Part shown: positions 1 through 64,000 of the stretch, piece by piece
Position numbering within the stretch: the stretch's first letter is position 1
How the letters are laid out: every line of letters starts with the position of its first letter
Translations under genes and position numbers: made by a program
Notes under the pieces: model-generated
Told to the model about the DNA's origin: nothing
Database searches by the model: none
The model's input: the letters and a program-made list of their open reading frames with translations, nothing else
Source of the DNA: a virus
Length of the DNA stretch: 64,000 nucleotides
Direction: 5' to 3' (one strand)
IMG/VR virus record: IMGVR_UViG_3300017917_001271
Span: 27,902 to 91,901 of that record

Positions 1-3000
1 AGAAGTTCCTTTTATTCCAGTTGATAGCACAGGAACTAACTCTACTTTACAAAGACAAGGCGTTGTTTCTGTTTACGAAAAAGACTCTAATAATATCTTT
101 AGTTTAGTTGCAACTATAATGAGTCCATGGCCTGCAAGCGAAGAAACATTTGGTTCAAGCCTTGCGTTCGGAGAACGTGCCCTTTTTGTTGGAGCATCTG
201 GTTATAATAACCACCAAGGTTTTGTTTACAAATTAGTTTATAAAACTATTACTGAAGTCAGTACAACATACAATCCAATTGGCAGTTCTGGCACTAAGTT
301 AGTTTTAACAAGTACTGCCGGAATTCGAGCAGGTATGTACCTAAAAGGTGCAGGGTTTACCAGCGGACAGTATGTTAGTTCAATTAATCAAGCAGATAAT
401 TCTATTATAATCAGTGCAGAGCCCGATTCTGAACCAAGCGGTGTGATTGAATTTACAACAACTAGTTGGAGATATGACAGAGATAACTACATTACCCCGC
501 AGACTGGAGCAAATAGCAAATTTGGTTCAGTTCTATCAATCAGCGATGACAGCAGTACATTACTAGTTTCTGCACCTGACGCATCGCCTGCTGGTAAAGT
601 ATTTGTTTATAAATCTGCAGATAAAGAACAGTATAGTTTGTTACATCCTGTAACTGGCACTGACAACAGTTTTGGTTTAAGCACTACTGTATCTTCTGAC
701 GGATCTTATGTTGCAATGTCTTCAATTTATAAAGACGTTAGTAAGATTGACCAAGGTGAAGTTCAAATTTACAAATTAGGCGCTACAGCATATTCCTTAT
801 ATCAGACCCTAACAGGCATTAGACCAGAGATTGCAGAATTCTTTGGATTCAAAATATCGTTTATGAACGACTATCAAACTCTTGTTGTGTTCAGCAAAGG
901 CGCTGACAACATTGTTAAAACAACGTTTGATGCTGCTTCTACAACGTTCGACAATAATTTAACTAAGGTCTATGACATCTTAGAAAATAATGGTAGAGTA
1001 GATGTCTATGATAGATATTCTTCACACTGGGTGTATAGTGAAAGTTTAGAAAATGACAGCACAGACGTTGATGGGTACGGTGCTGGTCTAGCAGTGGGAT
1101 CTAATCAGATTATTATTGGTGCTCCTAACAAATCCGATCAAGGATTCAAGTCAGGAAAAGTGTATCAATATAGTAAACCACAGAATAAACTAAGTTGGAA
1201 TATTCTTCATAAAGAAATTGATAAAATTGATATCAAAAAAATAAAGAGAGCATTCTTATACAACAAGACAACAAATAAATTAATTACTAATTTAGACATC
1301 ATAGATCCAGTACAAGGACAAATTCCAGGTATAGCTGAAGCTGAGATTCAGTATAAAACTTTTTATGATCCAGCAGTTTATAGTTCTGGAACAAACGAAG
1401 TTAACGTTGACGAGGGTATGGCATGGACAAAACCTTATGTTGGCGCACTATGGTGGGATCTAAGAACAGCTAAATTTATAGATAGTCACGACAGGGATCT
1501 AGTCTATAGAAATAGCACATGGAATACAATTTTCCCTTATGCAAGTATTGACATTTGTGAGTGGGTAGAAACACAATATACCCCAGACCAATGGAACGAA
1601 CTTGCAGATACTGAAGAAGGTATTGTTCTAGGTATAAGCGGCAAGAGCTTGTACGGTAACAATGTTTATGGTTTAGTTAGAAAGTACGATACTGTTTCTA
1701 AATCTTTTAGAAATACATACTACTTCTGGGTTAAAGGCAAAAAAACAATTCCAAACATTCCAACTAGAAAACTTTCAGCAAGTGATGTTGCCGCATTGAT
1801 TGAAAATCCTAGAGGAGTGGACTACAAGTACCTTGCATTAACCAGCACAAATAGTTTTAGTTTAGTAAACGTAAAGCCACTGTTAGAAGACAAAAATGTT
1901 ATTTTAAGTGTAGAATATTGGACATCAAATGAAATAGACAAGAACATACACAGTCAATGGAAAATTATCAATAATAATATTTCAACTAATATACCTAAGA
2001 CAGTTGAACAAAAATGGTTTGATAGTCTGTGTGGAAAAGATAATCAAGGTCGTCTAGTTCCTGATCCTTTATTACCAGATAAACTAAAATATGGTATTGA
2101 GAACAGACCAAGACAGGGCATGTTTATCAACAGATTTGAAGCACTAAAACAATTTATAGAATATGTAAACATTGAATTAGCAAAGAATTTAATTGTTGAA
2201 AATCGAGATATTTCAAAATTAGAATCTTTTGAAGAAGAGCCAAGCACACTTACAGGTTTATATGATTTTGTTTTAGACTCGGATGCAGAGCTAAGATTTG
2301 CTAATATTGGAACTTTCGAGAAGCCTAGTTTCTTACCAATAATTGAAAACGGAAGGATAATCGGTGTTGATATTGTTTCTAAAGGAAGGGGTTATTTTGT
2401 AGCACCATACTTTACAATTTCAGGATCTGGCACAGGCGCAAAAATTAGAGCAAAAATTAATGTTAAAGGTCAGATAGTAGGGTACGATGTTATTTCATCA
2501 GGTGAGGGTTATACTTCTTATGACACTACAATTACTCTAAGAAATTACAGCGTTTTAGTTCACAGCGACAGTGTTGCCAACGGAGCCTGGAGCATTTATT
2601 CTTACGAACCAACAACACAAGTGTGGAGTAGAGTACAAAGTCAAAGCTACAATGTATCAAATTACTGGACTAAAGTCGACTGGTATGCATCTGGGTACAA
2701 TCAATTCACTGCAATCGATCACTCAGTGATGACCTTCACTGATTTAGCTAACTTGTTTGCTAATATAGGCGAAACCGTAAAAGTCAAGACAACTAGTGCA
2801 GGCACATGGGTATTGTTAGAAAAATATTCTAATGTTGCTTCTTCAGACTGGACACAAACTTATAAAGTTGTTGGAAAAGAAAAAGGTACGATCCAGTTAT
2901 CTACCACTCTTTATAATTTTGAAAACAGCCTGTATGGCTTTGACGGATCTTTATACGACTCTGCAATTTTTGATAATTCAGCTGCGAAAGAACTAATAAT

Positions 3001-6000
3001 TATTTTAAATTCTTTAAAGAATGATATTCTAATCGAAGACTTGAAGTCTGTGTATTTGAACTTATTCTTTAATAGCGTAAGATATGCTTACAGCGAACAA
3101 AACTACATTGATTGGATTTTCAAAACTAGTTTTGTTAAAGCTCAACACAATGTTGGAGAATTAAAAGAGAAGGTAACCTACAATAGTGACAATCTTGAAA
3201 ATTTTGAAGATTTTGTAAACGAAGTCAAACCTTACAGAACAAAAGTTCGTGAATACGTTAGTTCTTACAATAAAGTAGATACTAATAATCTTGTAACAAC
3301 AGATTTTGATTTACCTTCATACTACGAAAATGATAAAATAAAAACATTATCTACTACTGTAGTTAATGGTGTTATTCAAGCAGACGATAATTCAATTTTA
3401 TCTTATCCTTGGAAATATTGGTATGAAAATGCTGGATATTCGGTTACATCGTTAGTAGTTGTTGATGGCGGCAGTGGTTATAAATCTGAACCGGTAGTAA
3501 GAATAATCAGCAACAGCGGATCAGGTGCTACAGGTCGCGCATTCTATACTAACGGAAAAATAAACAGAATTGTTCTGTTAACAAAAGGATCAGGTTACCT
3601 AAGTGCGCCAACTGTTGTACTAGATGGTGGCTTAATAGACGGCGGCACTCCTGCTAAAGTAGTTGCTATTATTGGAAATGGCGTAGTACGAAGCAATTTA
3701 ATTAAACTTAAATTTGATAGACTAAGTCAAAAATATTTGATATCTAAGCTGCAAGAAACTGAAGTTATTGATAACCCAACTCTAGTATCTGGATCAAGAT
3801 TGCAGTTCTCTTTAGCATGGGCACCAGATATTGTTAATACTCCTATTAATAATATAAAAAATGAAAAGTCGACAGTTTTAATTAACAATGTTGAAATTTT
3901 AAAATCTGATTATAGTTTAAGCGTAGTGAAATCAACCGCAAGAGGCTACACTACCTACACTGGCTCAATCACATTTAAGACTCCTCCAGCAGCTGGTTCA
4001 GTCATTGTAATTAACTACACTAAAGACTGGTCGTTGCTCACAGCCGCAGATAGAATTCAATATTATTACGACCCTGCCGTTGGCGAGTTAGGAAAAGATC
4101 TAGCACAGTTAATGACTGGTGTAGACTACGGCGGCGTAAGTGTACATGGATTAAATTTTGATATTGGACTAGGTTGGGGCAGCGTTCCATACTACACAGA
4201 CAAGTGGGCCAGCTTTGACGAAACATTTGAAGATTATATTGTAACAGTTGCTGCTGACACACATTCGTTTACATTGCCTTATGTACCAGAGGCTGGTACA
4301 GAGATGAACGTTTACTATGTAGGTAAAAATGTTGATGAATACACTGGTGACGGATTCTCTACAATCTATAATTTTAATATTGATGATGTTTACCCTCCAA
4401 CTGTAACAGTGACCGTTACAAAAGATTTTGCTGGAACAAACCTAGCAGGTTCGGATATTATTAATCTTACATCAACCGCAGGCATTAAAGTTGGAGATGT
4501 TCTAACAATGAACCCTGTAGTTGATAAGACACTGGCTTATAACACAGTTGTTACCCAAATATTAAATGGAACACAGGTAAAAATAGATCAAATCTTGTTT
4601 AAACCTATTACAGCTGGAACAGACGCTATCTTTACAAGAACGCTAGTCGATCCATTAGATTGTACTATTAATCCAAACGGAACAGTATTCTTAAAAGAAG
4701 CTATCCCAGTTGGTGCTAAAATTTCAATGACTGCATACACCAGCCCTATTAGATTAGATGACCCTAATTATACAGTAACTGGAGTGGCAAGAGTACAACT
4801 CAATACTTTACAAAATGAATACAATGTACTTGTCACGAACTCGTATGCGTTAGAAAATTCAAAAGCAACTATTGAAGCAAACCTCGAAACAGCTAACAAT
4901 AATCTTGTTGACAAACAAGCAGAATTAAATGCTTTACTTGTAGTGATAGATGGTTTAGATCCAAGTGATCCGTTATATGCGCCGACTGTAAGTGACATTA
5001 ATTTTATTGTTAATACTGCAATACCGGCGATCCAAGCAACCATCGCTTCTGAGCAGTCTGCATTAAATGACATAAACGACGACATTGCGGCAAATCAAGT
5101 TGCAAAAACTGCCAAGATAGCCGCAATCAATGCTCAAGCTGCATACATTAACACATTGACTCCTTTGGCGAACGATACTGCAATTATGCAGACTATTATC
5201 TCAGACGGTATTCCAGATAGTCAAATTGATCCTACCTACAAAACATTTTCAATTCCATTATCATTTGATGTGTTTGAAGGCGACCAGTTTATTTGGAGAA
5301 AAGCAAAGAGTGACGGATCGATATTGCCACAGGATCAAGATTACGATACCGCAGTAAACGGCGGCGACTTAGCCTACAGTAGTGCAACAGGCTTGGCTGC
5401 AGATGACATTATTATCGATGGTGACGATTTTGTCACTCCAACTAGCAGCCCAGCTACAGAAGAAGTTGTTCCAGGACAAGTCGTGGATGCTGTTGCAATC
5501 AAAGTTTACGATAGACCAAGCACAGGGTCTGCAAAAATCAAAGTTGACAGTTACATAGCAGACGGTGTTCAAACAGACTTTGAAATAACTCAGCAACCGA
5601 ACACCTCAACTGCGGTTGTAGTTAAATTTACAAAAGGGGCAAGGGATCCAATTTCAGGAGTGTTATCTTCAGTTTCTGTAGTTAAGACGCTAGGAGTCGA
5701 CTATGAAGTTGACTATACTAACCGATTGATTAAATTTATCGCTCCTCCATCGCAAGGTGAAATGGTTTCAATTTTCAGCTTTGGTTTTAATGGTTCTGGC
5801 ATACTGGATCTTGATTACTTTATTGGCGACGGTGTGACAACAGAGTTTATAACTAAAGCCGCGTGGGTCAAAGATGTAAATTATCTAGTATATGTCAATG
5901 GTGAAGCTCCAAGACCAGGAACTCCTGCATTGTTTAAAACAGATGCAACATACGAAAGTTCTAATCGTATTGGATTAGTGTTTGCTGCACCTCCGGCAGC

Positions 6001-7855
6001 TGGTGATTTAATTAATTACGTAATTGTTAGTGGAACACAGCAAACATATTCTATAACTAAAACAGAACGATTCCCAGGAAACGGATCAGACATCTATGAA
6101 TTACAAAATATAGTCGGTGACAGTTTGCCTGCTGAATCAAACATGCTGGTTCGTGTTAACAATCAATATTTACAAGGACCAAACAACAGCTACTATACTA
6201 TAACTGGTACAAAAGTAAATTATGTTATTGATCCTGCAAAGTATGTTCCATACTCATTGTCAATTAATGATATCTATGTATATGCTGGCGGAGACTTACT
6301 AGTATCTGGCATTGATTATATTGTTGAATTGGGTGGAATTACTATTAAGATCACACAAAATGTTCGTAAAAAGTATCTTAATAAAGAGTTGATTATAAGT
6401 GTGAAACAAACACAAGATTACGAATATATTCCGCCATCAGGTTTATTACCTGCTAGAATACAGTTTACTAAAACTTATGCTACTACTGATTTAATTGAAG
6501 TGTTAAGTTCTTATAAACACGACATTCTAGACATTCAAAGAACTGCCGTAAACGTCACATCAAGTCTAGTGTTAACACCAGACACGCCAGAGTTCTATAA
6601 TTATAGTGCAGTGGCAGGCGGTGTGATTCAATTAGACAGAACAGTTATTGATGAAAATTACGTGTGGGTAATTAAGAACGGAATACTATTAACACCTAGT
6701 GCAGATTTTATCTTAACTGAAAACAAGAAAACTATCAAGTTGGCACTCTATCCAGACCCTGCTGATGTCTTTACTATAATTACTTACGGTAGTAAGATAT
6801 TGACTTCTAGCATTTCTTATATGCAGTTTAAAGACATGCTCAACAGAGTACACTATAAACGCTTAAATGCAAACAAACAAACACGTTTAGTTAAGAATTT
6901 AAAATATACAGATAGTGTAATTGAAGTTGAAGATGCAAGTAATTTTGACTTACCAAGCGTTGGAAATAACAAGCCTGGCATTATTGAAATTCGAGGAGAG
7001 CGTATTGAGTTCTTTACAGTTTCAACTAAGGTTGAAGCAAATGTTACAACATACTTATTAGGCCAATTACGCAGAGGCACATTAGGAACTGGTGTTTCTA
7101 AAGTTCATAGAGCAGGAAGTGTTGTGCAAGATATTGGACCAAGTGAAACTATTCCTTATATTGAGAATACAATAATTGAGCAAGTCACATCAGACGGCAC
7201 AAATATTGTTCCAATTAATTTTATACCTATGGACCCAAGTACAGGTGTGACACCTGCAGGTGAGTGGACTTATAAGGACGGTTATGTGTCAACAATTCCA
7301 ACAGGATATGTTCAGGCGAATGATATTGAAGTATTTGTTGGAGGTTATACTAGTGCAGAATGGGCAGCTAATGCAGAATATGCAGTAGATGATATTGTTG
7401 AAGTTGGAAATTATATGTATCGCTGTATATCTGCGCATACAAGTAGTACAGACTTCTTTGCAGACCAAAGTAACTGGGTGTTCTTTATTGGAAATATTCG
7501 TCTAAAGAAACAACCTTATTTGGTACACAACGTAAATCAAGCACCTTACAGCCCAGAAGGTGATGTTCAACTAGATGCAGAGTTTGCAGTTGACACTGAA
7601 AACAAGCAAATTAGACTGACAAATAAATTAAAATTTGGAACCAAAGTTACTGTTATAAAACGCACAGGTGTTGCGTGGGATAGCACAACAAACGTTCTAG
7701 AAGATACTAATAAGATTGCTCGCTTCTTAAAAGCAGTCCCAGGAGTGTGGTACACAAATATAGGTAAATATGAGAATAAGGCCGGAGTACCATCAACGTT
7801 TGACAGCGAAGACGGGTCATTTGACAGTACATCAATAACATTCGACCAAGGATAA
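1..7855 (+). CDS. Giant tail/baseplate adhesin-like structural protein (5' partial)
   Basis: The reading frame is open from the left edge, so the start lies outside the window; about 2,617 residues are visible. The N-terminal ~400 visible residues carry several FG-GAP-like blades of the form 'FGSSLAF...LFVGAS...GFVYK', which suggests a beta-propeller. Two blocks of GxGY...P repeats (around residues 785-850 and 1145-1220) match the 'GSGYxSxPxV' repeats common in marine T4-like tail proteins. A coiled-coil-like stretch lies near residues 1590-1690. A CBM5/12-like module (W...Y..DDIVEVG..MYRC...W) sits near residue 2450. I infer a host-recognition or baseplate protein. It ends 6 bp before the next fibre gene, with which it is probably co-transcribed. 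The exact T4 equivalent is not clear. Confidence 0.8.
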   Translation, partial: EVPFIPVDSTGTNSTLQRQGVVSVYEKDSNNIFSLVATIMSPWPASEETFGSSLAFGERALFVGASGYNNHQGFVYKLVYKTITEVSTTYNPIGSSGTKLVLTSTAGIRAGMYLKGAGFTSGQYVSSINQADNSIIISAEPDSEPSGVIEFTTTSWRYDRDNYITPQTGANSKFGSVLSISDDSSTLLVSAPDASPAGKVFVYKSADKEQYSLLHPVTGTDNSFGLSTTVSSDGSYVAMSSIYKDVSKIDQGEVQIYKLGATAYSLYQTLTGIRPEIAEFFGFKISFMNDYQTLVVFSKGADNIVKTTFDAASTTFDNNLTKVYDILENNGRVDVYDRYSSHWVYSESLENDSTDVDGYGAGLAVGSNQIIIGAPNKSDQGFKSGKVYQYSKPQNKLSWNILHKEIDKIDIKKIKRAFLYNKTTNKLITNLDIIDPVQGQIPGIAEAEIQYKTFYDPAVYSSGTNEVNVDEGMAWTKPYVGALWWDLRTAKFIDSHDRDLVYRNSTWNTIFPYASIDICEWVETQYTPDQWNELADTEEGIVLGISGKSLYGNNVYGLVRKYDTVSKSFRNTYYFWVKGKKTIPNIPTRKLSASDVAALIENPRGVDYKYLALTSTNSFSLVNVKPLLEDKNVILSVEYWTSNEIDKNIHSQWKIINNNISTNIPKTVEQKWFDSLCGKDNQGRLVPDPLLPDKLKYGIENRPRQGMFINRFEALKQFIEYVNIELAKNLIVENRDISKLESFEEEPSTLTGLYDFVLDSDAELRFANIGTFEKPSFLPIIENGRIIGVDIVSKGRGYFVAPYFTISGSGTGAKIRAKINVKGQIVGYDVISSGEGYTSYDTTITLRNYSVLVHSDSVANGAWSIYSYEPTTQVWSRVQSQSYNVSNYWTKVDWYASGYNQFTAIDHSVMTFTDLANLFANIGETVKVKTTSAGTWVLLEKYSNVASSDWTQTYKVVGKEKGTIQLSTTLYNFENSLYGFDGSLYDSAIFDNSAAKELIIILNSLKNDILIEDLKSVYLNLFFNSVRYAYSEQNYIDWIFKTSFVKAQHNVGELKEKVTYNSDNLENFEDFVNEVKPYRTKVREYVSSYNKVDTNNLVTTDFDLPSYYENDKIKTLSTTVVNGVIQADDNSILSYPWKYWYENAGYSVTSLVVVDGGSGYKSEPVVRIISNSGSGATGRAFYTNGKINRIVLLTKGSGYLSAPTVVLDGGLIDGGTPAKVVAIIGNGVVRSNLIKLKFDRLSQKYLISKLQETEVIDNPTLVSGSRLQFSLAWAPDIVNTPINNIKNEKSTVLINNVEILKSDYSLSVVKSTARGYTTYTGSITFKTPPAAGSVIVINYTKDWSLLTAADRIQYYYDPAVGELGKDLAQLMTGVDYGGVSVHGLNFDIGLGWGSVPYYTDKWASFDETFEDYIVTVAADTHSFTLPYVPEAGTEMNVYYVGKNVDEYTGDGFSTIYNFNIDDVYPPTVTVTVTKDFAGTNLAGSDIINLTSTAGIKVGDVLTMNPVVDKTLAYNTVVTQILNGTQVKIDQILFKPITAGTDAIFTRTLVDPLDCTINPNGTVFLKEAIPVGAKISMTAYTSPIRLDDPNYTVTGVARVQLNTLQNEYNVLVTNSYALENSKATIEANLETANNNLVDKQAELNALLVVIDGLDPSDPLYAPTVSDINFIVNTAIPAIQATIASEQSALNDINDDIAANQVAKTAKIAAINAQAAYINTLTPLANDTAIMQTIISDGIPDSQIDPTYKTFSIPLSFDVFEGDQFIWRKAKSDGSILPQDQDYDTAVNGGDLAYSSATGLAADDIIIDGDDFVTPTSSPATEEVVPGQVVDAVAIKVYDRPSTGSAKIKVDSYIADGVQTDFEITQQPNTSTAVVVKFTKGARDPISGVLSSVSVVKTLGVDYEVDYTNRLIKFIAPPSQGEMVSIFSFGFNGSGILDLDYFIGDGVTTEFITKAAWVKDVNYLVYVNGEAPRPGTPALFKTDATYESSNRIGLVFAAPPAAGDLINYVIVSGTQQTYSITKTERFPGNGSDIYELQNIVGDSLPAESNMLVRVNNQYLQGPNNSYYTITGTKVNYVIDPAKYVPYSLSINDIYVYAGGDLLVSGIDYIVELGGITIKITQNVRKKYLNKELIISVKQTQDYEYIPPSGLLPARIQFTKTYATTDLIEVLSSYKHDILDIQRTAVNVTSSLVLTPDTPEFYNYSAVAGGVIQLDRTVIDENYVWVIKNGILLTPSADFILTENKKTIKLALYPDPADVFTIITYGSKILTSSISYMQFKDMLNRVHYKRLNANKQTRLVKNLKYTDSVIEVEDASNFDLPSVGNNKPGIIEIRGERIEFFTVSTKVEANVTTYLLGQLRRGTLGTGVSKVHRAGSVVQDIGPSETIPYIENTIIEQVTSDGTNIVPINFIPMDPSTGVTPAGEWTYKDGYVSTIPTGYVQANDIEVFVGGYTSAEWAANAEYAVDDIVEVGNYMYRCISAHTSSTDFFADQSNWVFFIGNIRLKKQPYLVHNVNQAPYSPEGDVQLDAEFAVDTENKQIRLTNKLKFGTKVTVIKRTGVAWDSTTNVLEDTNKIARFLKAVPGVWYTNIGKYENKAGVPSTFDSEDGSFDSTSITFDQG

Positions 7856-7861
7856 AAGAAT

Positions 7862-9604
7862 ATGGCAAAAAAAGTAATTAACGTTGGTTCAAGCGCAAAT
7901 GATTCCACTGGAGATTCATTACGTATCGCCGGCGGAAAAATCAACGACAATTTCACTGAACTGTATAATGCGCTTGGTGGAGAAACTGGCGCACCATTAA
8001 GTATAGTTTCAAAAATATTACCAGGAGATGGTATAATCGTAAGTTCAGCTCAAGGTGATGTACTAGTATCTAGTAAAACTGCCAGTGCTAACGAACTTGG
8101 CGGAATTAAAATTGGTTCAGGAATCAATATAAGTTCAGAAGGTGTCGCCAGCGTAGCAACGTATCAGCTGCCAAAAGCCAGCGAGACTATTCTTGGCGGA
8201 ATCAAAGTAGGTGATAGGCTTAGTATTGATGCTAATGGAGTACTAAGTGCCGACGAAGGTGCGTATGTTCTGCCTAAAGCCACAGGAAGCGTATTGGGTG
8301 GTATCAAGATAGGCTCTGGTTTAGAAATTGATAATGCTGGTATAGTAAGTGTCAATCAGTTCGACCAGACACTGAATACAAATGATGTTGTAGAGTTTGA
8401 ATCAGTTTTAAGTAGAGGTTATACAACAGAAGGTAGTTCGTCAATATTTCAACGTTCAACCGGAGAAAATATTGACACAGGTTTGAATATTCGCAGCTCA
8501 GTAGATAAAGAACCAATTTACATATACAATTATGGATCAGACGGGCTAGGTACTGGCGGAAGTGAAATTGATATTAAAGAACTCACAGTTGACATTTATA
8601 CTAAATGGGGAACAGCTGATCAGAAAAGGTGGCAGTTCACAAACATTACAAATAATGGCAGCGCACTTATAACACCTACAATGATATTAGGTACTACTGG
8701 TACAGAAGATCAATTGATTTCGCAGAATAGTCTTCACAGTATGACAGTGGGTAATACTGATTTAAAATCATATCTACGTTTTTACGGCCCAACTGATCCA
8801 GATACTGATAATCAAGGGCTGACAGATGCACCACGTGCTAATAAAATTACTATTAGTTCAAATGAGTTAGGAGATTGGGTAGAAGGAGAAGGATATACCA
8901 GCAAAGGTAGAATTGAATTAATCGCCGGGGGCACTCAGTCTACAACAAGAGCTTCTATAACGTTAGGCGAAAATGGTAGTCCAACACACGATTTCCCTCC
9001 AACGGGCAGTCCAGTTGTAACAACAACTAACAACATTGAAATCACAGGCGGTGTAGCGTTTTATGGCGACGTTACAATTCAAGCCGGTTCAACACTGGGT
9101 ATTAGAAATAGAATAGTATTTCAGGACGGATCAATTCAAACTACTGCTTATACAGGCACCGGAGGCGGAACACCATCGTCAATTGCTCAAGGAAGCTATG
9201 AAGTTAGTTTAAACGCTAACGGTAGTATTAGTTACCCAGGCGATGTTACACAAAACTTTCAAGACAGTACTAGCTGCTCGGCAGGTGTAAACACAGTTGT
9301 TTATACATCAACAGGACAATTTCAACATGCTATTAGATTATTTGCTATAGTAGAAGGAAATCCAGATGGCGGCTCTACTTGGGAAACACAGGCTTGTGAT
9401 ATTGTAGCGGTTCGCGGGTATGTTAATGATATTGTACATATAACAGTTTATGGTTTGACTTATTCAAGCGTATCTGCGCTAGCCACATTTGACGGCCGAT
9501 GGAACGCATTGACTAATAGAATAGAAATTACATGCAGCCCAATAAGTGCAACAAATTCTGTCGTAACAAGTGTCTATGCGATTGAAATGCGCAGTAACGA
9601 CTAA
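7862..9604 (+). CDS. Tail fibre-like structural protein with LGGIK repeats
   Basis: This 580-residue protein starts MAKKVINVGSSANDSTGDSL and continues with a 'GGKINDNFTELYNALG' segment, an N-terminus I associate with structural proteins of marine T4-like phages. Residues ~75-165 hold three repeats of about 30 residues built on 'LGGIKxGxxLxIDxxGxxS', as expected of an elongated beta-rich fibre. The rest is Gly/Ser/Thr-rich, and the C-terminus (residues ~440-580) looks like a compact beta domain. It follows the giant structural gene by 6 bp. It is most likely a fibre or baseplate appendage; no enzymatic motif was seen. Confidence 0.75.
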   Translation: MAKKVINVGSSANDSTGDSLRIAGGKINDNFTELYNALGGETGAPLSIVSKILPGDGIIVSSAQGDVLVSSKTASANELGGIKIGSGINISSEGVASVATYQLPKASETILGGIKVGDRLSIDANGVLSADEGAYVLPKATGSVLGGIKIGSGLEIDNAGIVSVNQFDQTLNTNDVVEFESVLSRGYTTEGSSSIFQRSTGENIDTGLNIRSSVDKEPIYIYNYGSDGLGTGGSEIDIKELTVDIYTKWGTADQKRWQFTNITNNGSALITPTMILGTTGTEDQLISQNSLHSMTVGNTDLKSYLRFYGPTDPDTDNQGLTDAPRANKITISSNELGDWVEGEGYTSKGRIELIAGGTQSTTRASITLGENGSPTHDFPPTGSPVVTTTNNIEITGGVAFYGDVTIQAGSTLGIRNRIVFQDGSIQTTAYTGTGGGTPSSIAQGSYEVSLNANGSISYPGDVTQNFQDSTSCSAGVNTVVYTSTGQFQHAIRLFAIVEGNPDGGSTWETQACDIVAVRGYVNDIVHITVYGLTYSSVSALATFDGRWNALTNRIEITCSPISATNSVVTSVYAIEMRSND

Positions 9605-9646
9605 TAAACAGCACAGTTTGGGATTAAACTAGCACATTATAACTAT

Positions 9647-9656
9647 TGATAAATAC
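9647..9656 (+). promoter_or_regulatory. T4-type late promoter (TGATAAATAC)
   Basis: TGATAAATAC lies in the 71-bp gap after the 580-residue fibre gene and 20 bp before the next start. It is one base from the T4 late consensus TATAAATA core and has no -35 box, as expected for sliding-clamp-dependent late transcription. Confidence 0.6.
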
Positions 9657-9675
9657 TGAATAAAGAGAGATTTCT

Positions 9676-10284
9676 ATGCAGAATAAAGACGTAACCGGCG
9701 TACATATTGAAGGACATATTAAAATCCATGACCCAGAGTCTGGTGAAATTTACATCAATAAACGTAATGCCATTCACTACGAAAATATTAGTATAGCGTT
9801 AGCCCAAAGTCTTGCTAACAGCGGACAAGGCTTTGTATACGAAATGGCATTTGGGAACGGCGGAACAGCAGTTGATCCAACAGGTATTGTTACATACTTA
9901 ACACCAAATTCAACAGGATCTAACGCAAGTCTTTACAATCAAACATACGCTAAAGTCGTAGATGATCGTAGCAGCAATAATACTGATCCAACACGAAATT
10001 TTATTGAAACACGACATGTTACTGGCACAAATTATACAGATGTTTTTGTAACTTGTTTGTTAGATTACGGCGAGCCTAGCGGACAACAAGCATTTGATAA
10101 CTCTAACAATAACGGCGGCCTTTATATTTTTGACGAATTAGGTTTAAAAAGTTACAGCTCGACTGGTAACAGCTTATTATTGACTCATGTTATCTTCCAC
10201 CCCGTGCAAAAATCATTGAATCGATTAATTCAAATTGATTATACTGTACGTATTCAGAGTTTAACTGGTCTAGCAGGAGTTTAA
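9676..10284 (+). CDS. Conserved phage structural protein
   Basis: This 202-residue protein (start MQNKDVTGVHIEGHIKIHD) has no membrane segment or signal peptide. It is rich in Asn, Gly and Thr, with beta-type patterns. It lies between two fibre genes, follows a late promoter and has an AGAGAG ribosome-binding site. The N-terminal 'GEIYINKRNAIHYENISIALAQSLAN' region suggests a small virion protein of the kind found beside fibres in marine T4-like phages. The next gene starts 3 bp after its stop. The function is inferred only from composition and position. Confidence 0.65.
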   Translation: MQNKDVTGVHIEGHIKIHDPESGEIYINKRNAIHYENISIALAQSLANSGQGFVYEMAFGNGGTAVDPTGIVTYLTPNSTGSNASLYNQTYAKVVDDRSSNNTDPTRNFIETRHVTGTNYTDVFVTCLLDYGEPSGQQAFDNSNNNGGLYIFDELGLKSYSSTGNSLLLTHVIFHPVQKSLNRLIQIDYTVRIQSLTGLAGV

Positions 10285-10287
10285 TAA

Positions 10288-12456
10288 ATGCCATATCAAA
10301 TTAGATTTACTGAAACTAATAATCCTGCGAAGCCAAGTATTACTGTAGCAGATCAAAGTATTAATCAAGAAACAAGTTTACAATTTCCTGGAAAAAATTA
10401 TCCTGCGTATGCACCAATTATAGCGGAAAATTTCTTACATTTATTAGAAAATTTTGCTAAGAATACTGCTCCAGCAAATCCTGTACAAGGTCAACTTTGG
10501 TATGATAATAGTGCTGGCGAGAATATTTTAAAAGTTTACGACGGCACTGGATGGACACCAGCAGGAACAGTTAAAAAATCTGCTACCGAGCCAAGTGTTG
10601 TCAATAGTACAAAAGGTGACTTGTGGGTTGATACAGAGAATCAGCAGGTGTATGTATATTCAGGATCAAACTGGCTGTTAGTTGGACCTCAATTTAGTTC
10701 TGGTTTAAAAACAGGACCAGATATTGAAACAATTACAGACACTAGTAACGTTGATCATAACGTTATCACTTTATATTCTGAAAATAATAGAATAGCAATT
10801 ATCAGTAAAGCAGCATTTACTCCTAAAACAAGTATTGCAGGATTTGCCAGTATCGGCCAAGGCATAAGTTTATCAACAGTAGACTCTACTAGTACAACAT
10901 CGCCAACAAAATTTTGGGGAACAGCCAGCCAAGCAGATTCTTTAGTGGTAAACGGGAATGTCGTCGGTGCTGATAGTTTTGTTAGAAAAGATACAGAACA
11001 AACAACTAACTTTCCTCTGAACGTTGCAAACAACGGCGGTATTAGTATTGGTAGTAATAAAAGTTTTAATATTGCAACTGATGTAAATTCAGCATTGTTT
11101 ATATCAAAAACCAGCGGCAATTATATTGAATTCAAACTAAACAATAACGGAACACCAGTAACAGCAGTTCATATTGATGCAAACGGTTATGTCGGTGTAG
11201 GTCCAGATAATACTAACCCAGTTGAAGCATTAGATGTAGCTGGAAATATTATTACTGACGGTAATATTATTGTTCAAGGAACTACAGATGCAACAGTACT
11301 TGGAGTCGGTAGTATTGCAACTAACGGTGGTTTGAGTGTTCAGAAGCAAAGTCAGTTTGGAGGCGATGTTAGCATCAACGGCGGAATTCATTTTAATAAT
11401 TTAGATGGTAACGGTGACCCAATTGCTGGTGTAGTTATTCAACCTGCATCGGAGGATGCAACTGACTTATACGATCTAGGAACTAGTACAAAAAGATTTA
11501 GAAATATCTATGCTCAAAGTTTTGTAGGTAACTTCAACGGTGCATTTACTGGTACACTATCTGGTAATATCAGCGGTAGTGCTGCAAAGTTAGCTAGTCC
11601 GACAAGATTTAAGATAAAAGGCGATATAGAAACAACAACCGATGTTCTATTTGATGGCCAGTTACCACAAGGTGGCGGCACACCGTCTGGTGAACAGTGG
11701 TTCTACACTTCTGTAACACAAGATATTATTGCTTCTAAAACTTCTACATCTGAAAGTTATCTAAATGATCGCTTTTTAGTTTACAGAGAAGGCACTGGCT
11801 TAAGACAAGTATCTAAAGCAACCATAATACAAAACATCGCAACTGTGCCAGTTGGGTCAATTCTTCCTTTTGCTGGTGCAACACCTCCGGCTGGTTACTT
11901 ATTATGTGACGGGTGTGAGGTACTAATTGGAGATTTTCCAAAGTTATTTGCCATAATTGGTTATACATACAAAGTTCCAAGTTTGCTAATCGGTAAAGCT
12001 ACGTTTGCCTTGCCTGATTTAAGAGGAAGATTTCCTCTTGGTAAAGATAACATGCAAAACCTTAATCCACTTGATGGATCTCCAAGGAAAGTTCCTGCGA
12101 AAGAAGACCCAACAGTGGATATTCCAGCAGGTGGAGGCAGTGCAAATCGTGTAACAGATATTGTTGCTGATACACTAGGTGCTGGTACTAACGCAGGCGA
12201 GTACAAAACATTAAATGTAAACAACTTGCCAGACCACAAGCATAACCTAAATAGCGGATTTGCTCAGTATTATGCAGCAGGATTACCAGGCGCTGGTACT
12301 GATCCAGCAGCTGATCCTGGGTTAGGTAGTGCAAGTGGCGGCGGCTCAGGTTTAAGAAACAGCGGTAACGTCATTAGTCCAACTATTGGTCAACCGTTCA
12401 ATGCTATGAATCCATACGCAACAATCAATTATATTATTTTTACTGGTGAATTATAA
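10288..12456 (+). CDS. Tail fibre protein with phage tail collar domain
   Basis: The protein has 722 residues. Residues ~1-110 form a module shared with the next two genes ('NFLHLLENFAKNT...PVQGQLWYD...LKVYDGTGW'). The middle is beta-rich, with a 'EALDVAGNIITDGNIIVQG' fibre signature. Residues ~517-590 (VGSILPFAGATPPAGYLLCDG ... FALPDLRGRFPLG) are a clear phage tail collar domain, which in T4-like phages sits in short fibre-type proteins. The C-terminus ends in the usual 'NPYATINYIIFTGEL' pattern. Its stop codon overlaps the next start by 1 bp (TAATG). It is a receptor-binding fibre with high confidence; its exact position on the virion is unknown. Confidence 0.88.
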   Translation: MPYQIRFTETNNPAKPSITVADQSINQETSLQFPGKNYPAYAPIIAENFLHLLENFAKNTAPANPVQGQLWYDNSAGENILKVYDGTGWTPAGTVKKSATEPSVVNSTKGDLWVDTENQQVYVYSGSNWLLVGPQFSSGLKTGPDIETITDTSNVDHNVITLYSENNRIAIISKAAFTPKTSIAGFASIGQGISLSTVDSTSTTSPTKFWGTASQADSLVVNGNVVGADSFVRKDTEQTTNFPLNVANNGGISIGSNKSFNIATDVNSALFISKTSGNYIEFKLNNNGTPVTAVHIDANGYVGVGPDNTNPVEALDVAGNIITDGNIIVQGTTDATVLGVGSIATNGGLSVQKQSQFGGDVSINGGIHFNNLDGNGDPIAGVVIQPASEDATDLYDLGTSTKRFRNIYAQSFVGNFNGAFTGTLSGNISGSAAKLASPTRFKIKGDIETTTDVLFDGQLPQGGGTPSGEQWFYTSVTQDIIASKTSTSESYLNDRFLVYREGTGLRQVSKATIIQNIATVPVGSILPFAGATPPAGYLLCDGCEVLIGDFPKLFAIIGYTYKVPSLLIGKATFALPDLRGRFPLGKDNMQNLNPLDGSPRKVPAKEDPTVDIPAGGGSANRVTDIVADTLGAGTNAGEYKTLNVNNLPDHKHNLNSGFAQYYAAGLPGAGTDPAADPGLGSASGGGSGLRNSGNVISPTIGQPFNAMNPYATINYIIFTGEL

Positions 12457-14117
12457 TGAGTTACATTATTAACAAAACAGATGGTTCTACGTTAACAGAA
12501 GTAGTTGACGGTACTATTGATCAAACTACTACAGATTTAACTCTCGTAGGAAAGAATGCCACCAGTTACGGGGAATTGTTTAACGAAAATTTTGTGAAGT
12601 TATTAGAAAATTTTGCCAGTACTTCACAGCCAAATCGCCCAATTGAAGGCCAACTTTGGTATGATACTACTGAAGGCCGCTTAAAAGTTTACGACGGTGC
12701 AGGATTTAAAGTTAGTGGCGGAACAATAGTTAGTGCAACACCTCCAAGCAGTATTGCAGCTGGTGATATTTGGATTGACACAACAACTCAACGTATGTAT
12801 TTTAACGATGGAACAGCAAATTTACTTGCTGGTCCAATCTATACAGCACAACAAGGTATATCTGGTTGGAACGTAGTTGATATTGTTGATACAAACCAAA
12901 TCAATCATACTACGTTGTTCTTATACTGCGGGCAAACATTGCTAGGGATCTTCAGTAGTTCTGTAACAGCATTTACTCCTGCAACAGAAATTCCGGGATA
13001 TGTGGGCGACATCAAAGTAGGATTTAATGCCGCTAATGTGTCTGGACTAAAATTCAACGTACCTGCTAGCCAAGCAGATGCATTAGTAGCAGAAGACGGT
13101 AGTTTTAAAGATGCTCAGAGTTTCCTCCAGGTAGATCCGGCCGACGGCTTTACTGTTTCAAACGGAACAATACGCATTCTTAATCAAACGCCGCTTGTTC
13201 TTGGAACTAATCAAAATACAGAAGTTATATTTGTTGGTAACTCGTTACAAATTAATTCGAACATTATAAATCAAAACTTTGCAATTCAAAGTTTATCTAA
13301 CGTAGGACTACTTCCTAGCATTTATGTTAATGCACAGAATCAACGTGTTGGATTATATACCGCGGCACCTACGGCAACACTCGATGTTGCCGGAGATGCA
13401 AGAATTAGAGGCAGTTTAACAGTTGAAGGTAGTACAACAACAATTAACACTACAAATATTGCAATTGAAGATCTGTTAATTGAAATTGGTAAAGTTGATA
13501 CTCCTACTGATGTTACTGCTAACGGTGGCGGCATTAGTCTTCAGGGTGAAACAAACAAGACTCTTACATGGGGGTCTTCAACTAATGCATGGAATTCTAG
13601 TGAAAACTTTAACCTAACAAACAGCAAAGTATACAAGATTGCTAATTTTGAAGTACTTTCACAAACACAATTAGGTGTTACAGTTACTAGTGCTCCAGGA
13701 CTTACAAGCATCGGCACACTTGAACAATTACTTGTTGATAATGTAAGTATCAATGGAGATACAATTAGCTTTTTAAATCCTAGCGTTCCAGACGGCGACA
13801 TTAAAATACAACCAAAAGGTGCAGGTGTTGTTAATGTTGGGTCTAAGAGAATTTCGTTTGTTGCTGATCCTGTCGATACTGCTGATGCTACAAATAAGAA
13901 TTATGTTGACGTTAGCATACGCAGAGCTAGTTTAGGGTTTAGTGTTAATATTGGTTCTTTGACAGAAGCACAATTAGCTGGACAAGTTCTTAACAAAGTC
14001 TTTCCTCCTGGAGATCACGAGGACGACACATTTTTACGTGTCTATGCCCAAGATGCGTCAAGATTCTTAGAATATAAACTTATTGGACCAGTTTGGACCT
14101 ATCAGACGGACATTTAA
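12456..14117 (+). CDS. Tail fibre protein, second of three paralogues
   Basis: This 553-residue protein starts MSYIINKTDGSTLTEVVDGT. Its first ~110 residues parallel the neighbouring fibre genes: 'NFVKLLENFASTSQPNRPIEGQLWYDT...LKVYDGAGFK'. The middle has the fibre signature 'ATLDVAGDARIRGSLTVEGS' (around residue 306), followed by a 'NTTNIAIEDLLIEIG' segment. The C-terminal ~90 residues ('DATNKNYVDVSI...') resemble fibre tips. There is no collar domain. It overlaps the upstream gene by 1 bp, which suggests translational coupling. Confidence 0.8.
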   Translation: MSYIINKTDGSTLTEVVDGTIDQTTTDLTLVGKNATSYGELFNENFVKLLENFASTSQPNRPIEGQLWYDTTEGRLKVYDGAGFKVSGGTIVSATPPSSIAAGDIWIDTTTQRMYFNDGTANLLAGPIYTAQQGISGWNVVDIVDTNQINHTTLFLYCGQTLLGIFSSSVTAFTPATEIPGYVGDIKVGFNAANVSGLKFNVPASQADALVAEDGSFKDAQSFLQVDPADGFTVSNGTIRILNQTPLVLGTNQNTEVIFVGNSLQINSNIINQNFAIQSLSNVGLLPSIYVNAQNQRVGLYTAAPTATLDVAGDARIRGSLTVEGSTTTINTTNIAIEDLLIEIGKVDTPTDVTANGGGISLQGETNKTLTWGSSTNAWNSSENFNLTNSKVYKIANFEVLSQTQLGVTVTSAPGLTSIGTLEQLLVDNVSINGDTISFLNPSVPDGDIKIQPKGAGVVNVGSKRISFVADPVDTADATNKNYVDVSIRRASLGFSVNIGSLTEAQLAGQVLNKVFPPGDHEDDTFLRVYAQDASRFLEYKLIGPVWTYQTDI

Positions 14118-14133
14118 TATCAGCCCAAACTAG

Positions 14134-14142
14134 CATAAATAT
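14134..14142 (+). promoter_or_regulatory. T4-type late promoter (CATAAATAT)
   Basis: CATAAATAT lies in the 47-bp gap between the second and third fibre paralogues, about 22 bp before the start codon. It is followed by AAGGAATAAGGAATAA, a duplicated ribosome-binding-like sequence. Confidence 0.5.
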
Positions 14143-14164
14143 AAGGAATAAGGAATAACGGAAA

Positions 14165-15682
14165 ATGCCATATACCATTAACAAATATAACGGACAAGTC
14201 GTAGCCACAGTCGCAGATGGTACCATTGATAGCACTACTGATCTTAAATTGATTGGTAAGAATTATGCTGGTTACGGTGAAGTTCAGAACGAGAATTTTC
14301 TATTTTTATTAGAAAATTTTGCAAATACAACTCAACCACCAAAGCCCTTGCCTGGGCAGTTATGGTATGACAGCGGAAATAGTAAATTAAAATTCTACGA
14401 TGGCGCAAAATTTCGTACAACAGGCGGCGCAGAACTAGGTTCTAGCGCACCAACTGGACTTACTGTCGGCGATTTCTGGTGGGATACCGCCAATAAACAG
14501 CTTTATACATGGGACGGCTCTAGTTATATTTTAGTTGGGCCACAGGGTGTCGCTGGCTCACAAACTACACAGATGCGTAGTCGTAGCGTTCGTGATACAT
14601 TAAATGCTACTCATGCTATTATTGAAGCTATTGTTGATGGTGAAACTATATTTGTTGTAAGCCCAGATTCTACATTTACGCTAGATCCAACTACAAGTTC
14701 AATTAACGGCTTTACAAAAATACAACAAGGTATTACACTAGCCTATACTAATAGTGATTCATTCCCAGGGCAGACAGTCAATGCTAACCATAGATTTTGG
14801 GGAACAGCGACAAACTCAGACAGACTTGGCGGTGTCTTGGCTGAAAACTTTGTACAAAAAGGCAGTGCTACATTCAGCAGTTTAGTAAATTTTAGCGATG
14901 CAGGCTTTACTGTTGGTGATACTCCACGATTACGTGTGTTTAATAACACAACTGGTGTAACAACATTCCCAGTATTCCAAAATCAACTTAATGATACGAT
15001 TAAATTCCAAACAACAGTTGGTTCTGCAACAAAGACTCCACTACAACTAGTTGGTGCAGATGTCCTACCAGGTTCAGACAACCAATCAGATTTAGGTTCA
15101 GGCGCCTTACGATTTAAAACAGTTAATGCTGTTACATTTAACGGTACTGCTACTAAAGCAGATTCTTTATACTTAGGTGCAGACGATTACAGAACTGCCA
15201 GTGTTAGCGCAAGTTCTGGATCTATTGCAGTAAGAACCAATAGTACAGAAGTTATTGGCGGTGTTAATATTACCGCAGGTGCTCTTAAGGCAACTTATTT
15301 TGTTGGTACAGCAACATCCGCTAACTATGCAGACTTGGCAGAAAAGTATCTAGCAGATGCAGAATACGATGTAGGTACAGTTGTTGCTGTTGGCGGCGAA
15401 AAAGAAGTGACTGCATCTAAGTGGGGTGACCGCGCAATTGGTGCAGTTTCTGCTAATCCAGCTTACATGATGAACAGTGAGTTAGAAGGCGGAACATATA
15501 TTGCTCTAAAAGGCCGTGTTCCTGTTAAAGTAACTGGCGCAGTCCGTAAAGGGCAACGTATGGTTGCAGGTAATGATGGAACAGCCGTTGCCGCAGTACC
15601 CCACGCAAATGATGTATTTGCAATCGCATTAGAAACTAATGAAGAAACCGGCGTCAAACTTGTTGAATGCTTAATACTGTAA
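14165..15682 (+). CDS. Tail fibre protein, third of three paralogues
   Basis: This 505-residue protein shares the N-terminal module of the two preceding genes ('NFLFLLENFANTTQPPKPLPGQLWYD...LKFYDGAKF'). The C-terminal ~120 residues begin with 'ATSANYADLAEKYLADAEYD' and continue with 'GTVVAVGG...EVT...IGAVSANPAYMMN...GRVPVKV', a terminal domain I recognise from other phage tail fibres. An endopeptidase or chaperone role is possible for such domains, but I see no catalytic motif. The gene has its own late promoter. Confidence 0.78.
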   Translation: MPYTINKYNGQVVATVADGTIDSTTDLKLIGKNYAGYGEVQNENFLFLLENFANTTQPPKPLPGQLWYDSGNSKLKFYDGAKFRTTGGAELGSSAPTGLTVGDFWWDTANKQLYTWDGSSYILVGPQGVAGSQTTQMRSRSVRDTLNATHAIIEAIVDGETIFVVSPDSTFTLDPTTSSINGFTKIQQGITLAYTNSDSFPGQTVNANHRFWGTATNSDRLGGVLAENFVQKGSATFSSLVNFSDAGFTVGDTPRLRVFNNTTGVTTFPVFQNQLNDTIKFQTTVGSATKTPLQLVGADVLPGSDNQSDLGSGALRFKTVNAVTFNGTATKADSLYLGADDYRTASVSASSGSIAVRTNSTEVIGGVNITAGALKATYFVGTATSANYADLAEKYLADAEYDVGTVVAVGGEKEVTASKWGDRAIGAVSANPAYMMNSELEGGTYIALKGRVPVKVTGAVRKGQRMVAGNDGTAVAAVPHANDVFAIALETNEETGVKLVECLIL

Positions 15683-15683
15683 T

Positions 15684-15692
15684 TATAAATAC
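15684..15692 (+). promoter_or_regulatory. T4-type late promoter (TATAAATAC)
   Basis: TATAAATAC is an exact match to the T4 late consensus. It begins 2 bp after the preceding stop codon and 32 bp before the next start. A GAAGGATA ribosome-binding site follows. Confidence 0.7.
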
Positions 15693-15715
15693 CTAGGACT
15701 TTTGAAGGATAAAAT

Positions 15716-16666
15716 ATGGCTGGCCAAAATACACTGATTCTTGCTACTGATTATAACGTGATCCAATCAAAAATTGCTTTGGTTATGGGCACAGGATCGG
15801 GTACAACTGGATACGGTCAAACACTTGCAAGTAGTCAAGTTGCTGCAAACACTAACAAAGTGTCTGTACTACAATGGAATAATCTAAGATCAGATATTGT
15901 AAGAGCTAGACAGCACCAAACAGGAAATACTATTGGTTCTAAAGCACCCGGTGATAGCGGTTACACAGCAGGCGCAGATTTACCTATTCCTACGGCCGCA
16001 TCACAAGTTAAGGAAAGTTGGCGTGCTGCGTATCTGTCAATGGCTACAGATGCAGAAACTAATGCGCTAACAGCCCCTCCGCCAGTAGGCGAATCTTCAA
16101 GAGTGAACTTAATTCCAAATACTAGCCGATCGGCAGTATGGAATACATCGGTTCAACAGACTATAACTGTTACTTGGCCTACAGCCAATGATGCAAGATA
16201 TTATTGGAACTCAGGTGGTCAGATTGAAATAAGTTCTGATTTTATCCCACGAGTTGCTGGATTAAAAAATACAACATGGGTAACAATGTTACAGTCCATG
16301 GGTGTTATTAAGATTGGAATCACAGCTACAACTACTACAGGATCAGGAACAGCGATTGCTCTAGGTTTTAACAATATGGGTGCAATCGACAACTTATTAT
16401 TTCAAAAAGATGCACCAGCTGGTGCGTATGCAAATAACAAGTTTTATATTCTTGGTAGAGTTGACAGCACTTCAGATAGAAAACAGCTTATTCTTACTGT
16501 AGTATGGGACGATGCTTCCATTCCTCCAGTAAGTACTCCAGATCCAGGATTCCAGGTTGACGAACAAGTTGACGGTGTTTTAACAAGTTACGTCCAATCT
16601 AATCGTGCAACAGGTTCAAACGTATCTGTTCCGTTGCCTAGTGCAACAACATCAATTATTTCCTAA
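15716..16666 (+). CDS. Fibre-associated structural protein
   Basis: This 316-residue protein starts MAGQNTLILATDYNVIQSKI. Residues 1-130 look helical and include 'QWNNLRSDIVRARQHQTG'. Residues ~145-316 look like a beta-sandwich with repeated hydrophobic/Thr strands and end in a Ser/Thr-rich tail. It has a dedicated late promoter and is the last gene of the fibre block. It is probably a virion protein (fibre tip or decoration). No enzymatic motif was found. Confidence 0.65.
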   Translation: MAGQNTLILATDYNVIQSKIALVMGTGSGTTGYGQTLASSQVAANTNKVSVLQWNNLRSDIVRARQHQTGNTIGSKAPGDSGYTAGADLPIPTAASQVKESWRAAYLSMATDAETNALTAPPPVGESSRVNLIPNTSRSAVWNTSVQQTITVTWPTANDARYYWNSGGQIEISSDFIPRVAGLKNTTWVTMLQSMGVIKIGITATTTTGSGTAIALGFNNMGAIDNLLFQKDAPAGAYANNKFYILGRVDSTSDRKQLILTVVWDDASIPPVSTPDPGFQVDEQVDGVLTSYVQSNRATGSNVSVPLPSATTSIIS

Positions 16667-16684
16667 AGAAATATTCCTTTTGTA

Positions 16685-16713
16685 TTGACAAGATAATTAA
16701 AGTAGTGTAATAT
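16685..16713 (+). promoter_or_regulatory. Sigma70-like promoter TTGACA-17-TAATAT
   Basis: A perfect -35 (TTGACA, 16685-16690) and a -10 of TAATAT (16708-16713) are separated by 17 bp. They lie 22 bp upstream of the start at 16735. The promoter is host-type and so probably early. It gives the glycosyltransferase block its own expression, separate from the late fibre genes. Confidence 0.8.
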
Positions 16714-16723
16714 GTTACACTAC
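16702..16723 (+). promoter_or_regulatory. Palindromic operator-like site over the -10 box
   Basis: GTAGTGTAA (16702-16710) and TTACACTAC (16715-16723) are perfect inverted 9-bp arms around a TATG centre. The site covers the -10 box and the predicted transcription start. This is the usual placement of a repressor operator; it could also act as a 5' hairpin in the mRNA. Confidence 0.55.
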
Positions 16724-16734
16724 GGAGTTATCTT

Positions 16735-17085
16735 ATGGACGAACGTTTAGAAAAAGCATTTGCTATTGCAAATTATATGTCTACCCTATCTAATCAAAGA
16801 CGGATAGCGTTAGAAGAATTCAATCAAAGTGTAGTTTACTATGTTAACGGTGGAACATTTCAAATTAACCGTGAACTAATTACATTTACCAAAACAATGT
16901 TAGATTTGGATTACACACATGATGTACCATTTGAAGATGCAAATGGGTTTCCTGTAGTAGTACCAGATGTACAAAAATTCTTTGACGAAATTTTACTACA
17001 GTATATTACTGCATTAAACGAGTATTCTACGAAATTTGCTGATTTAAAATCAAAGCGTAAAGTTGCCGACTTAGTTAATCTATGA
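16735..17085 (+). CDS. Conserved phage protein of unknown function
   Basis: This 116-residue, mostly helical, acidic protein (MDERLEKAFAIANYMSTLSN...) has no recognisable motif. It is the first gene after a strong sigma70-like promoter with a good GGAG ribosome-binding site, and it overlaps the glycosyltransferase start by 4 bp (ATGA). The arrangement suggests translational coupling to the glycosyltransferases, but no function can be given. Confidence 0.6.
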   Translation: MDERLEKAFAIANYMSTLSNQRRIALEEFNQSVVYYVNGGTFQINRELITFTKTMLDLDYTHDVPFEDANGFPVVVPDVQKFFDEILLQYITALNEYSTKFADLKSKRKVADLVNL

Positions 17086-17930
17086 CAGTAGGTGCTTTAA
17101 TATTTGCTCACAACAACACTGGCATAGACTATACTAGGTTGGCAGTTTTTTGTGCCAAAAGAGTTAGGAAATACTTAGATATACCAGTCAGTATAGTTAC
17201 CGATAACGGTAATTGGCTCAGAAACAATTATCCAGATCATCCGTTTGATAAGGTTGTAGAAATACCCCCTGAATATCAACATCATAGTAAGTTATTTTAT
17301 GATGGAACTTTAAGCAATAAAAAACTTGAGTGGAAAAACGGAACAAGATTTAAGGCCTATGATCTAACTCCTTACGACACAACTTTGGTTTTAGACAGTG
17401 ATATGATCATTTGCTCTAATAAACTTAAAGATGCCTTGTCCAGAGATGTTCCTTTTCAACTCTTTAGACAAGGGTTTGATATTACAGGCTGGCGTGATCA
17501 AACGCCTTACCACCGAATTAACCCGTACTCTATTCCTTTTTATTGGGCAACAGTTTGTGTTTTTAAAAAGGACCCAGTAGTAGAAGCATTCTTTAATTTA
17601 GTTTCCTATATAAAACAAAATTGGTTTTATTTTAGAGTGTTATATAGTATTGATATGGAAAACTTTAGGAACGATTTTGCCTTTAGTATTGCTATACATA
17701 TAATGAACGGAAAAATGCAAGGTGACTTTGCCACCGAGTTGCCAGGCAAACTTAATTTTATAGAAGATAAAGATGTATTACTTTCTGCCAATGGTCCTAC
17801 TTTAAAATTTCTTCTGCAAAAGAAAGATCGGTTAGGCGAGTATATAGTAGCCAAAACAGAAGGTCTTGATGTGCATGTAATGAACAAAATTAGCCTTGAA
17901 AGAGAGATAATGGGAGAGGCACGTGAGTAA
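17082..17930 (+). CDS. GT-A-like glycosyltransferase (paralogue 1)
   Basis: The protein has 282 residues. 'TPYDTTLVLDSDMIICSNK' (around residues 91-110) contains a DxD motif after a hydrophobic strand, as in GT-A fold nucleotide-sugar transferases, where it binds metal and the sugar donor. The N-terminus 'GALIFAHNNTGIDYTRLAVF' fits a Rossmann-like donor-binding strand. The next gene has the same plan, so these are paralogues. Its place directly after the fibre genes suggests modification of virion proteins, DNA or the host surface. The substrate is unknown. Confidence 0.65.
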   Translation: MTVGALIFAHNNTGIDYTRLAVFCAKRVRKYLDIPVSIVTDNGNWLRNNYPDHPFDKVVEIPPEYQHHSKLFYDGTLSNKKLEWKNGTRFKAYDLTPYDTTLVLDSDMIICSNKLKDALSRDVPFQLFRQGFDITGWRDQTPYHRINPYSIPFYWATVCVFKKDPVVEAFFNLVSYIKQNWFYFRVLYSIDMENFRNDFAFSIAIHIMNGKMQGDFATELPGKLNFIEDKDVLLSANGPTLKFLLQKKDRLGEYIVAKTEGLDVHVMNKISLEREIMGEARE

Positions 17931-18768
17931 AGGTTTTTTAGTTTTCGCCCAGAATACAGCAGAATGTAATTACGTAGAACAGGCTTATGCTCTAGCATTA
18001 AGTATCAAAGCAACACAACAATCTGTAAAAAGTATCAGTTTAGTAACTAATGATAAGCTAACTGTAGAACAGAAAAAAGTTTTTGATAAAGTTATACCCA
18101 TACCTTGGGAAAATAAAGAAGTTGTAGAAACAAAATATAGAGCAGAGCATAGGTGGAAATTGTATCATATTACTCCTTACGATGAAACTATAGTTTTAGA
18201 TGCCGACATGATATTTTTAGAAGATATAGAATCATGGTGGAACTACTGTAGTAAATTTGATATTAAGTTTTGCTCTAAAGTATTAAATTATAAATTAGAA
18301 TCTGTAGTACACGATGATGTTTATAGGCGAGCGTTTACAGATAATCAGCTGACAAATCCGTATGTTGCATGTCATTATTTTAAATTTTCTGATAATGCCC
18401 TAGCATTTTACAGAGCGTTAGAATTTGTCTGTAACAACTGGGAATGGGCGTATACTGAATTTGCTCCTAAAAGTTACCAGAACTGGCTTAGTTTAGATCT
18501 GGCCGCCGCGATTGCAATTGAAATAACTGGGCTATATGAAAGTGTTAACGATATTACTAGCCCATTAGAGTTTGTGCATATGAAACCAGGATTACAAGGT
18601 TGGCCAATTATTCCAGAAAGCTGGCAAGATGCTGTTCCTTATGTACTAAATTCTAAAAATCAATTAGTTGTTGGTAATATAAAACAGCCAAAATTATTTC
18701 ATTATGTTGAAAAGAGTTTTTTGTCTAAAAAGATTTTAGAAAAATTAAAGGGGTTTGCTCGTGGCTAA
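17923..18768 (+). CDS. GT-A-like glycosyltransferase (paralogue 2)
   Basis: This 281-residue protein starts with GTG inside an 8-bp overlap with the upstream gene (GTGAGTAA); GGAGAGG supplies the ribosome-binding site. 'TPYDETIVLDADMIFLED' (around residues 83-100) carries the DxD motif, and the N-terminus 'GFLVFAQNTAECNYVEQAYA' aligns by eye with paralogue 1. It is a predicted nucleotide-sugar transferase of unknown acceptor. The close pairing suggests a tandem duplication followed by divergence. Confidence 0.65.
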   Translation: MSKGFLVFAQNTAECNYVEQAYALALSIKATQQSVKSISLVTNDKLTVEQKKVFDKVIPIPWENKEVVETKYRAEHRWKLYHITPYDETIVLDADMIFLEDIESWWNYCSKFDIKFCSKVLNYKLESVVHDDVYRRAFTDNQLTNPYVACHYFKFSDNALAFYRALEFVCNNWEWAYTEFAPKSYQNWLSLDLAAAIAIEITGLYESVNDITSPLEFVHMKPGLQGWPIIPESWQDAVPYVLNSKNQLVVGNIKQPKLFHYVEKSFLSKKILEKLKGFARG

Positions 18769-19333
18769 GTTATCTCATTTTGTTTATTTTGATAAAAAGA
18801 CCGGACAAATTCTTGCAGTTACTAATGAAGAGGATTCAACATTCGAAGACGGCTTAAACGTTTCTTTTGAAGAAGTTGAAGACTTTTTAACCGGAAAATG
18901 GAAGTTTAAAGATTATTTGATTGGTTATAAAAAGAATCAATCTGGTAATACACAATTGGCAATAGTACCGGCAAGCGATCAGGGATTTGCTTTTAAAAAT
19001 AATGTGTTTGAGTGGATAACAGAAAGTAATGAAGATTCGGAATGTATTGTAACATGGAATGGTAAAGGCAAACGTTGGGAATTTAAACTGAACCCTAAGT
19101 ATAAAGGTTACTATGATGTAATTGCTGCACCTAAGTTAACCTTTTTTGTAACACTAGAAAATGATTTTGATTTTTTAGTTAGAACAATTTTTATCAATAT
19201 GCAAGATTTAATTCTTGCGGCAGATTATTATACGGTTCCTTTTCAAAACAAAGTAGAATCTAGAATAGACAAGATTTCTATAAGTTCTAAATTAGTATTT
19301 AAAAGTTACAGTTTGAGGATTATAAATGGCTAA
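18761..19333 (+). CDS. Conserved phage protein of unknown function
   Basis: The GTG at 18761 is chosen as the start because AAAGGGG lies 7 bp upstream; the reading frame also opens slightly earlier at a TTG. The product is about 190 residues (MAKLSHFVYFDKKTGQIL...), beta-rich, with no catalytic motif seen. It overlaps the upstream glycosyltransferase by 8 bp and the next gene by 8 bp. Its position inside the glycosyltransferase run suggests a partner role, without direct evidence. Confidence 0.55.
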   Translation: MAKLSHFVYFDKKTGQILAVTNEEDSTFEDGLNVSFEEVEDFLTGKWKFKDYLIGYKKNQSGNTQLAIVPASDQGFAFKNNVFEWITESNEDSECIVTWNGKGKRWEFKLNPKYKGYYDVIAAPKLTFFVTLENDFDFLVRTIFINMQDLILAADYYTVPFQNKVESRIDKISISSKLVFKSYSLRIING

Positions 19334-20225
19334 GATTAAAGTTATTGAACAAGATATTATATTTTTAAGTTATGACGAACCCAATGCAGAAAAAAATTAT
19401 GCTGACTTGTGTAGTAAGGTACCTTGGGCTAAACGTGTACACGGAGTTAAAGGCAGTGACGCCGCACACAAAGCCTGTGCCGCACTAAGCGATACAGAGT
19501 ATTTTATCACAGTAGATGCTGATAATATTGTTGACCCTGCATTTCTTGAAGTTGAAGTAGATACAGATGCTTTGGGGTTAACACCAGATCATGTGTTTAG
19601 TTGGTGTGGTAGAGTTTATGTTAACGGTCTAATGTACGGCAACGGCGGCCTAAAAATGTGGACACGTAAGTTTGTAAACAATATGCGTACACATGAAAAC
19701 AGCGATCCTGATGATACTAAGGGGTTAGTTGAGTTTTGTTTTGATGACAAGTATTATCAATTCAATGAAAATTATTCAGTCAGCTATACTAATGCCACAC
19801 CATTTCAAGCCTGGAGAGCAGGATTCCGTGAAGGCGTAAAGATGAGCTTAGATCAAGGTGCCCGTGTAAAAGACATTAAACGAATTTGGTGGCAGAATTA
19901 TCATCGTCTTTTAATTTGGTGTAGCGTTGGCGCAGATGTAGAAAATGGAATGTATAGCATACTAGGCGCAAGAGAAGGAGCCGCACTAACTAATTGTACA
20001 GATTGGGATTATAGTAATGTTAGAGATTTTGAGTGGCTCACAAATTACTGGAATGAGCACTATGAAAATGCGTCTGCGGAAACAAAAACTGAACAAATTA
20101 ATTTTTATGGTAGAGAGTTGAAAGAAAAATGCGGATTAGAAATAGCCAACATGGATCCTACAACAAGTATGATGTTTAAGATTGTTTACAACAATACACC
20201 TAGGATACTAAGAAAAAATGTTTGA
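19326..20225 (+). CDS. DxD-bearing glycosyltransferase-like protein (paralogue A)
   Basis: The protein has 299 residues. 'IIFLSYDEPNAEKNYADL' near the N-terminus is a Rossmann-type strand, and 'YFITVDADNIVDPAFL' (around residues 57-72) gives a DAD motif typical of GT-A metal binding. The central 'YGNGGLKMWTRKFV' and 'TPFQAWRAGFREGVKM' stretches recur in the next gene, so the two are paralogues. It is probably a GT2-like glycosyltransferase. It overlaps both neighbours by 8 bp. Confidence 0.55.
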   Translation: MAKIKVIEQDIIFLSYDEPNAEKNYADLCSKVPWAKRVHGVKGSDAAHKACAALSDTEYFITVDADNIVDPAFLEVEVDTDALGLTPDHVFSWCGRVYVNGLMYGNGGLKMWTRKFVNNMRTHENSDPDDTKGLVEFCFDDKYYQFNENYSVSYTNATPFQAWRAGFREGVKMSLDQGARVKDIKRIWWQNYHRLLIWCSVGADVENGMYSILGAREGAALTNCTDWDYSNVRDFEWLTNYWNEHYENASAETKTEQINFYGRELKEKCGLEIANMDPTTSMMFKIVYNNTPRILRKNV

Positions 20226-20907
20226 TATAGTTTTTATTAGTTATAGCGAACCAAACGCAGAAGAAAATTTACAAAAACTAAAAAGTAGATTTCCTCTAGT
20301 CAAGCATGTGGCCGGTGTTAAAGGAATTCATCAGGCGCACATTGCTGCCGCCAGACGAAGTTTTACTCCTATGTTTTGGGTAGTTGATGCGGATGCTATT
20401 ATCTTAGATACGTTTAATTTTGATTATACAGTGACGCCTGAAGAATACGATATAGTTCATGTTTGGAGAAGTCGCAATCCTATTAATGGATTAGAGTACG
20501 GTTACGGCGGAGTAAAACTACTTCCAAAAAAACTAACTATGAATATGGACACATCTACTACTGACATGACAACCAGTATTAGTACAAGATTTAAGGCGAT
20601 GGATACTGTTAGTAACATTACAGCATTCAATACAGATCCCTTTTCAGCATGGCGCAGTGCCTTTAGAGAATGTTGTAAACTGGCAGTTATTAACAACGAG
20701 GAATCGTTGGCTAGATTAAAAGTATGGTGTGTGTTAAATGAAAACGTAGCTTACGGATTTTATGCATATTTAGGCGCACTCGCTGGTCGAGCTTATGGAG
20801 AAAAAAATGCCGCTGATATAGCGGCACTAAATCTAATTAACGATTTTGATTGGCTTAAGAATCAGTATGAGCAAATTCCCCAGCCATGGGAAACACTTCA
20901 GCAATAA
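20218..20907 (+). CDS. DxD-bearing glycosyltransferase-like protein (paralogue B)
   Basis: This 229-residue, shorter version of the preceding gene has 'IVFISYSEPNAEENLQKL', 'PMFWVVDADAIILDTF', 'YGYGGVKLLPKKL' and 'DPFSAWRSAFRECCKL'. The DAD motif is kept, while the C-terminal extension of paralogue A is missing. It is the last + strand gene before the genome switches strand. Its 3' end overlaps the 3' end of thyX by 53 bp on the opposite strand. Confidence 0.55.
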   Translation: MFDIVFISYSEPNAEENLQKLKSRFPLVKHVAGVKGIHQAHIAAARRSFTPMFWVVDADAIILDTFNFDYTVTPEEYDIVHVWRSRNPINGLEYGYGGVKLLPKKLTMNMDTSTTDMTTSISTRFKAMDTVSNITAFNTDPFSAWRSAFRECCKLAVINNEESLARLKVWCVLNENVAYGFYAYLGALAGRAYGEKNAADIAALNLINDFDWLKNQYEQIPQPWETLQQ

Positions 20908-21529
20908 CACTAGCACATGCTCTTGCTACTTCCATATGCTCTAGCTGTGTGCCGTTACCGCTACGTAGTTCAATAAAGTGTACCCAACTACGTAGTGTAC
21001 CGTTCATGTATAAACGACTTACTGTGTTGCCTTCGGGCAAAATGGCACGAGCTTGCTCTTTAGCAATACCACGTTCAATAGCTTCTGCATAGATACGTTT
21101 TACATTGTCAATAATAAATTTTTGCTGTGCATCCCACCATGCTGAAAGTTCTGGATTATCTGTAGCAATACTATTTTGACGATTTTTTGTATCTTGAAGA
21201 CGTGCTTCTCGAATGACAAAGTCTAAGTCTTTTGTAGGATCGGCATATCGCTGGCTGAATTCTTGAAAGGAAAAACTACGATGTCTTAAAATCTGTCTGG
21301 CAATATCTCTAGTAGTTTCAATTTCCAAACAGGCGCTAACCATCTCTAACGGACTCCAGTGTTTGTGCTTTACAAGATACCTTATTAATTTTTCACTGGT
21401 TTCTAAGTTAAATTGATTGCTAGGGTTACTAACTCTAGCACAGAACGCAATTAGTTCCTGAGCATCTATTACTCCTTCATCGTACATTGCTCGACTTGGT
21501 TTGCTCACACTAATTAATTTTACTTTCAT
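20855..21529 (-). CDS. thyX: FAD-dependent thymidylate synthase ThyX
   Basis: ThyX makes dTMP from dUMP using methylene-tetrahydrofolate, FAD and NADPH. The 224-residue protein, normal length for the family, carries the signature RHRx7S as 'RHRSFSFQEFSQRY' (residues ~82-95). 'WSPLEMVSACLEIETTRDIARQ' and the C-terminal 'RSWVHFIELRSGNGTQLEHMEVA' are typical flanking regions. The start overlaps the upstream stop as ATGA. It supplies thymidine nucleotides for phage DNA synthesis. The 3' end runs 53 bp into the convergent + strand gene. Confidence 0.95.
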   Translation of the reverse strand: MKVKLISVSKPSRAMYDEGVIDAQELIAFCARVSNPSNQFNLETSEKLIRYLVKHKHWSPLEMVSACLEIETTRDIARQILRHRSFSFQEFSQRYADPTKDLDFVIREARLQDTKNRQNSIATDNPELSAWWDAQQKFIIDNVKRIYAEAIERGIAKEQARAILPEGNTVSRLYMNGTLRSWVHFIELRSGNGTQLEHMEVARACASVIAEVFPMAGEFAHTDS

Positions 21530-21843
21530 AGTTTTTTCTTTCTTAAAAATTTTTGGGTCCCACGTTCGATGTCTTTTTTTATGCTCTGTGTGTCTAATCG
21601 AAAATCAATATTATCAATTTTATTTTCGTAGTTTTTATAAAGTTCACCGATAGTTTCTTCCAAAGATTCCCATCCTTTGATATGATCTTCTTTTGTTATT
21701 TTAACTTCCCAAACTTTGCCGTCTTTGAACGTAATCAGAACCGCATGGAGATATCGTAAGGGTAGAACATTTAGCTTTACCTCTCCGAACACTTCTGGCC
21801 AACACTCGACAACTTCTTTGGGAAGATTTCTTCCCTTGGTCAT
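21526..21843 (-). CDS. Conserved phage protein of unknown function
   Basis: The ATG at 21843 overlaps the upstream TGA (ATGA), giving about 105 residues beginning MTKGRNLPKEVVECWPEVFG. The C-terminus is very basic (RGTQKFLRKKKL). The pattern 'LPKEVVxxWPEVFG...FKDGKVWEVKI' looks familiar from T4-like marine phages, but I know of no function. It is translationally coupled between a 207-residue gene and thyX. Confidence 0.6.
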   Translation of the reverse strand: MTKGRNLPKEVVECWPEVFGEVKLNVLPLRYLHAVLITFKDGKVWEVKITKEDHIKGWESLEETIGELYKNYENKIDNIDFRLDTQSIKKDIERGTQKFLRKKKL

Positions 21844-22466
21844 CACTTGGATTTTTTGGTAGGAACCAACTCCTCGGCTTTGCGACGAAACTCGGCAGCT
21901 TGTTTTGCTAATTTGTCTGCTTGGCTACGATAATATTTTGCTTCTGACTCGGATGAATCAAAACTCGTTGGTGCAGATTCGTTAACACTTACAGATGTTG
22001 TTTTGCTTACATTTGGTGTTTCAGTTAAGTCGCGAGCAGTTGCTACCTCTTGTACTTCCACATTTTTATCTCCGCTCTGCGGTTTAATATGTAGCTCGTC
22101 AACAGCAATTCCGCGTTGTTCGGCAATAATTTGATTAAGCTCAGATAGTAGAATTGATGCACCAATCACTGGTGTCATTTCAACTTCGCGTGTGCTTACT
22201 TTAACTAGACGACCATTTCCGTGTAAAAACGGAAGCATACGACTGCCGTCTGGGAATTGTGTACGATCCAGTGCTTCTGCAAACTCATAGGCGTTTTGTG
22301 CTGCTGGGCTTTCGACTAAGTTAATTAATGCGTTATGCAACTCGTCAGGTAAACTTTCTGTTGCTACAACTAATGCACTATACGCATCTCCAGGTATGGT
22401 CCTAAATGCAACAAGTACCTTTTTACCGGTTGCTTTGATCCTACCTACGTGTTTTAATGATTGCAT
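21843..22466 (-). CDS. Conserved phage protein of unknown function
   Basis: The protein has 207 residues. The N-terminal ~125 residues form an ordered region (MQSLKHVGRIKATGKKVLVA ... FPDGSRMLPFLHGNGRLVKV). The C-terminal third is charged and low-complexity, ending in a coiled-coil-like 'YRSQADKLAKQAAEFRRKAE' and a Lys-rich tail. It starts 2 bp after the preceding gene and overlaps the next by 1 bp. Possibly virion-associated; no function is recognised. Confidence 0.6.
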   Translation of the reverse strand: MQSLKHVGRIKATGKKVLVAFRTIPGDAYSALVVATESLPDELHNALINLVESPAAQNAYEFAEALDRTQFPDGSRMLPFLHGNGRLVKVSTREVEMTPVIGASILLSELNQIIAEQRGIAVDELHIKPQSGDKNVEVQEVATARDLTETPNVSKTTSVSVNESAPTSFDSSESEAKYYRSQADKLAKQAAEFRRKAEELVPTKKSK

Positions 22467-22468
22467 AA

Positions 22469-22711
22469 TTATGCTCCTTGTTTTTCTGATTGTTTGGCAA
22501 CTTGTTCTAAGAACGTTGTTAGTTTTGTATAAGTTTGCCCAACAACAGTCATTTCTGCTGGTTTAAATGCACCTCTTGAACTTGCAATATCAATGATTAC
22601 TTTCATAGCATTTAAATCATTGAGAGTTAGTTCAGCAGATTCTTGTTTAGGTGCTTGTGCCTGAGCACTTCCTTGTTCAGGCACAGATTGATCTTGTACG
22701 TTTTCAGTCAT
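22469..22711 (-). CDS. Small conserved phage protein
   Basis: This 80-residue protein has a Gln/Ala/Pro-rich N-terminal ~25 residues, then a helical core 'LTLNDLNAMKVIIDIASSRG' that I recognise as conserved among marine T4-like phages. A strong AAGGAGATACC ribosome-binding site precedes the ATG. It is the first gene of a short coupled run leading to thyX. Function unknown. Confidence 0.65.
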   Translation of the reverse strand: MTENVQDQSVPEQGSAQAQAPKQESAELTLNDLNAMKVIIDIASSRGAFKPAEMTVVGQTYTKLTTFLEQVAKQSEKQGA

Positions 22712-22739
22712 GGTATCTCCTTATAAAGTACAAATATAA

Positions 22740-23027
22740 TTATCTTAATTGGAGATACGGACAGGCAATCGTGAAGAAGCTTAATTCTTTTTCTGACTCA
22801 AATCCAATCTGAGTAGTGTAGACTATACTGTTTGTATGATCTAGGGCTAGAGTTTGCCCTATGTAATATCTGCTGTTTAGATTTTGCTTAATCCAACTGT
22901 CTAAATTTTTTAATAGCCCAGGGGTATACTTTTCAATGGTTGTGTATTTAAAATGAGGAGCGGCAAACCCAACACGACGAATGTTGTAGTAATTTAACGG
23001 ATTAGGTTTGCCACTTCTTAACGCCAT
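22740..23027 (-). CDS. Small conserved phage protein
   Basis: This 95-residue protein (MALRSGKPNPLNYYNIRRVG...) is basic and Tyr-rich, with no membrane segment and no motif. Its start overlaps the stop of the metallopeptidase/VWA gene (TAATG), so the two are coupled. It may be an accessory of that protein or unrelated. Confidence 0.55.
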   Translation of the reverse strand: MALRSGKPNPLNYYNIRRVGFAAPHFKYTTIEKYTPGLLKNLDSWIKQNLNSRYYIGQTLALDHTNSIVYTTQIGFESEKELSFFTIACPYLQLR

Positions 23028-24211
23028 TATGCGTACTCCCCTTTGAACTCATAGTATGCGTATTCGCCAAATGGAGGAACGATTTTATCGTTGCCGTGAA
23101 TAATAAACAAAGTATCACAGTAAAGCTCGTCGCCCCAAGAACCATACGGGTAACCATCAGTAAACATAATAAACTTTTTAGGGTTAATGTCGTTTTCTTT
23201 CATGTATTCCCAGTTGACATCAAAATCGGTACCACCGCCACCCATAGGTTCGTAGTTCATAAACTCGTCCATGTTGTAGCCGTCGTAATCTTGTTCGTTA
23301 TAAACGGACGTATCAAAGCACCAGAGTTTAATTTTAAAGTCCTTGTATTCTTCCATGATGCCTTTGATTTCACTTAAGAAGTCTTTGGCTTGTTCTTCTC
23401 CGATGGATCCAGACATATCGATTGCAACACAGATGTCAATTGTCTCGTCGTAGTTAGTTCCAGGAAGAATTGCATTCATATGCCATCCCTTGCGGTTAGG
23501 ACGCATAAATGTATAGTCGTTTTTGATGGTGCTTTGAATTTGCTGACGCAACATTTCGCGCCAGTTCATCTTAGGCTCAGTAAGCTCTTTAATCATTCGG
23601 GCAATACTTGCCGGTACATTTCCTGCACCAGCAGATTGTGCCGCCTGCATTACAGCTTCACGCATTTCATCACGAATCTTTTTAAGATCTTCTTTACTGT
23701 ATTTTGGCTGTCCGTCTTTTTGCTCGCCTTCTGGATCCAAGTGTTCATCCAAAAGTTGACCTAATGCAGCCAATTGCTCGTCATCGTACTTTTCGTGAAT
23801 CTCGTCGTAGATTTGTTCTGCACTCCAGCCGTAGTATTTTTGATCATGGAAAATTTTGATATCTGGAAGATTATGATCTCCAATTTTATCTCTAACGATT
23901 TGTCCGTTGACAGCGTAGTCACAGGCAATGTTAAAGATCTTTGGATCACGACCTTCTCTACGACCCATGTGTTCAAAGACCGCGTGTAAGATTTCGTGTG
24001 CAATTACAAATTCTACTTGTTTTACTGTAAGGGGAGTAAAAAATTTACGATTAAAGAAAATATGACGCCCGTCTGTAGCCGCTGTTGGAAGCCAGTCATC
24101 TGCTTCTTGGATTTTCATGCGAGTAGCAAGGTTACCAAAGAACGGATGACGTAGCAGTAGTCCAACTCGTGCTACGATAATTTTGTCAATAATTGGATCG
24201 GCATGTGCCAT
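23027..24211 (-). CDS. Metallopeptidase-like protein with C-terminal VWA domain
   Basis: The protein has 394 residues. The N-terminal part has a zinc-metallopeptidase motif HEILH in 'FVIAHEILHAVFEHMG' (residues ~70-85). The C-terminal ~130 residues form a von Willebrand A-like domain with a MIDAS motif, 'CVAIDMSGSIGEEQ' (DxSxS, around residue 265), and a later 'FIMFTDGYPYG'. This matches the DUF2201-type VWA family, usually paired with a MoxR AAA ATPase, which lies next upstream here. Such pairs are thought to remodel or mature protein complexes. The gene has its own TTGACA-17-TATAAT promoter. Confidence 0.75.
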   Translation of the reverse strand: MAHADPIIDKIIVARVGLLLRHPFFGNLATRMKIQEADDWLPTAATDGRHIFFNRKFFTPLTVKQVEFVIAHEILHAVFEHMGRREGRDPKIFNIACDYAVNGQIVRDKIGDHNLPDIKIFHDQKYYGWSAEQIYDEIHEKYDDEQLAALGQLLDEHLDPEGEQKDGQPKYSKEDLKKIRDEMREAVMQAAQSAGAGNVPASIARMIKELTEPKMNWREMLRQQIQSTIKNDYTFMRPNRKGWHMNAILPGTNYDETIDICVAIDMSGSIGEEQAKDFLSEIKGIMEEYKDFKIKLWCFDTSVYNEQDYDGYNMDEFMNYEPMGGGGTDFDVNWEYMKENDINPKKFIMFTDGYPYGSWGDELYCDTLFIIHGNDKIVPPFGEYAYYEFKGEYA

Positions 24212-24240
24212 ATCTGCTCCTAAAATTACAGTATGTATAT

Positions 24241-24269
24241 ATTATAACAGGGCCCGTAGGCCCTGTCAA
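24241..24269 (-). promoter_or_regulatory. Consensus sigma70 promoter with a hairpin in its spacer
   Basis: On the minus strand TTGACA (24264-24269), a 17-bp spacer and TATAAT (24241-24246) form an ideal host-type promoter. It sits 30 bp upstream of the metallopeptidase/VWA gene and directly after the MoxR stop. The spacer is filled by an inverted repeat (ACAGGGCC/GGCCCTGT, 24247-24266, 4-nt loop), which could be an operator or a terminator for the upstream MoxR transcript. Confidence 0.8.
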
Positions 24270-24270
24270 C

Positions 24271-25362
24271 TTATTGCTTTTCAGTGGCTTGTGCAATATA
24301 CTTACCAAACTTTGCATGGAAGTCGTCGAAACATTTAATTTCGTCTGGATCCAACGGCAGTTTGTAGGTACTAAGAGCAAGTTTAGTGCCCATGATAACA
24401 AGTTCGGTTTCAAAATTATCCATCATAAACTGGAAGAAACAATTAACTTGATCGTTCCAATCTTTAGCTTTTTTATCGCAAGAATCTTTGAGCTCATAGC
24501 ACAGGCTGACGACTAGCGAATATTGAGCGGAGATTTCTTTTGAATCCATCTTTTTAACCTTGCCCTGCAGGATGTCTGTAGGGTTAGGCATTTTGCTGGC
24601 ATGTTTACGATGCGCCATAAACTTGATAGCAAGCCCTTCACCAATTGCACCAGCAGTCAAGTCAGTTAGTGTTTCGGTATCGGTATCGTCGTCAACCAAT
24701 AGCTCGCTAACAAAGGACCAAGAGCGAGGTGTTGCAAATGCGCGACTTGCACTCTTAGGATCAAAGTCGTAAAGATCTTTCTTAGAGAAAGTGAGGAAAC
24801 CAACAACGTCTTTGTGAACCTTGTTGTTGACGGCCCATTCTTGCCAATCATCCCAATCGCAGGTCATTTCCAAGTGAACGAAACGGTTAGCCAACGGAGC
24901 AGGCATACGGTAAGTAACACCTTTGTCGCTTTCACGGTTACCGGCGGCAACCATTACAACGTTATCTGGAAGTTTGTAAGTACCAACACGACGGTTAAGG
25001 ACCAACTGATAAGCTGCGGCCTGTACAGCAGGTGCTGCACTGTTCATTTCGTCCATAAACAAGACTACTTGTTTGTGCTGGCTTGCTAGAGCTTCGTCGG
25101 GCAATTCGAGCGGAGGAGCCCACACCATTTTGTTAGTGTTGCTGTCAAAATACGGGATACCTTTAATGTCAGTAGGTTCCCAAAGACTTAGACGAACGTC
25201 GATTACGTGGGCATCGAGTTCTTCGCCAAGTTGTTTAATAATATCTGATTTACCAATACCCGGAGGACCCCACAGGAAGATTGGACGCTTATTTTTAAAA
25301 GCCTTACGAAGAGACTTTTTGGCACCTTTAGGACCAACAGTACGACTAACGATTTCTGCCAT
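24271..25362 (-). CDS. MoxR-like AAA+ ATPase
   Basis: This 363-residue protein has a Walker A motif 'LWGPPGIGKSD' (residues ~30-40), a Walker B motif 'VVLFMDEMNSA' (~100-110) and the MoxR-style 'VMVAAGNRE' and 'PAPLANRFVHLEM' segments. MoxR ATPases work with VWA-domain partners as chaperones; the partner here is the adjacent metallopeptidase/VWA gene. A separate TTGACA-17-TATAAT promoter lies just upstream, so it is probably made early. The target complex in infection is unknown. Confidence 0.85.
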   Translation of the reverse strand: MAEIVSRTVGPKGAKKSLRKAFKNKRPIFLWGPPGIGKSDIIKQLGEELDAHVIDVRLSLWEPTDIKGIPYFDSNTNKMVWAPPLELPDEALASQHKQVVLFMDEMNSAAPAVQAAAYQLVLNRRVGTYKLPDNVVMVAAGNRESDKGVTYRMPAPLANRFVHLEMTCDWDDWQEWAVNNKVHKDVVGFLTFSKKDLYDFDPKSASRAFATPRSWSFVSELLVDDDTDTETLTDLTAGAIGEGLAIKFMAHRKHASKMPNPTDILQGKVKKMDSKEISAQYSLVVSLCYELKDSCDKKAKDWNDQVNCFFQFMMDNFETELVIMGTKLALSTYKLPLDPDEIKCFDDFHAKFGKYIAQATEKQ

Positions 25363-25411
25363 TTTAATACCTTTCTAAAGTGGGCGGATGAAATTTTTAC
25401 GCTATGTCTGT

Positions 25412-25440
25412 ATTATAGTTGGATCAGTGGGTCTTGTCAA
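25412..25440 (-). promoter_or_regulatory. Consensus sigma70 promoter TTGACA-17-TATAAT
   Basis: On the minus strand TTGACA (25435-25440) and TATAAT (25412-25417) are separated by exactly 17 bp. The -35 box overlaps the stop codon of the preceding gene, and the start of the MoxR gene is 50 bp downstream. Confidence 0.85.
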
Positions 25441-25844
25441 CTGTTTTGTTCTGCGTCCAAATCTTTCTGACGCTCATTCATTGCTTTTATTAGTCCAAAT
25501 TTTCGAATATCGTCTGAAAACAAGTAAAGTTCAAAACTTTTCTTTTCCGAAAAAACAGTAATACTTTGGTTAGTTAAAAAATATGGACAATCGATATATT
25601 TTTCCAAAAATATAATTGTCTGTGGACTTAATTCGATTGGGTCAGTAAACGGTATTTCGTAGCTTTGCAGATTCAATTCATTTACCAAAAAATCAAATCC
25701 TTCTTCACTTAATCTGAATGCAGTTTGTTTGTTTACACGGTTTGATTGCCACCATTTATGAGAAAATAGTTTTACGTTGGCATCGTCAGTGCTTTTGCCC
25801 CACTGTTGTAAAAAAATTTTAGTGAGAACATCTCGGCCTATCAT
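25437..25844 (-). CDS. Hypothetical protein
   Basis: This 135-residue protein (MIGRDVLTKIFLQQWGKSTD...) has no motif that I recognise. It mixes helical and Phe/Tyr-rich segments. The start overlaps the upstream stop (ATGA). Its final codons carry the -35 box of the MoxR promoter, so the 3' end is under double constraint. Confidence 0.55.
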   Translation of the reverse strand: MIGRDVLTKIFLQQWGKSTDDANVKLFSHKWWQSNRVNKQTAFRLSEEGFDFLVNELNLQSYEIPFTDPIELSPQTIIFLEKYIDCPYFLTNQSITVFSEKKSFELYLFSDDIRKFGLIKAMNERQKDLDAEQNS

Positions 25845-26125
25845 TTTATAATTGTGCCACTAGTGAGTTTGACTACTTGAAAATCTTCAGTTCCAAAAGT
25901 CAAATTTAATTTCTTTGCAAGGTTGTGTGCGTGACCAGGATTGCTAAAGCTAACTTTTTTGTATTTAGGTCCGGGGTAACTGGTCAAACTATTGAAACTC
26001 TTTAAGTTAAATGGCTCGCTTTTATAGAAGACAGCCCATATTGCGTCTGCTTCTAAAATCTGTTCTGTTTTGTAAGTTTTTTTATTAGTGTGTTCTAATA
26101 AAACTTTTGGCTTCGGTCTACTCAT
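25841..26125 (-). CDS. Hypothetical small protein
   Basis: The first in-frame ATG (26125) is chosen, giving about 94 residues from MSRPKPKVLLEHTNKKTYKT. The frame also runs 9 bp upstream to a TTG. It is basic, with 'ADAIWAVFYKSEPFNLKSFN' in the middle. The 17-bp late-promoter repeat lies 25 bp upstream. Function unknown. Confidence 0.55.
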   Translation of the reverse strand: MSRPKPKVLLEHTNKKTYKTEQILEADAIWAVFYKSEPFNLKSFNSLTSYPGPKYKKVSFSNPGHAHNLAKKLNLTFGTEDFQVVKLTSGTIIK

Positions 26126-26149
26126 AATGCGCAATTCCAGTTAATTAAC

Positions 26150-26166
26150 TACGCATATATTTATCT
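26150..26166 (-). promoter_or_regulatory. Late promoter, copy 1 of a 17-bp repeat
   Basis: The minus strand reads AGATAAATATATGCGTA, with the TAAATA core of T4-type late promoters. The identical 17 bp occur again at 26991-27007. A palindrome (AGTTAATTAACT) and flanking ATGCG/CGCAT arms follow, so the transcript would begin with a hairpin. Confidence 0.65.
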
Positions 26167-26167
26167 T

Positions 26168-26416
26168 TTATTTCTGATCTTCGAAGCCACCACCGTCCAT
26201 TGATACACTAACTACATCTGTTTCAAAACTGCGTTTTAACTCACTTAATAAGGTATAATGATCTTGATTAAGTTTATCTAAGCACTCAGTTAGTGCTAAA
26301 ACAAGCATCCTTGCTTGTTGGATGCTTATTTTAACTTCTTTACTTTGTGTTTGTTCTGCCGAGCGAACCTGTTGAACAAACTGTGTTATTGGTGTTAAAT
26401 TAATTTGATTTTGCAT
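26168..26416 (-). CDS. Small conserved phage protein
   Basis: This 82-residue helical protein (MQNQINLTPITQFVQQVRSA...) has a coiled-coil-like middle and an acidic Gly-rich C-terminus (MDGGGFEDQK). It overlaps the upstream gene by 17 bp, which indicates coupled translation. No function is recognised. Confidence 0.55.
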   Translation of the reverse strand: MQNQINLTPITQFVQQVRSAEQTQSKEVKISIQQARMLVLALTECLDKLNQDHYTLLSELKRSFETDVVSVSMDGGGFEDQK

Positions 26417-26948
26417 TTGCCAATACCTGTTTCATTTCAATTTCTGTTTTGAAGGGTCCTTTATAAGGATAGCGTTCAATAGTGATAAGTTTAGGACAAT
26501 GACTCTTAACCCAGCCTTTGTCAAATTTAATAATATAATAGCCTGCGCAGTATAAACTCTTGCTGGCATTTGATTTTGTGAATAGTGGAAGTCTACGTTG
26601 AACATCATACATCGGATTGTATGGTTTGCAACTAGTGGGGTATCCGTGACAATCGTTTTGTTCTACGGCAGTTACTTTAACTTTTTCATTTTTAATGAAA
26701 AAATCTTTACCAAACTGTTTTGTTAGATCGTCTTTTTTGTTAAACATAACTTCGCCGTTAACACTACTAAGAATAAATTTATTATTTTCTTTTTTGTGTA
26801 GCACAGCAATTTTAGAACCATTTTCTTCTACGATCCAAAATTTTCCATCTACGATTGGCTTTGCGTGTATCTCTGTCATTGTTATCTCCTTGCATCCCTG
26901 TTTTTTGTTTGGGCATGTTGTGGCGTACATACATTCTGTATCATACAT
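26400..26948 (-). CDS. Conserved phage protein with two possible starts
   Basis: The first start (26948) has an AGAGGAGA ribosome-binding site and gives 182 residues whose first ~23 hold three cysteines (MYDTECMYATTCPNKKQGCK). A second in-frame ATG at 26879 has an even stronger AAGGAGATAACA site and gives MTEIHAKPIVDGKFWIVEEN..., about 159 residues. The body is beta-rich and basic ('GEVMFNKKDDLTKQFGKDFF'). Both products may be made. It follows a late promoter and a leader hairpin. Confidence 0.6.
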   Translation of the reverse strand: MYDTECMYATTCPNKKQGCKEITMTEIHAKPIVDGKFWIVEENGSKIAVLHKKENNKFILSSVNGEVMFNKKDDLTKQFGKDFFIKNEKVKVTAVEQNDCHGYPTSCKPYNPMYDVQRRLPLFTKSNASKSLYCAGYYIIKFDKGWVKSHCPKLITIERYPYKGPFKTEIEMKQVLANAKSN

Positions 26949-26960
26949 AATTTTCTCCTC

Positions 26961-26988
26961 TTACTAGGCCCCGGAGGCACCTTAGTAA
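26961..26988 (-). promoter_or_regulatory. 5' leader hairpin after a late promoter
   Basis: TTACTA and TAGTAA arms enclose a second GC-rich stem (AGGTGCC with GGGGCCT, one mismatch). The structure lies between the late promoter at 26991-27007 and the ribosome-binding site of the gene starting at 26948. It may protect the mRNA 5' end or control translation. Confidence 0.45.
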
Positions 26989-26990
26989 TG

Positions 26991-27007
26991 TACGCATATA
27001 TTTATCT
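26991..27007 (-). promoter_or_regulatory. Late promoter, copy 2 of a 17-bp repeat
   Basis: The minus strand sequence AGATAAATATATGCGTA is identical to copy 1 at 26150-26166. It overlaps the stop codon of the 49-residue zinc-ribbon-like gene. Confidence 0.65.
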
Positions 27008-27151
27008 CTTAAAAATACCCTTAATCCATTGGATTAAATTATAATATCTCCAATGATAATCTGTTAGCATCGGAGATATATGTGGACATCGCCCTTGTCT
27101 CCAATCGCAGTTTGCACGAATGTCTTCACCGCAAGTTGTGCATTTATTCAT
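27002..27151 (-). CDS. 49-residue zinc-ribbon-like protein
   Basis: This small gene starts at an ATG that overlaps the preceding stop (ATGA). The product begins MNKCTTCGEDIRANCDWRQG and has CxxC plus two further cysteines and a CPH, a plausible zinc-binding knuckle. The C-terminal half is Trp/Tyr-rich and basic. The pattern resembles short cysteine-rich proteins of marine T4-like phages. It may bind nucleic acid, but the function is unproven. Confidence 0.6.
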   Translation of the reverse strand: MNKCTTCGEDIRANCDWRQGRCPHISPMLTDYHWRYYNLIQWIKGIFKR

Positions 27152-27642
27152 TTGTCGTCCTCGTCTGAGTATGGTGCTACATTTTCTTCAATAATGGCAG
27201 TATCACCGTAACCGTTGGCATCTACTAGGTCAACTTTTACAGGACCAATAATTGCTACATGATCATCTTCAATTTCCCAATTATGATCACCGTCGTAAAT
27301 CCAAGCAGTCCCCCAACGTCCGTCTTCGTCTTCTTTTTCTCCGCGAAGTATTGCTTCAATATCTGCTTTTTCTTCTTCTGTAAATCCGTCGCTGAAGTTT
27401 ACATATACTGAGATAAGGTCGTCTAGTTCACAGCCCCAGCCTACTTGAGGATTGCAGTGAACGCGGTCTGTTTCAAACTTCCAAACAGGTTCATCTTCTT
27501 CTCTAAATGCCTGCCCCCACCGCCATAGTTCAGTTACATCAAATCCGCGAATAGTGCCATCAGGTAAGCGTTCAAAAACATCTACAAAATATTCTACTGA
27601 TTTCTTTTCTAAAGGAGTAATGCGGTAGAGCTTTTCCATCAT
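27148..27642 (-). CDS. Acidic conserved phage protein
   Basis: This 164-residue, strongly acidic protein (MMEKLYRITPLEKKSVEYFV...) ends in 'EENVAPYSDEDDK'. 'GWGCELDDLISVYVNFSDGF' is distinctive. The 185-residue frame just upstream is also acidic and of similar plan, with 'WIWGPILIE' matching 'WIYDGDHNWEIEDDHVAIIGP' here. They may be distant paralogues or partners. The start overlaps the upstream stop (ATGA). No enzymatic motif. Confidence 0.6.
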   Translation of the reverse strand: MMEKLYRITPLEKKSVEYFVDVFERLPDGTIRGFDVTELWRWGQAFREEDEPVWKFETDRVHCNPQVGWGCELDDLISVYVNFSDGFTEEEKADIEAILRGEKEDEDGRWGTAWIYDGDHNWEIEDDHVAIIGPVKVDLVDANGYGDTAIIEENVAPYSDEDDK

Positions 27643-28136
27643 TCGTCCTTGTAGTCAACAACATTACCATTTTCATCTGCACAGATGATACGCACTTTTT
27701 CACCTGCTTCGTTTTCAATAAGAATTGGTCCCCAGATCCATGCTTGGGTTTCGCTCTGGCTCCAACCTTCTTGATTTTCAAGTACATCGTAGATATCGCC
27801 TTCTTCATCAATAAGCTCTTGAAGGCGCTCTTTTTCTTCTTCATCCATGTCTTCTGGAAATTCAATTTCTTCCCAGCAGCCATCCCACATACTCTCTAAT
27901 TCAACACTTTCAATATTATTAAATGAGCAGTTGTACATGTCGATGCTATCTTTAGAACCGTCACCGCCTGGTACATAATCAAAATCAAATTCTGGCGGAT
28001 TGTCGTCACTAGTTTCGACGATAAAACTAGCACCTCTGAATCCAGTTTGTCGAACAATAGTCATACCGTCTTTGGTATAATGCTCGTGTTCTTCGCATGA
28101 CTTTTTGTAGTAAGGCGATACTTTCCATGTTGCCAT
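27639..28136 (-). CDS. Acidic conserved phage protein
   Basis: The ATG at 28136 is chosen because AAGGAGA lies just upstream and the following residues (MATWKVSPYYKKSCEEHEHY) look like a natural start. The product is about 165 residues, very acidic in the middle ('EEIEFPEDMDEEEKERLQEL'), and ends in DYKDE. Acidic small proteins of this type may mimic DNA or inhibit host enzymes, but that is speculation. It lies 1 bp after the exonuclease stop. Confidence 0.6.
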   Translation of the reverse strand: MATWKVSPYYKKSCEEHEHYTKDGMTIVRQTGFRGASFIVETSDDNPPEFDFDYVPGGDGSKDSIDMYNCSFNNIESVELESMWDGCWEEIEFPEDMDEEEKERLQELIDEEGDIYDVLENQEGWSQSETQAWIWGPILIENEAGEKVRIICADENGNVVDYKDE

Positions 28137-28137
28137 A

Positions 28138-29124
28138 TTATTCTCCTTGATATTTTGCTTGGAACGGTTCTGCGTATTGTTGTACATTATCCGCAACTTT
28201 TTTCATATCCCAAGCATTGCAGAATTTAAGTAGTCGAATTCCAACTTGAGATACATCTTTAGTAACGCAATCTACTTCGATGGTTTTCTTAATAAGTTCT
28301 TTGATGTCGTCGGGCTGATGATTTAGATCAATTAGTCTACGATTGCGTTCGTAATCTTCTAGTACACGATGTTCTTTTCCTTCGTGATCAACCCATCTCT
28401 GCAGCATGAGATTGTTCCACGCAAATCCTTTGCTTTTACGATCTTCGAACGCTTCAGTAAGACCCACTTTGTTTTTTGTACCTTTAACACGCACACCTGG
28501 ATACGCCGAGAAGACATTATCACTGGTATCACCACGCATACATTTTTCAAATAAGAGCCATTCTGGGTTTGGAACTTCTTTAGCTTCTTTGGTCTTTTTG
28601 TCAATAACACGTTTGCCTTTGGCATCGAAGATTCCTTCATGTGTAATATGATGTTCTTGGACACCATTATATTGACTGACGTTTGGCGCAATCAACTGAT
28701 AAAAATCGCTGTCAGTACTAATGATCACATGTTTATCTTTAGGATGATTTTGAATGAATCCTGCAATAAGGTCGTCTGCTTCTAGCTGAGGATGATGTAG
28801 GACTGTACAGTTAGTCTTCTCGATAATAAACTGTTTAAATTCGTCAAACGCTTCCCAGAACAACTTGTCCTCGTCTTGCTCGCGTTGCGTCATAGCCGCA
28901 CGACTTTCTTGTCGATTACGTTTGTAAGGCTCGTAAAAGTCCTTACGCCACGATCTACCTTCGAGGCAGAACACTACATGATTACCGCCAAAGTCGTTCC
29001 ATGCTTTTTTAATACTGTTAAAAGTAATATGAAAAGCCATGCCAAGTTTAATATCGCTAGAACCTTGTACAACGTGTCTAGCACGGAAGAATGTGTTGGC
29101 TGTATCAACCAAAATGTATGTCAT
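28138..29124 (-). CDS. 5'-3' exonuclease / flap endonuclease (T4 RNase H-like)
   Basis: The ATG at 29124 overlaps the upstream stop (ATGA), giving about 328 residues from MTYILVDTANTFFRARHVVQ. FEN-family motifs follow: the N-terminal metal-binding Asp in 'LVDTANTFF', 'LEADDLIAGF' (~residue 130), 'IISTDSDFYQL' (~150) and 'MRGDTSDNV' (~208). In T4 this nuclease removes RNA primers and flaps from lagging-strand fragments. It fits with the polymerase and clamp at 41-45 kb. Confidence 0.88.
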   Translation of the reverse strand: MTYILVDTANTFFRARHVVQGSSDIKLGMAFHITFNSIKKAWNDFGGNHVVFCLEGRSWRKDFYEPYKRNRQESRAAMTQREQDEDKLFWEAFDEFKQFIIEKTNCTVLHHPQLEADDLIAGFIQNHPKDKHVIISTDSDFYQLIAPNVSQYNGVQEHHITHEGIFDAKGKRVIDKKTKEAKEVPNPEWLLFEKCMRGDTSDNVFSAYPGVRVKGTKNKVGLTEAFEDRKSKGFAWNNLMLQRWVDHEGKEHRVLEDYERNRRLIDLNHQPDDIKELIKKTIEVDCVTKDVSQVGIRLLKFCNAWDMKKVADNVQQYAEPFQAKYQGE

Positions 29125-29699
29125 TTGTAATATTCCATGTCTGCAGCAAAAACAAATCGATATTCGCTTGAATCGCAAATACCAGGCCTATGCCACAGTT
29201 TACTAGGATATATGTTCCATGTCAAATGGTTTGGTTTTAAGAAGTAAGTATCTTCAAAATTTGGAGCTGAATTTACTGAAAATTCGGTTCCTGCTAAGTC
29301 AAAATTTTCAATTTTAGGAATATGCACATACCATACACCACTTAGTGTATCTGTAGTTCCGTCGTTGTCGCTGATGTGATGATTATGCCAAAAATCGTTT
29401 CTATTTTCGGTTGTTTCGTTATTGGTCATGAACACCCAACTCATTATATTTTTAATCCGAACTTCTCGGTCTAAAAACATAAAACAACTATAAACAAAAC
29501 TTTGCCTCATCTTTAAAAACACACGTTCTTGTCTTGCAAAAAGATTTTGTTTAGTTTGAAACTTTGGGCTATTGGTAAAATAATTACCTGATGCAATAAT
29601 ACCTTCAGTGATTTTTTTAATTTGATCGTTGTCGTCTTGTTTGATCAAAGAAGACCAATCATATAATTCAATGTATTCGTTGCGTTCAACTATTTTCAT
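29121..29699 (-). CDS. Probable 2OG-Fe(II) oxygenase
   Basis: The protein has 192 residues. 'FWHNHHISDNDGTTDTLSG' followed by 'VWYVHIP' (~residues 102-127) and 'NIYPSKLWHRPGI...RFVFAADM' (~162-187) match the pattern of putative phage 2OG-Fe(II) oxygenases (H..H/D, LSGVxYv, P..L.H, R.s..f). Such enzymes hydroxylate proteins, nucleic acids or small molecules. The motif spacing fits but the family match is by eye only. It is coupled to the exonuclease downstream and overlaps the upstream gene by 4 bp. Confidence 0.55.
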   Translation of the reverse strand: MKIVERNEYIELYDWSSLIKQDDNDQIKKITEGIIASGNYFTNSPKFQTKQNLFARQERVFLKMRQSFVYSCFMFLDREVRIKNIMSWVFMTNNETTENRNDFWHNHHISDNDGTTDTLSGVWYVHIPKIENFDLAGTEFSVNSAPNFEDTYFLKPNHLTWNIYPSKLWHRPGICDSSEYRFVFAADMEYYK

Positions 29700-30127
29700 T
29701 CTATTGCTGCTTTTCCGTCTGCAAGTTTAGTCACATTGATGAATCCTGCATTGTGTCTGCTTGGATCTTGGCCTGCTTCTGCTAACATATTTGCGGCCAA
29801 ATCTCTAAACCAACGATCGACGATTTCTTCTTCAGGATCGCCTTCGAATCCATAACCAGATTTTTTAAGTTCTGTTATGAAATGTTCGTTCCAGTCTAGC
29901 TCAAAAAAACCGTTTCGTACATTGTCCTTGTTGACTTTAGTGTCTAGTACAGCGACCCACGGTTCTCCTTTAGCAGTAGCTCTTTCTTTCGAAGTCATTT
30001 TAGCAAGAGCTTCTGCTTCTTTTGCTTTACGTGCTTCTTCTTCCGCAGCAATTTTTTCAGCTTCTAGACGAGCCTTTTCTTCTTCTATTTTTTTGATTCC
30101 GGTAATACGTTTAAAAAAGTCTTTCAT
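29696..30127 (-). CDS. Conserved phage protein with N-terminal coiled coil
   Basis: The ATG at 30127, which overlaps the QueE stop (TAATG), is preferred to an upstream GTG, giving about 143 residues from MKDFFKRITGIKKIEEEKAR. Residues ~10-50 are an Ala/Glu/Lys coiled coil. The rest ('KGEPWVAVLDTKVN...FELDWNEHFITELKKSGYG') is a pattern I recognise as conserved in marine T4-like phages, of unknown function. Confidence 0.62.
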   Translation of the reverse strand: MKDFFKRITGIKKIEEEKARLEAEKIAAEEEARKAKEAEALAKMTSKERATAKGEPWVAVLDTKVNKDNVRNGFFELDWNEHFITELKKSGYGFEGDPEEEIVDRWFRDLAANMLAEAGQDPSRHNAGFINVTKLADGKAAIE

Positions 30128-30987
30128 TATGTACCCCACTCGTTTTTAAACAATGGAACCTGTAGCCTGTCACTGTAACGAAGACCGTTCTTCATTGCTA
30201 GTTCTGCTACACGACGATTGTTTAATGTGTAAACACTTTCAACACCACCAACAGGCATCAAGTAGCAAGGGCCTGTAAAGCCTTCTGCACGATAAATGTC
30301 TAGTGTTTCAAGTGCTTCTTCTGCATCTTCCTCAGTGGCTACTACAAATTTAAGATATGTGTAACCAACTTCTTCGTAACTGCAAATAATATCTGGTCTA
30401 ATTGCTTCGCTACGTTCTTCTCCGCTACAGCTAAGTTTTGCACTAACACTAAATGTTACTTCGTGATCTTTTACACCGCCAAGTGGAGGTTGTTGCCATG
30501 CAATTAAAAAGTCTCTGAAACCTTTTTGTAGTTCTTGAGTACCGTTTGTTTCAAACGTAATTTCTTTAAGTCCTCCCATACGAGGATCGCTAATTAAGTC
30601 TTCGTATGCTCGTTGCCATCCTAGCAATGGTTCGCCACCTGTAATAACAAGGTGTTCACTTTCCCACTTATTATAAGGCAGGATTTCCATTATGCGTTCA
30701 ATAATAGCATCGCTAGTAAGCATAGGACTAAGATCCTTAAACCTTGGATCCCAACTTGCATAGCTATCACATCCAGTACTAACCAACGGTAGTTCTTCAT
30801 ATTTCTTAAACTCTGTAATTCTTGCAGCGATTGCTTCTACTTCTTTACTCGCTTGTCCTTTAGGCATACCAAAACCGGCACATTTAAAATTACAACCAAA
30901 TGTTCGTAAGAAAACGGAAGGCACACCCATGTAACGTCCTTCGCCTTGAATGCTATAAAACAATTCTGCTATTTTAATTTTACTCAT
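30127..30987 (-). CDS. queE: 7-carboxy-7-deazaguanine synthase QueE (radical SAM)
   Basis: QueE turns 6-carboxy-tetrahydropterin into CDG, the first deazaguanine of the queuosine pathway. The 286-residue protein has the N-terminal QueE signature 'FYSIQGEGRYMGVPSVFLRT' (residues 10-29) and 'LVITGGEPLLGWQR' (~118-131) for SAM binding. The [4Fe-4S] motif is odd: C32 and C36 are present but the third position of CxxxCxxC is Phe. A Cys at position 73 ('STGCDSYASWDPRF'), after an insertion of about 35 residues, may be the third ligand. It is coupled to a MazG-like gene and supports the DNA deazaguanine pathway. Confidence 0.88.
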   Translation of the reverse strand: MSKIKIAELFYSIQGEGRYMGVPSVFLRTFGCNFKCAGFGMPKGQASKEVEAIAARITEFKKYEELPLVSTGCDSYASWDPRFKDLSPMLTSDAIIERIMEILPYNKWESEHLVITGGEPLLGWQRAYEDLISDPRMGGLKEITFETNGTQELQKGFRDFLIAWQQPPLGGVKDHEVTFSVSAKLSCSGEERSEAIRPDIICSYEEVGYTYLKFVVATEEDAEEALETLDIYRAEGFTGPCYLMPVGGVESVYTLNNRRVAELAMKNGLRYSDRLQVPLFKNEWGT

Positions 30988-31252
30988 ATATCTTTGACCA
31001 CACTTTTAATTTTGTTGCTTTGCGCTCACTTGCTGCTTTGAGTTCGTCTTCATCTAAGACGCCTTGTTCTACAAGTAGTTGGATCATTAGCATAACATCT
31101 CCGGCTTCTTGAGTCAAGTGCTCTTTTTGAGTTCCGCCGTCTTTGTAACTGTTGTGCAAACCAAACCTACGAACTTTACTTATGGCAACGACTAGTTCGC
31201 CACATTCTTCTTGTAGAATGTCCATAATTTCTTGATGTTTAGACACAGTCAC
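30980..31252 (-). CDS. MazG-like NTP pyrophosphohydrolase
   Basis: This 90-residue protein begins at GTG (31252; a second GTG lies 6 bp on), after a GAGGAAGG ribosome-binding site. 'LQEECGELVVAISKVRRFG' and 'LTQEAGDVMLMIQLLVEQG' give the ExxE...ExxD metal-binding pattern of the MazG/all-alpha NTP pyrophosphatase fold. It may hydrolyse dNTPs or ppGpp-type nucleotides. It overlaps queE by 8 bp and the upstream gene by 14 bp. Confidence 0.72.
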   Translation of the reverse strand: MTVSKHQEIMDILQEECGELVVAISKVRRFGLHNSYKDGGTQKEHLTQEAGDVMLMIQLLVEQGVLDEDELKAASERKATKLKVWSKIYE

Positions 31253-31733
31253 CTTCCTCTGCTAATTTCGTGGCAGTTGAATTTTTATTATCAACTTTGG
31301 CTTTGCGCTCTTGTTCAAATTTTTCAACATCTTTGATAGCAGACTTCAAAGTCTCTGCATAGTTCAGGGCCTGTTGCTTGCTCATCAATGTAGTAGTTTC
31401 TGCTCGAATGTACCCTTTAATCCAAACAGCCCATGTTAATTTAAGTCTTGTGAAAAAGCCGTTTATGATGTCTTTAATAGTCCAGTCAAATTCTTGTAGC
31501 CATGGATTGTCGATATCATATCTTTTTGCTACAGTTTCCTTCCAGTAATCAGTTTTAACAGTAGCGTAGGTGTTTACACTAACACCAGTTTCTTCTGCTT
31601 CTACTTCTACAGTTAAGGTATGATCAGGTTGTCCACAACCGCAGACAACCTGATACCATTTGCTGTTGCCGTAGTCGTTTGATTTTAAAATACCTTCTGC
31701 TGGAACTTGGGCAGTATTATTTGTATCACTCAT
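31239..31733 (-). CDS. Conserved phage protein of unknown function
   Basis: The ATG at 31733, overlapping the upstream stop as ATGAGTGA, is preferred over an earlier TTG; it gives about 164 residues from MSDTNNTAQVPAEGILKSND. 'WYQVVCGCGQPDHTLTVEVE' suggests a small cysteine-containing beta unit, and the C-terminal half is helical and basic. I recall similar proteins in marine T4-like phages without a function. Confidence 0.6.
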   Translation of the reverse strand: MSDTNNTAQVPAEGILKSNDYGNSKWYQVVCGCGQPDHTLTVEVEAEETGVSVNTYATVKTDYWKETVAKRYDIDNPWLQEFDWTIKDIINGFFTRLKLTWAVWIKGYIRAETTTLMSKQQALNYAETLKSAIKDVEKFEQERKAKVDNKNSTATKLAEEGDCV

Positions 31734-31944
31734 AGTCTTCTTCAAACCACTCGTCTACCATTTGCTCTGCTTCTTTCTGTGTAAGAGCATGAACAAAAAT
31801 ACGAGCAAGTTCTCCTTGTGTATGTTGTATATCAAATTTGACAACGCCACTAGGAATACGATCAAAATCTCTAAGAACTACAAATTCTTGTAAGTTTCTA
31901 GCGCGGTCAATTAGTTGTTGTGTTAAGTCATGTGCAGTTGTCAT
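31726..31944 (-). CDS. Small conserved phage protein
   Basis: This 72-residue protein (MTTAHDLTQQLIDRARNLQE...) has an acidic C-terminus (VDEWFEEDYE). It is tightly coupled between folE (4-bp overlap) and the next gene (8-bp overlap). No motif is recognised. Confidence 0.55.
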   Translation of the reverse strand: MTTAHDLTQQLIDRARNLQEFVVLRDFDRIPSGVVKFDIQHTQGELARIFVHALTQKEAEQMVDEWFEEDYE

Positions 31945-32750
31945 CTTGGGGCAAACTCCTGTTGCATTTTAATATTATCAAAGAATTCTTTCTTTGTACC
32001 GTGGTCATCTTTAAAAGCGCCTTTTAATACCGTAGTTTGTGTTAGGCTACTATGCGCCATAATGCCTCTGTTTTCACAACACCCGTGTGTTGCTTGAATA
32101 TAAACACCTAAATCTTTTGCTCCGGTTGCTTTGGCGATCTCGCGAGCAATATCATTAGCAAGTTCCTCCTGGAGAGTACCACGTCTTGCACACCACTGTG
32201 CGATGCGGGTGTACTTAGAAAGTCCAATGAGCTTCTCAGCTGCAATAAGACCAATATAGGCAACACCATTAACGGGTTGGTGATGATGGCTACACATACT
32301 GCGAAGCTCACTACGAACAACCAGCATACCTTCATAACGGTCCTGTGAGTCGTTTGGAAATGCTGTTGCGTCTGGTGCTGGTTCATATCTTCCACTCATT
32401 ATTTCGTTGAAGTACATTTTAGCCAATCGCTTCGCTGTACCATGCGAATTAGGATCTGTTTCGCGATCAATTAGAAGTGTATCTAGAACTTGTTCAAATG
32501 CCTTTGTAGCTTCTTTGATTAGTTGTTCTTTATCTTCTTCGCTGACGTAATCGCTGATATTGTCGCCAGCCCAGAAGCGTTTTTTATCTGATTTCATTCT
32601 TTCACGAATGACTTGTGCAAGATTCTTTTCTGGAGGAGCTGCTGGCGCTTTTACATATACAGGTGTTTCAACTTGTACGTATTCATCTTTTTTAAATTCT
32701 GTATTAACATCTGCGTTAAGTACAGGATCTGGTGTAAATTTTGTTGTCAA
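31941..32750 (-). CDS. folE: GTP cyclohydrolase I (FolE)
   Basis: FolE converts GTP to dihydroneopterin triphosphate, the entry point for deazaguanine and folate synthesis. The 269-residue protein has the zinc and active-site signature 'SMCSHHHQPVNGVAYIGLIA' (~residues 155-174), 'LIGLSKYTRIAQW' and 'THGCCENRGI' (~231-240). The N-terminal ~60 residues are an extra low-complexity extension compared with the bacterial enzyme. The start is a TTG with a good GGAG site; the first ATG is about 50 residues in. A TTGCAA-17-TATAAT promoter lies upstream. Confidence 0.93.
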   Translation of the reverse strand: MTTKFTPDPVLNADVNTEFKKDEYVQVETPVYVKAPAAPPEKNLAQVIRERMKSDKKRFWAGDNISDYVSEEDKEQLIKEATKAFEQVLDTLLIDRETDPNSHGTAKRLAKMYFNEIMSGRYEPAPDATAFPNDSQDRYEGMLVVRSELRSMCSHHHQPVNGVAYIGLIAAEKLIGLSKYTRIAQWCARRGTLQEELANDIAREIAKATGAKDLGVYIQATHGCCENRGIMAHSSLTQTTVLKGAFKDDHGTKKEFFDNIKMQQEFAPR

Positions 32751-32792
32751 TTATATTCTCCGAGTTAAGGCGGTGGATCGCCATAATACTGT

Positions 32793-32821
32793 ATTATACA
32801 TTCTTATTTAGGTTTTTGCAA
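32793..32821 (-). promoter_or_regulatory. Sigma70-like promoter TTGCAA-17-TATAAT upstream of folE
   Basis: On the minus strand TTGCAA (32816-32821) and TATAAT (32793-32798) are 17 bp apart, 42 bp upstream of the folE start. CCTAAATAAG in the spacer resembles the late-promoter core, so the site could also be used late. A short GGCGATCCACCGCC hairpin follows in the leader. Confidence 0.7.
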
Positions 32822-33025
32822 ATTTTCTTTAAAATTTTCTGCTCGAATTTTACGACATTCTTCTTTGATGTTGTTCGGAATGTCAGGATGCCATTCTGCC
32901 ATACCGCAGTCATAGGTTCGACCCTGCTGTTTCGGAAATAAAAATATCATAACAAGCAAAGCTATAACAGACGCAATCACTACTACGGCTATTTCTATAT
33001 TTTCTCGCTTAATAAAATGCGGCAT
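32804..33025 (-). CDS. Small membrane-anchored phage protein
   Basis: This 73-residue protein has a single membrane segment (IEIAVVVIASVIALLVMIFL, residues ~10-29) near the N-terminus and a polar C-terminal domain 'YDCGMAEWHPDIPNNIKEEC' with two cysteines. The latter pattern is familiar from small membrane proteins of marine T4-like phages. It overlaps the upstream gene by 31 bp and its 3' end overlaps the folE promoter. It may act at the inner membrane; function unknown. Confidence 0.62.
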   Translation of the reverse strand: MPHFIKRENIEIAVVVIASVIALLVMIFLFPKQQGRTYDCGMAEWHPDIPNNIKEECRKIRAENFKENLQKPK

Positions 33026-33249
33026 AAATCTGCGTCCTTTTTTGTTTTAAAATGAAAGTCCATATAGTTAGGCGTCGGATGGCTAGTAAATCTATCTCCT
33101 GGCAATCCAAATACTTCTACTACATCTGCACATACTTCGTTCCACCAGTATTTGTTTTGTCCGTCCCATGGTAGACGAATTGTTGTATCTGGATTTGGAA
33201 ATAAAAATTCCTCTCCAGCTACTTTATGCTTTCGAGTTACGTTCTTCAT
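32995..33249 (-). CDS. Small conserved phage protein
   Basis: This 84-residue protein (MKNVTRKHKVAGEEFLFPNP...) is Trp/Phe-rich and has no motif. It overlaps both neighbours (26 bp and 31 bp), which is tight even for this genome. Function unknown. Confidence 0.55.
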   Translation of the reverse strand: MKNVTRKHKVAGEEFLFPNPDTTIRLPWDGQNKYWWNEVCADVVEVFGLPGDRFTSHPTPNYMDFHFKTKKDADLCRILLSEKI

Positions 33250-33400
33250 TTCGTAGTACTCTTAGTTCGTCTTCTAGATAAGATTTATATTCGCTTAATA
33301 CTTCGAACTTTCTACTAGAGTCACCTGTAGATCTTAACTCGGCCAAATCCTCTTCAACCTTGGCAATTTTTTCTTTTATTGCTTCGATAGTTAGACTCAT
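33224..33400 (-). CDS. 58-residue coiled-coil protein
   Basis: This short ORF starts ATG at 33400, overlaps the upstream stop by 4 bp (ATGA) and encodes MSLTIEAIKEKIAKVEEDLA followed by a second helix 'SEYKSYLEDELRVLRNE'. It reads as a helical hairpin or coiled coil with mixed charge. Its position inside an otherwise gapless, coupled gene string supports it being real. Confidence 0.55.
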   Translation of the reverse strand: MSLTIEAIKEKIAKVEEDLAELRSTGDSSRKFEVLSEYKSYLEDELRVLRNEERNSKA

Positions 33401-33594
33401 TTTTTTGATCCAAATCGCAATCCTGTTACACTACCAAACAACAGTAGAAAAGCAGCCCACGTCTGCCATGTATAAGGAATATTAAGTACAGGGAACAAAG
33501 TATTGAGCGACCAAATGCCTAGCAGAGGTCCAACAATAATAACTGCTACTAGCAGGGCAATACCAAATATTAATTTTACAATCGTTTTAATCAT
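33397..33594 (-). CDS. Small membrane protein
   Basis: The ATG at 33594 overlaps the upstream stop (ATGA), giving about 65 residues from MIKTIVKLIFGIALLVAVII. Two hydrophobic segments (residues ~5-25 and ~42-58) predict a two-span inner-membrane protein with a basic C-terminus (RFGSKK). Function unknown. Confidence 0.6.
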   Translation of the reverse strand: MIKTIVKLIFGIALLVAVIIVGPLLGIWSLNTLFPVLNIPYTWQTWAAFLLLFGSVTGLRFGSKK

Positions 33595-34139
33595 TTCCAA
33601 AATTCCTCCCAAGGATACACTAACCAACAATCTTCTTCGCGTTTATCAACGGTCCATACATGATAGTCTGGATCTTTGAACTTGCTTCCAAAGTTGTGCG
33701 TTAGTACAGCAAAGCGAACGTTATCCCCCCAAATTCGATTCCATTCGGGATCATTGGGAAAACATCCGCTAGGCCAATCTTCTTTAATCCAGTTAATTGT
33801 AGACCCTTGGTCATTGATATCGTCTACAATTAGGATTTTCTTTTTAAGTTTTTCAACCCACTTGTGACCACCAAACTCTTTACTACGGTCTGATGGTACA
33901 GCACCGATTGCATCTTCCGCCATCCACAGATTACTTTCACTTTCGGAATTATCACGAAGGCTAACATTCAGTGTATGCATCTTAATGCCGGTGTACTGGC
34001 TGAGCAGGTTAGCCGGAACAAGTCCACCGCGGGTTATACCAACAATATAGTCAGGCTTCCAGTCGTGTGCTGACATTTGGCGAGCAATGTCTAGTACTGC
34101 TCCTTCAACTTGACTCCAGCTATAGTATATTTTCTTCAT
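33591..34139 (-). CDS. Gpt-like purine phosphoribosyltransferase
   Basis: This 182-residue protein has the PRPP-binding motif 'KKKILIVDDINDQGST' (~residues 98-113) and an N-terminal 'PDYIVGITRGGLVPANLLSQ' loop, as in bacterial guanine/xanthine phosphoribosyltransferases. It would join a purine base to PRPP. Guanine freed by the DpdA-like base exchange is a plausible substrate, but this is inference. It overlaps both neighbours as ATGA. Confidence 0.8.
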   Translation of the reverse strand: MKKIYYSWSQVEGAVLDIARQMSAHDWKPDYIVGITRGGLVPANLLSQYTGIKMHTLNVSLRDNSESESNLWMAEDAIGAVPSDRSKEFGGHKWVEKLKKKILIVDDINDQGSTINWIKEDWPSGCFPNDPEWNRIWGDNVRFAVLTHNFGSKFKDPDYHVWTVDKREEDCWLVYPWEEFWK

Positions 34140-34375
34140 ACTGTTAAGCAGTAAGAAAGTTTTTGAATTTCATCTTTAGTCATATGAAAGTTATAGGTGC
34201 TTGACTGCCAGACTTCGCCGTCTTCGTTTAGACTTTCTTGAATAAGATTGATAGAAAAGAGTCCTTTAGGATTTACAGATTCCCACTTTTCCATGCGTAG
34301 TCGGAATCCTTCACTTTCATTAATAGTTGCTTCTTTAAATGTTTGTAAAACATCAGGATGTAGTTGTGTTCTCAT
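34136..34375 (-). CDS. Hypothetical small protein
   Basis: This 79-residue protein (MRTQLHPDVLQTFKEATINE...) starts at an ATG with AAAAGG upstream, inside the end of the preceding gene (23-bp overlap). It reads as a mixed alpha/beta fold with no motif. Function unknown. Confidence 0.55.
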   Translation of the reverse strand: MRTQLHPDVLQTFKEATINESEGFRLRMEKWESVNPKGLFSINLIQESLNEDGEVWQSSTYNFHMTKDEIQKLSYCLTV

Positions 34376-34745
34376 TGCCTTTTAACCTTTCAAAAGTTTT
34401 ATATTTTTCCAATTCTTTCATGTACTGTTTGTACAATTCTTTAAGTTTTGGATATTTAGATTCTAGTATAACATCTCTTGTGGGAATTTGCAACACCGTT
34501 TCAATTGTAGATAGCCGTTCTTCTAAATCGAGGCCATTTATTTTAACAGATCCTTTAACTTCCAATGTTGCTTTGTCTTCTAGTACAACTTTGTTTTCTC
34601 CGTGTGGTATTGTCATTACAGGAGTGCCATTTGAATTATTAAAGTTAGTAGTAGGTTGAGTCCATGCTGTAGTGTAGGATGTACCGTTTGAACCAGATAA
34701 AATAGATCCTGCTGTAGGGTAATTTATTTTATAAGAATTGGCCAT
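34353..34745 (-). CDS. Conserved phage protein with C-terminal coiled coil
   Basis: The protein has 130 residues. The N-terminal half is Ser/Thr/Asn-rich and beta-like. The C-terminal half, 'LDLEERLSTIETVLQIPTRD' followed by 'KYPKLKELYKQYMKELEKYK', is helical. This is a pattern I recognise from marine T4-like phages, where such proteins are probably structural. The start overlaps the preceding stop (TAATG). The preceding gene has a related 'PxW...MCxxYPGLKxAxxxF' C-terminus, so the two may work together. Confidence 0.62.
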   Translation of the reverse strand: MANSYKINYPTAGSILSGSNGTSYTTAWTQPTTNFNNSNGTPVMTIPHGENKVVLEDKATLEVKGSVKINGLDLEERLSTIETVLQIPTRDVILESKYPKLKELYKQYMKELEKYKTFERLKGNENTTTS

Positions 34746-35089
34746 TACGGTTTGATCCTTTTTTCAGGAGGACTATCATAATCGTCTTTAACCAAATTAT
34801 AAGTAGTTTTGAACTTATCGAATGCAAGTTTTAGACCCGGATACATTTCGCACATTTTTTGCATTCTGTGCCAATCGGGAAATGTATCTACCCATTCTAC
34901 AGGTGTATGCCATGTATTGGTATATGAATCTGTAGAACCAATGGTATATGTACCAGAAGCTCCAGTGTTGCTTAAAGTAATTGTACTGGCTGTACCAGTT
35001 ATTGTTGATGTTGTTATACTTGATAAATCAATAGTGATCGTGTCACTTGATGTTATTGAGTAAATTGGTTGCACTGAAGAAGTGTTCAT
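34745..35089 (-). CDS. Conserved phage structural-like protein
   Basis: The ATG at 35089 gives about 114 residues: MNTSSVQPIYSITSSDTITI, a Ser/Thr-rich beta region, then 'FPDWHRMQKMCEMYPGLKLA' and 'YNLVKDDYDSPPEKRIKP'. The open frame extends 258 bp further upstream but that part lies within the glycosyltransferase and reads as non-protein-like. The gene overlaps the 3' end of the glycosyltransferase by 47 bp. Probably a virion or assembly protein. Confidence 0.6.
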   Translation of the reverse strand: MNTSSVQPIYSITSSDTITIDLSSITTSTITGTASTITLSNTGASGTYTIGSTDSYTNTWHTPVEWVDTFPDWHRMQKMCEMYPGLKLAFDKFKTTYNLVKDDYDSPPEKRIKP

Positions 35090-36119
35090 GTAAGTCTCTT
35101 GCCTGTTTGCGCACAGTAGGAATAAACTTTGTATAGTTTTCCATAAACTGTATGATCTTACTGCACAAGAATGGTCTCGATGCTTCGTAAGAGTTGTAAT
35201 CTTCTGTCCAAGTACTCGGATACTTGAATCCTTCATAATACATCTCTGTGTAGCTGAGTCTATCTGGAACCATAGGAATTGCATCCACAACCGCGCCTTC
35301 ATAACAAGAAATTCCAAGAGTTTCTTGTAAGTTAGCACTAAACACAATTTTAGCTTCGCCTAACAAATTATGATATTCATTCTTTGTTAGTTGTTGATCC
35401 TGACACACAACAAATTCGTATTGTGGTAGATGGTCTTTTAAATCTCTAAAGATTTCAACCTGCTTCTCTGGTGCGATGCGGTGTGGAAACAAAATAAGGT
35501 TGCGCTTGGGCATATTTTTATATGGAGTTAAGATATCATCCATATATTCCATAGGCCAACCACTACGAACAATTTTGCCCATCTCCTTAAAGCCTTCAAT
35601 GCTTTGAGGCATTGACAAGTGCAGGAGATTTTTACAAAACATATCGATGTGAAACTCTGTTGCAAAGTAATTATGATCGATTGCTTCGAAAAAACTCTTC
35701 TCTGCAAAACGCACCCAGGGAGCGTCGCCGATGAGACGACCTAGGAAGTCTTGTGGATCATAACTGCCGGCATGCCATAGCGCATGAATCTTGACAGGAA
35801 TGCCAAGAAGTTCGCTCATGTACTTCAGGTTAATAATGCCCGGATGCCAAGCGTCAGTAAAAATAAAGTGGTCGCCAGCATGAATGCGTCCATCGCAAAA
35901 TAGTCTACCAATCTTTTCAACTTGAGCAGACTTATAGATATTAGTCCCACCAAAGTTAAGGAAAGCGCCAGGAGTGGTAGCACGAGGGATATCTTCAGGG
36001 CCGTCAATAATTTGAACATTGTGACCTGCCTTTTTAAGTAAATGAGGTACATGAGTCTTCCATTGACCCGTGTACCTCGTATCAACGGCTTCTAAATCAA
36101 TTAGAAAAACGTTCGCCAT
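35043..36119 (-). CDS. GT-B-like glycosyltransferase
   Basis: The start is placed at 36119 (MANVFLIDLEAVDTRYTGQW), giving about 358 residues; earlier in-frame codons lie inside the upstream gene. 'NLILFPHRIAPEKQVEIFRD' (~residues 225-244) and 'ANLQETLGISCYEGAVVDAI...PDRLSYTEMY' (~280-310) match the C-terminal nucleotide-sugar domain of group-1 (GT4-like) glycosyltransferases, including the E(x7)E region. 'HALWHAGSYDPQDFLG' and 'ATEFHIDMF' faintly recall the queuosine mannosyltransferase family. The acceptor is unknown; modified DNA, virion and envelope are all possible. Confidence 0.72.
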   Translation of the reverse strand: MANVFLIDLEAVDTRYTGQWKTHVPHLLKKAGHNVQIIDGPEDIPRATTPGAFLNFGGTNIYKSAQVEKIGRLFCDGRIHAGDHFIFTDAWHPGIINLKYMSELLGIPVKIHALWHAGSYDPQDFLGRLIGDAPWVRFAEKSFFEAIDHNYFATEFHIDMFCKNLLHLSMPQSIEGFKEMGKIVRSGWPMEYMDDILTPYKNMPKRNLILFPHRIAPEKQVEIFRDLKDHLPQYEFVVCQDQQLTKNEYHNLLGEAKIVFSANLQETLGISCYEGAVVDAIPMVPDRLSYTEMYYEGFKYPSTWTEDYNSYEASRPFLCSKIIQFMENYTKFIPTVRKQARDLHEHFFSATNLLNNIK

Positions 36120-36378
36120 TATTATATCTCGGATTCTTACCTTGGTATGGTTTGCGTTCACCATTCCACTGTTTCTTTTCGCCATTCCATGGCTTGCGTG
36201 GGCGTGTACTACGCTCATATTGTTGCCATACTCGCGATTGGCGATTGTATAAATCTGCTTCGTTGTATGGAAGCATCTCAAATCGACAGAAGTCGAGTAG
36301 TTTATCTAGGTCGTCAAAGATTTTGACGACATCCGGACGATTTTCAAAATAACTGTAATCGTTGTAGTTCTTAGCCAT
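36097..36378 (-). CDS. Small basic conserved phage protein
   Basis: This 93-residue protein starts MAKNYNDYSYFENRPDVVKI, has a helical 'KLLDFCRFEMLPYNEADLYN' and ends in a low-complexity Arg/Lys/Asn/Trp-rich tail (residues ~58-93, repeated WNGE). Such tails bind nucleic acid or other proteins. It overlaps the glycosyltransferase start by 23 bp. Confidence 0.58.
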   Translation of the reverse strand: MAKNYNDYSYFENRPDVVKIFDDLDKLLDFCRFEMLPYNEADLYNRQSRVWQQYERSTRPRKPWNGEKKQWNGERKPYQGKNPRYNNGERFSN

Positions 36379-36395
36379 TATAGCCTCTTTTAATT

Positions 36396-36791
36396 TTAGT
36401 ACTTGATAAATGAACCATTTTCCCCGTCTTCGGAGACCTCAATCCAAACCTCACGGTCAGGATACTTTGCAACAATCTGAGCGTGTAAATCATCGCTCAT
36501 CATCTCACAACTTTTATAGTCAAGGCTTAGAACGGCACCTTGACCATTATACAGCGACTCGAGCCATCGTTTGAATTGGATGAATTCGATGTCCCTGTCA
36601 TTATGGAGCACATTGATCCACACCCTGAAATGAAAGATGTGGCGATGAGGGTAACCCAAAAACGATACGTCATATTCATCTCCTGTAGCTAACGCAGGAT
36701 CTGTCAGCGCCGCAGGATACTTATGAATACCTTCCTTGCGGAAAGTTACCCAGATCATTTTGTTAGGTCTAATATCTTGTTTAATTATCAT
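36396..36791 (-). CDS. Divergent QueD-like (PTPS/T-fold) protein candidate
   Basis: The protein has 131 residues, close to QueD length (about 120). By eye it aligns with E. coli QueD: 'GIHKYPAA' with AAHRLP, 'PHRHIFHFRVWI' with LHGHSFMVRLEI, 'DIEFIQFKRWLESLY' with IIDFAELKAAF, 'LSLDYKS' with ERLDHHY, and 'IEVSEDGENGSFIKY' with VMVKETCTAGCIY. The three zinc histidines would be kept, while the catalytic Cys before HGH and the His of LDH are missing. QueD makes 6-carboxytetrahydropterin, the QueE substrate. FolE, QueE and a DpdA-like gene nearby support the reading. It may instead be a related T-fold protein of other function. Confidence 0.48.
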   Translation of the reverse strand: MIIKQDIRPNKMIWVTFRKEGIHKYPAALTDPALATGDEYDVSFLGYPHRHIFHFRVWINVLHNDRDIEFIQFKRWLESLYNGQGAVLSLDYKSCEMMSDDLHAQIVAKYPDREVWIEVSEDGENGSFIKY

Positions 36792-37311
36792 TCTTAGTAA
36801 TCTCAGAATCTTGAGTATATTGATCCCAATAAGTAAACTTGTCTTTACTCATTAGGCTTTGAAGGTGATGAGTCCAAACACCGGGGTTTGTAGCACCCCA
36901 TGTCCTGTCATCTAATTTGAGTGTTGCATTATAGTTTAGTTGATTAATGTACGGCAACTTAACACTAATCATAGGAATAAATTTGCTATGTTCACAGTAT
37001 CCTGATTCAATGACACCTTCAATGTGTTCAACACCAAAGTCTAATGCTACCCAGTATCCTGCTTCTAAGCATCCATAGATAACATGATCCCAGTCTTTAT
37101 ATTCATCGTGTGTAATAGCTCTTGGGTTAAAACTTTGACTAGTACCAAAGTAAATTTGCTTAACACCTGTTCTTTCAGCCCAAGAAAGGATATCTTCTAA
37201 AGGCGGTGTACCTACAACAAAGAGCGTGTACATTCCATGTGCAATAGTATGTTCTACTTCATATCCAGTGAAGTAAACTACGTTTTGCCGTTCTTCAGTG
37301 TTTAGTCCCAT
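36781..37311 (-). CDS. Conserved phage protein of unknown function
   Basis: This 176-residue alpha/beta protein (MGLNTEERQNVVYFTGYEVE...) contains 'GTPPLEDILSWAERTGVKQI', 'HVIYGCLEAGYWVALDFGVE' and 'FIPMISVKLPYINQLNYNAT'. These strand-helix alternations recall a small TIM-barrel or radical-SAM-accessory-like fold, but no cysteine cluster or catalytic motif is evident. It overlaps the QueD-like start by 11 bp and the dehydrogenase stop by 10 bp, so it may act in the same pathway. Confidence 0.58.
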   Translation of the reverse strand: MGLNTEERQNVVYFTGYEVEHTIAHGMYTLFVVGTPPLEDILSWAERTGVKQIYFGTSQSFNPRAITHDEYKDWDHVIYGCLEAGYWVALDFGVEHIEGVIESGYCEHSKFIPMISVKLPYINQLNYNATLKLDDRTWGATNPGVWTHHLQSLMSKDKFTYWDQYTQDSEITKNDN

Positions 37312-38198
37312 TTAATATAACCTCTACTGTAGCCATTTGGACGATCCACACCATCCGCAAATGCCTGTTGCCACTGTGTATTACGATTATATGATTTTGT
37401 CCAAAAAGAATCAACCTCTAGTTTACCGTTTTCAATCATCCAACGTGCTTGGTACATGGCATTAATAAATTCTGGAGTTCTTGGACTAGGTTTGATTGTA
37501 GTAACAGCCTTCCAAAGTTGTGCCTGCGCTTCTTCTTTGGATACTGCTTTACCAACAGCATCTACAATTAGAGCATTGTTATTTAGGTTGATTTCTGTAC
37601 CTAGCTCATATTTGCCAGACAAATCAATAACGTTATCGTAGATTTCACTAGTGCCAAGTAATAACTTATCACCCCAAAGTTCTGTATTGCTTGAACCTAA
37701 TACATCAACTTCCATATTTGGAAAGTGCATCTTTAAGTTGTTGTAAACTACCCATGCTAAGAAACCACTGCCTAAAATAATAGTCTTACCATCTGCTCTA
37801 TCTTGGAAGTCGTCTACAATACAGTTAATACCGCAAGCAACCGGCTCTAAGATATATTTTGGATGTAATTCTTTAACTACAACAAATTCTTTATCTCGGC
37901 AATTATAGTAGTCTGCGTATGCAGGTTCGCCTCTAGTGGCTACAAAGTCCCCAACTTTGACACCGTCAATCATTTTATTAACATCTTGACCGACTTTAGT
38001 TACAATACCAAGTCCTTCGTGCCCTTGCATATGAAGAGGTAGCGGACCAAAGTTACCTTGCATCATATCAATGTCACTGCGACACACACCAGTCATAATT
38101 GCTTTAACTTCAATTTCTGTAGAAGATGGTTCTGGTTTGTCGTATTCTACTTCTTCAAAATAGCCCTGGCCGGTTGTTTGTAAGCATCTAACTATCAT
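37302..38198 (-). CDS. Zinc-dependent MDR alcohol dehydrogenase-like protein
   Basis: The ATG at 38198 overlaps the upstream stop (ATGA), giving about 298 residues from MIVRCLQTTGQGYFEEVEYD. 'MTGVCRSDIDMMQGNFGPLP' and 'MQGHEGLGIVTKVG' (~residues 35-72) are the MDR catalytic zinc signature (Cys and GHE). 'KTIILGSGFLAWVVYNNLKM' (~150-170) is a nucleotide-binding Rossmann strand. At about 298 residues it is shorter than typical 340-350. It probably oxidises or reduces a sugar or alcohol. It is coupled to a Gfo/Idh oxidoreductase. Confidence 0.75.
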   Translation of the reverse strand: MIVRCLQTTGQGYFEEVEYDKPEPSSTEIEVKAIMTGVCRSDIDMMQGNFGPLPLHMQGHEGLGIVTKVGQDVNKMIDGVKVGDFVATRGEPAYADYYNCRDKEFVVVKELHPKYILEPVACGINCIVDDFQDRADGKTIILGSGFLAWVVYNNLKMHFPNMEVDVLGSSNTELWGDKLLLGTSEIYDNVIDLSGKYELGTEINLNNNALIVDAVGKAVSKEEAQAQLWKAVTTIKPSPRTPEFINAMYQARWMIENGKLEVDSFWTKSYNRNTQWQQAFADGVDRPNGYSRGYIKWD

Positions 38199-39073
38199 AG
38201 ACTTTCTACCTGTTTGTGTATCCATAAATCAATTTCTAATTGTTCATTCCAAAACTGATTATTGTTTAACTTTTCTATAGATTCTTGTATCATATTTTTA
38301 TATGCATACTCGGGACATAGTCCTAGTTCGATAATAGGAATTTCGTTTCTAGATTTAGTGAACCTAATTTGTCGTTGATCAAGAGACATGGTTCTCCATT
38401 GTGCTATTAATTCGCATTTGTGATCAAACTCTATTCGACACTGGTCATCAACGTCATAAGTTCCGTCAGGATACACAGTACCGTACTCTGTTCTGAGTAG
38501 ATCTTTTAATTTAAATTCTTGTGACTTTGTCGAAGAAGATACAGCACTTTCTCTCCAGTTAGGATTAATACAAACGTACAAACTGAGCAAGTGCGGCAGT
38601 AAATCTCTACTAACACCGCCAAACGCTAGTTCTTTAGTTGTAAACCAAGATCCAGGATTCGGAACACGATCCTTATTACACCATTGTATGCTAATGTAGT
38701 TCGATTGAGCCGCCAGTTCTTTCATGTGGTTGATATTATCTCTCCACATATTGTTTTTAACCATCATAAATCGAGTAGATGGAAAGTCTTCTACTAGCTT
38801 ATTCCAATCAGCAGCCGTTTTTAAACCTGGCTTTTCGATAAAAATTATTTTACTAAATGGTGCAAGTGACCTTGCCAACGGTTCGTGTGTAAAGTTTGGA
38901 GTGCAAATGTGTACGGTATCGAACCCGCCGTGTACAAGTATTGCAGGATTAACACTAGGAAAGTCTGCTCCTTTTGCAATATCACTGTCTACGGTAACAA
39001 TTTCGTGACCTAACTCAGTTAATACTGTTTTATATAACTGGCCGATGCCCATTCCAACAATTAAACTCTTCAC
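38195..39073 (-). CDS. Gfo/Idh/MocA-family oxidoreductase
   Basis: This 292-residue protein starts with a Rossmann dinucleotide site (MKSLIVGMGIGQLYKTVLTE). 'FDTVHICTPNFTHEPLARSL' and 'KIIFIEKPGLKTAADWNKLV' (~residues 50-95) contain the CTPNxxH and EKP signatures of the family. Such enzymes act on sugars or sugar-nucleotides with NAD(P). It overlaps the MDR gene and the upstream gene by 4 bp each, forming a likely sugar-processing pair. Confidence 0.8.
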   Translation of the reverse strand: MKSLIVGMGIGQLYKTVLTELGHEIVTVDSDIAKGADFPSVNPAILVHGGFDTVHICTPNFTHEPLARSLAPFSKIIFIEKPGLKTAADWNKLVEDFPSTRFMMVKNNMWRDNINHMKELAAQSNYISIQWCNKDRVPNPGSWFTTKELAFGGVSRDLLPHLLSLYVCINPNWRESAVSSSTKSQEFKLKDLLRTEYGTVYPDGTYDVDDQCRIEFDHKCELIAQWRTMSLDQRQIRFTKSRNEIPIIELGLCPEYAYKNMIQESIEKLNNNQFWNEQLEIDLWIHKQVESL

Positions 39074-39321
39074 TCTTTAGTTTCCTTTTTAGATTCTTCG
39101 TAGGCACGTATCATTCGATAAACAGGCTCCATTTGTTTTTGGAATATCTCAGGAGATGCTTCTGCTGCCCTGTCCATATCATATTCACTGGGGAAGTGTC
39201 TAAGAATGGACCTGGCTTCTTGCTTCATATCGTCGGATAAGCCGCTTCTGGTCTGCATTATCGAAATTAAAAATCGTTCAGCCCATCTGACTGCACGATA
39301 ACGTTCGTCGGGTAGTGTCAT
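39070..39321 (-). CDS. Small conserved phage protein
   Basis: This 83-residue helical protein (MTLPDERYRAVRWAERFLIS...) contains 'QEARSILRHFPSEYDMDRAA'. I recognise this pattern from a small conserved protein of T4-like and related phages and from bacterial 'BPSL0761'-type proteins, without a known function. It lies between the dpdA-like and Gfo/Idh genes with 4-bp overlaps on both sides. Confidence 0.62.
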   Translation of the reverse strand: MTLPDERYRAVRWAERFLISIMQTRSGLSDDMKQEARSILRHFPSEYDMDRAAEASPEIFQKQMEPVYRMIRAYEESKKETKE

Positions 39322-40871
39322 TCTTTTACCTGTAATTCTAGCTGGTCTAATTTTGATTCTTCCTCGTCAGTAAATTCGCCATCACTATGATCCGATTGTA
39401 CACTATCTTCTTCCACTTCGTCAAACAATTCGAAGTATTTGGTACTAGCATTAACAGTCTTTTTACCAACCGCACCTCTAGTACCAGGAATAGCCATCCA
39501 AAAACGACTAAACTCGTCAATAATTGAATCAGCAACACCTTTACTGGATGTTGAAAAGATGGCGTCAATTACATCTTTAAAGAAGACTCTATCAAATCGT
39601 TCGTCTACTAACATGTTAGGACAAAGTCCTGCATCGTACTGACGGTTAGCTTCCTGTACACTATTAATATGATGCCATACATTATGCCCCATCATAATAG
39701 CATAACTGAAACTGTCCCAACTGGTGCGCCCTTCTTTACCTATCTTATTTAGGTCTCCGGGTTTGTATATACAAATATCCTTAATAGGAACACCATCCAT
39801 AACAGGACTAGTACTAAATGATTTGAAATGAGCATCTTGTACTACTGCGTCTTGGAAGAGTCTCGTGTCTGTTGCGTACTTTTTGTCATCAATAGACGGC
39901 AACATTCTGTAGAGCCACTTTTTTCGATCTTCAATTTCTGTTTGGACATAGATTTGTCCGTTGGCTGTTGCCAAAAACGGTGAGGCGCAGTCAAAAGATA
40001 TGGTAAAGTTTTCATTATGATACTTCCTTACAGCACGTTGAACATCAGTGAGCAATAATGCCCACTCCAATTTTGATGTACCCAAGAAGTGCATCCAGTC
40101 TTGGTGCCCTTTCTCTAGTAAACCATCAAACCTTAGTGACACTAGTCTTTTCAAAACTAAGTGTACGTCACACATATTCTGTCCACCCATAGCCCAACCG
40201 TTAAAAGCACGGTCGCCATATACTTTAGGATCGCAATATTGTTTCATGCGACCATACCAATCATCTGCATCAGTGTGGTTTTCACCTTGCAAGACGTTTA
40301 AAAATTTACAATTACCATTACGATTGTTTACAAACCAATCATTATTAATATAGGTACCTTGAACTGCTTCTGCGTAAGTGCTAATACCAGTGGCTTTTTG
40401 ACCAGCAGGACTACGAGCAACCCATGCCGGGATATCGAGACACATACCATAGTCCATAAGTGCGTCCATCCACTTAAGAACCTGTTCACGTTTCTTTTGT
40501 GCTTTGGGACAGTTAGGATTTTTCCAGTCACCTTCCCATACACCCTTACCAATCTGAAAGCCTCCGCTATCGCCTAGCACCCAACTAGTGGCACGATTGC
40601 GATTGCGAAACATATCCTCGCCTTCGTCTTGTTTGTTTAAATCAAGATTAGCATGGCCTGCACTATACAAACAATGGTCATAATAAAATAGTCCGCGATC
40701 TGGGTCTAAATAATTTAGACTTTCTACACCGTTTTTCCATACAGCAGGAATACGTGCAGGATCCACATAATTACTATACCGTTGTTTGCCAATAAAAGTG
40801 GCATAGAATCCACTTGTTGCTGGCAAAAAGTATGCGTAATCGTTCTGTGCCGCTGTTAGGTTTTTATTCAT
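39318..40871 (-). CDS. dpdA: DpdA-like DNA guanine transglycosylase (7-deazaguanine insertion)
   Basis: The ATG at 40871 overlaps the preceding stop (TAATG), giving 517 residues. Hallmarks of tRNA-guanine transglycosylases are 'VLGDSGGFQIGKG' (~residues 98-110; Asp101 matches the conserved DSGGFQ Asp), 'FNGWAMGGQ' (~223-231), 'HFLGTSKLEWALLL' (~261-274) and 'ISFDCASPFLATANG' (~292-306; Asp294 matches the nucleophile). The CxCxxC zinc site of tRNA TGTs is not visible. The protein is longer than tRNA TGT (~375 residues). With folE and queE in the same genome, a DpdA that swaps guanine for a 7-deazaguanine in phage DNA is the best reading. Confidence 0.8.
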   Translation of the reverse strand: MNKNLTAAQNDYAYFLPATSGFYATFIGKQRYSNYVDPARIPAVWKNGVESLNYLDPDRGLFYYDHCLYSAGHANLDLNKQDEGEDMFRNRNRATSWVLGDSGGFQIGKGVWEGDWKNPNCPKAQKKREQVLKWMDALMDYGMCLDIPAWVARSPAGQKATGISTYAEAVQGTYINNDWFVNNRNGNCKFLNVLQGENHTDADDWYGRMKQYCDPKVYGDRAFNGWAMGGQNMCDVHLVLKRLVSLRFDGLLEKGHQDWMHFLGTSKLEWALLLTDVQRAVRKYHNENFTISFDCASPFLATANGQIYVQTEIEDRKKWLYRMLPSIDDKKYATDTRLFQDAVVQDAHFKSFSTSPVMDGVPIKDICIYKPGDLNKIGKEGRTSWDSFSYAIMMGHNVWHHINSVQEANRQYDAGLCPNMLVDERFDRVFFKDVIDAIFSTSSKGVADSIIDEFSRFWMAIPGTRGAVGKKTVNASTKYFELFDEVEEDSVQSDHSDGEFTDEEESKLDQLELQVKE

Positions 40872-41134
40872 TAAATCCAACCACCTGCTCTAGCAATACC
40901 AATGATACCAACTAAAATCCAAAAAGCATTCAGAAGTGTATATGCTTTGTCTTTCTTTAACATGGCACAATAGGTTAAGAGAATAGCGTCAATGGTATTA
41001 AAGATCCATACAAACATAAATGGGCTTGCAGGTCCTAGCCATGACACTAATGTAAAACTAATAATGCGCATAATTACCCCAATCATTTCCATTTGGGGAA
41101 TATGAGATTTAATATAATCTAAGATAAATGTCAT
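40871..41134 (-). CDS. Small multi-pass membrane protein
   Basis: This 87-residue protein has three hydrophobic segments (residues ~16-38, ~40-58, ~66-84), with 'SPFMFVWIFNTIDAILLTYC' in the middle. The arrangement resembles small three-span proteins of unknown function. It sits between the clamp and the dpdA-like gene, 2 bp from the clamp stop. Role unknown; it could be an inner-membrane accessory or a holin-like protein. Confidence 0.6.
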   Translation of the reverse strand: MTFILDYIKSHIPQMEMIGVIMRIISFTLVSWLGPASPFMFVWIFNTIDAILLTYCAMLKKDKAYTLLNAFWILVGIIGIARAGGWI

Positions 41135-41136
41135 GA

Positions 41137-41868
41137 TTATTTGCTCTGTGCTGGTAAAATATAATCGTAAGATGCAATACCACTGTCAACAGTGATCATC
41201 ATAGCACCTACATCTGCAATTTTCATAGTCACATCGCCTGGCAAGTTAAGAATACTCATAACTTGAATAACCGGCCACGACCATGTTTGTTTTAGTTTTC
41301 CATTTACACCTGCATGGAAGATAAATTCACCTGCGTGTGTGCTTGCATCACCAAAGCTAAACACTAAGTTGTCGTTTTCTGTGCGTACTTGAAAAACAGT
41401 TTCTTCGCTGTTAGCGTTTGCTTGGAACTTTAATTTTTGAATTGCTGCAACACTAGGAGCGAATTCAATGTCCCATTTAGCACCTTTAAACTTAACACTC
41501 TTAAGTTTTTCATTGATAATCTCTGTACTCATAAAACGATAATCGTTTTCGAAGTCGCCTGCTTCATTTTCAAAGTGTAAGCCTGTTGGAATGTCTTCGC
41601 CGTTGCGGTTAGCAACTACCACACTAATCTTGGCCTTTTCTTTATATTCAGGACACTTAAGATGAATGTCCAGTTTATTAAGATTAGGCATGCCAAAGAT
41701 ACCGTTGAATTCATCAACAGGGCTTTTAGTTTTGGCATTAATAATAACACTACGGTCTTCGGCCATAGCTTCAATTTCTGTTGCTTGATCAGTAGAACTG
41801 ACTTTAACCAAAGGAATAAATCCTAGGCTGTGTGTATGTGCAACGAGGTCTTGTAAAATATCTTTCAT
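41137..41868 (-). CDS. 45: DNA polymerase sliding clamp (T4 gp45-like)
   Basis: The clamp encircles DNA, tethers the polymerase and, in T4-like phages, also activates late promoters. The ATG at 41868 is preferred because GGAG lies 7 bp upstream; another ATG is 12 bp earlier. The product is about 243 residues (MKDILQDLVAHTHSLGFIPL...), close to T4 gp45 (228). The two-domain beta-rich pattern and the C-terminal 'MMITVDSGIASYDYILPAQ' resemble phage clamps. A TTGACT-17-TATAAT promoter precedes it. Confidence 0.8.
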   Translation of the reverse strand: MKDILQDLVAHTHSLGFIPLVKVSSTDQATEIEAMAEDRSVIINAKTKSPVDEFNGIFGMPNLNKLDIHLKCPEYKEKAKISVVVANRNGEDIPTGLHFENEAGDFENDYRFMSTEIINEKLKSVKFKGAKWDIEFAPSVAAIQKLKFQANANSEETVFQVRTENDNLVFSFGDASTHAGEFIFHAGVNGKLKQTWSWPVIQVMSILNLPGDVTMKIADVGAMMITVDSGIASYDYILPAQSK

Positions 41869-41888
41869 ATGATTCTCCATGTTTAATG

Positions 41889-41917
41889 ATTATATTTAGG
41901 TTTTTGATCAAAGTCAA
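41889..41917 (-). promoter_or_regulatory. Sigma70-like promoter TTGACT-17-TATAAT upstream of the clamp
   Basis: On the minus strand TTGACT (41912-41917) and TATAAT (41889-41894) are 17 bp apart, 20 bp before the chosen start. ACCTAAATATAAT overlaps the -10 and also resembles the late core, so early and late use are both possible. Confidence 0.75.
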
Positions 41918-42687
41918 GGACTTTTTCTTATCTTTTTATTGTATTCTACAGCTGATTCAACCAAACTGCTAGGACAATTTATAGTATTGGTCCACTTGAT
42001 AAATGCTTCTGTGTCTTTAGGAAAACAAGCACCTCCCCAACCAACTTGTCCGTCTGGTCCAGGTACAAGCGTATGATCTGCACCAATACGTGTATCTTGT
42101 GAAACTATGTGTCTAACTGTGTCAAAATCGATATTCGCAGTTTGGCAAATATCATGTATTTGATTAAAGAAGCTAGTCTTTAACGCTAAAAAACAATTGG
42201 CTGTATATTTGATCATGCTGGCTTCTTCAGCAGTACAATGCATAACCATTTTACAGTTGGGTAGTGTACTTTGAAATAAATCTTGCCAAAAGCATTCAGG
42301 ATCTTCTCCGCCAATTACAACATATTTTTGATTTAAAAAATCTTTATCGGCTGTGCCGGCTCTTAAGAACTCTGGGCTATAGCAGATGCTATGGTCTGGG
42401 TATATTTCTTTAATACCTTCTACTATGCCTGGGGTTACTGTACTTTTAATTAATACTGGCATAAAGATTGGAATATGATCCAATACTTCAGCTACAATAC
42501 TAGCATCGCACACTCCGTATTCGGTAGTAGGAGTAGGAACACAGATTATAATACCGTCTGCATCTTGATGGTCAATAATTTTAAAATCTGTGTACTTAGG
42601 ATCGTGAATAACAATTTCGTGCTGACTCTTTAGAGCGTTAGCTACTGCTTTTCCAACGTAACCATAACCTGCAATTATAAGTTTCAT
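41914..42687 (-). CDS. UDP-glucose/GDP-mannose dehydrogenase family, C-terminally truncated
   Basis: This 257-residue protein has the N-terminal Rossmann site (MKLIIAGYGYVGKAVANALK), 'STVTPG' and 'YSPEFLRAG' (~residues 87-108), 'YTANCFLALKTSFFNQI' with the catalytic Lys (~150) and 'GWGGACFPKDTEAF' with the nucleophile Cys (~225). The usual C-terminal nucleotide-sugar domain is missing; the family norm is about 390-450 residues. It may still oxidise a UDP-sugar to a uronic acid or act on a smaller substrate. It lies 1 bp after the polymerase stop. Confidence 0.82.
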   Translation of the reverse strand: MKLIIAGYGYVGKAVANALKSQHEIVIHDPKYTDFKIIDHQDADGIIICVPTPTTEYGVCDASIVAEVLDHIPIFMPVLIKSTVTPGIVEGIKEIYPDHSICYSPEFLRAGTADKDFLNQKYVVIGGEDPECFWQDLFQSTLPNCKMVMHCTAEEASMIKYTANCFLALKTSFFNQIHDICQTANIDFDTVRHIVSQDTRIGADHTLVPGPDGQVGWGGACFPKDTEAFIKWTNTINCPSSLVESAVEYNKKIRKSP

Positions 42688-42688
42688 A

Positions 42689-45358
42689 TTAAAATTCGAA
42701 CAGGCTGTTAAACGTGTTCTTTTCCTCTGTTGACTTAATATCCCAGTTCAACACACCAATTAAGTTTGATAACTTGTTATCGATAATTGTTGCTTCCATT
42801 TCTTCGTGATCAAAAGGCAAATCTTTAAACCACTGTGGCAAGCGCAATTCATCTACAGGATATGCAACGCTGGTAAATCCTAGCGGGTTTTGTTTAAGTT
42901 TGCAGACAATGACTTTTTGTCCGTCTGTAATGTTCATACTGTATTTGTCGTTATACATACGCTTTAATGTATTCCAGTTAATACTTGCACGAACATGCCC
43001 TGGCATATTTGCCTTACCTGCTTTCTTTTCTTTAGATTCGTATTCTGTAATATTATTTGCTCGCTTAGGCGAACCTTTCTCCCAACCGGGTCTAGCTTTG
43101 AAAGCTGTACGGAAATGTGTAATATGTTCCAGCACCTGTTCTTCTGTAGAGCCAGTTAGCACCATTTCAAGAACATCACTTAGAAAGTTTTGAATAAATT
43201 CTGGAGTATCACTACGTTTGAGATCCAACCCCATGGCCTTGATCTTACCGGGTTTACCTTCTGTATCTGTGCGTTTACCTTCTTTATCATAATAAAGAAC
43301 AGCATATCGTTTCTTAGTAATAAACAGACTCTTACTACCAACAATTTCACGGCCTGCACGAATAACTTCTCCTCGACTCTTTGGACAATGAAATGCATCT
43401 AACATGAATTGTGGAAATGTAGTATTAACTTCATCTCCAATTTGATCATATAGTCCAACAACAGTTTCTTTAGTCCACGGAATATGTCCAGAATCAATTT
43501 CTTTCTTTAGAGTTTTGTAAGCACTAAAGTAGCAGGAGTCGGTATCTCCATAGATAATTGCCTTGCCCACGTGGTTATATTCTCCCGCAATGATTTCATT
43601 GACTTTTCCAGCCATATGTTTTGCGATCTGTCTTCCTGTAAGAGTTGTAGATTGGCCGATGCGCTTATCAAAAAAGCGACAGCCAGGATTAAGAATGGCG
43701 CCATAGAGCGAGTTAAGATTAATCTTCTTAACCAATTGTCTCTTGTCCCAATATTCTTCTTCAATTTTGTTACCAGCATTTATAGCCTCCTTTAACTTGG
43801 CCTGCATTTCTTTACGTTCTGCATACCAACGTTTTAGTAGCCCTGGAATAATACCTTCTTTTTCATAGGTAAAGATAGTGCCGTTAGCTGAAAGCATCCA
43901 GGGCTGATTGCTTTCAAAAATTAATCTGTAAACTTCTGCTGCACTGACAACATCACTAGATCCGTCTTCCCAGTCGATAGTAATATCAGTTCCAATCTCT
44001 TGATTCATTACAGCAGTATATTCTAAACTGCCAAACACACCTTCCCATGCTGCCGCAAACGACTTTCCTTTCGCCATTTGATTTTGTAAAAAATCTTCAG
44101 TCATTGTTTGACGCAACTGACCAATAATAGTTTCAGGACCCATGTTAAGCGCACGAATGGCACTAGGATACAGACTGTTAATATCTAAAGATCCTACCCA
44201 GTCTTGAATCCCTTCTTTAGGATAAGCCACATACGCACCAGCAGCGCCTTCGTTTGTTTCGCGCTCGCTCATCTTAGGGCGATTAGGTACAACAAATCCT
44301 CTACGATGTGCTTCGTTAATAATAGCCTGTTCCGTCACAGCAACAGCACCCATTGTTGTCTGTAACAGTACTGTGTTTTCATGTGCCAGTGTGTTGGCAA
44401 GATCTAGGAACTTTAATTTTTTATCAAGTCTGTCCAATAGCGCACAGTCTTGTCTGTTGTATTCGACGAACGTTTTAAAATCGTTGTTGTAGAGTTGGTC
44501 CAAAGTTCCTTCATACTGAGTCTTTCTTTCACCGAGTTCGTATTCCGCGATGGCATCCAGTCGATAGGAGTGTCTTTCTTCATAGGTATACTTTCTGTAA
44601 AGTTCAAGATAGTCTACATGAACACGACCAACAAAGTCGTAAGTAGTTGCAGTACGTCCAAATTTTTCGTATTCACGTTTGCGTGGTAGTTGATCAAACA
44701 AACAAAAACGGCGTGTGTCTTCTTTGCTCAGTGTTTTTGTAATTCTATTGACAGTATAAGGAATATCAAAACCTTCACTATTCCACCCTGACAACACATC
44801 TGCTTCTTGTATTAGATCCAAAAATGTTGATAATAGATCTGCTTCATTATCAAACAGCATAGTGTTAGGAAATTCTTTAACCATTTCCTTGGCATCTTCC
44901 ATGCTAAGACCTTTGGGAGGTATAGCCAAGCAGATCATTGTATCTAACCACTGCAAATGAATTGCAATGGCAGTAATGGGCATAAATGCATCATCTGGCG
45001 ATGCGTAGCCACGCTCTGGATCAAAGTCTACTTCAATATCGAAAAATGCAGCATTTAACTTTGGAGCATCTTGATTAAGATAGTTTTCGCTTAAACAAAC
45101 AAATATCGGATTGATGTCAGCTTCATAAAGAGTCTTGCCACTATTGATGGCCATTTCTTTACGTAATTCTTTAGTATTTTTACAGACAATTCTAGTTACT
45201 GGCTCGCTGTAAATTGAAAGATGTTTGCCCTTAGGGTCTTTAACATATAGCGTGTGACGTACAGGAATGTCTCTAAATTCCCTGTCACCTTTTTTGTTGC
45301 GTTCAACCACACGAATAATATCATTGTCGCGGTCAAACCATGCGTCTACATAAGACAT
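42689..45358 (-). CDS. 43: Family-B DNA polymerase (T4 gp43-like)
   Basis: This 889-residue replicative polymerase (T4 gp43 is 898) has the exonuclease motif 'NAAFFDIEVDFDPERGYASP' (DxE, ~residue 107), 'NSEGFDIPYTVNRI' (exo II), 'YNRQDCALLDRLD' (exo III), 'SLDINSLYPSAIRALNMGPE' (polymerase motif A), 'LVKKINLNSLYGAILNPGCR' (motif B) and 'AIIYGDTDSCYF' (motif C). It uses the adjacent clamp, with the exonuclease at 28 kb removing primers. Translation starts after a leader with a small hairpin. High confidence. Confidence 0.97.
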   Translation of the reverse strand: MSYVDAWFDRDNDIIRVVERNKKGDREFRDIPVRHTLYVKDPKGKHLSIYSEPVTRIVCKNTKELRKEMAINSGKTLYEADINPIFVCLSENYLNQDAPKLNAAFFDIEVDFDPERGYASPDDAFMPITAIAIHLQWLDTMICLAIPPKGLSMEDAKEMVKEFPNTMLFDNEADLLSTFLDLIQEADVLSGWNSEGFDIPYTVNRITKTLSKEDTRRFCLFDQLPRKREYEKFGRTATTYDFVGRVHVDYLELYRKYTYEERHSYRLDAIAEYELGERKTQYEGTLDQLYNNDFKTFVEYNRQDCALLDRLDKKLKFLDLANTLAHENTVLLQTTMGAVAVTEQAIINEAHRRGFVVPNRPKMSERETNEGAAGAYVAYPKEGIQDWVGSLDINSLYPSAIRALNMGPETIIGQLRQTMTEDFLQNQMAKGKSFAAAWEGVFGSLEYTAVMNQEIGTDITIDWEDGSSDVVSAAEVYRLIFESNQPWMLSANGTIFTYEKEGIIPGLLKRWYAERKEMQAKLKEAINAGNKIEEEYWDKRQLVKKINLNSLYGAILNPGCRFFDKRIGQSTTLTGRQIAKHMAGKVNEIIAGEYNHVGKAIIYGDTDSCYFSAYKTLKKEIDSGHIPWTKETVVGLYDQIGDEVNTTFPQFMLDAFHCPKSRGEVIRAGREIVGSKSLFITKKRYAVLYYDKEGKRTDTEGKPGKIKAMGLDLKRSDTPEFIQNFLSDVLEMVLTGSTEEQVLEHITHFRTAFKARPGWEKGSPKRANNITEYESKEKKAGKANMPGHVRASINWNTLKRMYNDKYSMNITDGQKVIVCKLKQNPLGFTSVAYPVDELRLPQWFKDLPFDHEEMEATIIDNKLSNLIGVLNWDIKSTEEKNTFNSLFEF

Positions 45359-45400
45359 AAATTTTTCTCTCCATGCGATTTATGGCTCGCAAATACCGAT

Positions 45401-45422
45401 ATGGCGGATTTTGGCCCGCCAT
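45401..45422 (-). promoter_or_regulatory. Hairpin in the DNA polymerase leader
   Basis: Perfect 7-bp arms ATGGCGG (45401-45407) and CCGCCAT (45416-45422) are separated by an 8-nt loop. The hairpin lies between the extended -10 promoter and the polymerase start. T4 gp43 represses its own mRNA by binding a leader hairpin; this could be an analogous site, though it lies about 40 nt before the start. Confidence 0.4.
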
Positions 45423-45431
45423 GCCATCTAT

Positions 45432-45460
45432 ATTATAACAATTTTAGATACGTTTTGTAA
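45432..45460 (-). promoter_or_regulatory. Promoter with extended -10 upstream of DNA polymerase
   Basis: On the minus strand TGTTATAAT is an extended -10 (TATAAT at 45432-45437). A weak -35 TTACAA (45455-45460) lies 17 bp upstream, within the end of the DsbA-like gene. The polymerase start is 74 bp downstream. Confidence 0.6.
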
Positions 45461-45701
45461 TATCCAAAATTGCTTCAATTTCTTCCCAGTCTTCGTTGTA
45501 AGCCTGCCAATCACCTTTATGTGCGATTTTAATTGCTTTATTAATAACGCTGGGCTTTACTTGTAATTCCTCTGCTACTGCCTTAACAGTTTCTTTTAAG
45601 CCTTCTTGTAGATCTTCAATTTCACGTAATACTGTGGAACCTTCGCTAATTAAACGTTCCAATTTAGCCTTTTCTTCTGCACCGTATGAACGACCGCCCA
45701 T
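45444..45701 (-). CDS. DsbA-like double-stranded DNA-binding protein
   Basis: This 85-residue, mostly helical protein is near the size of T4 DsbA (89), a dsDNA-binding protein that helps late transcription. The pairing 'VAEELQVKPSVINKAIKIAH...WEEIEAILDIT' against T4 'AKDELGVDGKMFNRLLALYH...VEELYDTV' is plausible by eye. It has a strong TTGATT-17-TACAAT promoter and TAGGAG ribosome-binding site. It lies just upstream of the polymerase. The name refers to T4 DsbA, not the disulfide oxidase. Confidence 0.58.
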   Translation of the reverse strand: MGGRSYGAEEKAKLERLISEGSTVLREIEDLQEGLKETVKAVAEELQVKPSVINKAIKIAHKGDWQAYNEDWEEIEAILDITKRI

Positions 45702-45724
45702 ATAAATCTCCTAATAATATGCCT

Positions 45725-45753
45725 ATTGTACTATACTTATGTTTACAAATCAA
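45725..45753 (-). promoter_or_regulatory. Sigma70-like promoter TTGATT-17-TACAAT
   Basis: On the minus strand TTGATT (45748-45753) and TACAAT (45725-45730) are separated by 17 bp, 23 bp before the DsbA-like start. It lies directly downstream of the terminator of the virion gene block, so transcription restarts here for the replication genes. Confidence 0.75.
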
Positions 45754-45765
45754 GTGTTAAAATAA

Positions 45766-45791
45766 AAAATGGCAGAAAAATCTGCCATTTT
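45766..45791 (-). terminator. Rho-independent terminator
   Basis: AAAATGGCAGA (45766-45776) and TCTGCCATTTT (45781-45791) form a perfect 11-bp stem with a 4-nt loop. On the minus strand it is followed by a TTATTTT tract. It ends the virion/head block 20 bp after the stop at 45811 and is the clearest terminator in the window. Confidence 0.85.
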
Positions 45792-45810
45792 AATGTAGTT
45801 TAAAACCTTT

Positions 45811-48627
45811 TTAACGAGCACTTCTTGGTACTACGTTTTGTGGTATAACATTATTAGCCGCTTGTCTTTCATACTCTTTTTGAGTATCTTGATTTATAAG
45901 ACTTCTATAAGCACCGCTTTGATTTCCCGATGCCGGTTGTGTAGCTACTCCGCCTGCTTTGAACCCTTCAGGAGCAGTTGCTCCAATTGCTACAGCAGAC
46001 TGAATTGTTTGAGCAGTTTCCGCATCAGTTGGCCACCCGCCAAATAGACGTTTAAGAAGTTCGTTAAGTTCACCAAGTTGACGTCTACGTTCTTCTTCGC
46101 GCTTACGTTCTTCTTCTTCTCCACCAGGTTGTGGATTTGGTCTTGGTGGCTGCGGCGGCACTGGTTGTGGTCTAACGTCGTCGTTATTATTGCTATTAGA
46201 ATACATGTAAATACCAAGAGCAGCAAGCGCAGCTAGTATTGCTAGCCATTTGTTATTCTTAACAAGACGTGCAAATCGTCCACCTAAATTACCAAGTTTA
46301 TAAGCCCAGTTTTTAGCTACATCATCTGCTGCGCCTCTAACGCCTTTGGCAGCATCGTCTACGGCGCCGGCGACACCTTTGGCAGCATCGTCTACAGCAC
46401 CTGCAACACCTTTAGCAGCATCATCTGCTCCAGATTTTACACTACCACGAACCATATCATCAACGGCCTTCGCAGCATCTTGAGCTTGAGCCTTCTTACC
46501 TGCTTTCTTACCTTGTTTCAGACCCATTTCTTCGGCGGACTTTAGTAATTTTTTGCCATTCTTAGCTGTAGCTGTCCAATAGCCGTCAGCTTGTTGACGC
46601 CAGACAGTTGTTCCTTGTTTAACTACAGCCCCAGTGAGCTCTTCTCCGCCTTTTGAAAAAATACTAGTACCTGCAGATGCAGCTGACCTAGCTACATCGT
46701 CCGCACCGGACTTTACTCCTCCTCTTACTAGAGCATCAAATACACCTTCGCTTACTCCAGAAAGTTTAAGAATTCTTGCTAACTCTGAAGATTCAGCAAG
46801 TGTCGGTGGAGCAACTGCACTTGCTTCATCGGGTACCATAATATCGGCAAGTGCTAATAACTGATCTGGAGTAATTGTTTTACCTTGTTGACCTACTTGT
46901 GCTAATGCTGCTTGTAATTGTTGAGTATTAATTTGTTCAGAACCAGCCTGTGGTGCTGATTGTGCCACAGTGGTATCTCCGCTTGGCACTGCATTTTGAG
47001 AGGCAGATTGGTTAACATCTGAACGACTTGTATCTGCACCTTGATAAACTTGATCTGCTTGATCTCCTGCACTAGCAGTTGTAGTAGTAGTACTAGTACT
47101 AGTACCACCTAACCCGTATTTCTTTGCAATTTCAGGATACTTATCAATTGCTCCTCGAACCTCTGGTCCCATTCTACCGTCCGGCCCGTATTTAGGAAAT
47201 GCTTTCTTATCAGTTTTTAAAACTTCTCTTTGGAATGCTTCAATATTTTTGTCTTTTGCTGGCTGAGGGCTGACCGGTCTTGTACCTGGTACTTTGCTGT
47301 CAGGCTCGCCGATAGTCATAGCCGCCGCAACAGGAGCAACGACGCCTGTAGTAGTGCCGCCCACCACTTTAGCAACTTTTCCTCCGCCAAACTTTGCAAC
47401 AGTTTTTGCTCCTAGATTATATAAACCAGCTCCGGTTGCAATAGCACCTGCAAGGTCTCCTGGGGTCATATTACCAAACATATTGTCTGGTGACATTTCA
47501 TAACCAGTAACTGCTTTCACTGCATTTCGTAAATTCGTGGCTTGACCACTTCTATTATATGCATCAGTTTGTCCTCTGAGCTTGAGTAATTCTGCATCGT
47601 AACTAGTGTTCGGATCATTTCGGCTACTAGCCCATGCTGCAATTTTGTCGGCAAACCCAACTGTAGCTGAGTTTGCAAAATCTTTAATATTTTGTCCTAT
47701 ATGATCGCTAGTATCGTATTGCGCATAACCTTTTTTAATCATATTAATGTTATGCTGCGATTGTGCTGGAGTTAAGTACCCTGTACTAGTAGGTTGATAT
47801 ATTTTAGCGTTGGCTTTTTTCCCCGCTGGAGTCAGTGATAATTCAACTAATAAATTTTTTTCTAAATTGCTTACAGATTCGTTAGCAGGTGTAGCTGCAC
47901 TACCTTGACGTGTTGTATTGCCTGCAGGCGTTGTTTTCGGTGCAGGCAATTTCTTAATAGCTTCAATTAATGCGTTGATCTTGGCAATTAATTCATTACG
48001 CATTCTAATATAATTTTCGTAATTTGCTTTGTATTCTACAGCATCTCCGTCGGCGGCCTTGAGTAATGGCTCAATATCTTGACGAGTCTTATTAATTAGT
48101 TGATGTTCTTCTGGAGTAATAGCTTCTAATAAATTAGTGTTGATTCCAAATTCTTTTAATAAAGATTCTGCAAGTCCTTCTTTAACAGGAGCTTCTATTG
48201 CTTTTTTGATTAGCTCGTCTGCCTTATCAATTTGTTGATAAAGTTTTTCAGCAGTTTGACTATTAGGTTTTGCAATCTTTTCGTCCTGCCCCATCAGTCC
48301 CCAAACTTTTGTTTTAGCCGCATCTGGAATTAATCCCTTGGCTGCTAACTGTCTTACTTCAGCTTCGTATCCGCCAAACCAAGCAAACTTACCATCCTTG
48401 GCATTGACAAACTTACCTGAAACAGGATCGAATAAACCTGGAAAATTATACTGTCTTGCAATCTCACCAATTTTAGCGGCACGTTGGTTATCGTCAGTGA
48501 TACCTCTAACAGCCGCAGTATAATCAGCAAGTCTTAGACCTACCTTTTCCATTAGGTCTTCCATTTCTGCTAAAAAATGTTGTCTTTTTATTTCGTCAAG
48601 TTTTTCAAGTACTGAGCGTAAATCCAT
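45811..48627 (-). CDS. Large virion-associated protein with coiled coil, repeats and a membrane segment
   Basis: The protein has 938 residues. The N-terminus (MDLRSVLEKLDEIKRQHFLA) is helical. Residues ~440-490 ('KNIEAFQREVLKTDKKAFPK...GPDGRMGPEVRGAID') resemble a peptidoglycan-binding-type module. Residues ~720-785 hold tandem 'GAVDDAAKGVA' repeats, followed by a single hydrophobic span 'WLAILAALAALGIYMY' (~800-815) and a Pro-rich then Glu/Arg-rich stretch. The layout suggests an ejected or internal virion protein, possibly one that contacts the cell wall and inner membrane. The family is unknown. A strong terminator follows. Confidence 0.6.
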   Translation of the reverse strand: MDLRSVLEKLDEIKRQHFLAEMEDLMEKVGLRLADYTAAVRGITDDNQRAAKIGEIARQYNFPGLFDPVSGKFVNAKDGKFAWFGGYEAEVRQLAAKGLIPDAAKTKVWGLMGQDEKIAKPNSQTAEKLYQQIDKADELIKKAIEAPVKEGLAESLLKEFGINTNLLEAITPEEHQLINKTRQDIEPLLKAADGDAVEYKANYENYIRMRNELIAKINALIEAIKKLPAPKTTPAGNTTRQGSAATPANESVSNLEKNLLVELSLTPAGKKANAKIYQPTSTGYLTPAQSQHNINMIKKGYAQYDTSDHIGQNIKDFANSATVGFADKIAAWASSRNDPNTSYDAELLKLRGQTDAYNRSGQATNLRNAVKAVTGYEMSPDNMFGNMTPGDLAGAIATGAGLYNLGAKTVAKFGGGKVAKVVGGTTTGVVAPVAAAMTIGEPDSKVPGTRPVSPQPAKDKNIEAFQREVLKTDKKAFPKYGPDGRMGPEVRGAIDKYPEIAKKYGLGGTSTSTTTTTASAGDQADQVYQGADTSRSDVNQSASQNAVPSGDTTVAQSAPQAGSEQINTQQLQAALAQVGQQGKTITPDQLLALADIMVPDEASAVAPPTLAESSELARILKLSGVSEGVFDALVRGGVKSGADDVARSAASAGTSIFSKGGEELTGAVVKQGTTVWRQQADGYWTATAKNGKKLLKSAEEMGLKQGKKAGKKAQAQDAAKAVDDMVRGSVKSGADDAAKGVAGAVDDAAKGVAGAVDDAAKGVRGAADDVAKNWAYKLGNLGGRFARLVKNNKWLAILAALAALGIYMYSNSNNNDDVRPQPVPPQPPRPNPQPGGEEEERKREEERRRQLGELNELLKRLFGGWPTDAETAQTIQSAVAIGATAPEGFKAGGVATQPASGNQSGAYRSLINQDTQKEYERQAANNVIPQNVVPRSAR
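46340..46431. repeat. 33-bp in-frame tandem repeat (~2.8 copies)
   Basis: Units begin at 46340, 46373 and 46406. Each encodes about 11 residues of the pattern A-V-D-D-A-A-K-G-V-A-G within the 938-residue virion gene. The units differ at a few third positions, so they are likely to be maintained as protein rather than very recent. Confidence 0.75.
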
Positions 48628-48628
48628 T

Positions 48629-49264
48629 TTATTTTCCTGATTCGAATTTTAATCCTGGGTTTGTTGGGTGACGACCTGGTAGTCCAATATAATCTAACCC
48701 ACGACCAAACATATTTGATTTTTCTAAATATTCTGGACTAAGCCCATCTTTTCCGATAATGCGTGATATAGTTGTTGGATCTGTTGTTTTTTCCCATTCA
48801 GCAGGCGGAAGAATTTTTTTATCTCTAGGAACCATGCCTTGCTGCACTGCTTTGATTCTATATTCTAGTTGCTTCTTTTCCCAAGGCTGTGTAGCCTGTT
48901 GCATCATAGCAGTTAGTTGACTAATGTAACCCTGTGCTAAAGATGCTGCATCTTCAAATGTTTTGCTTCTTTCTAAAACTCTTTTAGAAATATTTTGTGC
49001 ATATTGTGACAACAACGCTTTACGTTCTTGTGTTTTTTGCAAAGAACTTTCTTCGGCTTCTTTAAAATACTTACGCAATAATGAATCTTTTGTAGAACTA
49101 TCTTTTTGATAGTGTTGCATGGCCATTTGTACAGGCAATGTAACTTTGTGCGGATTAGCACCTTCATTTAAGACACGATTATTGTCTACTTCTTCTTTTA
49201 TAATTTTAACATCGTTCTTGTCCACGATGGACAAGAACTTTGTTATGTCATTTTTAAGACTCAT
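48629..49264 (-). CDS. Hypothetical virion-block protein
   Basis: The protein has 211 residues and starts MSLKNDITKFLSIVDKNDVK. Residues ~55-145 are helical and charged ('KYFKEAEESSLQKTQERKAL...'). The C-terminal part is Pro/Gly-rich ('RGLDYIGLPGRHPTNPGLKF'). It lies between two large virion-type genes with 1-bp gaps. Probably an internal head or scaffold-type protein; no family is recognised. Confidence 0.55.
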   Translation of the reverse strand: MSLKNDITKFLSIVDKNDVKIIKEEVDNNRVLNEGANPHKVTLPVQMAMQHYQKDSSTKDSLLRKYFKEAEESSLQKTQERKALLSQYAQNISKRVLERSKTFEDAASLAQGYISQLTAMMQQATQPWEKKQLEYRIKAVQQGMVPRDKKILPPAEWEKTTDPTTISRIIGKDGLSPEYLEKSNMFGRGLDYIGLPGRHPTNPGLKFESGK

Positions 49265-49265
49265 A

Positions 49266-50963
49266 TTACAGTCCTGCTAGTGCTTTGATGCGATTAAACT
49301 CTACTGATTCTGCAGCTGGTGTAGATGGTTCAGTAGTTGGATTCATATCTGGTGCTGATTGAGCGGGTTCCTGTCCCGCGGTCTTTGCTGGATCAGACCC
49401 CATTGTAGCACCAGTAGCTTGACCTGCTGCACTACCTTGTAATCCCATCATTTTGCTGTCAATGAATTTAGCAATTGAGCCTGGAGTTGTTGCTTCAGCA
49501 GCTAATGCTTGTTCTAAACCTTTAGGATCCATTTGTTTGATCTGTTGAAGAACTGCTGTTAAATCAGGTTCACCTGTCTCGTCTAGTTCTAATTCTAAAC
49601 TAGGTGCTAGTGAATCTAAATTTTCTTTAAGAGCCTTGGCCTTTAACTTCCATGATTCTGAATACTTGTCGTGTTTGTCACGAATAGCATCCATTTTCTT
49701 TTCGCTTGCACCGTCTTTACCAGCTTTAGCTAAAGCCTTCATTCCGTCCTTGCCATACTTTTCATTACCTTTGGCAGCACGGCTCATGGTCTTTTTATCT
49801 GATTCAGCAACTTTTTGTTCTTTCTTTTTCTTGCCAGCACGTAAATCTGCTAGATCATCTGCTTCGATATCGTCGTCGTTGTCTACATCTAGTTTATGCT
49901 GATTGCCTTTTAAGGCTTCTTTTACTGGGTATTCTTTACCACCTACAGTAATTTTTTCGCCTTTTTGTACGCCGTCTGCTTTGGCTTTGCGAACTGCATT
50001 TCCAAATGCATTACCTTCCTTACCAACCTTCTCGCCTTTTTTAGGTTTGTCTTTTGGCTCGTTACCTTCAGCATACACACCTTGGCCGAATGTTTCATCT
50101 ACTGCTTTTTCTTTCTTACGATTGTCAAACTTTTCACCGTCTTTCATGCCCCATGTGCCTGACTTAGACTGTTTTAACTTCGGAGCACGATCTTTCTTCT
50201 CGGCAGCACTCATAGCCTTAGCGTGGCTCTTTTTGCCTTTACCAGATTTTTCTTCACTGTCTCCGCCGTCATCGTAACTGCTTGGATCGCGTTCGTGACG
50301 AATACCAGTCGCTGTCTTAGTTACAGTACCGCCCTGATGAGTTTTAGTAGTATCACCGACTTTCTTAAGTCCGCCTTGATCTTCTTCCATTTCCTCGTCG
50401 TCTGGAATGCCGTTATTATTAGCATCCATACGCTTATGAGCAGCCTTAGTTGCCTTTACAAGTCTCTTGTACTTGTCGACTTTAGTTTTAACATGATCTG
50501 GAATAGCTTTTGGTTCTTCGTAGACCATTCCGCTTCCACCGCACTCTGCACATGGACGCTCTCCGCCACTGAGTACACCTTCTTCAACCTTTTTACCAGA
50601 CATCTTATCTGCTTGCATCTTCTTCAATGCTGCAACCTTTTGACGAGCTTCAGTTAACTTATTAAGAATTTGAGCTTTCTGGCCTTCACTCATAACTTCT
50701 GCATTAGATAAGTGTTCACCGTACTCATTGAATTTCATTTCATACTCTAAGTAGTGATAAACACTGGCAATATAATCTGCAGCTTTAGTGATCTTAGCCT
50801 GTACCCAACCTTCTAGTTGTGCAGAATCGTCTAATTTCTTAAACAATTTAAGAGAATAATTAGCTAATTTGTAAAGATCAGCACGGGCCATTGCGCCTTC
50901 GTGATCTTGTTGTGCGCCAGCTGGTGCTGGATTTAATGTATCTGGTTGCATGTCGTCGTGCAT
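49266..50963 (-). CDS. Highly charged virion-block protein with a CxxCxGxG motif
   Basis: The protein has 565 residues. Residues ~15-120 are helical. 'PCAECGGSGMVYEE' (~residues 137-150) is a half zinc-knuckle (CxxCxGxG), as in DnaJ-type zinc fingers. Residues ~165-420 are Lys/Asp/Glu/Gly low complexity, with 'DANNNGIPDDEEMEED' and 'LDVDNDDDIEADDLADLRAG' resembling EF-hand/dockerin-like calcium loops. The C-terminus ends 'ESVEFNRIKALAGL'. The composition fits an internal head protein that binds DNA or calcium. A late promoter lies upstream. Confidence 0.58.
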   Translation of the reverse strand: MHDDMQPDTLNPAPAGAQQDHEGAMARADLYKLANYSLKLFKKLDDSAQLEGWVQAKITKAADYIASVYHYLEYEMKFNEYGEHLSNAEVMSEGQKAQILNKLTEARQKVAALKKMQADKMSGKKVEEGVLSGGERPCAECGGSGMVYEEPKAIPDHVKTKVDKYKRLVKATKAAHKRMDANNNGIPDDEEMEEDQGGLKKVGDTTKTHQGGTVTKTATGIRHERDPSSYDDGGDSEEKSGKGKKSHAKAMSAAEKKDRAPKLKQSKSGTWGMKDGEKFDNRKKEKAVDETFGQGVYAEGNEPKDKPKKGEKVGKEGNAFGNAVRKAKADGVQKGEKITVGGKEYPVKEALKGNQHKLDVDNDDDIEADDLADLRAGKKKKEQKVAESDKKTMSRAAKGNEKYGKDGMKALAKAGKDGASEKKMDAIRDKHDKYSESWKLKAKALKENLDSLAPSLELELDETGEPDLTAVLQQIKQMDPKGLEQALAAEATTPGSIAKFIDSKMMGLQGSAAGQATGATMGSDPAKTAGQEPAQSAPDMNPTTEPSTPAAESVEFNRIKALAGL

Positions 50964-50980
50964 GGTATAAACTCCGTTAT

Positions 50981-50991
50981 CGTATATTTAG
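50981..50991 (-). promoter_or_regulatory. Late promoter-like CTAAATATACG
   Basis: The minus strand reads CTAAATATACG 18 bp before the start at 50963. It matches the late core TAAATA and precedes a GGAG ribosome-binding site. It overlaps the stop codon of the upstream gene. Confidence 0.5.
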
Positions 50992-51614
50992 CTTCTTTTA
51001 ATGGCCGAGCCACCAAATAAATTAGCACCTTTCATATCTAGTGCATTTACAGCAGTTCCTGCTTTGGTTTTAGGTTGTTTTACTTTAGGCTGTGGAGGTG
51101 CTTTTGTACCTGATTTTCCACCCCAAGGATCACCAATATAACTCTTTTTACCGCGGGCTTTTCCTGGGCTAAGTTGTGGTGCATCTACTGTTCCTACGTT
51201 AGCAGCACTAGTAGCACCGGGCGTTGCAGTTTCGTCTAGCTGTGAAAGTCGTTGTTCTATGCGATTAATAGCAGCTTTTATATCTCGCTGTTTGCTCCAA
51301 AAACTGTGGTCATCGCTGTATTCGTAATTAGGATCAAATTCAGCTTTTAGTTTTTTTAACTTATCTTCAAGTTCTGGGCGATTAGCACGATCTTTTTCTA
51401 ATGCATCGGATCTAGCTTTCTCATCTGCAGCCGCACGTTTCTTATCTAATCGAGACTTAGCACGAGCTAAACCTTGCTCTCGTTTTGAGATAATTTTATC
51501 ATGGTCTCCAGGATACTTAAAGGCTTTATCCATTTGTGCCATAGCCTTACTCATGGTAGCTTTTTTAGTGTAGTCACCTAAGCTGATTTCACTTAAAATA
51601 TCTGTTACTTTCAT
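50988..51614 (-). CDS. Charged helical virion-block protein
   Basis: This 208-residue protein starts MKVTDILSEISLGDYTKKAT, an N-terminus that resembles the capsid-targeting tag of T4 internal proteins. Residues ~40-125 are a long Arg/Lys/Glu/Asp helix (coiled coil). The C-terminal third is Pro/Gly/Lys-rich. The stop at 50988 overlaps the late-promoter motif of the next gene. Likely virion-packaged, with no enzymatic motif. Confidence 0.55.
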   Translation of the reverse strand: MKVTDILSEISLGDYTKKATMSKAMAQMDKAFKYPGDHDKIISKREQGLARAKSRLDKKRAAADEKARSDALEKDRANRPELEDKLKKLKAEFDPNYEYSDDHSFWSKQRDIKAAINRIEQRLSQLDETATPGATSAANVGTVDAPQLSPGKARGKKSYIGDPWGGKSGTKAPPQPKVKQPKTKAGTAVNALDMKGANLFGGSAIKRS

Positions 51615-51844
51615 TATTTTTTCCTTATACCCGGGCCAATTGGTTTTTCTCCTGTCAGTTTAGGTAAACTAAACCATAGTTGAAACCATTCAGGTGTTCC
51701 TGGTTTTATATCGTGTTTTTTCATTAGCTCGCCTTTTTCGTTGCCAGTTAAACTGATATTACTACCGTCTTCGATAGAATACTCTGTTAAACCTGGAAAA
51801 GGTTTAATACCAGCTAACTTTTTAATTTGAGCTAGTTCGTCCAT
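51614..51844 (-). CDS. Small virion-block protein
   Basis: The protein has 76 residues. The N-terminus 'MDELAQIKKLAGIKPFPGLT' carries the 'IKKLAGI' motif seen at the C-terminus of the 565-residue gene (RIKALAGL). The body is polar and ends in a basic tail. It overlaps the next gene start by 1 bp (TAATG). Function unknown. Confidence 0.52.
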   Translation of the reverse strand: MDELAQIKKLAGIKPFPGLTEYSIEDGSNISLTGNEKGELMKKHDIKPGTPEWFQLWFSLPKLTGEKPIGPGIRKK

Positions 51845-51845
51845 A

Positions 51846-52286
51846 TTACTTTAATGTTGCTCTTAACATCCAACTGTGCTTTTTGTGTGCATCTTGGCGT
51901 GCCGCAAAGAAATCACTTAGACCGTGATCGCCGCGTTCCTCAGCTAGTTGAAAAATAGCTTTAAAAATATTAGCCATTTTTTCACTATCTTCATATAGTT
52001 CCATAAGCATACTACGCTCGTCTAACATTTGAGTTTCGTCTTGAATAACAGTTAGCATATTAAAACGTGAAAAACTTGCAGGTGTATATGTTCCTACTTT
52101 GCGTAGATTCTCGGCAAAGTCGTCAATCACTCCATAGACTTCGTCATAAATTTTTTCAAATAGTGCATGATATTGAGGAAAGTTAGGACCTTCGACATTC
52201 CAATGAAAGTTTTGTGCTTTTAGTGCAAATGCATATTCACTAGCAAATGCTGTTTTTAATGCTGCAAAATATTTTTCGTCTTCCAC
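51846..52286 (-). CDS. dps: Dps-like ferritin-family protein
   Basis: This 146-residue, four-helix protein has 'YAFALKAQNFHWNVEGPNFP' (~residues 18-37) and 'FEKIYDEVYGVIDDFAENLR' (~43-62), the ferroxidase signature of Dps (H, D, E). Dps proteins bind iron, detoxify peroxide and condense DNA. This one lies inside the virion-type gene block, so it might protect phage DNA or be packaged. It is slightly shorter than bacterial Dps (~160) at the termini. Confidence 0.85.
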   Translation of the reverse strand: MEDEKYFAALKTAFASEYAFALKAQNFHWNVEGPNFPQYHALFEKIYDEVYGVIDDFAENLRKVGTYTPASFSRFNMLTVIQDETQMLDERSMLMELYEDSEKMANIFKAIFQLAEERGDHGLSDFFAARQDAHKKHSWMLRATLK

Positions 52287-52288
52287 TT

Positions 52289-53299
52289 TTAAACTCCGTA
52301 TTTGTTCTTTTTAGGCTTGGCTACTGGGCTTGTTTTATTTACATCTGCTACTTCTTGACTGCGGTTACCACTCCAGTTTTGTATAGTGCCTGCACCTACT
52401 TGTTTAGCAGCGGCCTTGACCATTTCAAACTCTTCGTCGGTATATGTGGATAATAGCGGATCACCACCTATCCAGTTATCTGCTTCCATTTCAGTTGGAT
52501 AAGTTGGAGCACCAGCTAATGCAAGACCCATTCTATAATTCTTGTAAGCACTACCAGTACTTTGATTTAAACCAGGTATAGTTAATGCATTTCTCATTGC
52601 AGATTTCTTTTCTTTGTCTATACCTTTTGTTCCGCCTTTGCCAACTTTACCAGCTGAGCCTTCTGCAACTGATTCTTTCTTAGTTTTGTCAGGATACTTT
52701 AGTAAGTAATGAGCTACAATGTCAAATAACGGATATGCCTTATCGCCTATAGTGATCATGGCATCTGGAGATATGCCGGCATCTGTGTAAAACTTTTTAC
52801 GATCGCCGTCTCGTACAGACTGTCTTAAATCTGTAGCTCTTGCAAGTCTCTTAGTTTGCTTCCAGTCAATCTGAGCAAATTTATAACCGCCATGCTTTTG
52901 ATTAAAAAGACCGTTGTATTTTTGTAAATTACTTGCTAACCATGCTTCGTCGGTGTAAACATTTAATTGAACATTTTCTCCGTATTTTTCATAGATATTC
53001 GTAGCCATTACAAATAGGTCATGTTCTGCGATAACATGGCCTTTAATACCTGGCCATACAGCTGCCATGGCCTGTAATTTAACATCGTATGGTAACGGGT
53101 CTTTAGGACCTTCTGTATCTTCGTTAGTGCCTACAAACCAGATAGGATTTTTACTAGCCGCCTTCCAAACTTCTCTGTGGCCTTTGTGTGGAGGGTTCCA
53201 GCGACCGTAGCAGATGCCAATAGTTTTTAAACTACCATCAAATGGCTTAGTGTCGTCTGCTATTTCGTATACGTTTTCGAATAATTCTCTTAGTCTCAT
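52289..53299 (-). CDS. Cytidylyltransferase-like protein (HxGH) with virion-type C-terminus
   Basis: The ATG at 53299 overlaps the upstream stop (ATGA), giving 336 residues that begin MRLRELFENVYEIADDTKPF. 'IGICYGRWNPPHKGHREVWK' (~residues 27-46) contains the HxGH nucleotidyl-transfer signature (NMNAT/cytidylyltransferase superfamily). The C-terminal ~130 residues, 'GSAYKNYRMGLALAGAPTYP' and a Lys-rich tail, match a pattern seen at the ends of other marine phage virion-type proteins. It may transfer a nucleotide during or after infection; substrate unknown. Confidence 0.7.
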   Translation of the reverse strand: MRLRELFENVYEIADDTKPFDGSLKTIGICYGRWNPPHKGHREVWKAASKNPIWFVGTNEDTEGPKDPLPYDVKLQAMAAVWPGIKGHVIAEHDLFVMATNIYEKYGENVQLNVYTDEAWLASNLQKYNGLFNQKHGGYKFAQIDWKQTKRLARATDLRQSVRDGDRKKFYTDAGISPDAMITIGDKAYPLFDIVAHYLLKYPDKTKKESVAEGSAGKVGKGGTKGIDKEKKSAMRNALTIPGLNQSTGSAYKNYRMGLALAGAPTYPTEMEADNWIGGDPLLSTYTDEEFEMVKAAAKQVGAGTIQNWSGNRSQEVADVNKTSPVAKPKKNKYGV

Positions 53300-54447
53300 T
53301 TTGGTGTCCAACGTTTTCTAGGTACTAATTTAACATTACCAAATTGTTTGTTAGTGTCCGCATATCTTACACGACCTTCTCCGTGCGTGTCCCATATATC
53401 CGCAGAGTGTCCGGATTCAATTTGATCAATTACATTATCTTTAATATCTTGTATTTGTCGTACTAGTGTAAAGATTGCTTCTAATGCGCCATTAAATTGT
53501 TGACTCAGTTGATTAATTTTTTGTTGTTTAGGACCGCTAACTCCACTACTGCCTAGCCATTGGAAGAACAAATCTGTTCCTATATTATCTAAGTTTTTTG
53601 CCTTAGCAGTCTGATTAACAAATTTATACAAAATGTCCTTAAGGTCACTCATACCTGGAACACCTTGTAAAAATCCATCTATCTGTGCTGAATGTTTTTT
53701 AACATACGCTTCAGTTTGGTCTATGGCTTTGGTGTCTACTTTTATTTCTGACTGATTATATATTGGCCCTTGGACAATTAAGTTAGGTGTTTGATTAAAC
53801 ATACTAAAATCGTCCATAGGTTCTTGTTCACTGTCATCCATTCCAAAGTCTGGAAAGTAAGCATGACCAACAACCATAACTTGCGCTCGACTAATTCTTT
53901 GTCCTAGTTCACTAGTTGATCTAACATGATAACAAGTTTGACTATGTGGATTAGGACAGAATGTATAAACTCCATCTTGTCCTAATTGCGGGCGTTGTAA
54001 AAATAGTCCATCGGCGTACACGAAGCCAACAAAGTCTTTTGGAGTTGCAGCATCAAACAATGGTTGTAGAGCAGCAAATTCTTTAGCAAATCTTTGACGT
54101 TCTGCTTGTTGCTCAGGTGTTCCAGGCTTGCCGCTTTGATTAGCAATAAAGTTGTAGATGTCTTTTTTATTAGAATATTTTGCACCACGACTCCATCCGT
54201 TATGTCCGGATAGTATTAAAGGACCTCCAGCTTGCTCTCTGCCCCAGTATATCTGAGGATTACCGTCCCATTTCATTCTTACTGACTTAGCGCCTGATTG
54301 TGTAGCAAGATCTTTTAAATGTTCTAGTGCTTCTATAGTGCCAGCACTTCCGTGAAAGAATACCAAGTCTTCGAGGTGATTAAACGCACGGCCTAGTTTC
54401 TTTTTTGCCGGTGCATTTTCAAAATAAAATAATTCTCGAAGTAACAC
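53296..54447 (-). CDS. Conserved phage protein with ligase-like KxDG motif (DUF6267-type)
   Basis: The start is a GTG at 54447, 2 bp after the upstream stop, with AAGGAC upstream; the product is 383 residues beginning with an LLRELFYFENA segment. 'HLEDLVFFHGSAGT' (~residues 24-37) and 'SVRMKWDGNPQIYWGRE' (~55-71) fit the DUF6267-type proteins of marine T4-like phages. K59-W-D-G matches the KxDG nucleotide-binding motif of DNA/RNA ligases. A later 'KDFVGFVYADGLFLQ' could be a further ligase-like motif. Ligase or nucleotidyltransferase activity is an inference. Confidence 0.6.
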   Translation of the reverse strand: MLLRELFYFENAPAKKKLGRAFNHLEDLVFFHGSAGTIEALEHLKDLATQSGAKSVRMKWDGNPQIYWGREQAGGPLILSGHNGWSRGAKYSNKKDIYNFIANQSGKPGTPEQQAERQRFAKEFAALQPLFDAATPKDFVGFVYADGLFLQRPQLGQDGVYTFCPNPHSQTCYHVRSTSELGQRISRAQVMVVGHAYFPDFGMDDSEQEPMDDFSMFNQTPNLIVQGPIYNQSEIKVDTKAIDQTEAYVKKHSAQIDGFLQGVPGMSDLKDILYKFVNQTAKAKNLDNIGTDLFFQWLGSSGVSGPKQQKINQLSQQFNGALEAIFTLVRQIQDIKDNVIDQIESGHSADIWDTHGEGRVRYADTNKQFGNVKLVPRKRWTPK

Positions 54448-54449
54448 AA

Positions 54450-54821
54450 TTAGTCCTTGTACTTGCCGTCTTCGTAATCTTTGCAAACATCATCATGTAA
54501 TTTTTTGCAAATTTCCTCAAACATTTCTTCTTCTAAACTGTTAGACAAATGTCTAATTGGAAACTTTTTGCAATATTCTTTGTAGCTTTTTTCTACAGCA
54601 GATTCAAAGAAATCAGGCGATGTGTCTTTTTTAGATTTTAAACTATCTACACATTTAATTATACTAGGAAATACATGACGTCTGTAAGTGTCGTCGTCGT
54701 TATTCATGAAGTACGTCAAGTCCTCAACTAAATCGTAGTTGATTCGCTCTCCATCTTCGTCTTTGGTAACAAAGTCTAAATCGTTAAATTTCTTACCTTC
54801 TAGTAGTTCTCGTATTCGCAT
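54450..54821 (-). CDS. Conserved phage protein with LRELF-type N-terminus
   Basis: This 123-residue, acidic and helical protein starts MRIRELLEGKKFNDLDFVTK. 'DLVEDLTYFMNNDDDTYRRH' (~residues 30-49) recalls a small conserved family in marine T4-like phages. Its N-terminus matches those of the two genes downstream. A late promoter lies upstream. Function unknown. Confidence 0.6.
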   Translation of the reverse strand: MRIRELLEGKKFNDLDFVTKDEDGERINYDLVEDLTYFMNNDDDTYRRHVFPSIIKCVDSLKSKKDTSPDFFESAVEKSYKEYCKKFPIRHLSNSLEEEMFEEICKKLHDDVCKDYEDGKYKD

Positions 54822-54867
54822 ATTTTGAGCCCATAAATTATAGTCACAGTGATTCTGTAGTAATATA

Positions 54868-54877
54868 CTATTTATCG
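54868..54877 (-). promoter_or_regulatory. Late promoter-like CGATAAATAG
   Basis: CGATAAATAG on the minus strand lies 47 bp before the start at 54821 and 18 bp after the stop of the 206-residue gene. It carries the TAAATA late core and would start the internal virion operon that runs down to 45.8 kb. Confidence 0.5.
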
Positions 54878-54894
54878 GAAAAAGGTTTTAGGGG

Positions 54895-55515
54895 TTAGGC
54901 TTTAGCTATGCGCTCAATCTTGTTTATTGAGCCGCCTAAGTGCATTTTTGCCAGCAGGAGATTGTTTTCGCCCGTGATATAGAAGTAGCTACCGCCCCAA
55001 CTGCGATCTCTCATCAGTTCTTTTTTACAGCTCTTTGTCAGCTTGACTTTAGAGTTATTTTCAGCCCAACTGACAAAAGCCGATTGTTGAGTATCTGATT
55101 TACCAAGAGTTACTTTAAAATCGTAGTTAATTTTGGGTAAAATAATAACACCTTCAACAAGGGTAGTATTTGTTGGAGGAACACTAACATATTTTACTTT
55201 GGTTTTATCTAACTTTATAAGAGCATCAACGGCTGATTTTTCATTAGTATAAATGCTAATCCACGGAGTTTCAACCCGAACATTTATATCGCTGATTTTT
55301 TTAAGTTGTGCCTGTAACTTAAATGCGTAATCTAGATCTTCTTGTGTTTTGATACTGGTACGTGAACTTCTAGAATCATTCAAGGTTACTTTTTTTAAAT
55401 TTTCTAGAGTTCCAGTCCAGTCTCCACCCCTAAACCAGTTGGCACCAGCACAAACTAACACTAGTTTGTACTGGTACTTTCCGTTATAAAGATGTCTAGT
55501 TATTTTCGTTTGCAT
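54895..55515 (-). CDS. Hypothetical protein downstream of clpA
   Basis: This 206-residue basic protein (MQTKITRHLYNGKYQYKLVL...) is beta-rich, with 'WTGTLENLKKVTLNDSRSSR' and 'KKISDINVRVETPWISIYTN'. It may be a degraded or unfamiliar nucleic-acid-associated protein. It overlaps clpA by 20 bp. The 'SRTSIKTQEDLDYAFKLQ' segment recalls phage proteins acting on single chains, but no family is identified. Confidence 0.55.
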   Translation of the reverse strand: MQTKITRHLYNGKYQYKLVLVCAGANWFRGGDWTGTLENLKKVTLNDSRSSRTSIKTQEDLDYAFKLQAQLKKISDINVRVETPWISIYTNEKSAVDALIKLDKTKVKYVSVPPTNTTLVEGVIILPKINYDFKVTLGKSDTQQSAFVSWAENNSKVKLTKSCKKELMRDRSWGGSYFYITGENNLLLAKMHLGGSINKIERIAKA

Positions 55516-57781
55516 TATCTAACGCTTCGTTGAGACTGTCAATGGACAACAACGGGACCTTAGGAACTTTAGGTTTAGCTGTTAAGATGATCTTAGAGTC
55601 ATCTGCACTGATATTCAACCATCCGCCATTTTTCAAATCACCAAACAACATCATCTTAGCAAGGTCACGTTTGATTTCCTTGTCAATAACACGTTGTAAT
55701 GGACGAGCACCCATTTTACTATCAAATCCTTTTTCTATTAAGAAGTCGATAGCAGCTTTATCAGCTTTAATTCGAATGCCTTTTTCCTTAACTTGTTCTT
55801 TAAGTTCGTCAATAAATTTGTTAACGACCTTGACCATCGTTTCTTTACCCAACTTATTAAATGTAATGATTCCGTCTAAACGATTACGGAACTCTGGTGT
55901 AAAGAATTTATTAAGTTCTTTATCGCTGTATTCTTTTTGCTGTGCTCCGAAACCAATGGCGTTCTTTTCAGCTTCTTGTGCGCCAGCATTTGTTGTTAAA
56001 ATAAGGATAAGCTGACGGCAGTCTGCTTTCTTACCGTTACTACCAGTAATAAATCCGTTATCCATCATTTGTAACAGTACAGTTGATACATCGGGATGCG
56101 ATTTTTCAACTTCGTCAAACAATAGAACAGCATTAGGACTTTCCTGAATACTAGTAATAAGTTGACCAGCATTTTCTTCGAACCCAACATAGCCAGGAGG
56201 GCTACCAATCAACTTACTGATGCTGTGCTTTTCTTGATATTCACTCATATCAAAACGCAACAATTTAACACCAAGATTTTTAGCCAGTGCCTTTGCTGTT
56301 TCTGTTTTACCACATCCAGTTGGCCCCATGAACACAAAGCTACCAATAGGTTTGTTTTCATTTTTTAGACCTGCTTGTGCAACAACAATTCTGTCCACAA
56401 TTTCTTGTACAGCAAGATCTTGACCGTAGACTTCTTGTTGTAGTTTATCCTGCAAAGTTGCTAGATTATGACTTTCAGTTTCACTAACAACTTCTTCTGG
56501 GATCTGTACCACCCTGCTTAGTTCGTGTTCAATTTCTTTCTCAGATACAATACGGTCCTCGGCAAGCTTCAAATTAAAACGACTGCAAGCCAAATCAATC
56601 AAGTCAATGGCCTTGTCTGGTAGTTTTTTGTCTGTTTGGAACTTGACGGACAACTTAATTGCCGCTTGTAGCGCATCATCCTTGATCTTAACATTATGGA
56701 ATTGTTCATAATATTTTTTAAGACCTTTAAGGATCTGTAGCGTTACTTCTTGTGTAGGTTCGTCAACAGTAATACGTTGGAATCGGCGCATTAATGCACG
56801 ATCCTTCTCAAAGTGTTTACGATATTCTTCCCACGTGGTACTAGCAACAACCTTGATGTTACCTTTGCTCAGTGCAGGCTTCATCATATTAGCTAAATCA
56901 TTGGCGCCGTTGCTGGCAGAACCTGCACCGTTTATCATATGTGCTTCGTCAATAAACAGAATAGTTTTGCCTTTCTTTGCAAGTCCTTTAAGAACAGCCT
57001 TAAACCGTTCTTCGAAGTCTCCGCGATATTTACTACCTGCCAGCATACTGCTAATATCTAAATTATATACGGTGTAATCCTTGAGGAAATCAGGTACAGC
57101 ACCCTTGACAATGTTATAGGCCAGTCCTTCTGCTATAGCAGTCTTACCTACTCCTGGATCTCCTACAAGTATTACGTTATTTTTGTTTCTTCGACCCATA
57201 GCAAGAGCAATATTCTCTAGCTCGTCTACACGACCAATAACAGGATCAATTTTATTTTTCTTAACTTGATCATTTAAGTTAGTGGTAAAGGCATTGAGTG
57301 CTTTATTAGCCATGCCTTCTCTTGGGTCTTCTTCTTCTTCACTCTCTTCTACTGCGCTGTTTAGATAATCTGCAAACTTGTCCTTATCGATGCCCGATTG
57401 CTGAATAAAGTAATAGGCCCAGCTACGCTTTTCTCCCATCATAGCAAGGAATACATCAGCAGGTTCGATACGCTGTCTGCCATTAAACAGTACTTGTGTG
57501 AACGCACGATTTAGGATGCGTTCAACACTTTGGGTCTTTTTAGGTTTTACTACAACATCCTGCACAGTGATTTCTTGGCACTTTGATTGTAGATAATTGA
57601 CAATATTCTTTTTAAAATCGTCTATGTTAGTACCATAGCCCTGTAGTGTTTTGCTAAACCCTTCTTCCATAAGAATAGCAAACAACAGATGTTCAATTGT
57701 CAGATATTCGTGGTGTAGCTTTTTAGCAGTTTCAATAGCTTTTTCAAAAACTGCTTGTAGGTTATCACTTGGTTCTACCAT
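55496..57781 (-). CDS. clpA: ClpA-like AAA+ unfoldase
   Basis: The 761-residue protein matches E. coli ClpA in length (758). It has an N-terminal Clp_N domain (residues ~1-145), Walker A1 'GDPGVGKTAIAEG' (~205-217), Walker B1 'TILFIDEAHMI', Walker A2 'GPTGCGKTETAKA' (~478-490) and Walker B2 'VLLFDEVEKSH'. It lacks the ClpB middle domain. An IGF tripeptide in 'NAIGFGAQ' (~615) is the loop that docks ClpP, so the protein could feed host ClpP. No phage ClpP is in the window. It sits 1 bp after the peptide deformylase. Confidence 0.95.
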   Translation of the reverse strand: MVEPSDNLQAVFEKAIETAKKLHHEYLTIEHLLFAILMEEGFSKTLQGYGTNIDDFKKNIVNYLQSKCQEITVQDVVVKPKKTQSVERILNRAFTQVLFNGRQRIEPADVFLAMMGEKRSWAYYFIQQSGIDKDKFADYLNSAVEESEEEEDPREGMANKALNAFTTNLNDQVKKNKIDPVIGRVDELENIALAMGRRNKNNVILVGDPGVGKTAIAEGLAYNIVKGAVPDFLKDYTVYNLDISSMLAGSKYRGDFEERFKAVLKGLAKKGKTILFIDEAHMINGAGSASNGANDLANMMKPALSKGNIKVVASTTWEEYRKHFEKDRALMRRFQRITVDEPTQEVTLQILKGLKKYYEQFHNVKIKDDALQAAIKLSVKFQTDKKLPDKAIDLIDLACSRFNLKLAEDRIVSEKEIEHELSRVVQIPEEVVSETESHNLATLQDKLQQEVYGQDLAVQEIVDRIVVAQAGLKNENKPIGSFVFMGPTGCGKTETAKALAKNLGVKLLRFDMSEYQEKHSISKLIGSPPGYVGFEENAGQLITSIQESPNAVLLFDEVEKSHPDVSTVLLQMMDNGFITGSNGKKADCRQLILILTTNAGAQEAEKNAIGFGAQQKEYSDKELNKFFTPEFRNRLDGIITFNKLGKETMVKVVNKFIDELKEQVKEKGIRIKADKAAIDFLIEKGFDSKMGARPLQRVIDKEIKRDLAKMMLFGDLKNGGWLNISADDSKIILTAKPKVPKVPLLSIDSLNEALDNANENN

Positions 57782-58267
57782 TTATTTTTTCCTTTGGTTC
57801 TTTCTAGCTAATATCAGACTCATTGAACTTACTTTACTTGTAAAGGTAATTCCGTTTAAATGATCTAACTCATGTAAAAAACATCTAGCATCGATGCCAG
57901 TTAATGTCATTTTACATTCTTCTCCCTTTTTGTCAAGGTATTCGACATCTATTTTAGTTGGACGTTTAACCTTTAACCAAAGATTTGGAAAACTTAAACA
58001 TCCTTCTTCTGAGTTATGTTCTTGATCGCCATGACTGATGACTTTGGGATTGAACATTGCCAGGGTTTCTTTGGTACTGTTGAGCGAAATAACAAATACT
58101 CGCTTTAGTAAGCCCACTTGATTACCTGCTAGTCCACGCCCGTTGAATGACTTCATAATAGAAATCATATCTTGTTCAACTTGCTCGGCGTCTGTATCTT
58201 TTTCAAAATCCCAATCAACTGCTACTTGTTTTAGGATTGGATCAGGATCTAATACTAATTTCATCAT
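57782..58267 (-). CDS. def: Peptide deformylase
   Basis: The 161-residue enzyme removes the formyl group from new N-terminal Met. It has all three motifs: '[10 protein letters not shown]' (motif 1, ~residues 43-52), 'EEGCLSFP' (motif 2, ~91-98) and 'HELDHLNG' (HExxH metal site, ~131-138). Phage deformylases are known in marine phages. Two ATGs lie side by side; the first is used. It overlaps the dnaJ stop by 26 bp and precedes clpA. Confidence 0.95.
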
Positions 58268-59105
58268 TAATTTCTTTTAACCTGCGAACAATATCTGGAT
58301 CAGTTATGTTAGGAGTTCTTATGTTGACAGCAATGACAAATCTGCCACGCTGACCAGTCCTTGGATCTGAAAAACCAAAGTTTTGACTGGCATATTCCAC
58401 ACCAGTTTCGACTCCTGGTCGGATGTCAATTTCTTTTTCTTCGCCGGTAATATATTTTACACGTTTTCTGCAACCTATCATAGCCTCAATTGGACTGATG
58501 TTTACAGTAGTATATAAGTCATCGCCTTGTCTTCTAAAATTAGGATCAGGAAGTACTATTACAGTTACATTTAAACTTCCTCTAGGCATACCAGGAATGC
58601 TGTCATCACCTAGTCCTTGATATCTAATTGTTTCGCCGTGGTTGATACCTGCTGGTACATTTATTACAACTGTTTGAGGCTTTCCGCTAGGCAGTTGATA
58701 ATTTGCTTCTAATTGCTTACCTAAAAAAGAATCCAGGAGAGTAATTTGGCATTGTATATTTAGATCTCTGTTCCTTCTTCCACCTCTGCCAAACACATCA
58801 AAGAACGGATTAGATCTATGCCCAAACGGGTCAAAGGACCCACCAAATAAATCATTTAGGTCTTGGAAATCTCCGGATGTAAAACGAACATGTGGTCCTC
58901 CACCTTGTCTTTGTAAATCATATTCGGCACGTTTCTTACCATCGCTCAAGGTATCGTAAGCGACACTGATGTCCTTAAATTTGGCCTGATCTCCGCCCTT
59001 ATCAGGATGATGTTGATTTGCCAACTTTCTGTAGGCTTTTTTGATTTCGTCTGGTCCAGCTTCTGGGCTGACACCTAATATTGAATAGTAATCTTGCATA
59101 GTCAT
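58242..59105 (-). CDS. DnaJ/CbpA-like Hsp40 co-chaperone
   Basis: This 287-residue protein has a J domain (residues ~1-68) with the HPD motif 'HHPDKGGD'. A Gly/Phe-rich linker follows ('[20 protein letters not shown]'), then two beta domains ('[17 protein letters not shown]', '[20 protein letters not shown]'). The Cys zinc-finger region of full DnaJ is absent, so it is closer to CbpA/type II Hsp40. It would stimulate a DnaK, presumably the host's. A TTGACA-17-TACTAT promoter is directly upstream. Confidence 0.93.
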
Positions 59106-59127
59106 AAAAACAGGTCAAGTAAAAGTG

Positions 59128-59156
59128 ATAGTACACTATTTACATTGACCTGTCAA
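59128..59156 (-). promoter_or_regulatory. Sigma70-like promoter TTGACA-17-TACTAT upstream of dnaJ
   Basis: On the minus strand TTGACA (59151-59156) and TACTAT (59128-59133) are 17 bp apart, 22 bp before the dnaJ start. TTGACAGGTCAA (TTGAC/GTCAA arms) makes a 12-bp palindrome over the -35, and TGTAAATAG in the spacer also resembles the late core. Confidence 0.75.
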
Positions 59157-59169
59157 GCCAATTGAAATT

Positions 59170-59385
59170 TTATTTCTTTTTAGCTGATTCTGGTACTTTT
59201 TCGCCTTCTACTTTTTTGTGTACTTTAATTTTTTTGCATTCTTGGACTGCTTTTCCGTCCTTGCCTTTGACAACTTTGCCTGCTTTGTCTAACTTGTCCT
59301 TACAGACTTCTTTGATTTCTCCACCTGCAAATACTGGGTTAGAAAGAGTTAATGCTAACCCTGCTACAAAAATAATTTTTTTCAT
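59170..59385 (-). CDS. Small periplasmic Lys-rich protein
   Basis: The ATG at 59385, with AAGGAAA upstream, gives about 71 residues from MKKIIFVAGLALTLSNPVFA, a clear Sec signal peptide with an AxA-type cleavage site. The mature part is Lys/Val-rich ('KEVCKDKLDKAGKVVKGKDG') with two cysteines. It is the last gene of the lysis cluster. It may act in the periplasm during lysis or infection; function unknown. Confidence 0.65.
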   Translation of the reverse strand: MKKIIFVAGLALTLSNPVFAGGEIKEVCKDKLDKAGKVVKGKDGKAVQECKKIKVHKKVEGEKVPESAKKK

Positions 59386-59395
59386 AATTTTTCCT

Positions 59396-59938
59396 TTATA
59401 AAACAGGATCGTCTGTTGGGACAATCTTTTTACCGGTAGCTGTTGTTGCTATCGGTGCTGCACTACTGAAGCCGCCACCAAAACTTGCTGGTGCTGGACT
59501 AGGTGCGCTTCCAACGCCGCTTGAGCTAAAGCCTCCTGTGGCGCCTGTTGCTCCGAAACTTGTCGCAGCTGGTGCCTGGAAACTGCTTGGTGCTGCTGGA
59601 GGTACGCTAAAGCCTGTTGTTGGTGTTGTTGCTGCTCCGCCATTGTTAGCTCCTGCTAATTTTTCTTGTGTGCGACCTAAAGCCGCAATACCTAAAACTG
59701 CTCCCATTGCAATATGGAACAATCCTGCACCTTGAAGTGTTAACGGTTGCCATTGTGTAATCTGTGACACATGCATGACTGCTTGTAACATACTCCACAT
59801 AATTGGAAATAGTACAAAGTCAAATGCACATACTCCCATGTACAGCCATCCCATCATCGGACGCCATTTACTATTCATCCAATCTTCTTTTTTCTTTTCA
59901 GCATCGCTCATTTTTGCGTATTCATCTGCTGTTGTCAT
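59396..59938 (-). CDS. Holin-like membrane protein
   Basis: This 180-residue protein has an N-terminal charged region, two membrane segments (residues ~26-50 and ~66-90; 'RPMMGWLYMGVCAFDFVLFP') and an Ala/Gly/Pro-rich cytoplasmic or periplasmic tail. 'KWRPMMGWLYMGVCAFDFVL' fits 3-TM/2-TM holin families that permeabilise the inner membrane for the endolysin. It lies in the lysis cluster with the endolysin and spanins. The holin call is from topology and context. Confidence 0.58.
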   Translation of the reverse strand: MTTADEYAKMSDAEKKKEDWMNSKWRPMMGWLYMGVCAFDFVLFPIMWSMLQAVMHVSQITQWQPLTLQGAGLFHIAMGAVLGIAALGRTQEKLAGANNGGAATTPTTGFSVPPAAPSSFQAPAATSFGATGATGGFSSSGVGSAPSPAPASFGGGFSSAAPIATTATGKKIVPTDDPVL

Positions 59939-59951
59939 TTAACTACTCCTA

Positions 59952-60515
59952 TTATAAAAATAGAAACACACCTTGGGCACTTAAAAACAGCCCAACGCCT
60001 GCTACTACAAAACTACTCCAAAACATTGGCATACTTACAGCAAGGATACTTGCTGAAAGAACAACAATAGCCAGTTGATACGCTGTACTGGCATAACCAA
60101 TCCAAGGACTAGACTTCTTTGCTACTTCTCTTTCGTGTTCCATCTTACGTGCATTAACGGCAATTTCTTTCTTGTCCGCATCCATACGTTCTGCTTCTGC
60201 TTTAAATTCTGCACGTAATTTAGGATCGCTAGTTGTTTTGCTGGCAATCTCATAACTTACCAAGCGGTTGTTCTTTGCTTGATACTGTGCCCAAGCGTTA
60301 TTGGCACCTAAGGTGTTGTTAAGGACTGTACTACTTAACTTACCACCGTACCAACTATTAACTGCTAAAAACAAGGCAAACACGCTGATGACCATACCTG
60401 CTTTGTCTTTGATTTTTGCTTCTCTTTCACTACGGCTTCCAGGTGCAGGTTTTGGTGCATCTGTATCCTTAGGGTCTTTATTGATTAATTTTAGAATTGA
60501 ATCGTGTAATGCCAT
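59952..60515 (-). CDS. DUF4337-like membrane protein
   Basis: The protein has 187 residues, with membrane segments at ~41-60, ~140-157 and ~163-186 and a central charged helix ('LRAEFKAEAERMDADKKEI'). 'ANNAWAQYQAKNNRLVSYE' is the conserved region I associate with DUF4337 (bacterial and phage proteins of unknown function). Its position among lysis genes suggests a second membrane-active or antiholin-type protein, but this is inference. Confidence 0.6.
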   Translation of the reverse strand: MALHDSILKLINKDPKDTDAPKPAPGSRSEREAKIKDKAGMVISVFALFLAVNSWYGGKLSSTVLNNTLGANNAWAQYQAKNNRLVSYEIASKTTSDPKLRAEFKAEAERMDADKKEIAVNARKMEHEREVAKKSSPWIGYASTAYQLAIVVLSASILAVSMPMFWSSFVVAGVGLFLSAQGVFLFL

Positions 60516-60534
60516 TTGCGCTCCTTTCGACTAT

Positions 60535-60801
60535 TTACTTTACGCTATCAAAATTTTGTTTTTGGGTTTCGTACCATTCTTTCCACAGTTCGCCTTTGAA
60601 CTGGCATTCGTGATACTGACTGTAGTTTTCAGTAACAACTCTTAGTACATCACTGAGTTTAGTTGTTCCTTCTGGAACGTCTTTTAAATTAGGACACAGT
60701 TCTGTTAGTTCTTTAGGAACTTCTGGAAAATTTCGTTTAACAGGAGTAGACAAACATCCTGTTAATAGTAGTGTAGTTGCTAGAATTAGGACTAGTTTCA
60801 T
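60535..60801 (-). CDS. Outer-membrane spanin candidate (Rz1-like lipoprotein)
   Basis: This 88-residue lipoprotein begins MKLVLILATTLLLTGCLSTP, with Cys16 in an LTGC lipobox. The mature part is helical, with two further cysteines. It overlaps the preceding multi-TM/coiled-coil gene by 4 bp (ATGA). The size, lipobox and pairing match the Rz/Rz1 spanins that fuse inner and outer membranes at the end of lysis. Its mature part is less proline-rich than classical Rz1. Confidence 0.68.
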   Translation of the reverse strand: MKLVLILATTLLLTGCLSTPVKRNFPEVPKELTELCPNLKDVPEGTTKLSDVLRVVTENYSQYHECQFKGELWKEWYETQKQNFDSVK

Positions 60802-61268
60802 TTTTGCCCTCTCTCAGGTTTTTTAGCTGCTTCATTTAAGATGTTAACAGCTTCTGGTGCTACTTCGCACTTAGCATCTACAAGTTTTTCAACTTCTTTA
60901 ATCTTTTCCTGTACAACAATCTGCGTATCTTTAATTACTTGTACCCTATCTTTGTATTTTACTACAATTTTTTCGTTAACTTCTTTAGACTTTTCTTCTG
61001 CTGCTTTTATTTTATCTTCTAGTTCTGCTACACGTTGACGCCATTCTGATTCTGTATCATATCCGCCTTTGAAATAGATACCAGCTACTAAAAGAATAGC
61101 ACTGACAATTTGTACTAGTAAATGATATGGTGCTAGAGCAGGAAACCATCTGACTATTCTATGTAGTAGAAAGAAGCTCAAAAAAGAACTTATCGCACCG
61201 ACAATTAAAATTGTATGTACTACATACAAAAGTAAACTATCGGGGATCCATGCTAATAGCCAAAACAT
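60798..61268 (-). CDS. Inner-membrane spanin candidate (Rz-like)
   Basis: This 156-residue protein has two to three N-terminal hydrophobic segments (residues ~1-75), then a long charged coiled coil (~82-135; 'AELEDKIKAAEEKSKEVNEK'), and a Lys-rich tail. A coiled-coil periplasmic domain anchored in the inner membrane next to a small lipoprotein is the i-spanin plan. Classical Rz has one span; this one has extra ones. It lies 1 bp after the endolysin stop. Confidence 0.65.
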   Translation of the reverse strand: MFWLLAWIPDSLLLYVVHTILIVGAISSFLSFFLLHRIVRWFPALAPYHLLVQIVSAILLVAGIYFKGGYDTESEWRQRVAELEDKIKAAEEKSKEVNEKIVVKYKDRVQVIKDTQIVVQEKIKEVEKLVDAKCEVAPEAVNILNEAAKKPERGQK

Positions 61269-61269
61269 T

Positions 61270-61902
61270 TTAGTGTCCTAGCACATGGATTGCATGGTTG
61301 TAGTGCTTAATACGATCTTCTAATCCAATAGTGCCACCGTTAATACGCTTGGTCAATGTTAACATGTCACCTTTGTCTGCCCATTGGTTTAAATTATTAG
61401 CTTCCCAGAACCATGCTGCACTTTGTACGCACCCTTCAAATGTTGTTAGATGCTCACTAGCTTCGTCTAAACTAATTTCTAAACTTTCTGCATAACGTTC
61501 GTAATTACTCTTGCCAGTGAGTTGAATTAACCCACGACCGCAGAACTTCCATCCGTCGCCTGATGCTTCGTCACCGTTGCCCATACGATTTGCATAAGCA
61601 CGATTGGCAATTTTTTCTTGATTGTGTGCATATTGTTTAGCAACATCTAATGTAGGAAAATATCTTGGCCAAACACGCATTAAACTTTCTGCTTTGTAAT
61701 TTAAGTTTTCCTTAATTGCTCTGTAGCCGCCCGACTCGTGTGCTGTTTGTGCTAAAAATGCTGCTACACGGGGTACTGTATGAATATCATAATCGGGCAA
61801 AATTTGGCATAATGCTTCGTACCAATGTTCTGCATGTGGAGGATTCCCGCCAACACATTCTTTAAATTTTGCTAATGTAAAATCAAACTCAAATCCGCTC
61901 AT
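61270..61902 (-). CDS. GH19 endolysin
   Basis: This 210-residue glycoside hydrolase family 19 protein is used as a phage lysozyme to cleave peptidoglycan glycan chains. 'VAAFLAQTAHESGGYRAIKE' (~residues 44-63) carries the catalytic Glu (HESG), and 'GRGLIQLTGKSNYERYAESL' (~120-139) is the family signature. There is no signal peptide, so it needs a holin. It starts with a TAATG overlap after the 243-residue gene. Confidence 0.92.
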   Translation of the reverse strand: MSGFEFDFTLAKFKECVGGNPPHAEHWYEALCQILPDYDIHTVPRVAAFLAQTAHESGGYRAIKENLNYKAESLMRVWPRYFPTLDVAKQYAHNQEKIANRAYANRMGNGDEASGDGWKFCGRGLIQLTGKSNYERYAESLEISLDEASEHLTTFEGCVQSAAWFWEANNLNQWADKGDMLTLTKRINGGTIGLEDRIKHYNHAIHVLGH

Positions 61903-62633
61903 TATTCTTTCCTTTCAAGTGCAACGGCCCAACCGTTGTTTTCAAACACAAAAGCATTGCCTACTTTTGTAATGTTATAGTTTCCGATGTATTTTGTTAA
62001 AAACATTACTTCCGCCATACTTTTGCTTTCTAGCAAGAATGGGCCGTCAAGTTCTCCAAAAACTTCTTTAGTACTACCACTAGTTATAATTTTGAATGTA
62101 ATTTTATCACCGTAGATACGTTTAAAACTTATTGACTCGTCTAACATTTGAATCTCGTCTGCATAGCTACGACTAAAAAATTCTTGAAAATTATCAACTT
62201 TATTTCGTTCTGTTGCTATCTCATAACTATCTTTGTCTAATGGAATAGCCGCAGATAAGTTTTCCTCTGTAGCATCTTGACTCTTAAAATTTTTAAAATA
62301 TCTAAATTTAAAATTATTGATGCCTGAGATTTTTTCTACACCGTCAAGAATTTCTCTAATTTGCTCTGGTGCATGTCTTGTGCGCTCTAGTTCAACGTAA
62401 ACTCTGTAGGTGCCGTCATCTAATTCGCCAGGGCTAACATCTGCATCTAATACAAAGTCGTAACCCATTTCAATAAAATTTTCTAAATCTTTTGCCGGAT
62501 CTTCGTGATCTACTGTAAAAGACATGGTTACAATGTCTTCGTCGTCGCCAATTTTACTTTTGAATGCGTCTATCTCAATAATTTTTTTAATAAAACCTCT
62601 GAGATCTGATGCTCTAAGACTTTCATTCATCAT
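61902..62633 (-). CDS. Conserved phage protein of unknown function
   Basis: This 243-residue protein starts MMNESLRASDLRGFIKKIIE. The fold looks alpha/beta ('YDFVLDADVSPGELDDGTYR', 'FRYFKNFKSQDATEENLSAA'). 'DGTYRVYVELERTRHAPEQI' and the later 'NGWAVALERKE' resemble virion-side proteins of marine T4-like phages. It lies just upstream of the endolysin and overlaps both neighbours by 1 bp. No catalytic motif. Confidence 0.6.
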   Translation of the reverse strand: MMNESLRASDLRGFIKKIIEIDAFKSKIGDDEDIVTMSFTVDHEDPAKDLENFIEMGYDFVLDADVSPGELDDGTYRVYVELERTRHAPEQIREILDGVEKISGINNFKFRYFKNFKSQDATEENLSAAIPLDKDSYEIATERNKVDNFQEFFSRSYADEIQMLDESISFKRIYGDKITFKIITSGSTKEVFGELDGPFLLESKSMAEVMFLTKYIGNYNITKVGNAFVFENNGWAVALERKE

Positions 62634-63235
62634 TATACTGGTGCTCCTGGCATTGCTGGTGCTGCTCCCGCTGTTGGTGCTGCTGGTGCTGCTCCAACTG
62701 GAGGCATTCCGCCCGGAGGCATTCCACCACCTGGAGGCATAGCTCCTGGAGGCATAGCAGGTTTTTTCTCTTCTGACTTATCAGGCTGAGACTCTGCTTT
62801 CATTTTATCCATGTAACCTCGATACATGTCAAACGCAATCTTTTTTGGCATTTGTATTTCTACAATCCAAATTGGTTTACGATCTAATTTGCCTTTTTTA
62901 GTTCCAGGACGAATGTCTTCTGGAGTGCGTATTTTTCTAGGTTCGATCAAGTGACTTTTTTGATACTTGATTTTGCAACCTAAATCTTGTAAACGCTTTG
63001 CAGCTACAGGGTTTGGCATTCTATCTTTGGGCCACATAAACCCTGCTGTGATCCAATGACGATCAACTTGTGGTCCGTAGGCTAATTCGCCATCTTCCCA
63101 GTTTTCGTAGGCATATATGTCCATCTCATCTAGAACACGCTCAAGATCCTTCATTATTGCAAGGCTTGTGTTGTTTTCGTATAAGTCGTCAATATTACGT
63201 ATAATGTCTAAAATATCGTACATGTTAGGTTCCAC
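62633..63235 (-). CDS. Conserved phage protein with Pro/Gly-rich tail
   Basis: The protein has 200 residues. The ordered part (residues ~1-140) includes 'YGPQVDRHWITAGFMWPKDR' and 'PIWIVEIQMPKKIAFDMYRG'. The C-terminal ~50 residues are Pro/Gly/Ala/Met repeats (GGMPP and similar), which are likely disordered. It is the first gene of the lysis operon after a late promoter and is conserved-looking for marine T4-like phages. Function unknown. Confidence 0.6.
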   Translation of the reverse strand: MEPNMYDILDIIRNIDDLYENNTSLAIMKDLERVLDEMDIYAYENWEDGELAYGPQVDRHWITAGFMWPKDRMPNPVAAKRLQDLGCKIKYQKSHLIEPRKIRTPEDIRPGTKKGKLDRKPIWIVEIQMPKKIAFDMYRGYMDKMKAESQPDKSEEKKPAMPPGAMPPGGGMPPGGMPPVGAAPAAPTAGAAPAMPGAPV

Positions 63236-63246
63236 AGTTTTCTATA

Positions 63247-63255
63247 CTTATTTAG
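63247..63255 (-). promoter_or_regulatory. Late promoter-like CTAAATAAG
   Basis: The minus strand has CTAAATAAG 12 bp before the start at 63235. The same 9-mer occurs in the folE promoter spacer. It would drive the lysis operon late. Confidence 0.5.
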
Positions 63256-63314
63256 CTGGTTTAAAACGATAACATATCAGTTTACTTTTTGTAGAAATCA
63301 GTAAATAGTTGTGT

Positions 63315-63353
63315 AGGACCTCTGTAGTTATCAGGGCGGTCGCTACAAGTCCT
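63315..63353 (+). promoter_or_regulatory. Nested stem-loop leader of phoH
   Basis: AGGAC (63315-63319) pairs with GTCCT (63349-63353), and inside it TGTAG (63323-63327) pairs with CTACA (63343-63347). The structure sits 27 bp before the phoH start. A TAAATA-type promoter core (63302-63307) lies just upstream, so the hairpin would be in the mRNA leader. It could control translation or stability. Confidence 0.45.
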
Positions 63354-63380
63354 GCTTTTACGAGTAGGAGAACAACTTAG

Positions 63381-64000
63381 ATGAGCAAAAGAGTGAAGAA
63401 ACGCTTTACATCAGAAGTTAAAGTAATTGATTTTGAACCATACCTTCCGCACAAGAAGCAGCGTGTAGTGATCACTGCACGAAACCCTAATCAGAAATTA
63501 TACCTAAGCAAACTGCACGATGAGCAAAACAGTATTGTTATCGCCATTGGCCCAGCCGGCACGGGTAAAACTTTGTTAGCCGTACAAAACGGAATCAAAC
63601 TGTTTCAAGACGGTGTTGTGGACAAAATTGTAGTTACAAGACCCGCCGTTAGTGTAGACGAAGATCTAGGATTTTTACCAGGCGACTTAAATGAAAAGAT
63701 GGCGCCGTGGACGAGACCTATATTTGACGTCTTTGCAGAATATTATAAACAAGCAGACATTAAAAAAATGTTGGAGGAAGGAGTTATCGAAATAAGCCCA
63801 TTAGCATACATGCGTGGCCGCACATTCAAGAATGCCTATATTATTGCAGACGAATGTCAGAATACCACAATAAATCAAATGAAGATGCTACTAACACGCT
63901 TGGGAGAAGGATCCAAGATGGTAGTCACAGGAGATTTAGCCCAGGCAGACAGACTAAGCGATAACGGATTAATAGATTTTTGTAACCTGCTCGCAAAAAA
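63381..64000 (+). CDS. phoH: PhoH-like ATPase (3' partial)
   Basis: The gene starts ATG at 63381, with AGGAGAACAAC upstream, and runs off the right edge after about 206 residues. 'VIAIGPAGTGKTLLAVQNGI' (~residues 53-72) is the Walker A motif, and 'AYIIADECQNTT' (~154-165) the Walker B with Glu. The pattern is the PhoH family (P-loop ATPase), widespread in marine phages and often thought to link to phosphate or RNA metabolism. It is the only + strand gene after 20.9 kb and is divergent from the lysis operon. Confidence 0.93.
   Translation, partial: MSKRVKKRFTSEVKVIDFEPYLPHKKQRVVITARNPNQKLYLSKLHDEQNSIVIAIGPAGTGKTLLAVQNGIKLFQDGVVDKIVVTRPAVSVDEDLGFLPGDLNEKMAPWTRPIFDVFAEYYKQADIKKMLEEGVIEISPLAYMRGRTFKNAYIIADECQNTTINQMKMLLTRLGEGSKMVVTGDLAQADRLSDNGLIDFCNLLAK

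Follow-up and report, generated by a model that had tools for sequence, protein, structure and literature searches.

A dnaJ-def-clpA operon in a jumbo-phage lineage: the probable chaperone and unfoldase part of a Clp protease encoded by the phage

In this work, we analysed a 64,000-nucleotide stretch of DNA (hereafter, the window; positions 27902 to 91901 in a virus record of 91,901 bases) and focused on the locus where dnaJ, def and clpA follow one another. The comparison with related genomes suggests that this locus quite probably supplies the chaperone and unfoldase functions of a Clp protease system that is encoded by phages of a jumbo lineage. The likeliest partner of the phage ClpA would be a phage-encoded ClpP, acting in a ClpAP/ClpS arrangement, and not host ClpP alone. 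The window phage is a large freshwater virus of bacteria, and no tRNA gene was found in the 64-kb window.

Layout and promoter of the operon

The features of the locus, all on the minus strand, are as follows.

59106-59156, minus strand: promoter TTGACA-N17-TACTAT, enclosed by a terminator-like hairpin with T5 behind it; located 5′ of dnaJ
58242-59105, minus strand: dnaJ, 287 aa, class-B (CbpA-like) J-domain protein; PF00226 (1.4e-22), PF01556 (2.8e-28)
57782-58267, minus strand: def, 161 aa, peptide deformylase; PF01327 (Pep_deformylase, 1.1e-45)
55496-57781, minus strand: clpA, 761 aa, complete ClpA-type double AAA+ unfoldase; Pfam Clp_N and two AAA+ modules
55949-55957, minus strand: IGF tripeptide of the ClpP-docking loop, ClpA residues 609-611, aligned with E. 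coli IGL
54895-55515, minus strand: orf206, conserved protein, assigned to the operon by position
54450-54821, minus strand: orf123, short conserved protein downstream of orf206

The three genes dnaJ, def and clpA are arranged in tandem (59105-55496), such that dnaJ and def overlap by 26 nt, the TAA of def directly abuts the ATG of clpA, and the clpA stop codon is overlapped by orf206 (20 nt). The coordinates, the overlaps and the Pfam/PHROG identities all agree with the uninterrupted dnaJ-def-clpA run described in the initial annotation, but the run goes on past clpA, at least into orf206. The gene order is well preserved: when the window's own locus is counted, orf206 directly follows clpA in 81/81 related loci, and orf123, probably carried by the same transcript as clpA-orf206, is present in 80/81. 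In all 73 loci where the contig is long enough to show it, dnaJ precedes clpA, while def lies between them in 58 and is absent from 15. Because def is missing from these 15/73 loci and no copy was found elsewhere in the genome in any tested record of this kind, dnaJ-clpA is the core of the operon and def is its optional member.

The DnaJ protein bears a J domain with the HPD motif kept and a C-terminal domain, and, like its relatives, has no CxxCxGxG zinc-finger repeats, as is typical of class B (CbpA-like) J-domain proteins. HSP70/DnaK was found neither in the window record nor in the long relatives G020-G023 nor in most other relatives; it is present in G024-G026, next to ClpS. Since HSP70 is missing from the record and from most relatives, the partner of DnaJ is probably host DnaK, and the kept HPD motif is consistent with the earlier proposal that the J protein could recruit it. 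All three peptide deformylase motifs (GxGLAxxQ, EGCLS and HExxH) are present in def and kept in relatives. The AF2 model of orf206 has a pLDDT of 90; a search of the PDB gave no match better than E 0.01, and a second look yielded only unrelated folds with Z of 5 or less, its fold relatives being found solely in uncultured phages and in Atu_ph07. The idea that orf206 is a hidden ClpS-like adaptor is unproven and was set aside, there being no convincing match to a solved structure. No Pfam or PHROG match was obtained for orf123.

A sigma70-type promoter, TTGACA-N17-TACTAT, is located at 59156-59128, and its conservation bears out the suggestion that the run has a promoter of its own: at the same place, at least 10/12 positions match in 55/60 relatives (12/12 in 39/60), vs. 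3% of shuffles reaching at least 10. An inverted repeat with a T-run behind it encloses the promoter. The window's RNA at this place folds into a hairpin of −21.9 kcal/mol (z −5.9), and the outer stem covaries, with in-register pairing of 0.88 vs. 0.23-0.57 when the arms are slid (30 distinct arm pairs). Changes on both sides of the stem are seen at pair 4 (T-A, C-G, G-C), pair 5 (C-G, T-A) and pair 6 (A-T, C-G, T-A). We take this hairpin to be an intrinsic terminator that stops transcription coming from upstream and has the promoter nested inside, new transcripts beginning beyond its left arm; alternatively, it could be an operator. In the literature searched, we found no report of such a nested promoter/hairpin. 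The annotated start codon of dnaJ is replaced by ACG in most relatives, so that translation probably begins at the second ATG (59099) rather than at 59105.

The phage ClpA and its docking loop

The ClpA protein matches phrog_4871, 'ATP-dependent protease' (PHROG, 7.5e-252), and its alignment with E. coli ClpA is colinear from residue 11 through residue 734 (1.7e-200), in line with its initial description as full length. It comprises an N-domain and two AAA+ modules, the layout of a ClpA (class-1 Clp/Hsp100) protein, and the Walker A/B motifs of both modules, the pore loops and the arginine fingers are kept. In the D2 loop, IGF (residues 609-611) falls in exactly the same column as IGL of E. 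coli ClpA, which docks in the ClpP clefts (PMC7707817), so that the tripeptide is indeed retained as first noted. Moreover, none of the near relatives departs from I, G or F (79/79 invariant), whereas the loop varies freely (2.2-2.4 bits) one position before IGF and two positions after it. The tripeptide is also kept in the ClpAs of Atu_ph07, Phosso and PA5oct. Elsewhere it reads IGV (RaK2 and Vibrio 2.275), IGM (121Q), MNM (Munch) or IGG (Hallingskeid), and in the alignment no IGF-type tripeptide was found in the ClpA of the 735-kb genome LR756501. As a motif, IGF occurs in many bacterial ClpAs. The conservation pattern thus supports an active-looking ClpA whose docking tripeptide appears to be under strong constraint.

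This constraint has to be weighed against the possibility that ClpA works mainly as a ClpP-independent unfoldase or disaggregase together with DnaJ and host DnaK, for instance in virion assembly, with IGF being a relic. Such a role would fit dnaJ as the constant neighbour of clpA, the degraded docking loops of RaK2-like phages (IGV/IGM/IGG/MNM) and the translocase/assembly role proposed for phage ClpA (PMC7824862). Yet a relic would hardly be invariant in 79/79 sequences beside freely varying positions, the colinear alignment reveals no ClpB-type middle domain, and ClpP and ClpS occur throughout the lineage, which makes this explanation quite improbable. A ClpB-like disaggregase in particular was rejected, as the alignment with E. 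coli ClpA shows no coiled-coil middle domain inserted in D1.

The survey for ClpA in related phages, suggested at the outset, produced 81 related loci, the window's own included. The view that a complete ClpA is unusual does not hold for jumbo phages: it is a known PHROG, annotated in RaK2, 121Q, PA5oct, Munch and Atu_ph07, and phage ClpAs are treated in PMC6102473, PMC7824862 and PMC12619734. When 34 phage ClpAs were placed in a tree with 40 bacterial ones, 33 of the phage proteins formed one clade (support 99) apart from bacteria; the ClpA of LR756501 falls outside it on a very long branch. The best full-length bacterial matches are about 45% identical. Because of this separate, deep phage clade and the low bacterial identity, a recent capture of clpA from the host was rejected, and the capture appears to be old and not from the present host. 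The top match in the phage collection, 'Acinetobacter phage MD-2021a', was discarded as a bacterial chromosome, in which clpS-clpA is flanked by argC, rpiA and similar genes.

ClpP and ClpS in related phages

Neither ClpP nor ClpS was found in the window record, which ends 6.2 kb upstream of clpA, so we turned to longer relatives. These were chosen via ClpA or via an unrelated neighbour ORF (62633-63235), and contigs selected through ClpP were left out of the count. ClpP (PF00574) is encoded on the strand of clpA in 13/13 contigs that cover 53 kb or more upstream of clpA (G006, G008, G012, G018, G019, G038-G044 and G050), although several contigs are near-duplicates (e.g., G041/G043), and the counts are not independent. 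No ClpP was seen in those of the chosen contigs that reach less than 41 kb upstream. The distance from clpA is 41-54 kb in most of the near lineage (43.6 kb in G007); it drops to 31 kb in G031 and rises to as much as 72 kb among more distant relatives. G045 and G047, which reach 43.5 and 45.2 kb and have no ClpP, are borderline, ending within this range. We found no contig of the same species that extends past the record end. G030, the relative that comes nearest (its DNA is 81% identical across window positions 57450-63995, and its ClpA N-terminus 93%), has ClpP 44 kb upstream of clpA; this contig was found via ClpP and hence stands outside the 13/13.

Where near-lineage contigs continue for 70 kb or more past ClpP, ClpS is encoded in 6/6, and G020-G026 have it too; the long relatives of the lineage measure 259-372 kb. 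Both ClpP and ClpS are encoded by 9/9 ClpA-bearing jumbo isolates examined, and the sole ClpA genome without the two, LR756501, is also without IGF. ClpX is a near neighbour of ClpS, with the same orientation, in G020-G023, PA5oct and SCTP-2. It is because of ClpP in all relatives of sufficient reach and ClpS in all the long ones that we regard phage ClpP as the likeliest partner of ClpA, and we infer that the window phage has a clpP of its own, lost from the record where the record ends. The gene clpP is not part of the clpA operon.

These data bear directly on the initial proposal that the phage redirects host ClpP to selected substrates. The part concerning an active-looking ClpA with a constrained docking tripeptide stands, as far as the sequence allows one to judge, whereas host ClpP as the main target is not the likeliest reading, the lineage encoding both ClpP and ClpS; ClpA may nonetheless dock on host ClpP in addition. 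Docking mainly on host ClpP would agree with the wide use of IGF by bacterial ClpAs, for which host ClpP should have a compatible cleft, and with a window record devoid of ClpP. Nevertheless, it appears rather unlikely given that the lineage's own ClpP lies at a conserved distance, past the record end, and that the ClpA genome without ClpP (LR756501) has lost IGF.

The Ser-His-Asp triad is kept in the sampled phage ClpPs, many of which start approximately at the mature N-terminus of E. coli ClpP, without a propeptide. The phage ClpPs come in two forms, one canonical (about 62% identity to the E. coli protein) and the other (about 47-49%) with a 10-residue insert that follows the active-site His and is shared with PA5oct. 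The residues that we take to form the ClpP pocket differ from those of E. coli, and the choice of partner is not readable from the sequence. In most genomes, the ND..T..FV and H positions known from E. coli ClpS, which have a role in N-degron binding, are preserved in the phage protein.

Phage ClpP has also been called a prohead protease (PMC5964084), and if the lineage ClpP were such a virion protease unrelated to ClpA, the latter would use host ClpP or none. The lack of linkage between clpP and clpA and the 10-residue insert of the variant ClpPs could be taken in this sense. However, the phage ClpPs match the whole mature E. coli protein at 47-62% identity, keep the triad and N-terminal residues, and co-occur with ClpA and ClpS, which leaves this reading with very little probability.

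Proposed mechanism and comparison with known systems

Most probably, the locus would act as follows. The strong sigma70-type promoter would drive dnaJ-(def)-clpA-orf206, presumably early and by host RNA polymerase. ClpA would form an AAA+ hexamer and dock through IGF onto ClpP to give a ClpAP complex. This ClpP would most likely be encoded by the phage itself, from a gene some 41-54 kb upstream and in the orientation of clpA; phage ClpS, encoded further upstream, might supply N-degron-type substrates. DnaJ may enlist the DnaK of the host, or in a few relatives that of the phage, so that clients are held or remodelled and, through DnaK, fed or protected, and the peptide deformylase, where present, would mature new phage proteins. 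One may further speculate, though only tentatively, that ClpA and the often insert-bearing ClpP make a private pair, i.e., a self-sufficient early ClpS-ClpA-ClpP system with its own J-protein, set apart from host ClpAP and reserved for dismantling host or defence proteins; RaK2-like phages might be further along this path, their diverged tripeptide being matched by diverged ClpP and ClpS. If the parts do assemble, these phages carry an independent regulated protease, with a bearing on the reshaping of the host proteome and on defence.

Phage ClpA as such is already known (PMC7824862 and PMC12619734). An overview considers phage ClpP and ClpS for the most part separately: ClpP is encoded by some jumbo phages, others have ClpS 'instead' and so exploit host ClpAP, and ClpA possibly assists in assembly (PMC7824862). 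In contrast, single jumbo-phage genomes in our searches combine ClpA, ClpP and ClpS, often along with ClpX and with dnaJ beside clpA; the literature searched yielded no report of systematic ClpA-ClpP-ClpS co-occurrence or of docking-loop constraint.

The bacterial ClpAP/ClpS system of E. coli shares with the phage one the domain layout, the motifs and the docking loop, and relatives share the ClpP triad and the ClpS ND..H residues. It differs in that the ClpAs are 44% identical, phage clpS is not upstream of clpA, and the phage operon includes dnaJ and def. In RaK2, 121Q and Munch, a full-length ClpA (phrog_4871) is likewise accompanied by phage ClpP and ClpS, but neither dnaJ nor def adjoins clpA, the docking tripeptide is degraded, and ClpP and ClpS are divergent. 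Moraphages, aquatic large phages with a core ClpA and frequent DnaJ/DnaK, are described as a lineage of their own, and a dnaJ-def-clpA operon is not among the features described in the accessible part of the source (PMC12619734).

Closer to the window is Sinorhizobium phage Phosso (PV764938), a 469-kb isolate in which dnaJ-def-clpA recurs in the same order and on the same strand and which has its own ClpP, ClpS and ClpX; its ClpA is 43% identical, and thymidylate synthase and DHFR lie downstream. For Agrobacterium phage Atu_ph07, ClpX, ClpA, ClpB, ClpP and ClpS were reported by the authors (PMC6102473), and our analysis confirmed ClpX, ClpP and ClpS. As in the window, dnaJ adjoins clpA there, but without def in between, and ClpA is about 40% identical. 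The same dnaJ-clpA order, again without def and with a ClpA about 40% identical, is found in Pseudomonas phage PA5oct (Wroclawvirus), which encodes ClpS, ClpX and an insert-bearing ClpP (10 residues, as in the lineage variant). With the same gene pair, the same ClpP variant and relatives on the laboratory strain PAO1, PA5oct offers a cultivable test system.

Clp proteins of the related phages

In the RaK2-group relatives (loci L099, L100, L102 and L105), a degraded ClpA docking tripeptide is found together with an unusually divergent ClpP, and ClpS bears an N-terminal extension, reaching about 180 aa. The co-occurrence of these three features suggests that ClpA, ClpP and ClpS of this group have co-diverged into a private interface.

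Many uncultured jumbo phages and PA5oct share a ClpP variant in which the active-site His is followed by an insert of 10 residues (L092-L094, L207-L220, L227); ClpP of the sister contigs L091, L095 and L096 lacks this insert. An additional, divergent ClpP-like protein is encoded close to the main ClpP in the uncultured contigs L209, L210, L216, L217 and L220, and such a second protein is also present in RaK2, Vibrio 2.275 and Phosso. It is about 27-31% identical to E. coli ClpP, with the triad positions mostly conserved, and could represent either one subunit of a heteromer or another protease.

In the relatives' contigs G020-G023, PA5oct and SCTP-2, clpX is found near clpS on the same strand; in G024-G026 clpS is adjoined by dnaK.

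The orf206 product and promoter hairpins

54895-55515, minus strand: orf206, predicted structure of high confidence
59106-59156, minus strand: consensus sigma70 promoter within a hairpin with T-run, 5′ of dnaJ
24269-24241, minus strand: perfect TTGACA-N17-TATAAT, upstream of an HNH-endonuclease-family gene
25440, minus strand: second perfect promoter

Comparison of the orf206 model with solved structures revealed no relative; its fold relatives are phage proteins only, including A0A2L0UZ61 of Atu_ph07.

The dnaJ hairpin covaries across the window and its relatives. Unlike the nested arrangement seen there, a compact terminator hairpin overlaps with the −35/spacer region in L020/L021. In the 24269-24241 promoter, the spacer is a strong hairpin in its own right, with the sequence ACAGGGCC-TACG-GGCCCTGT.
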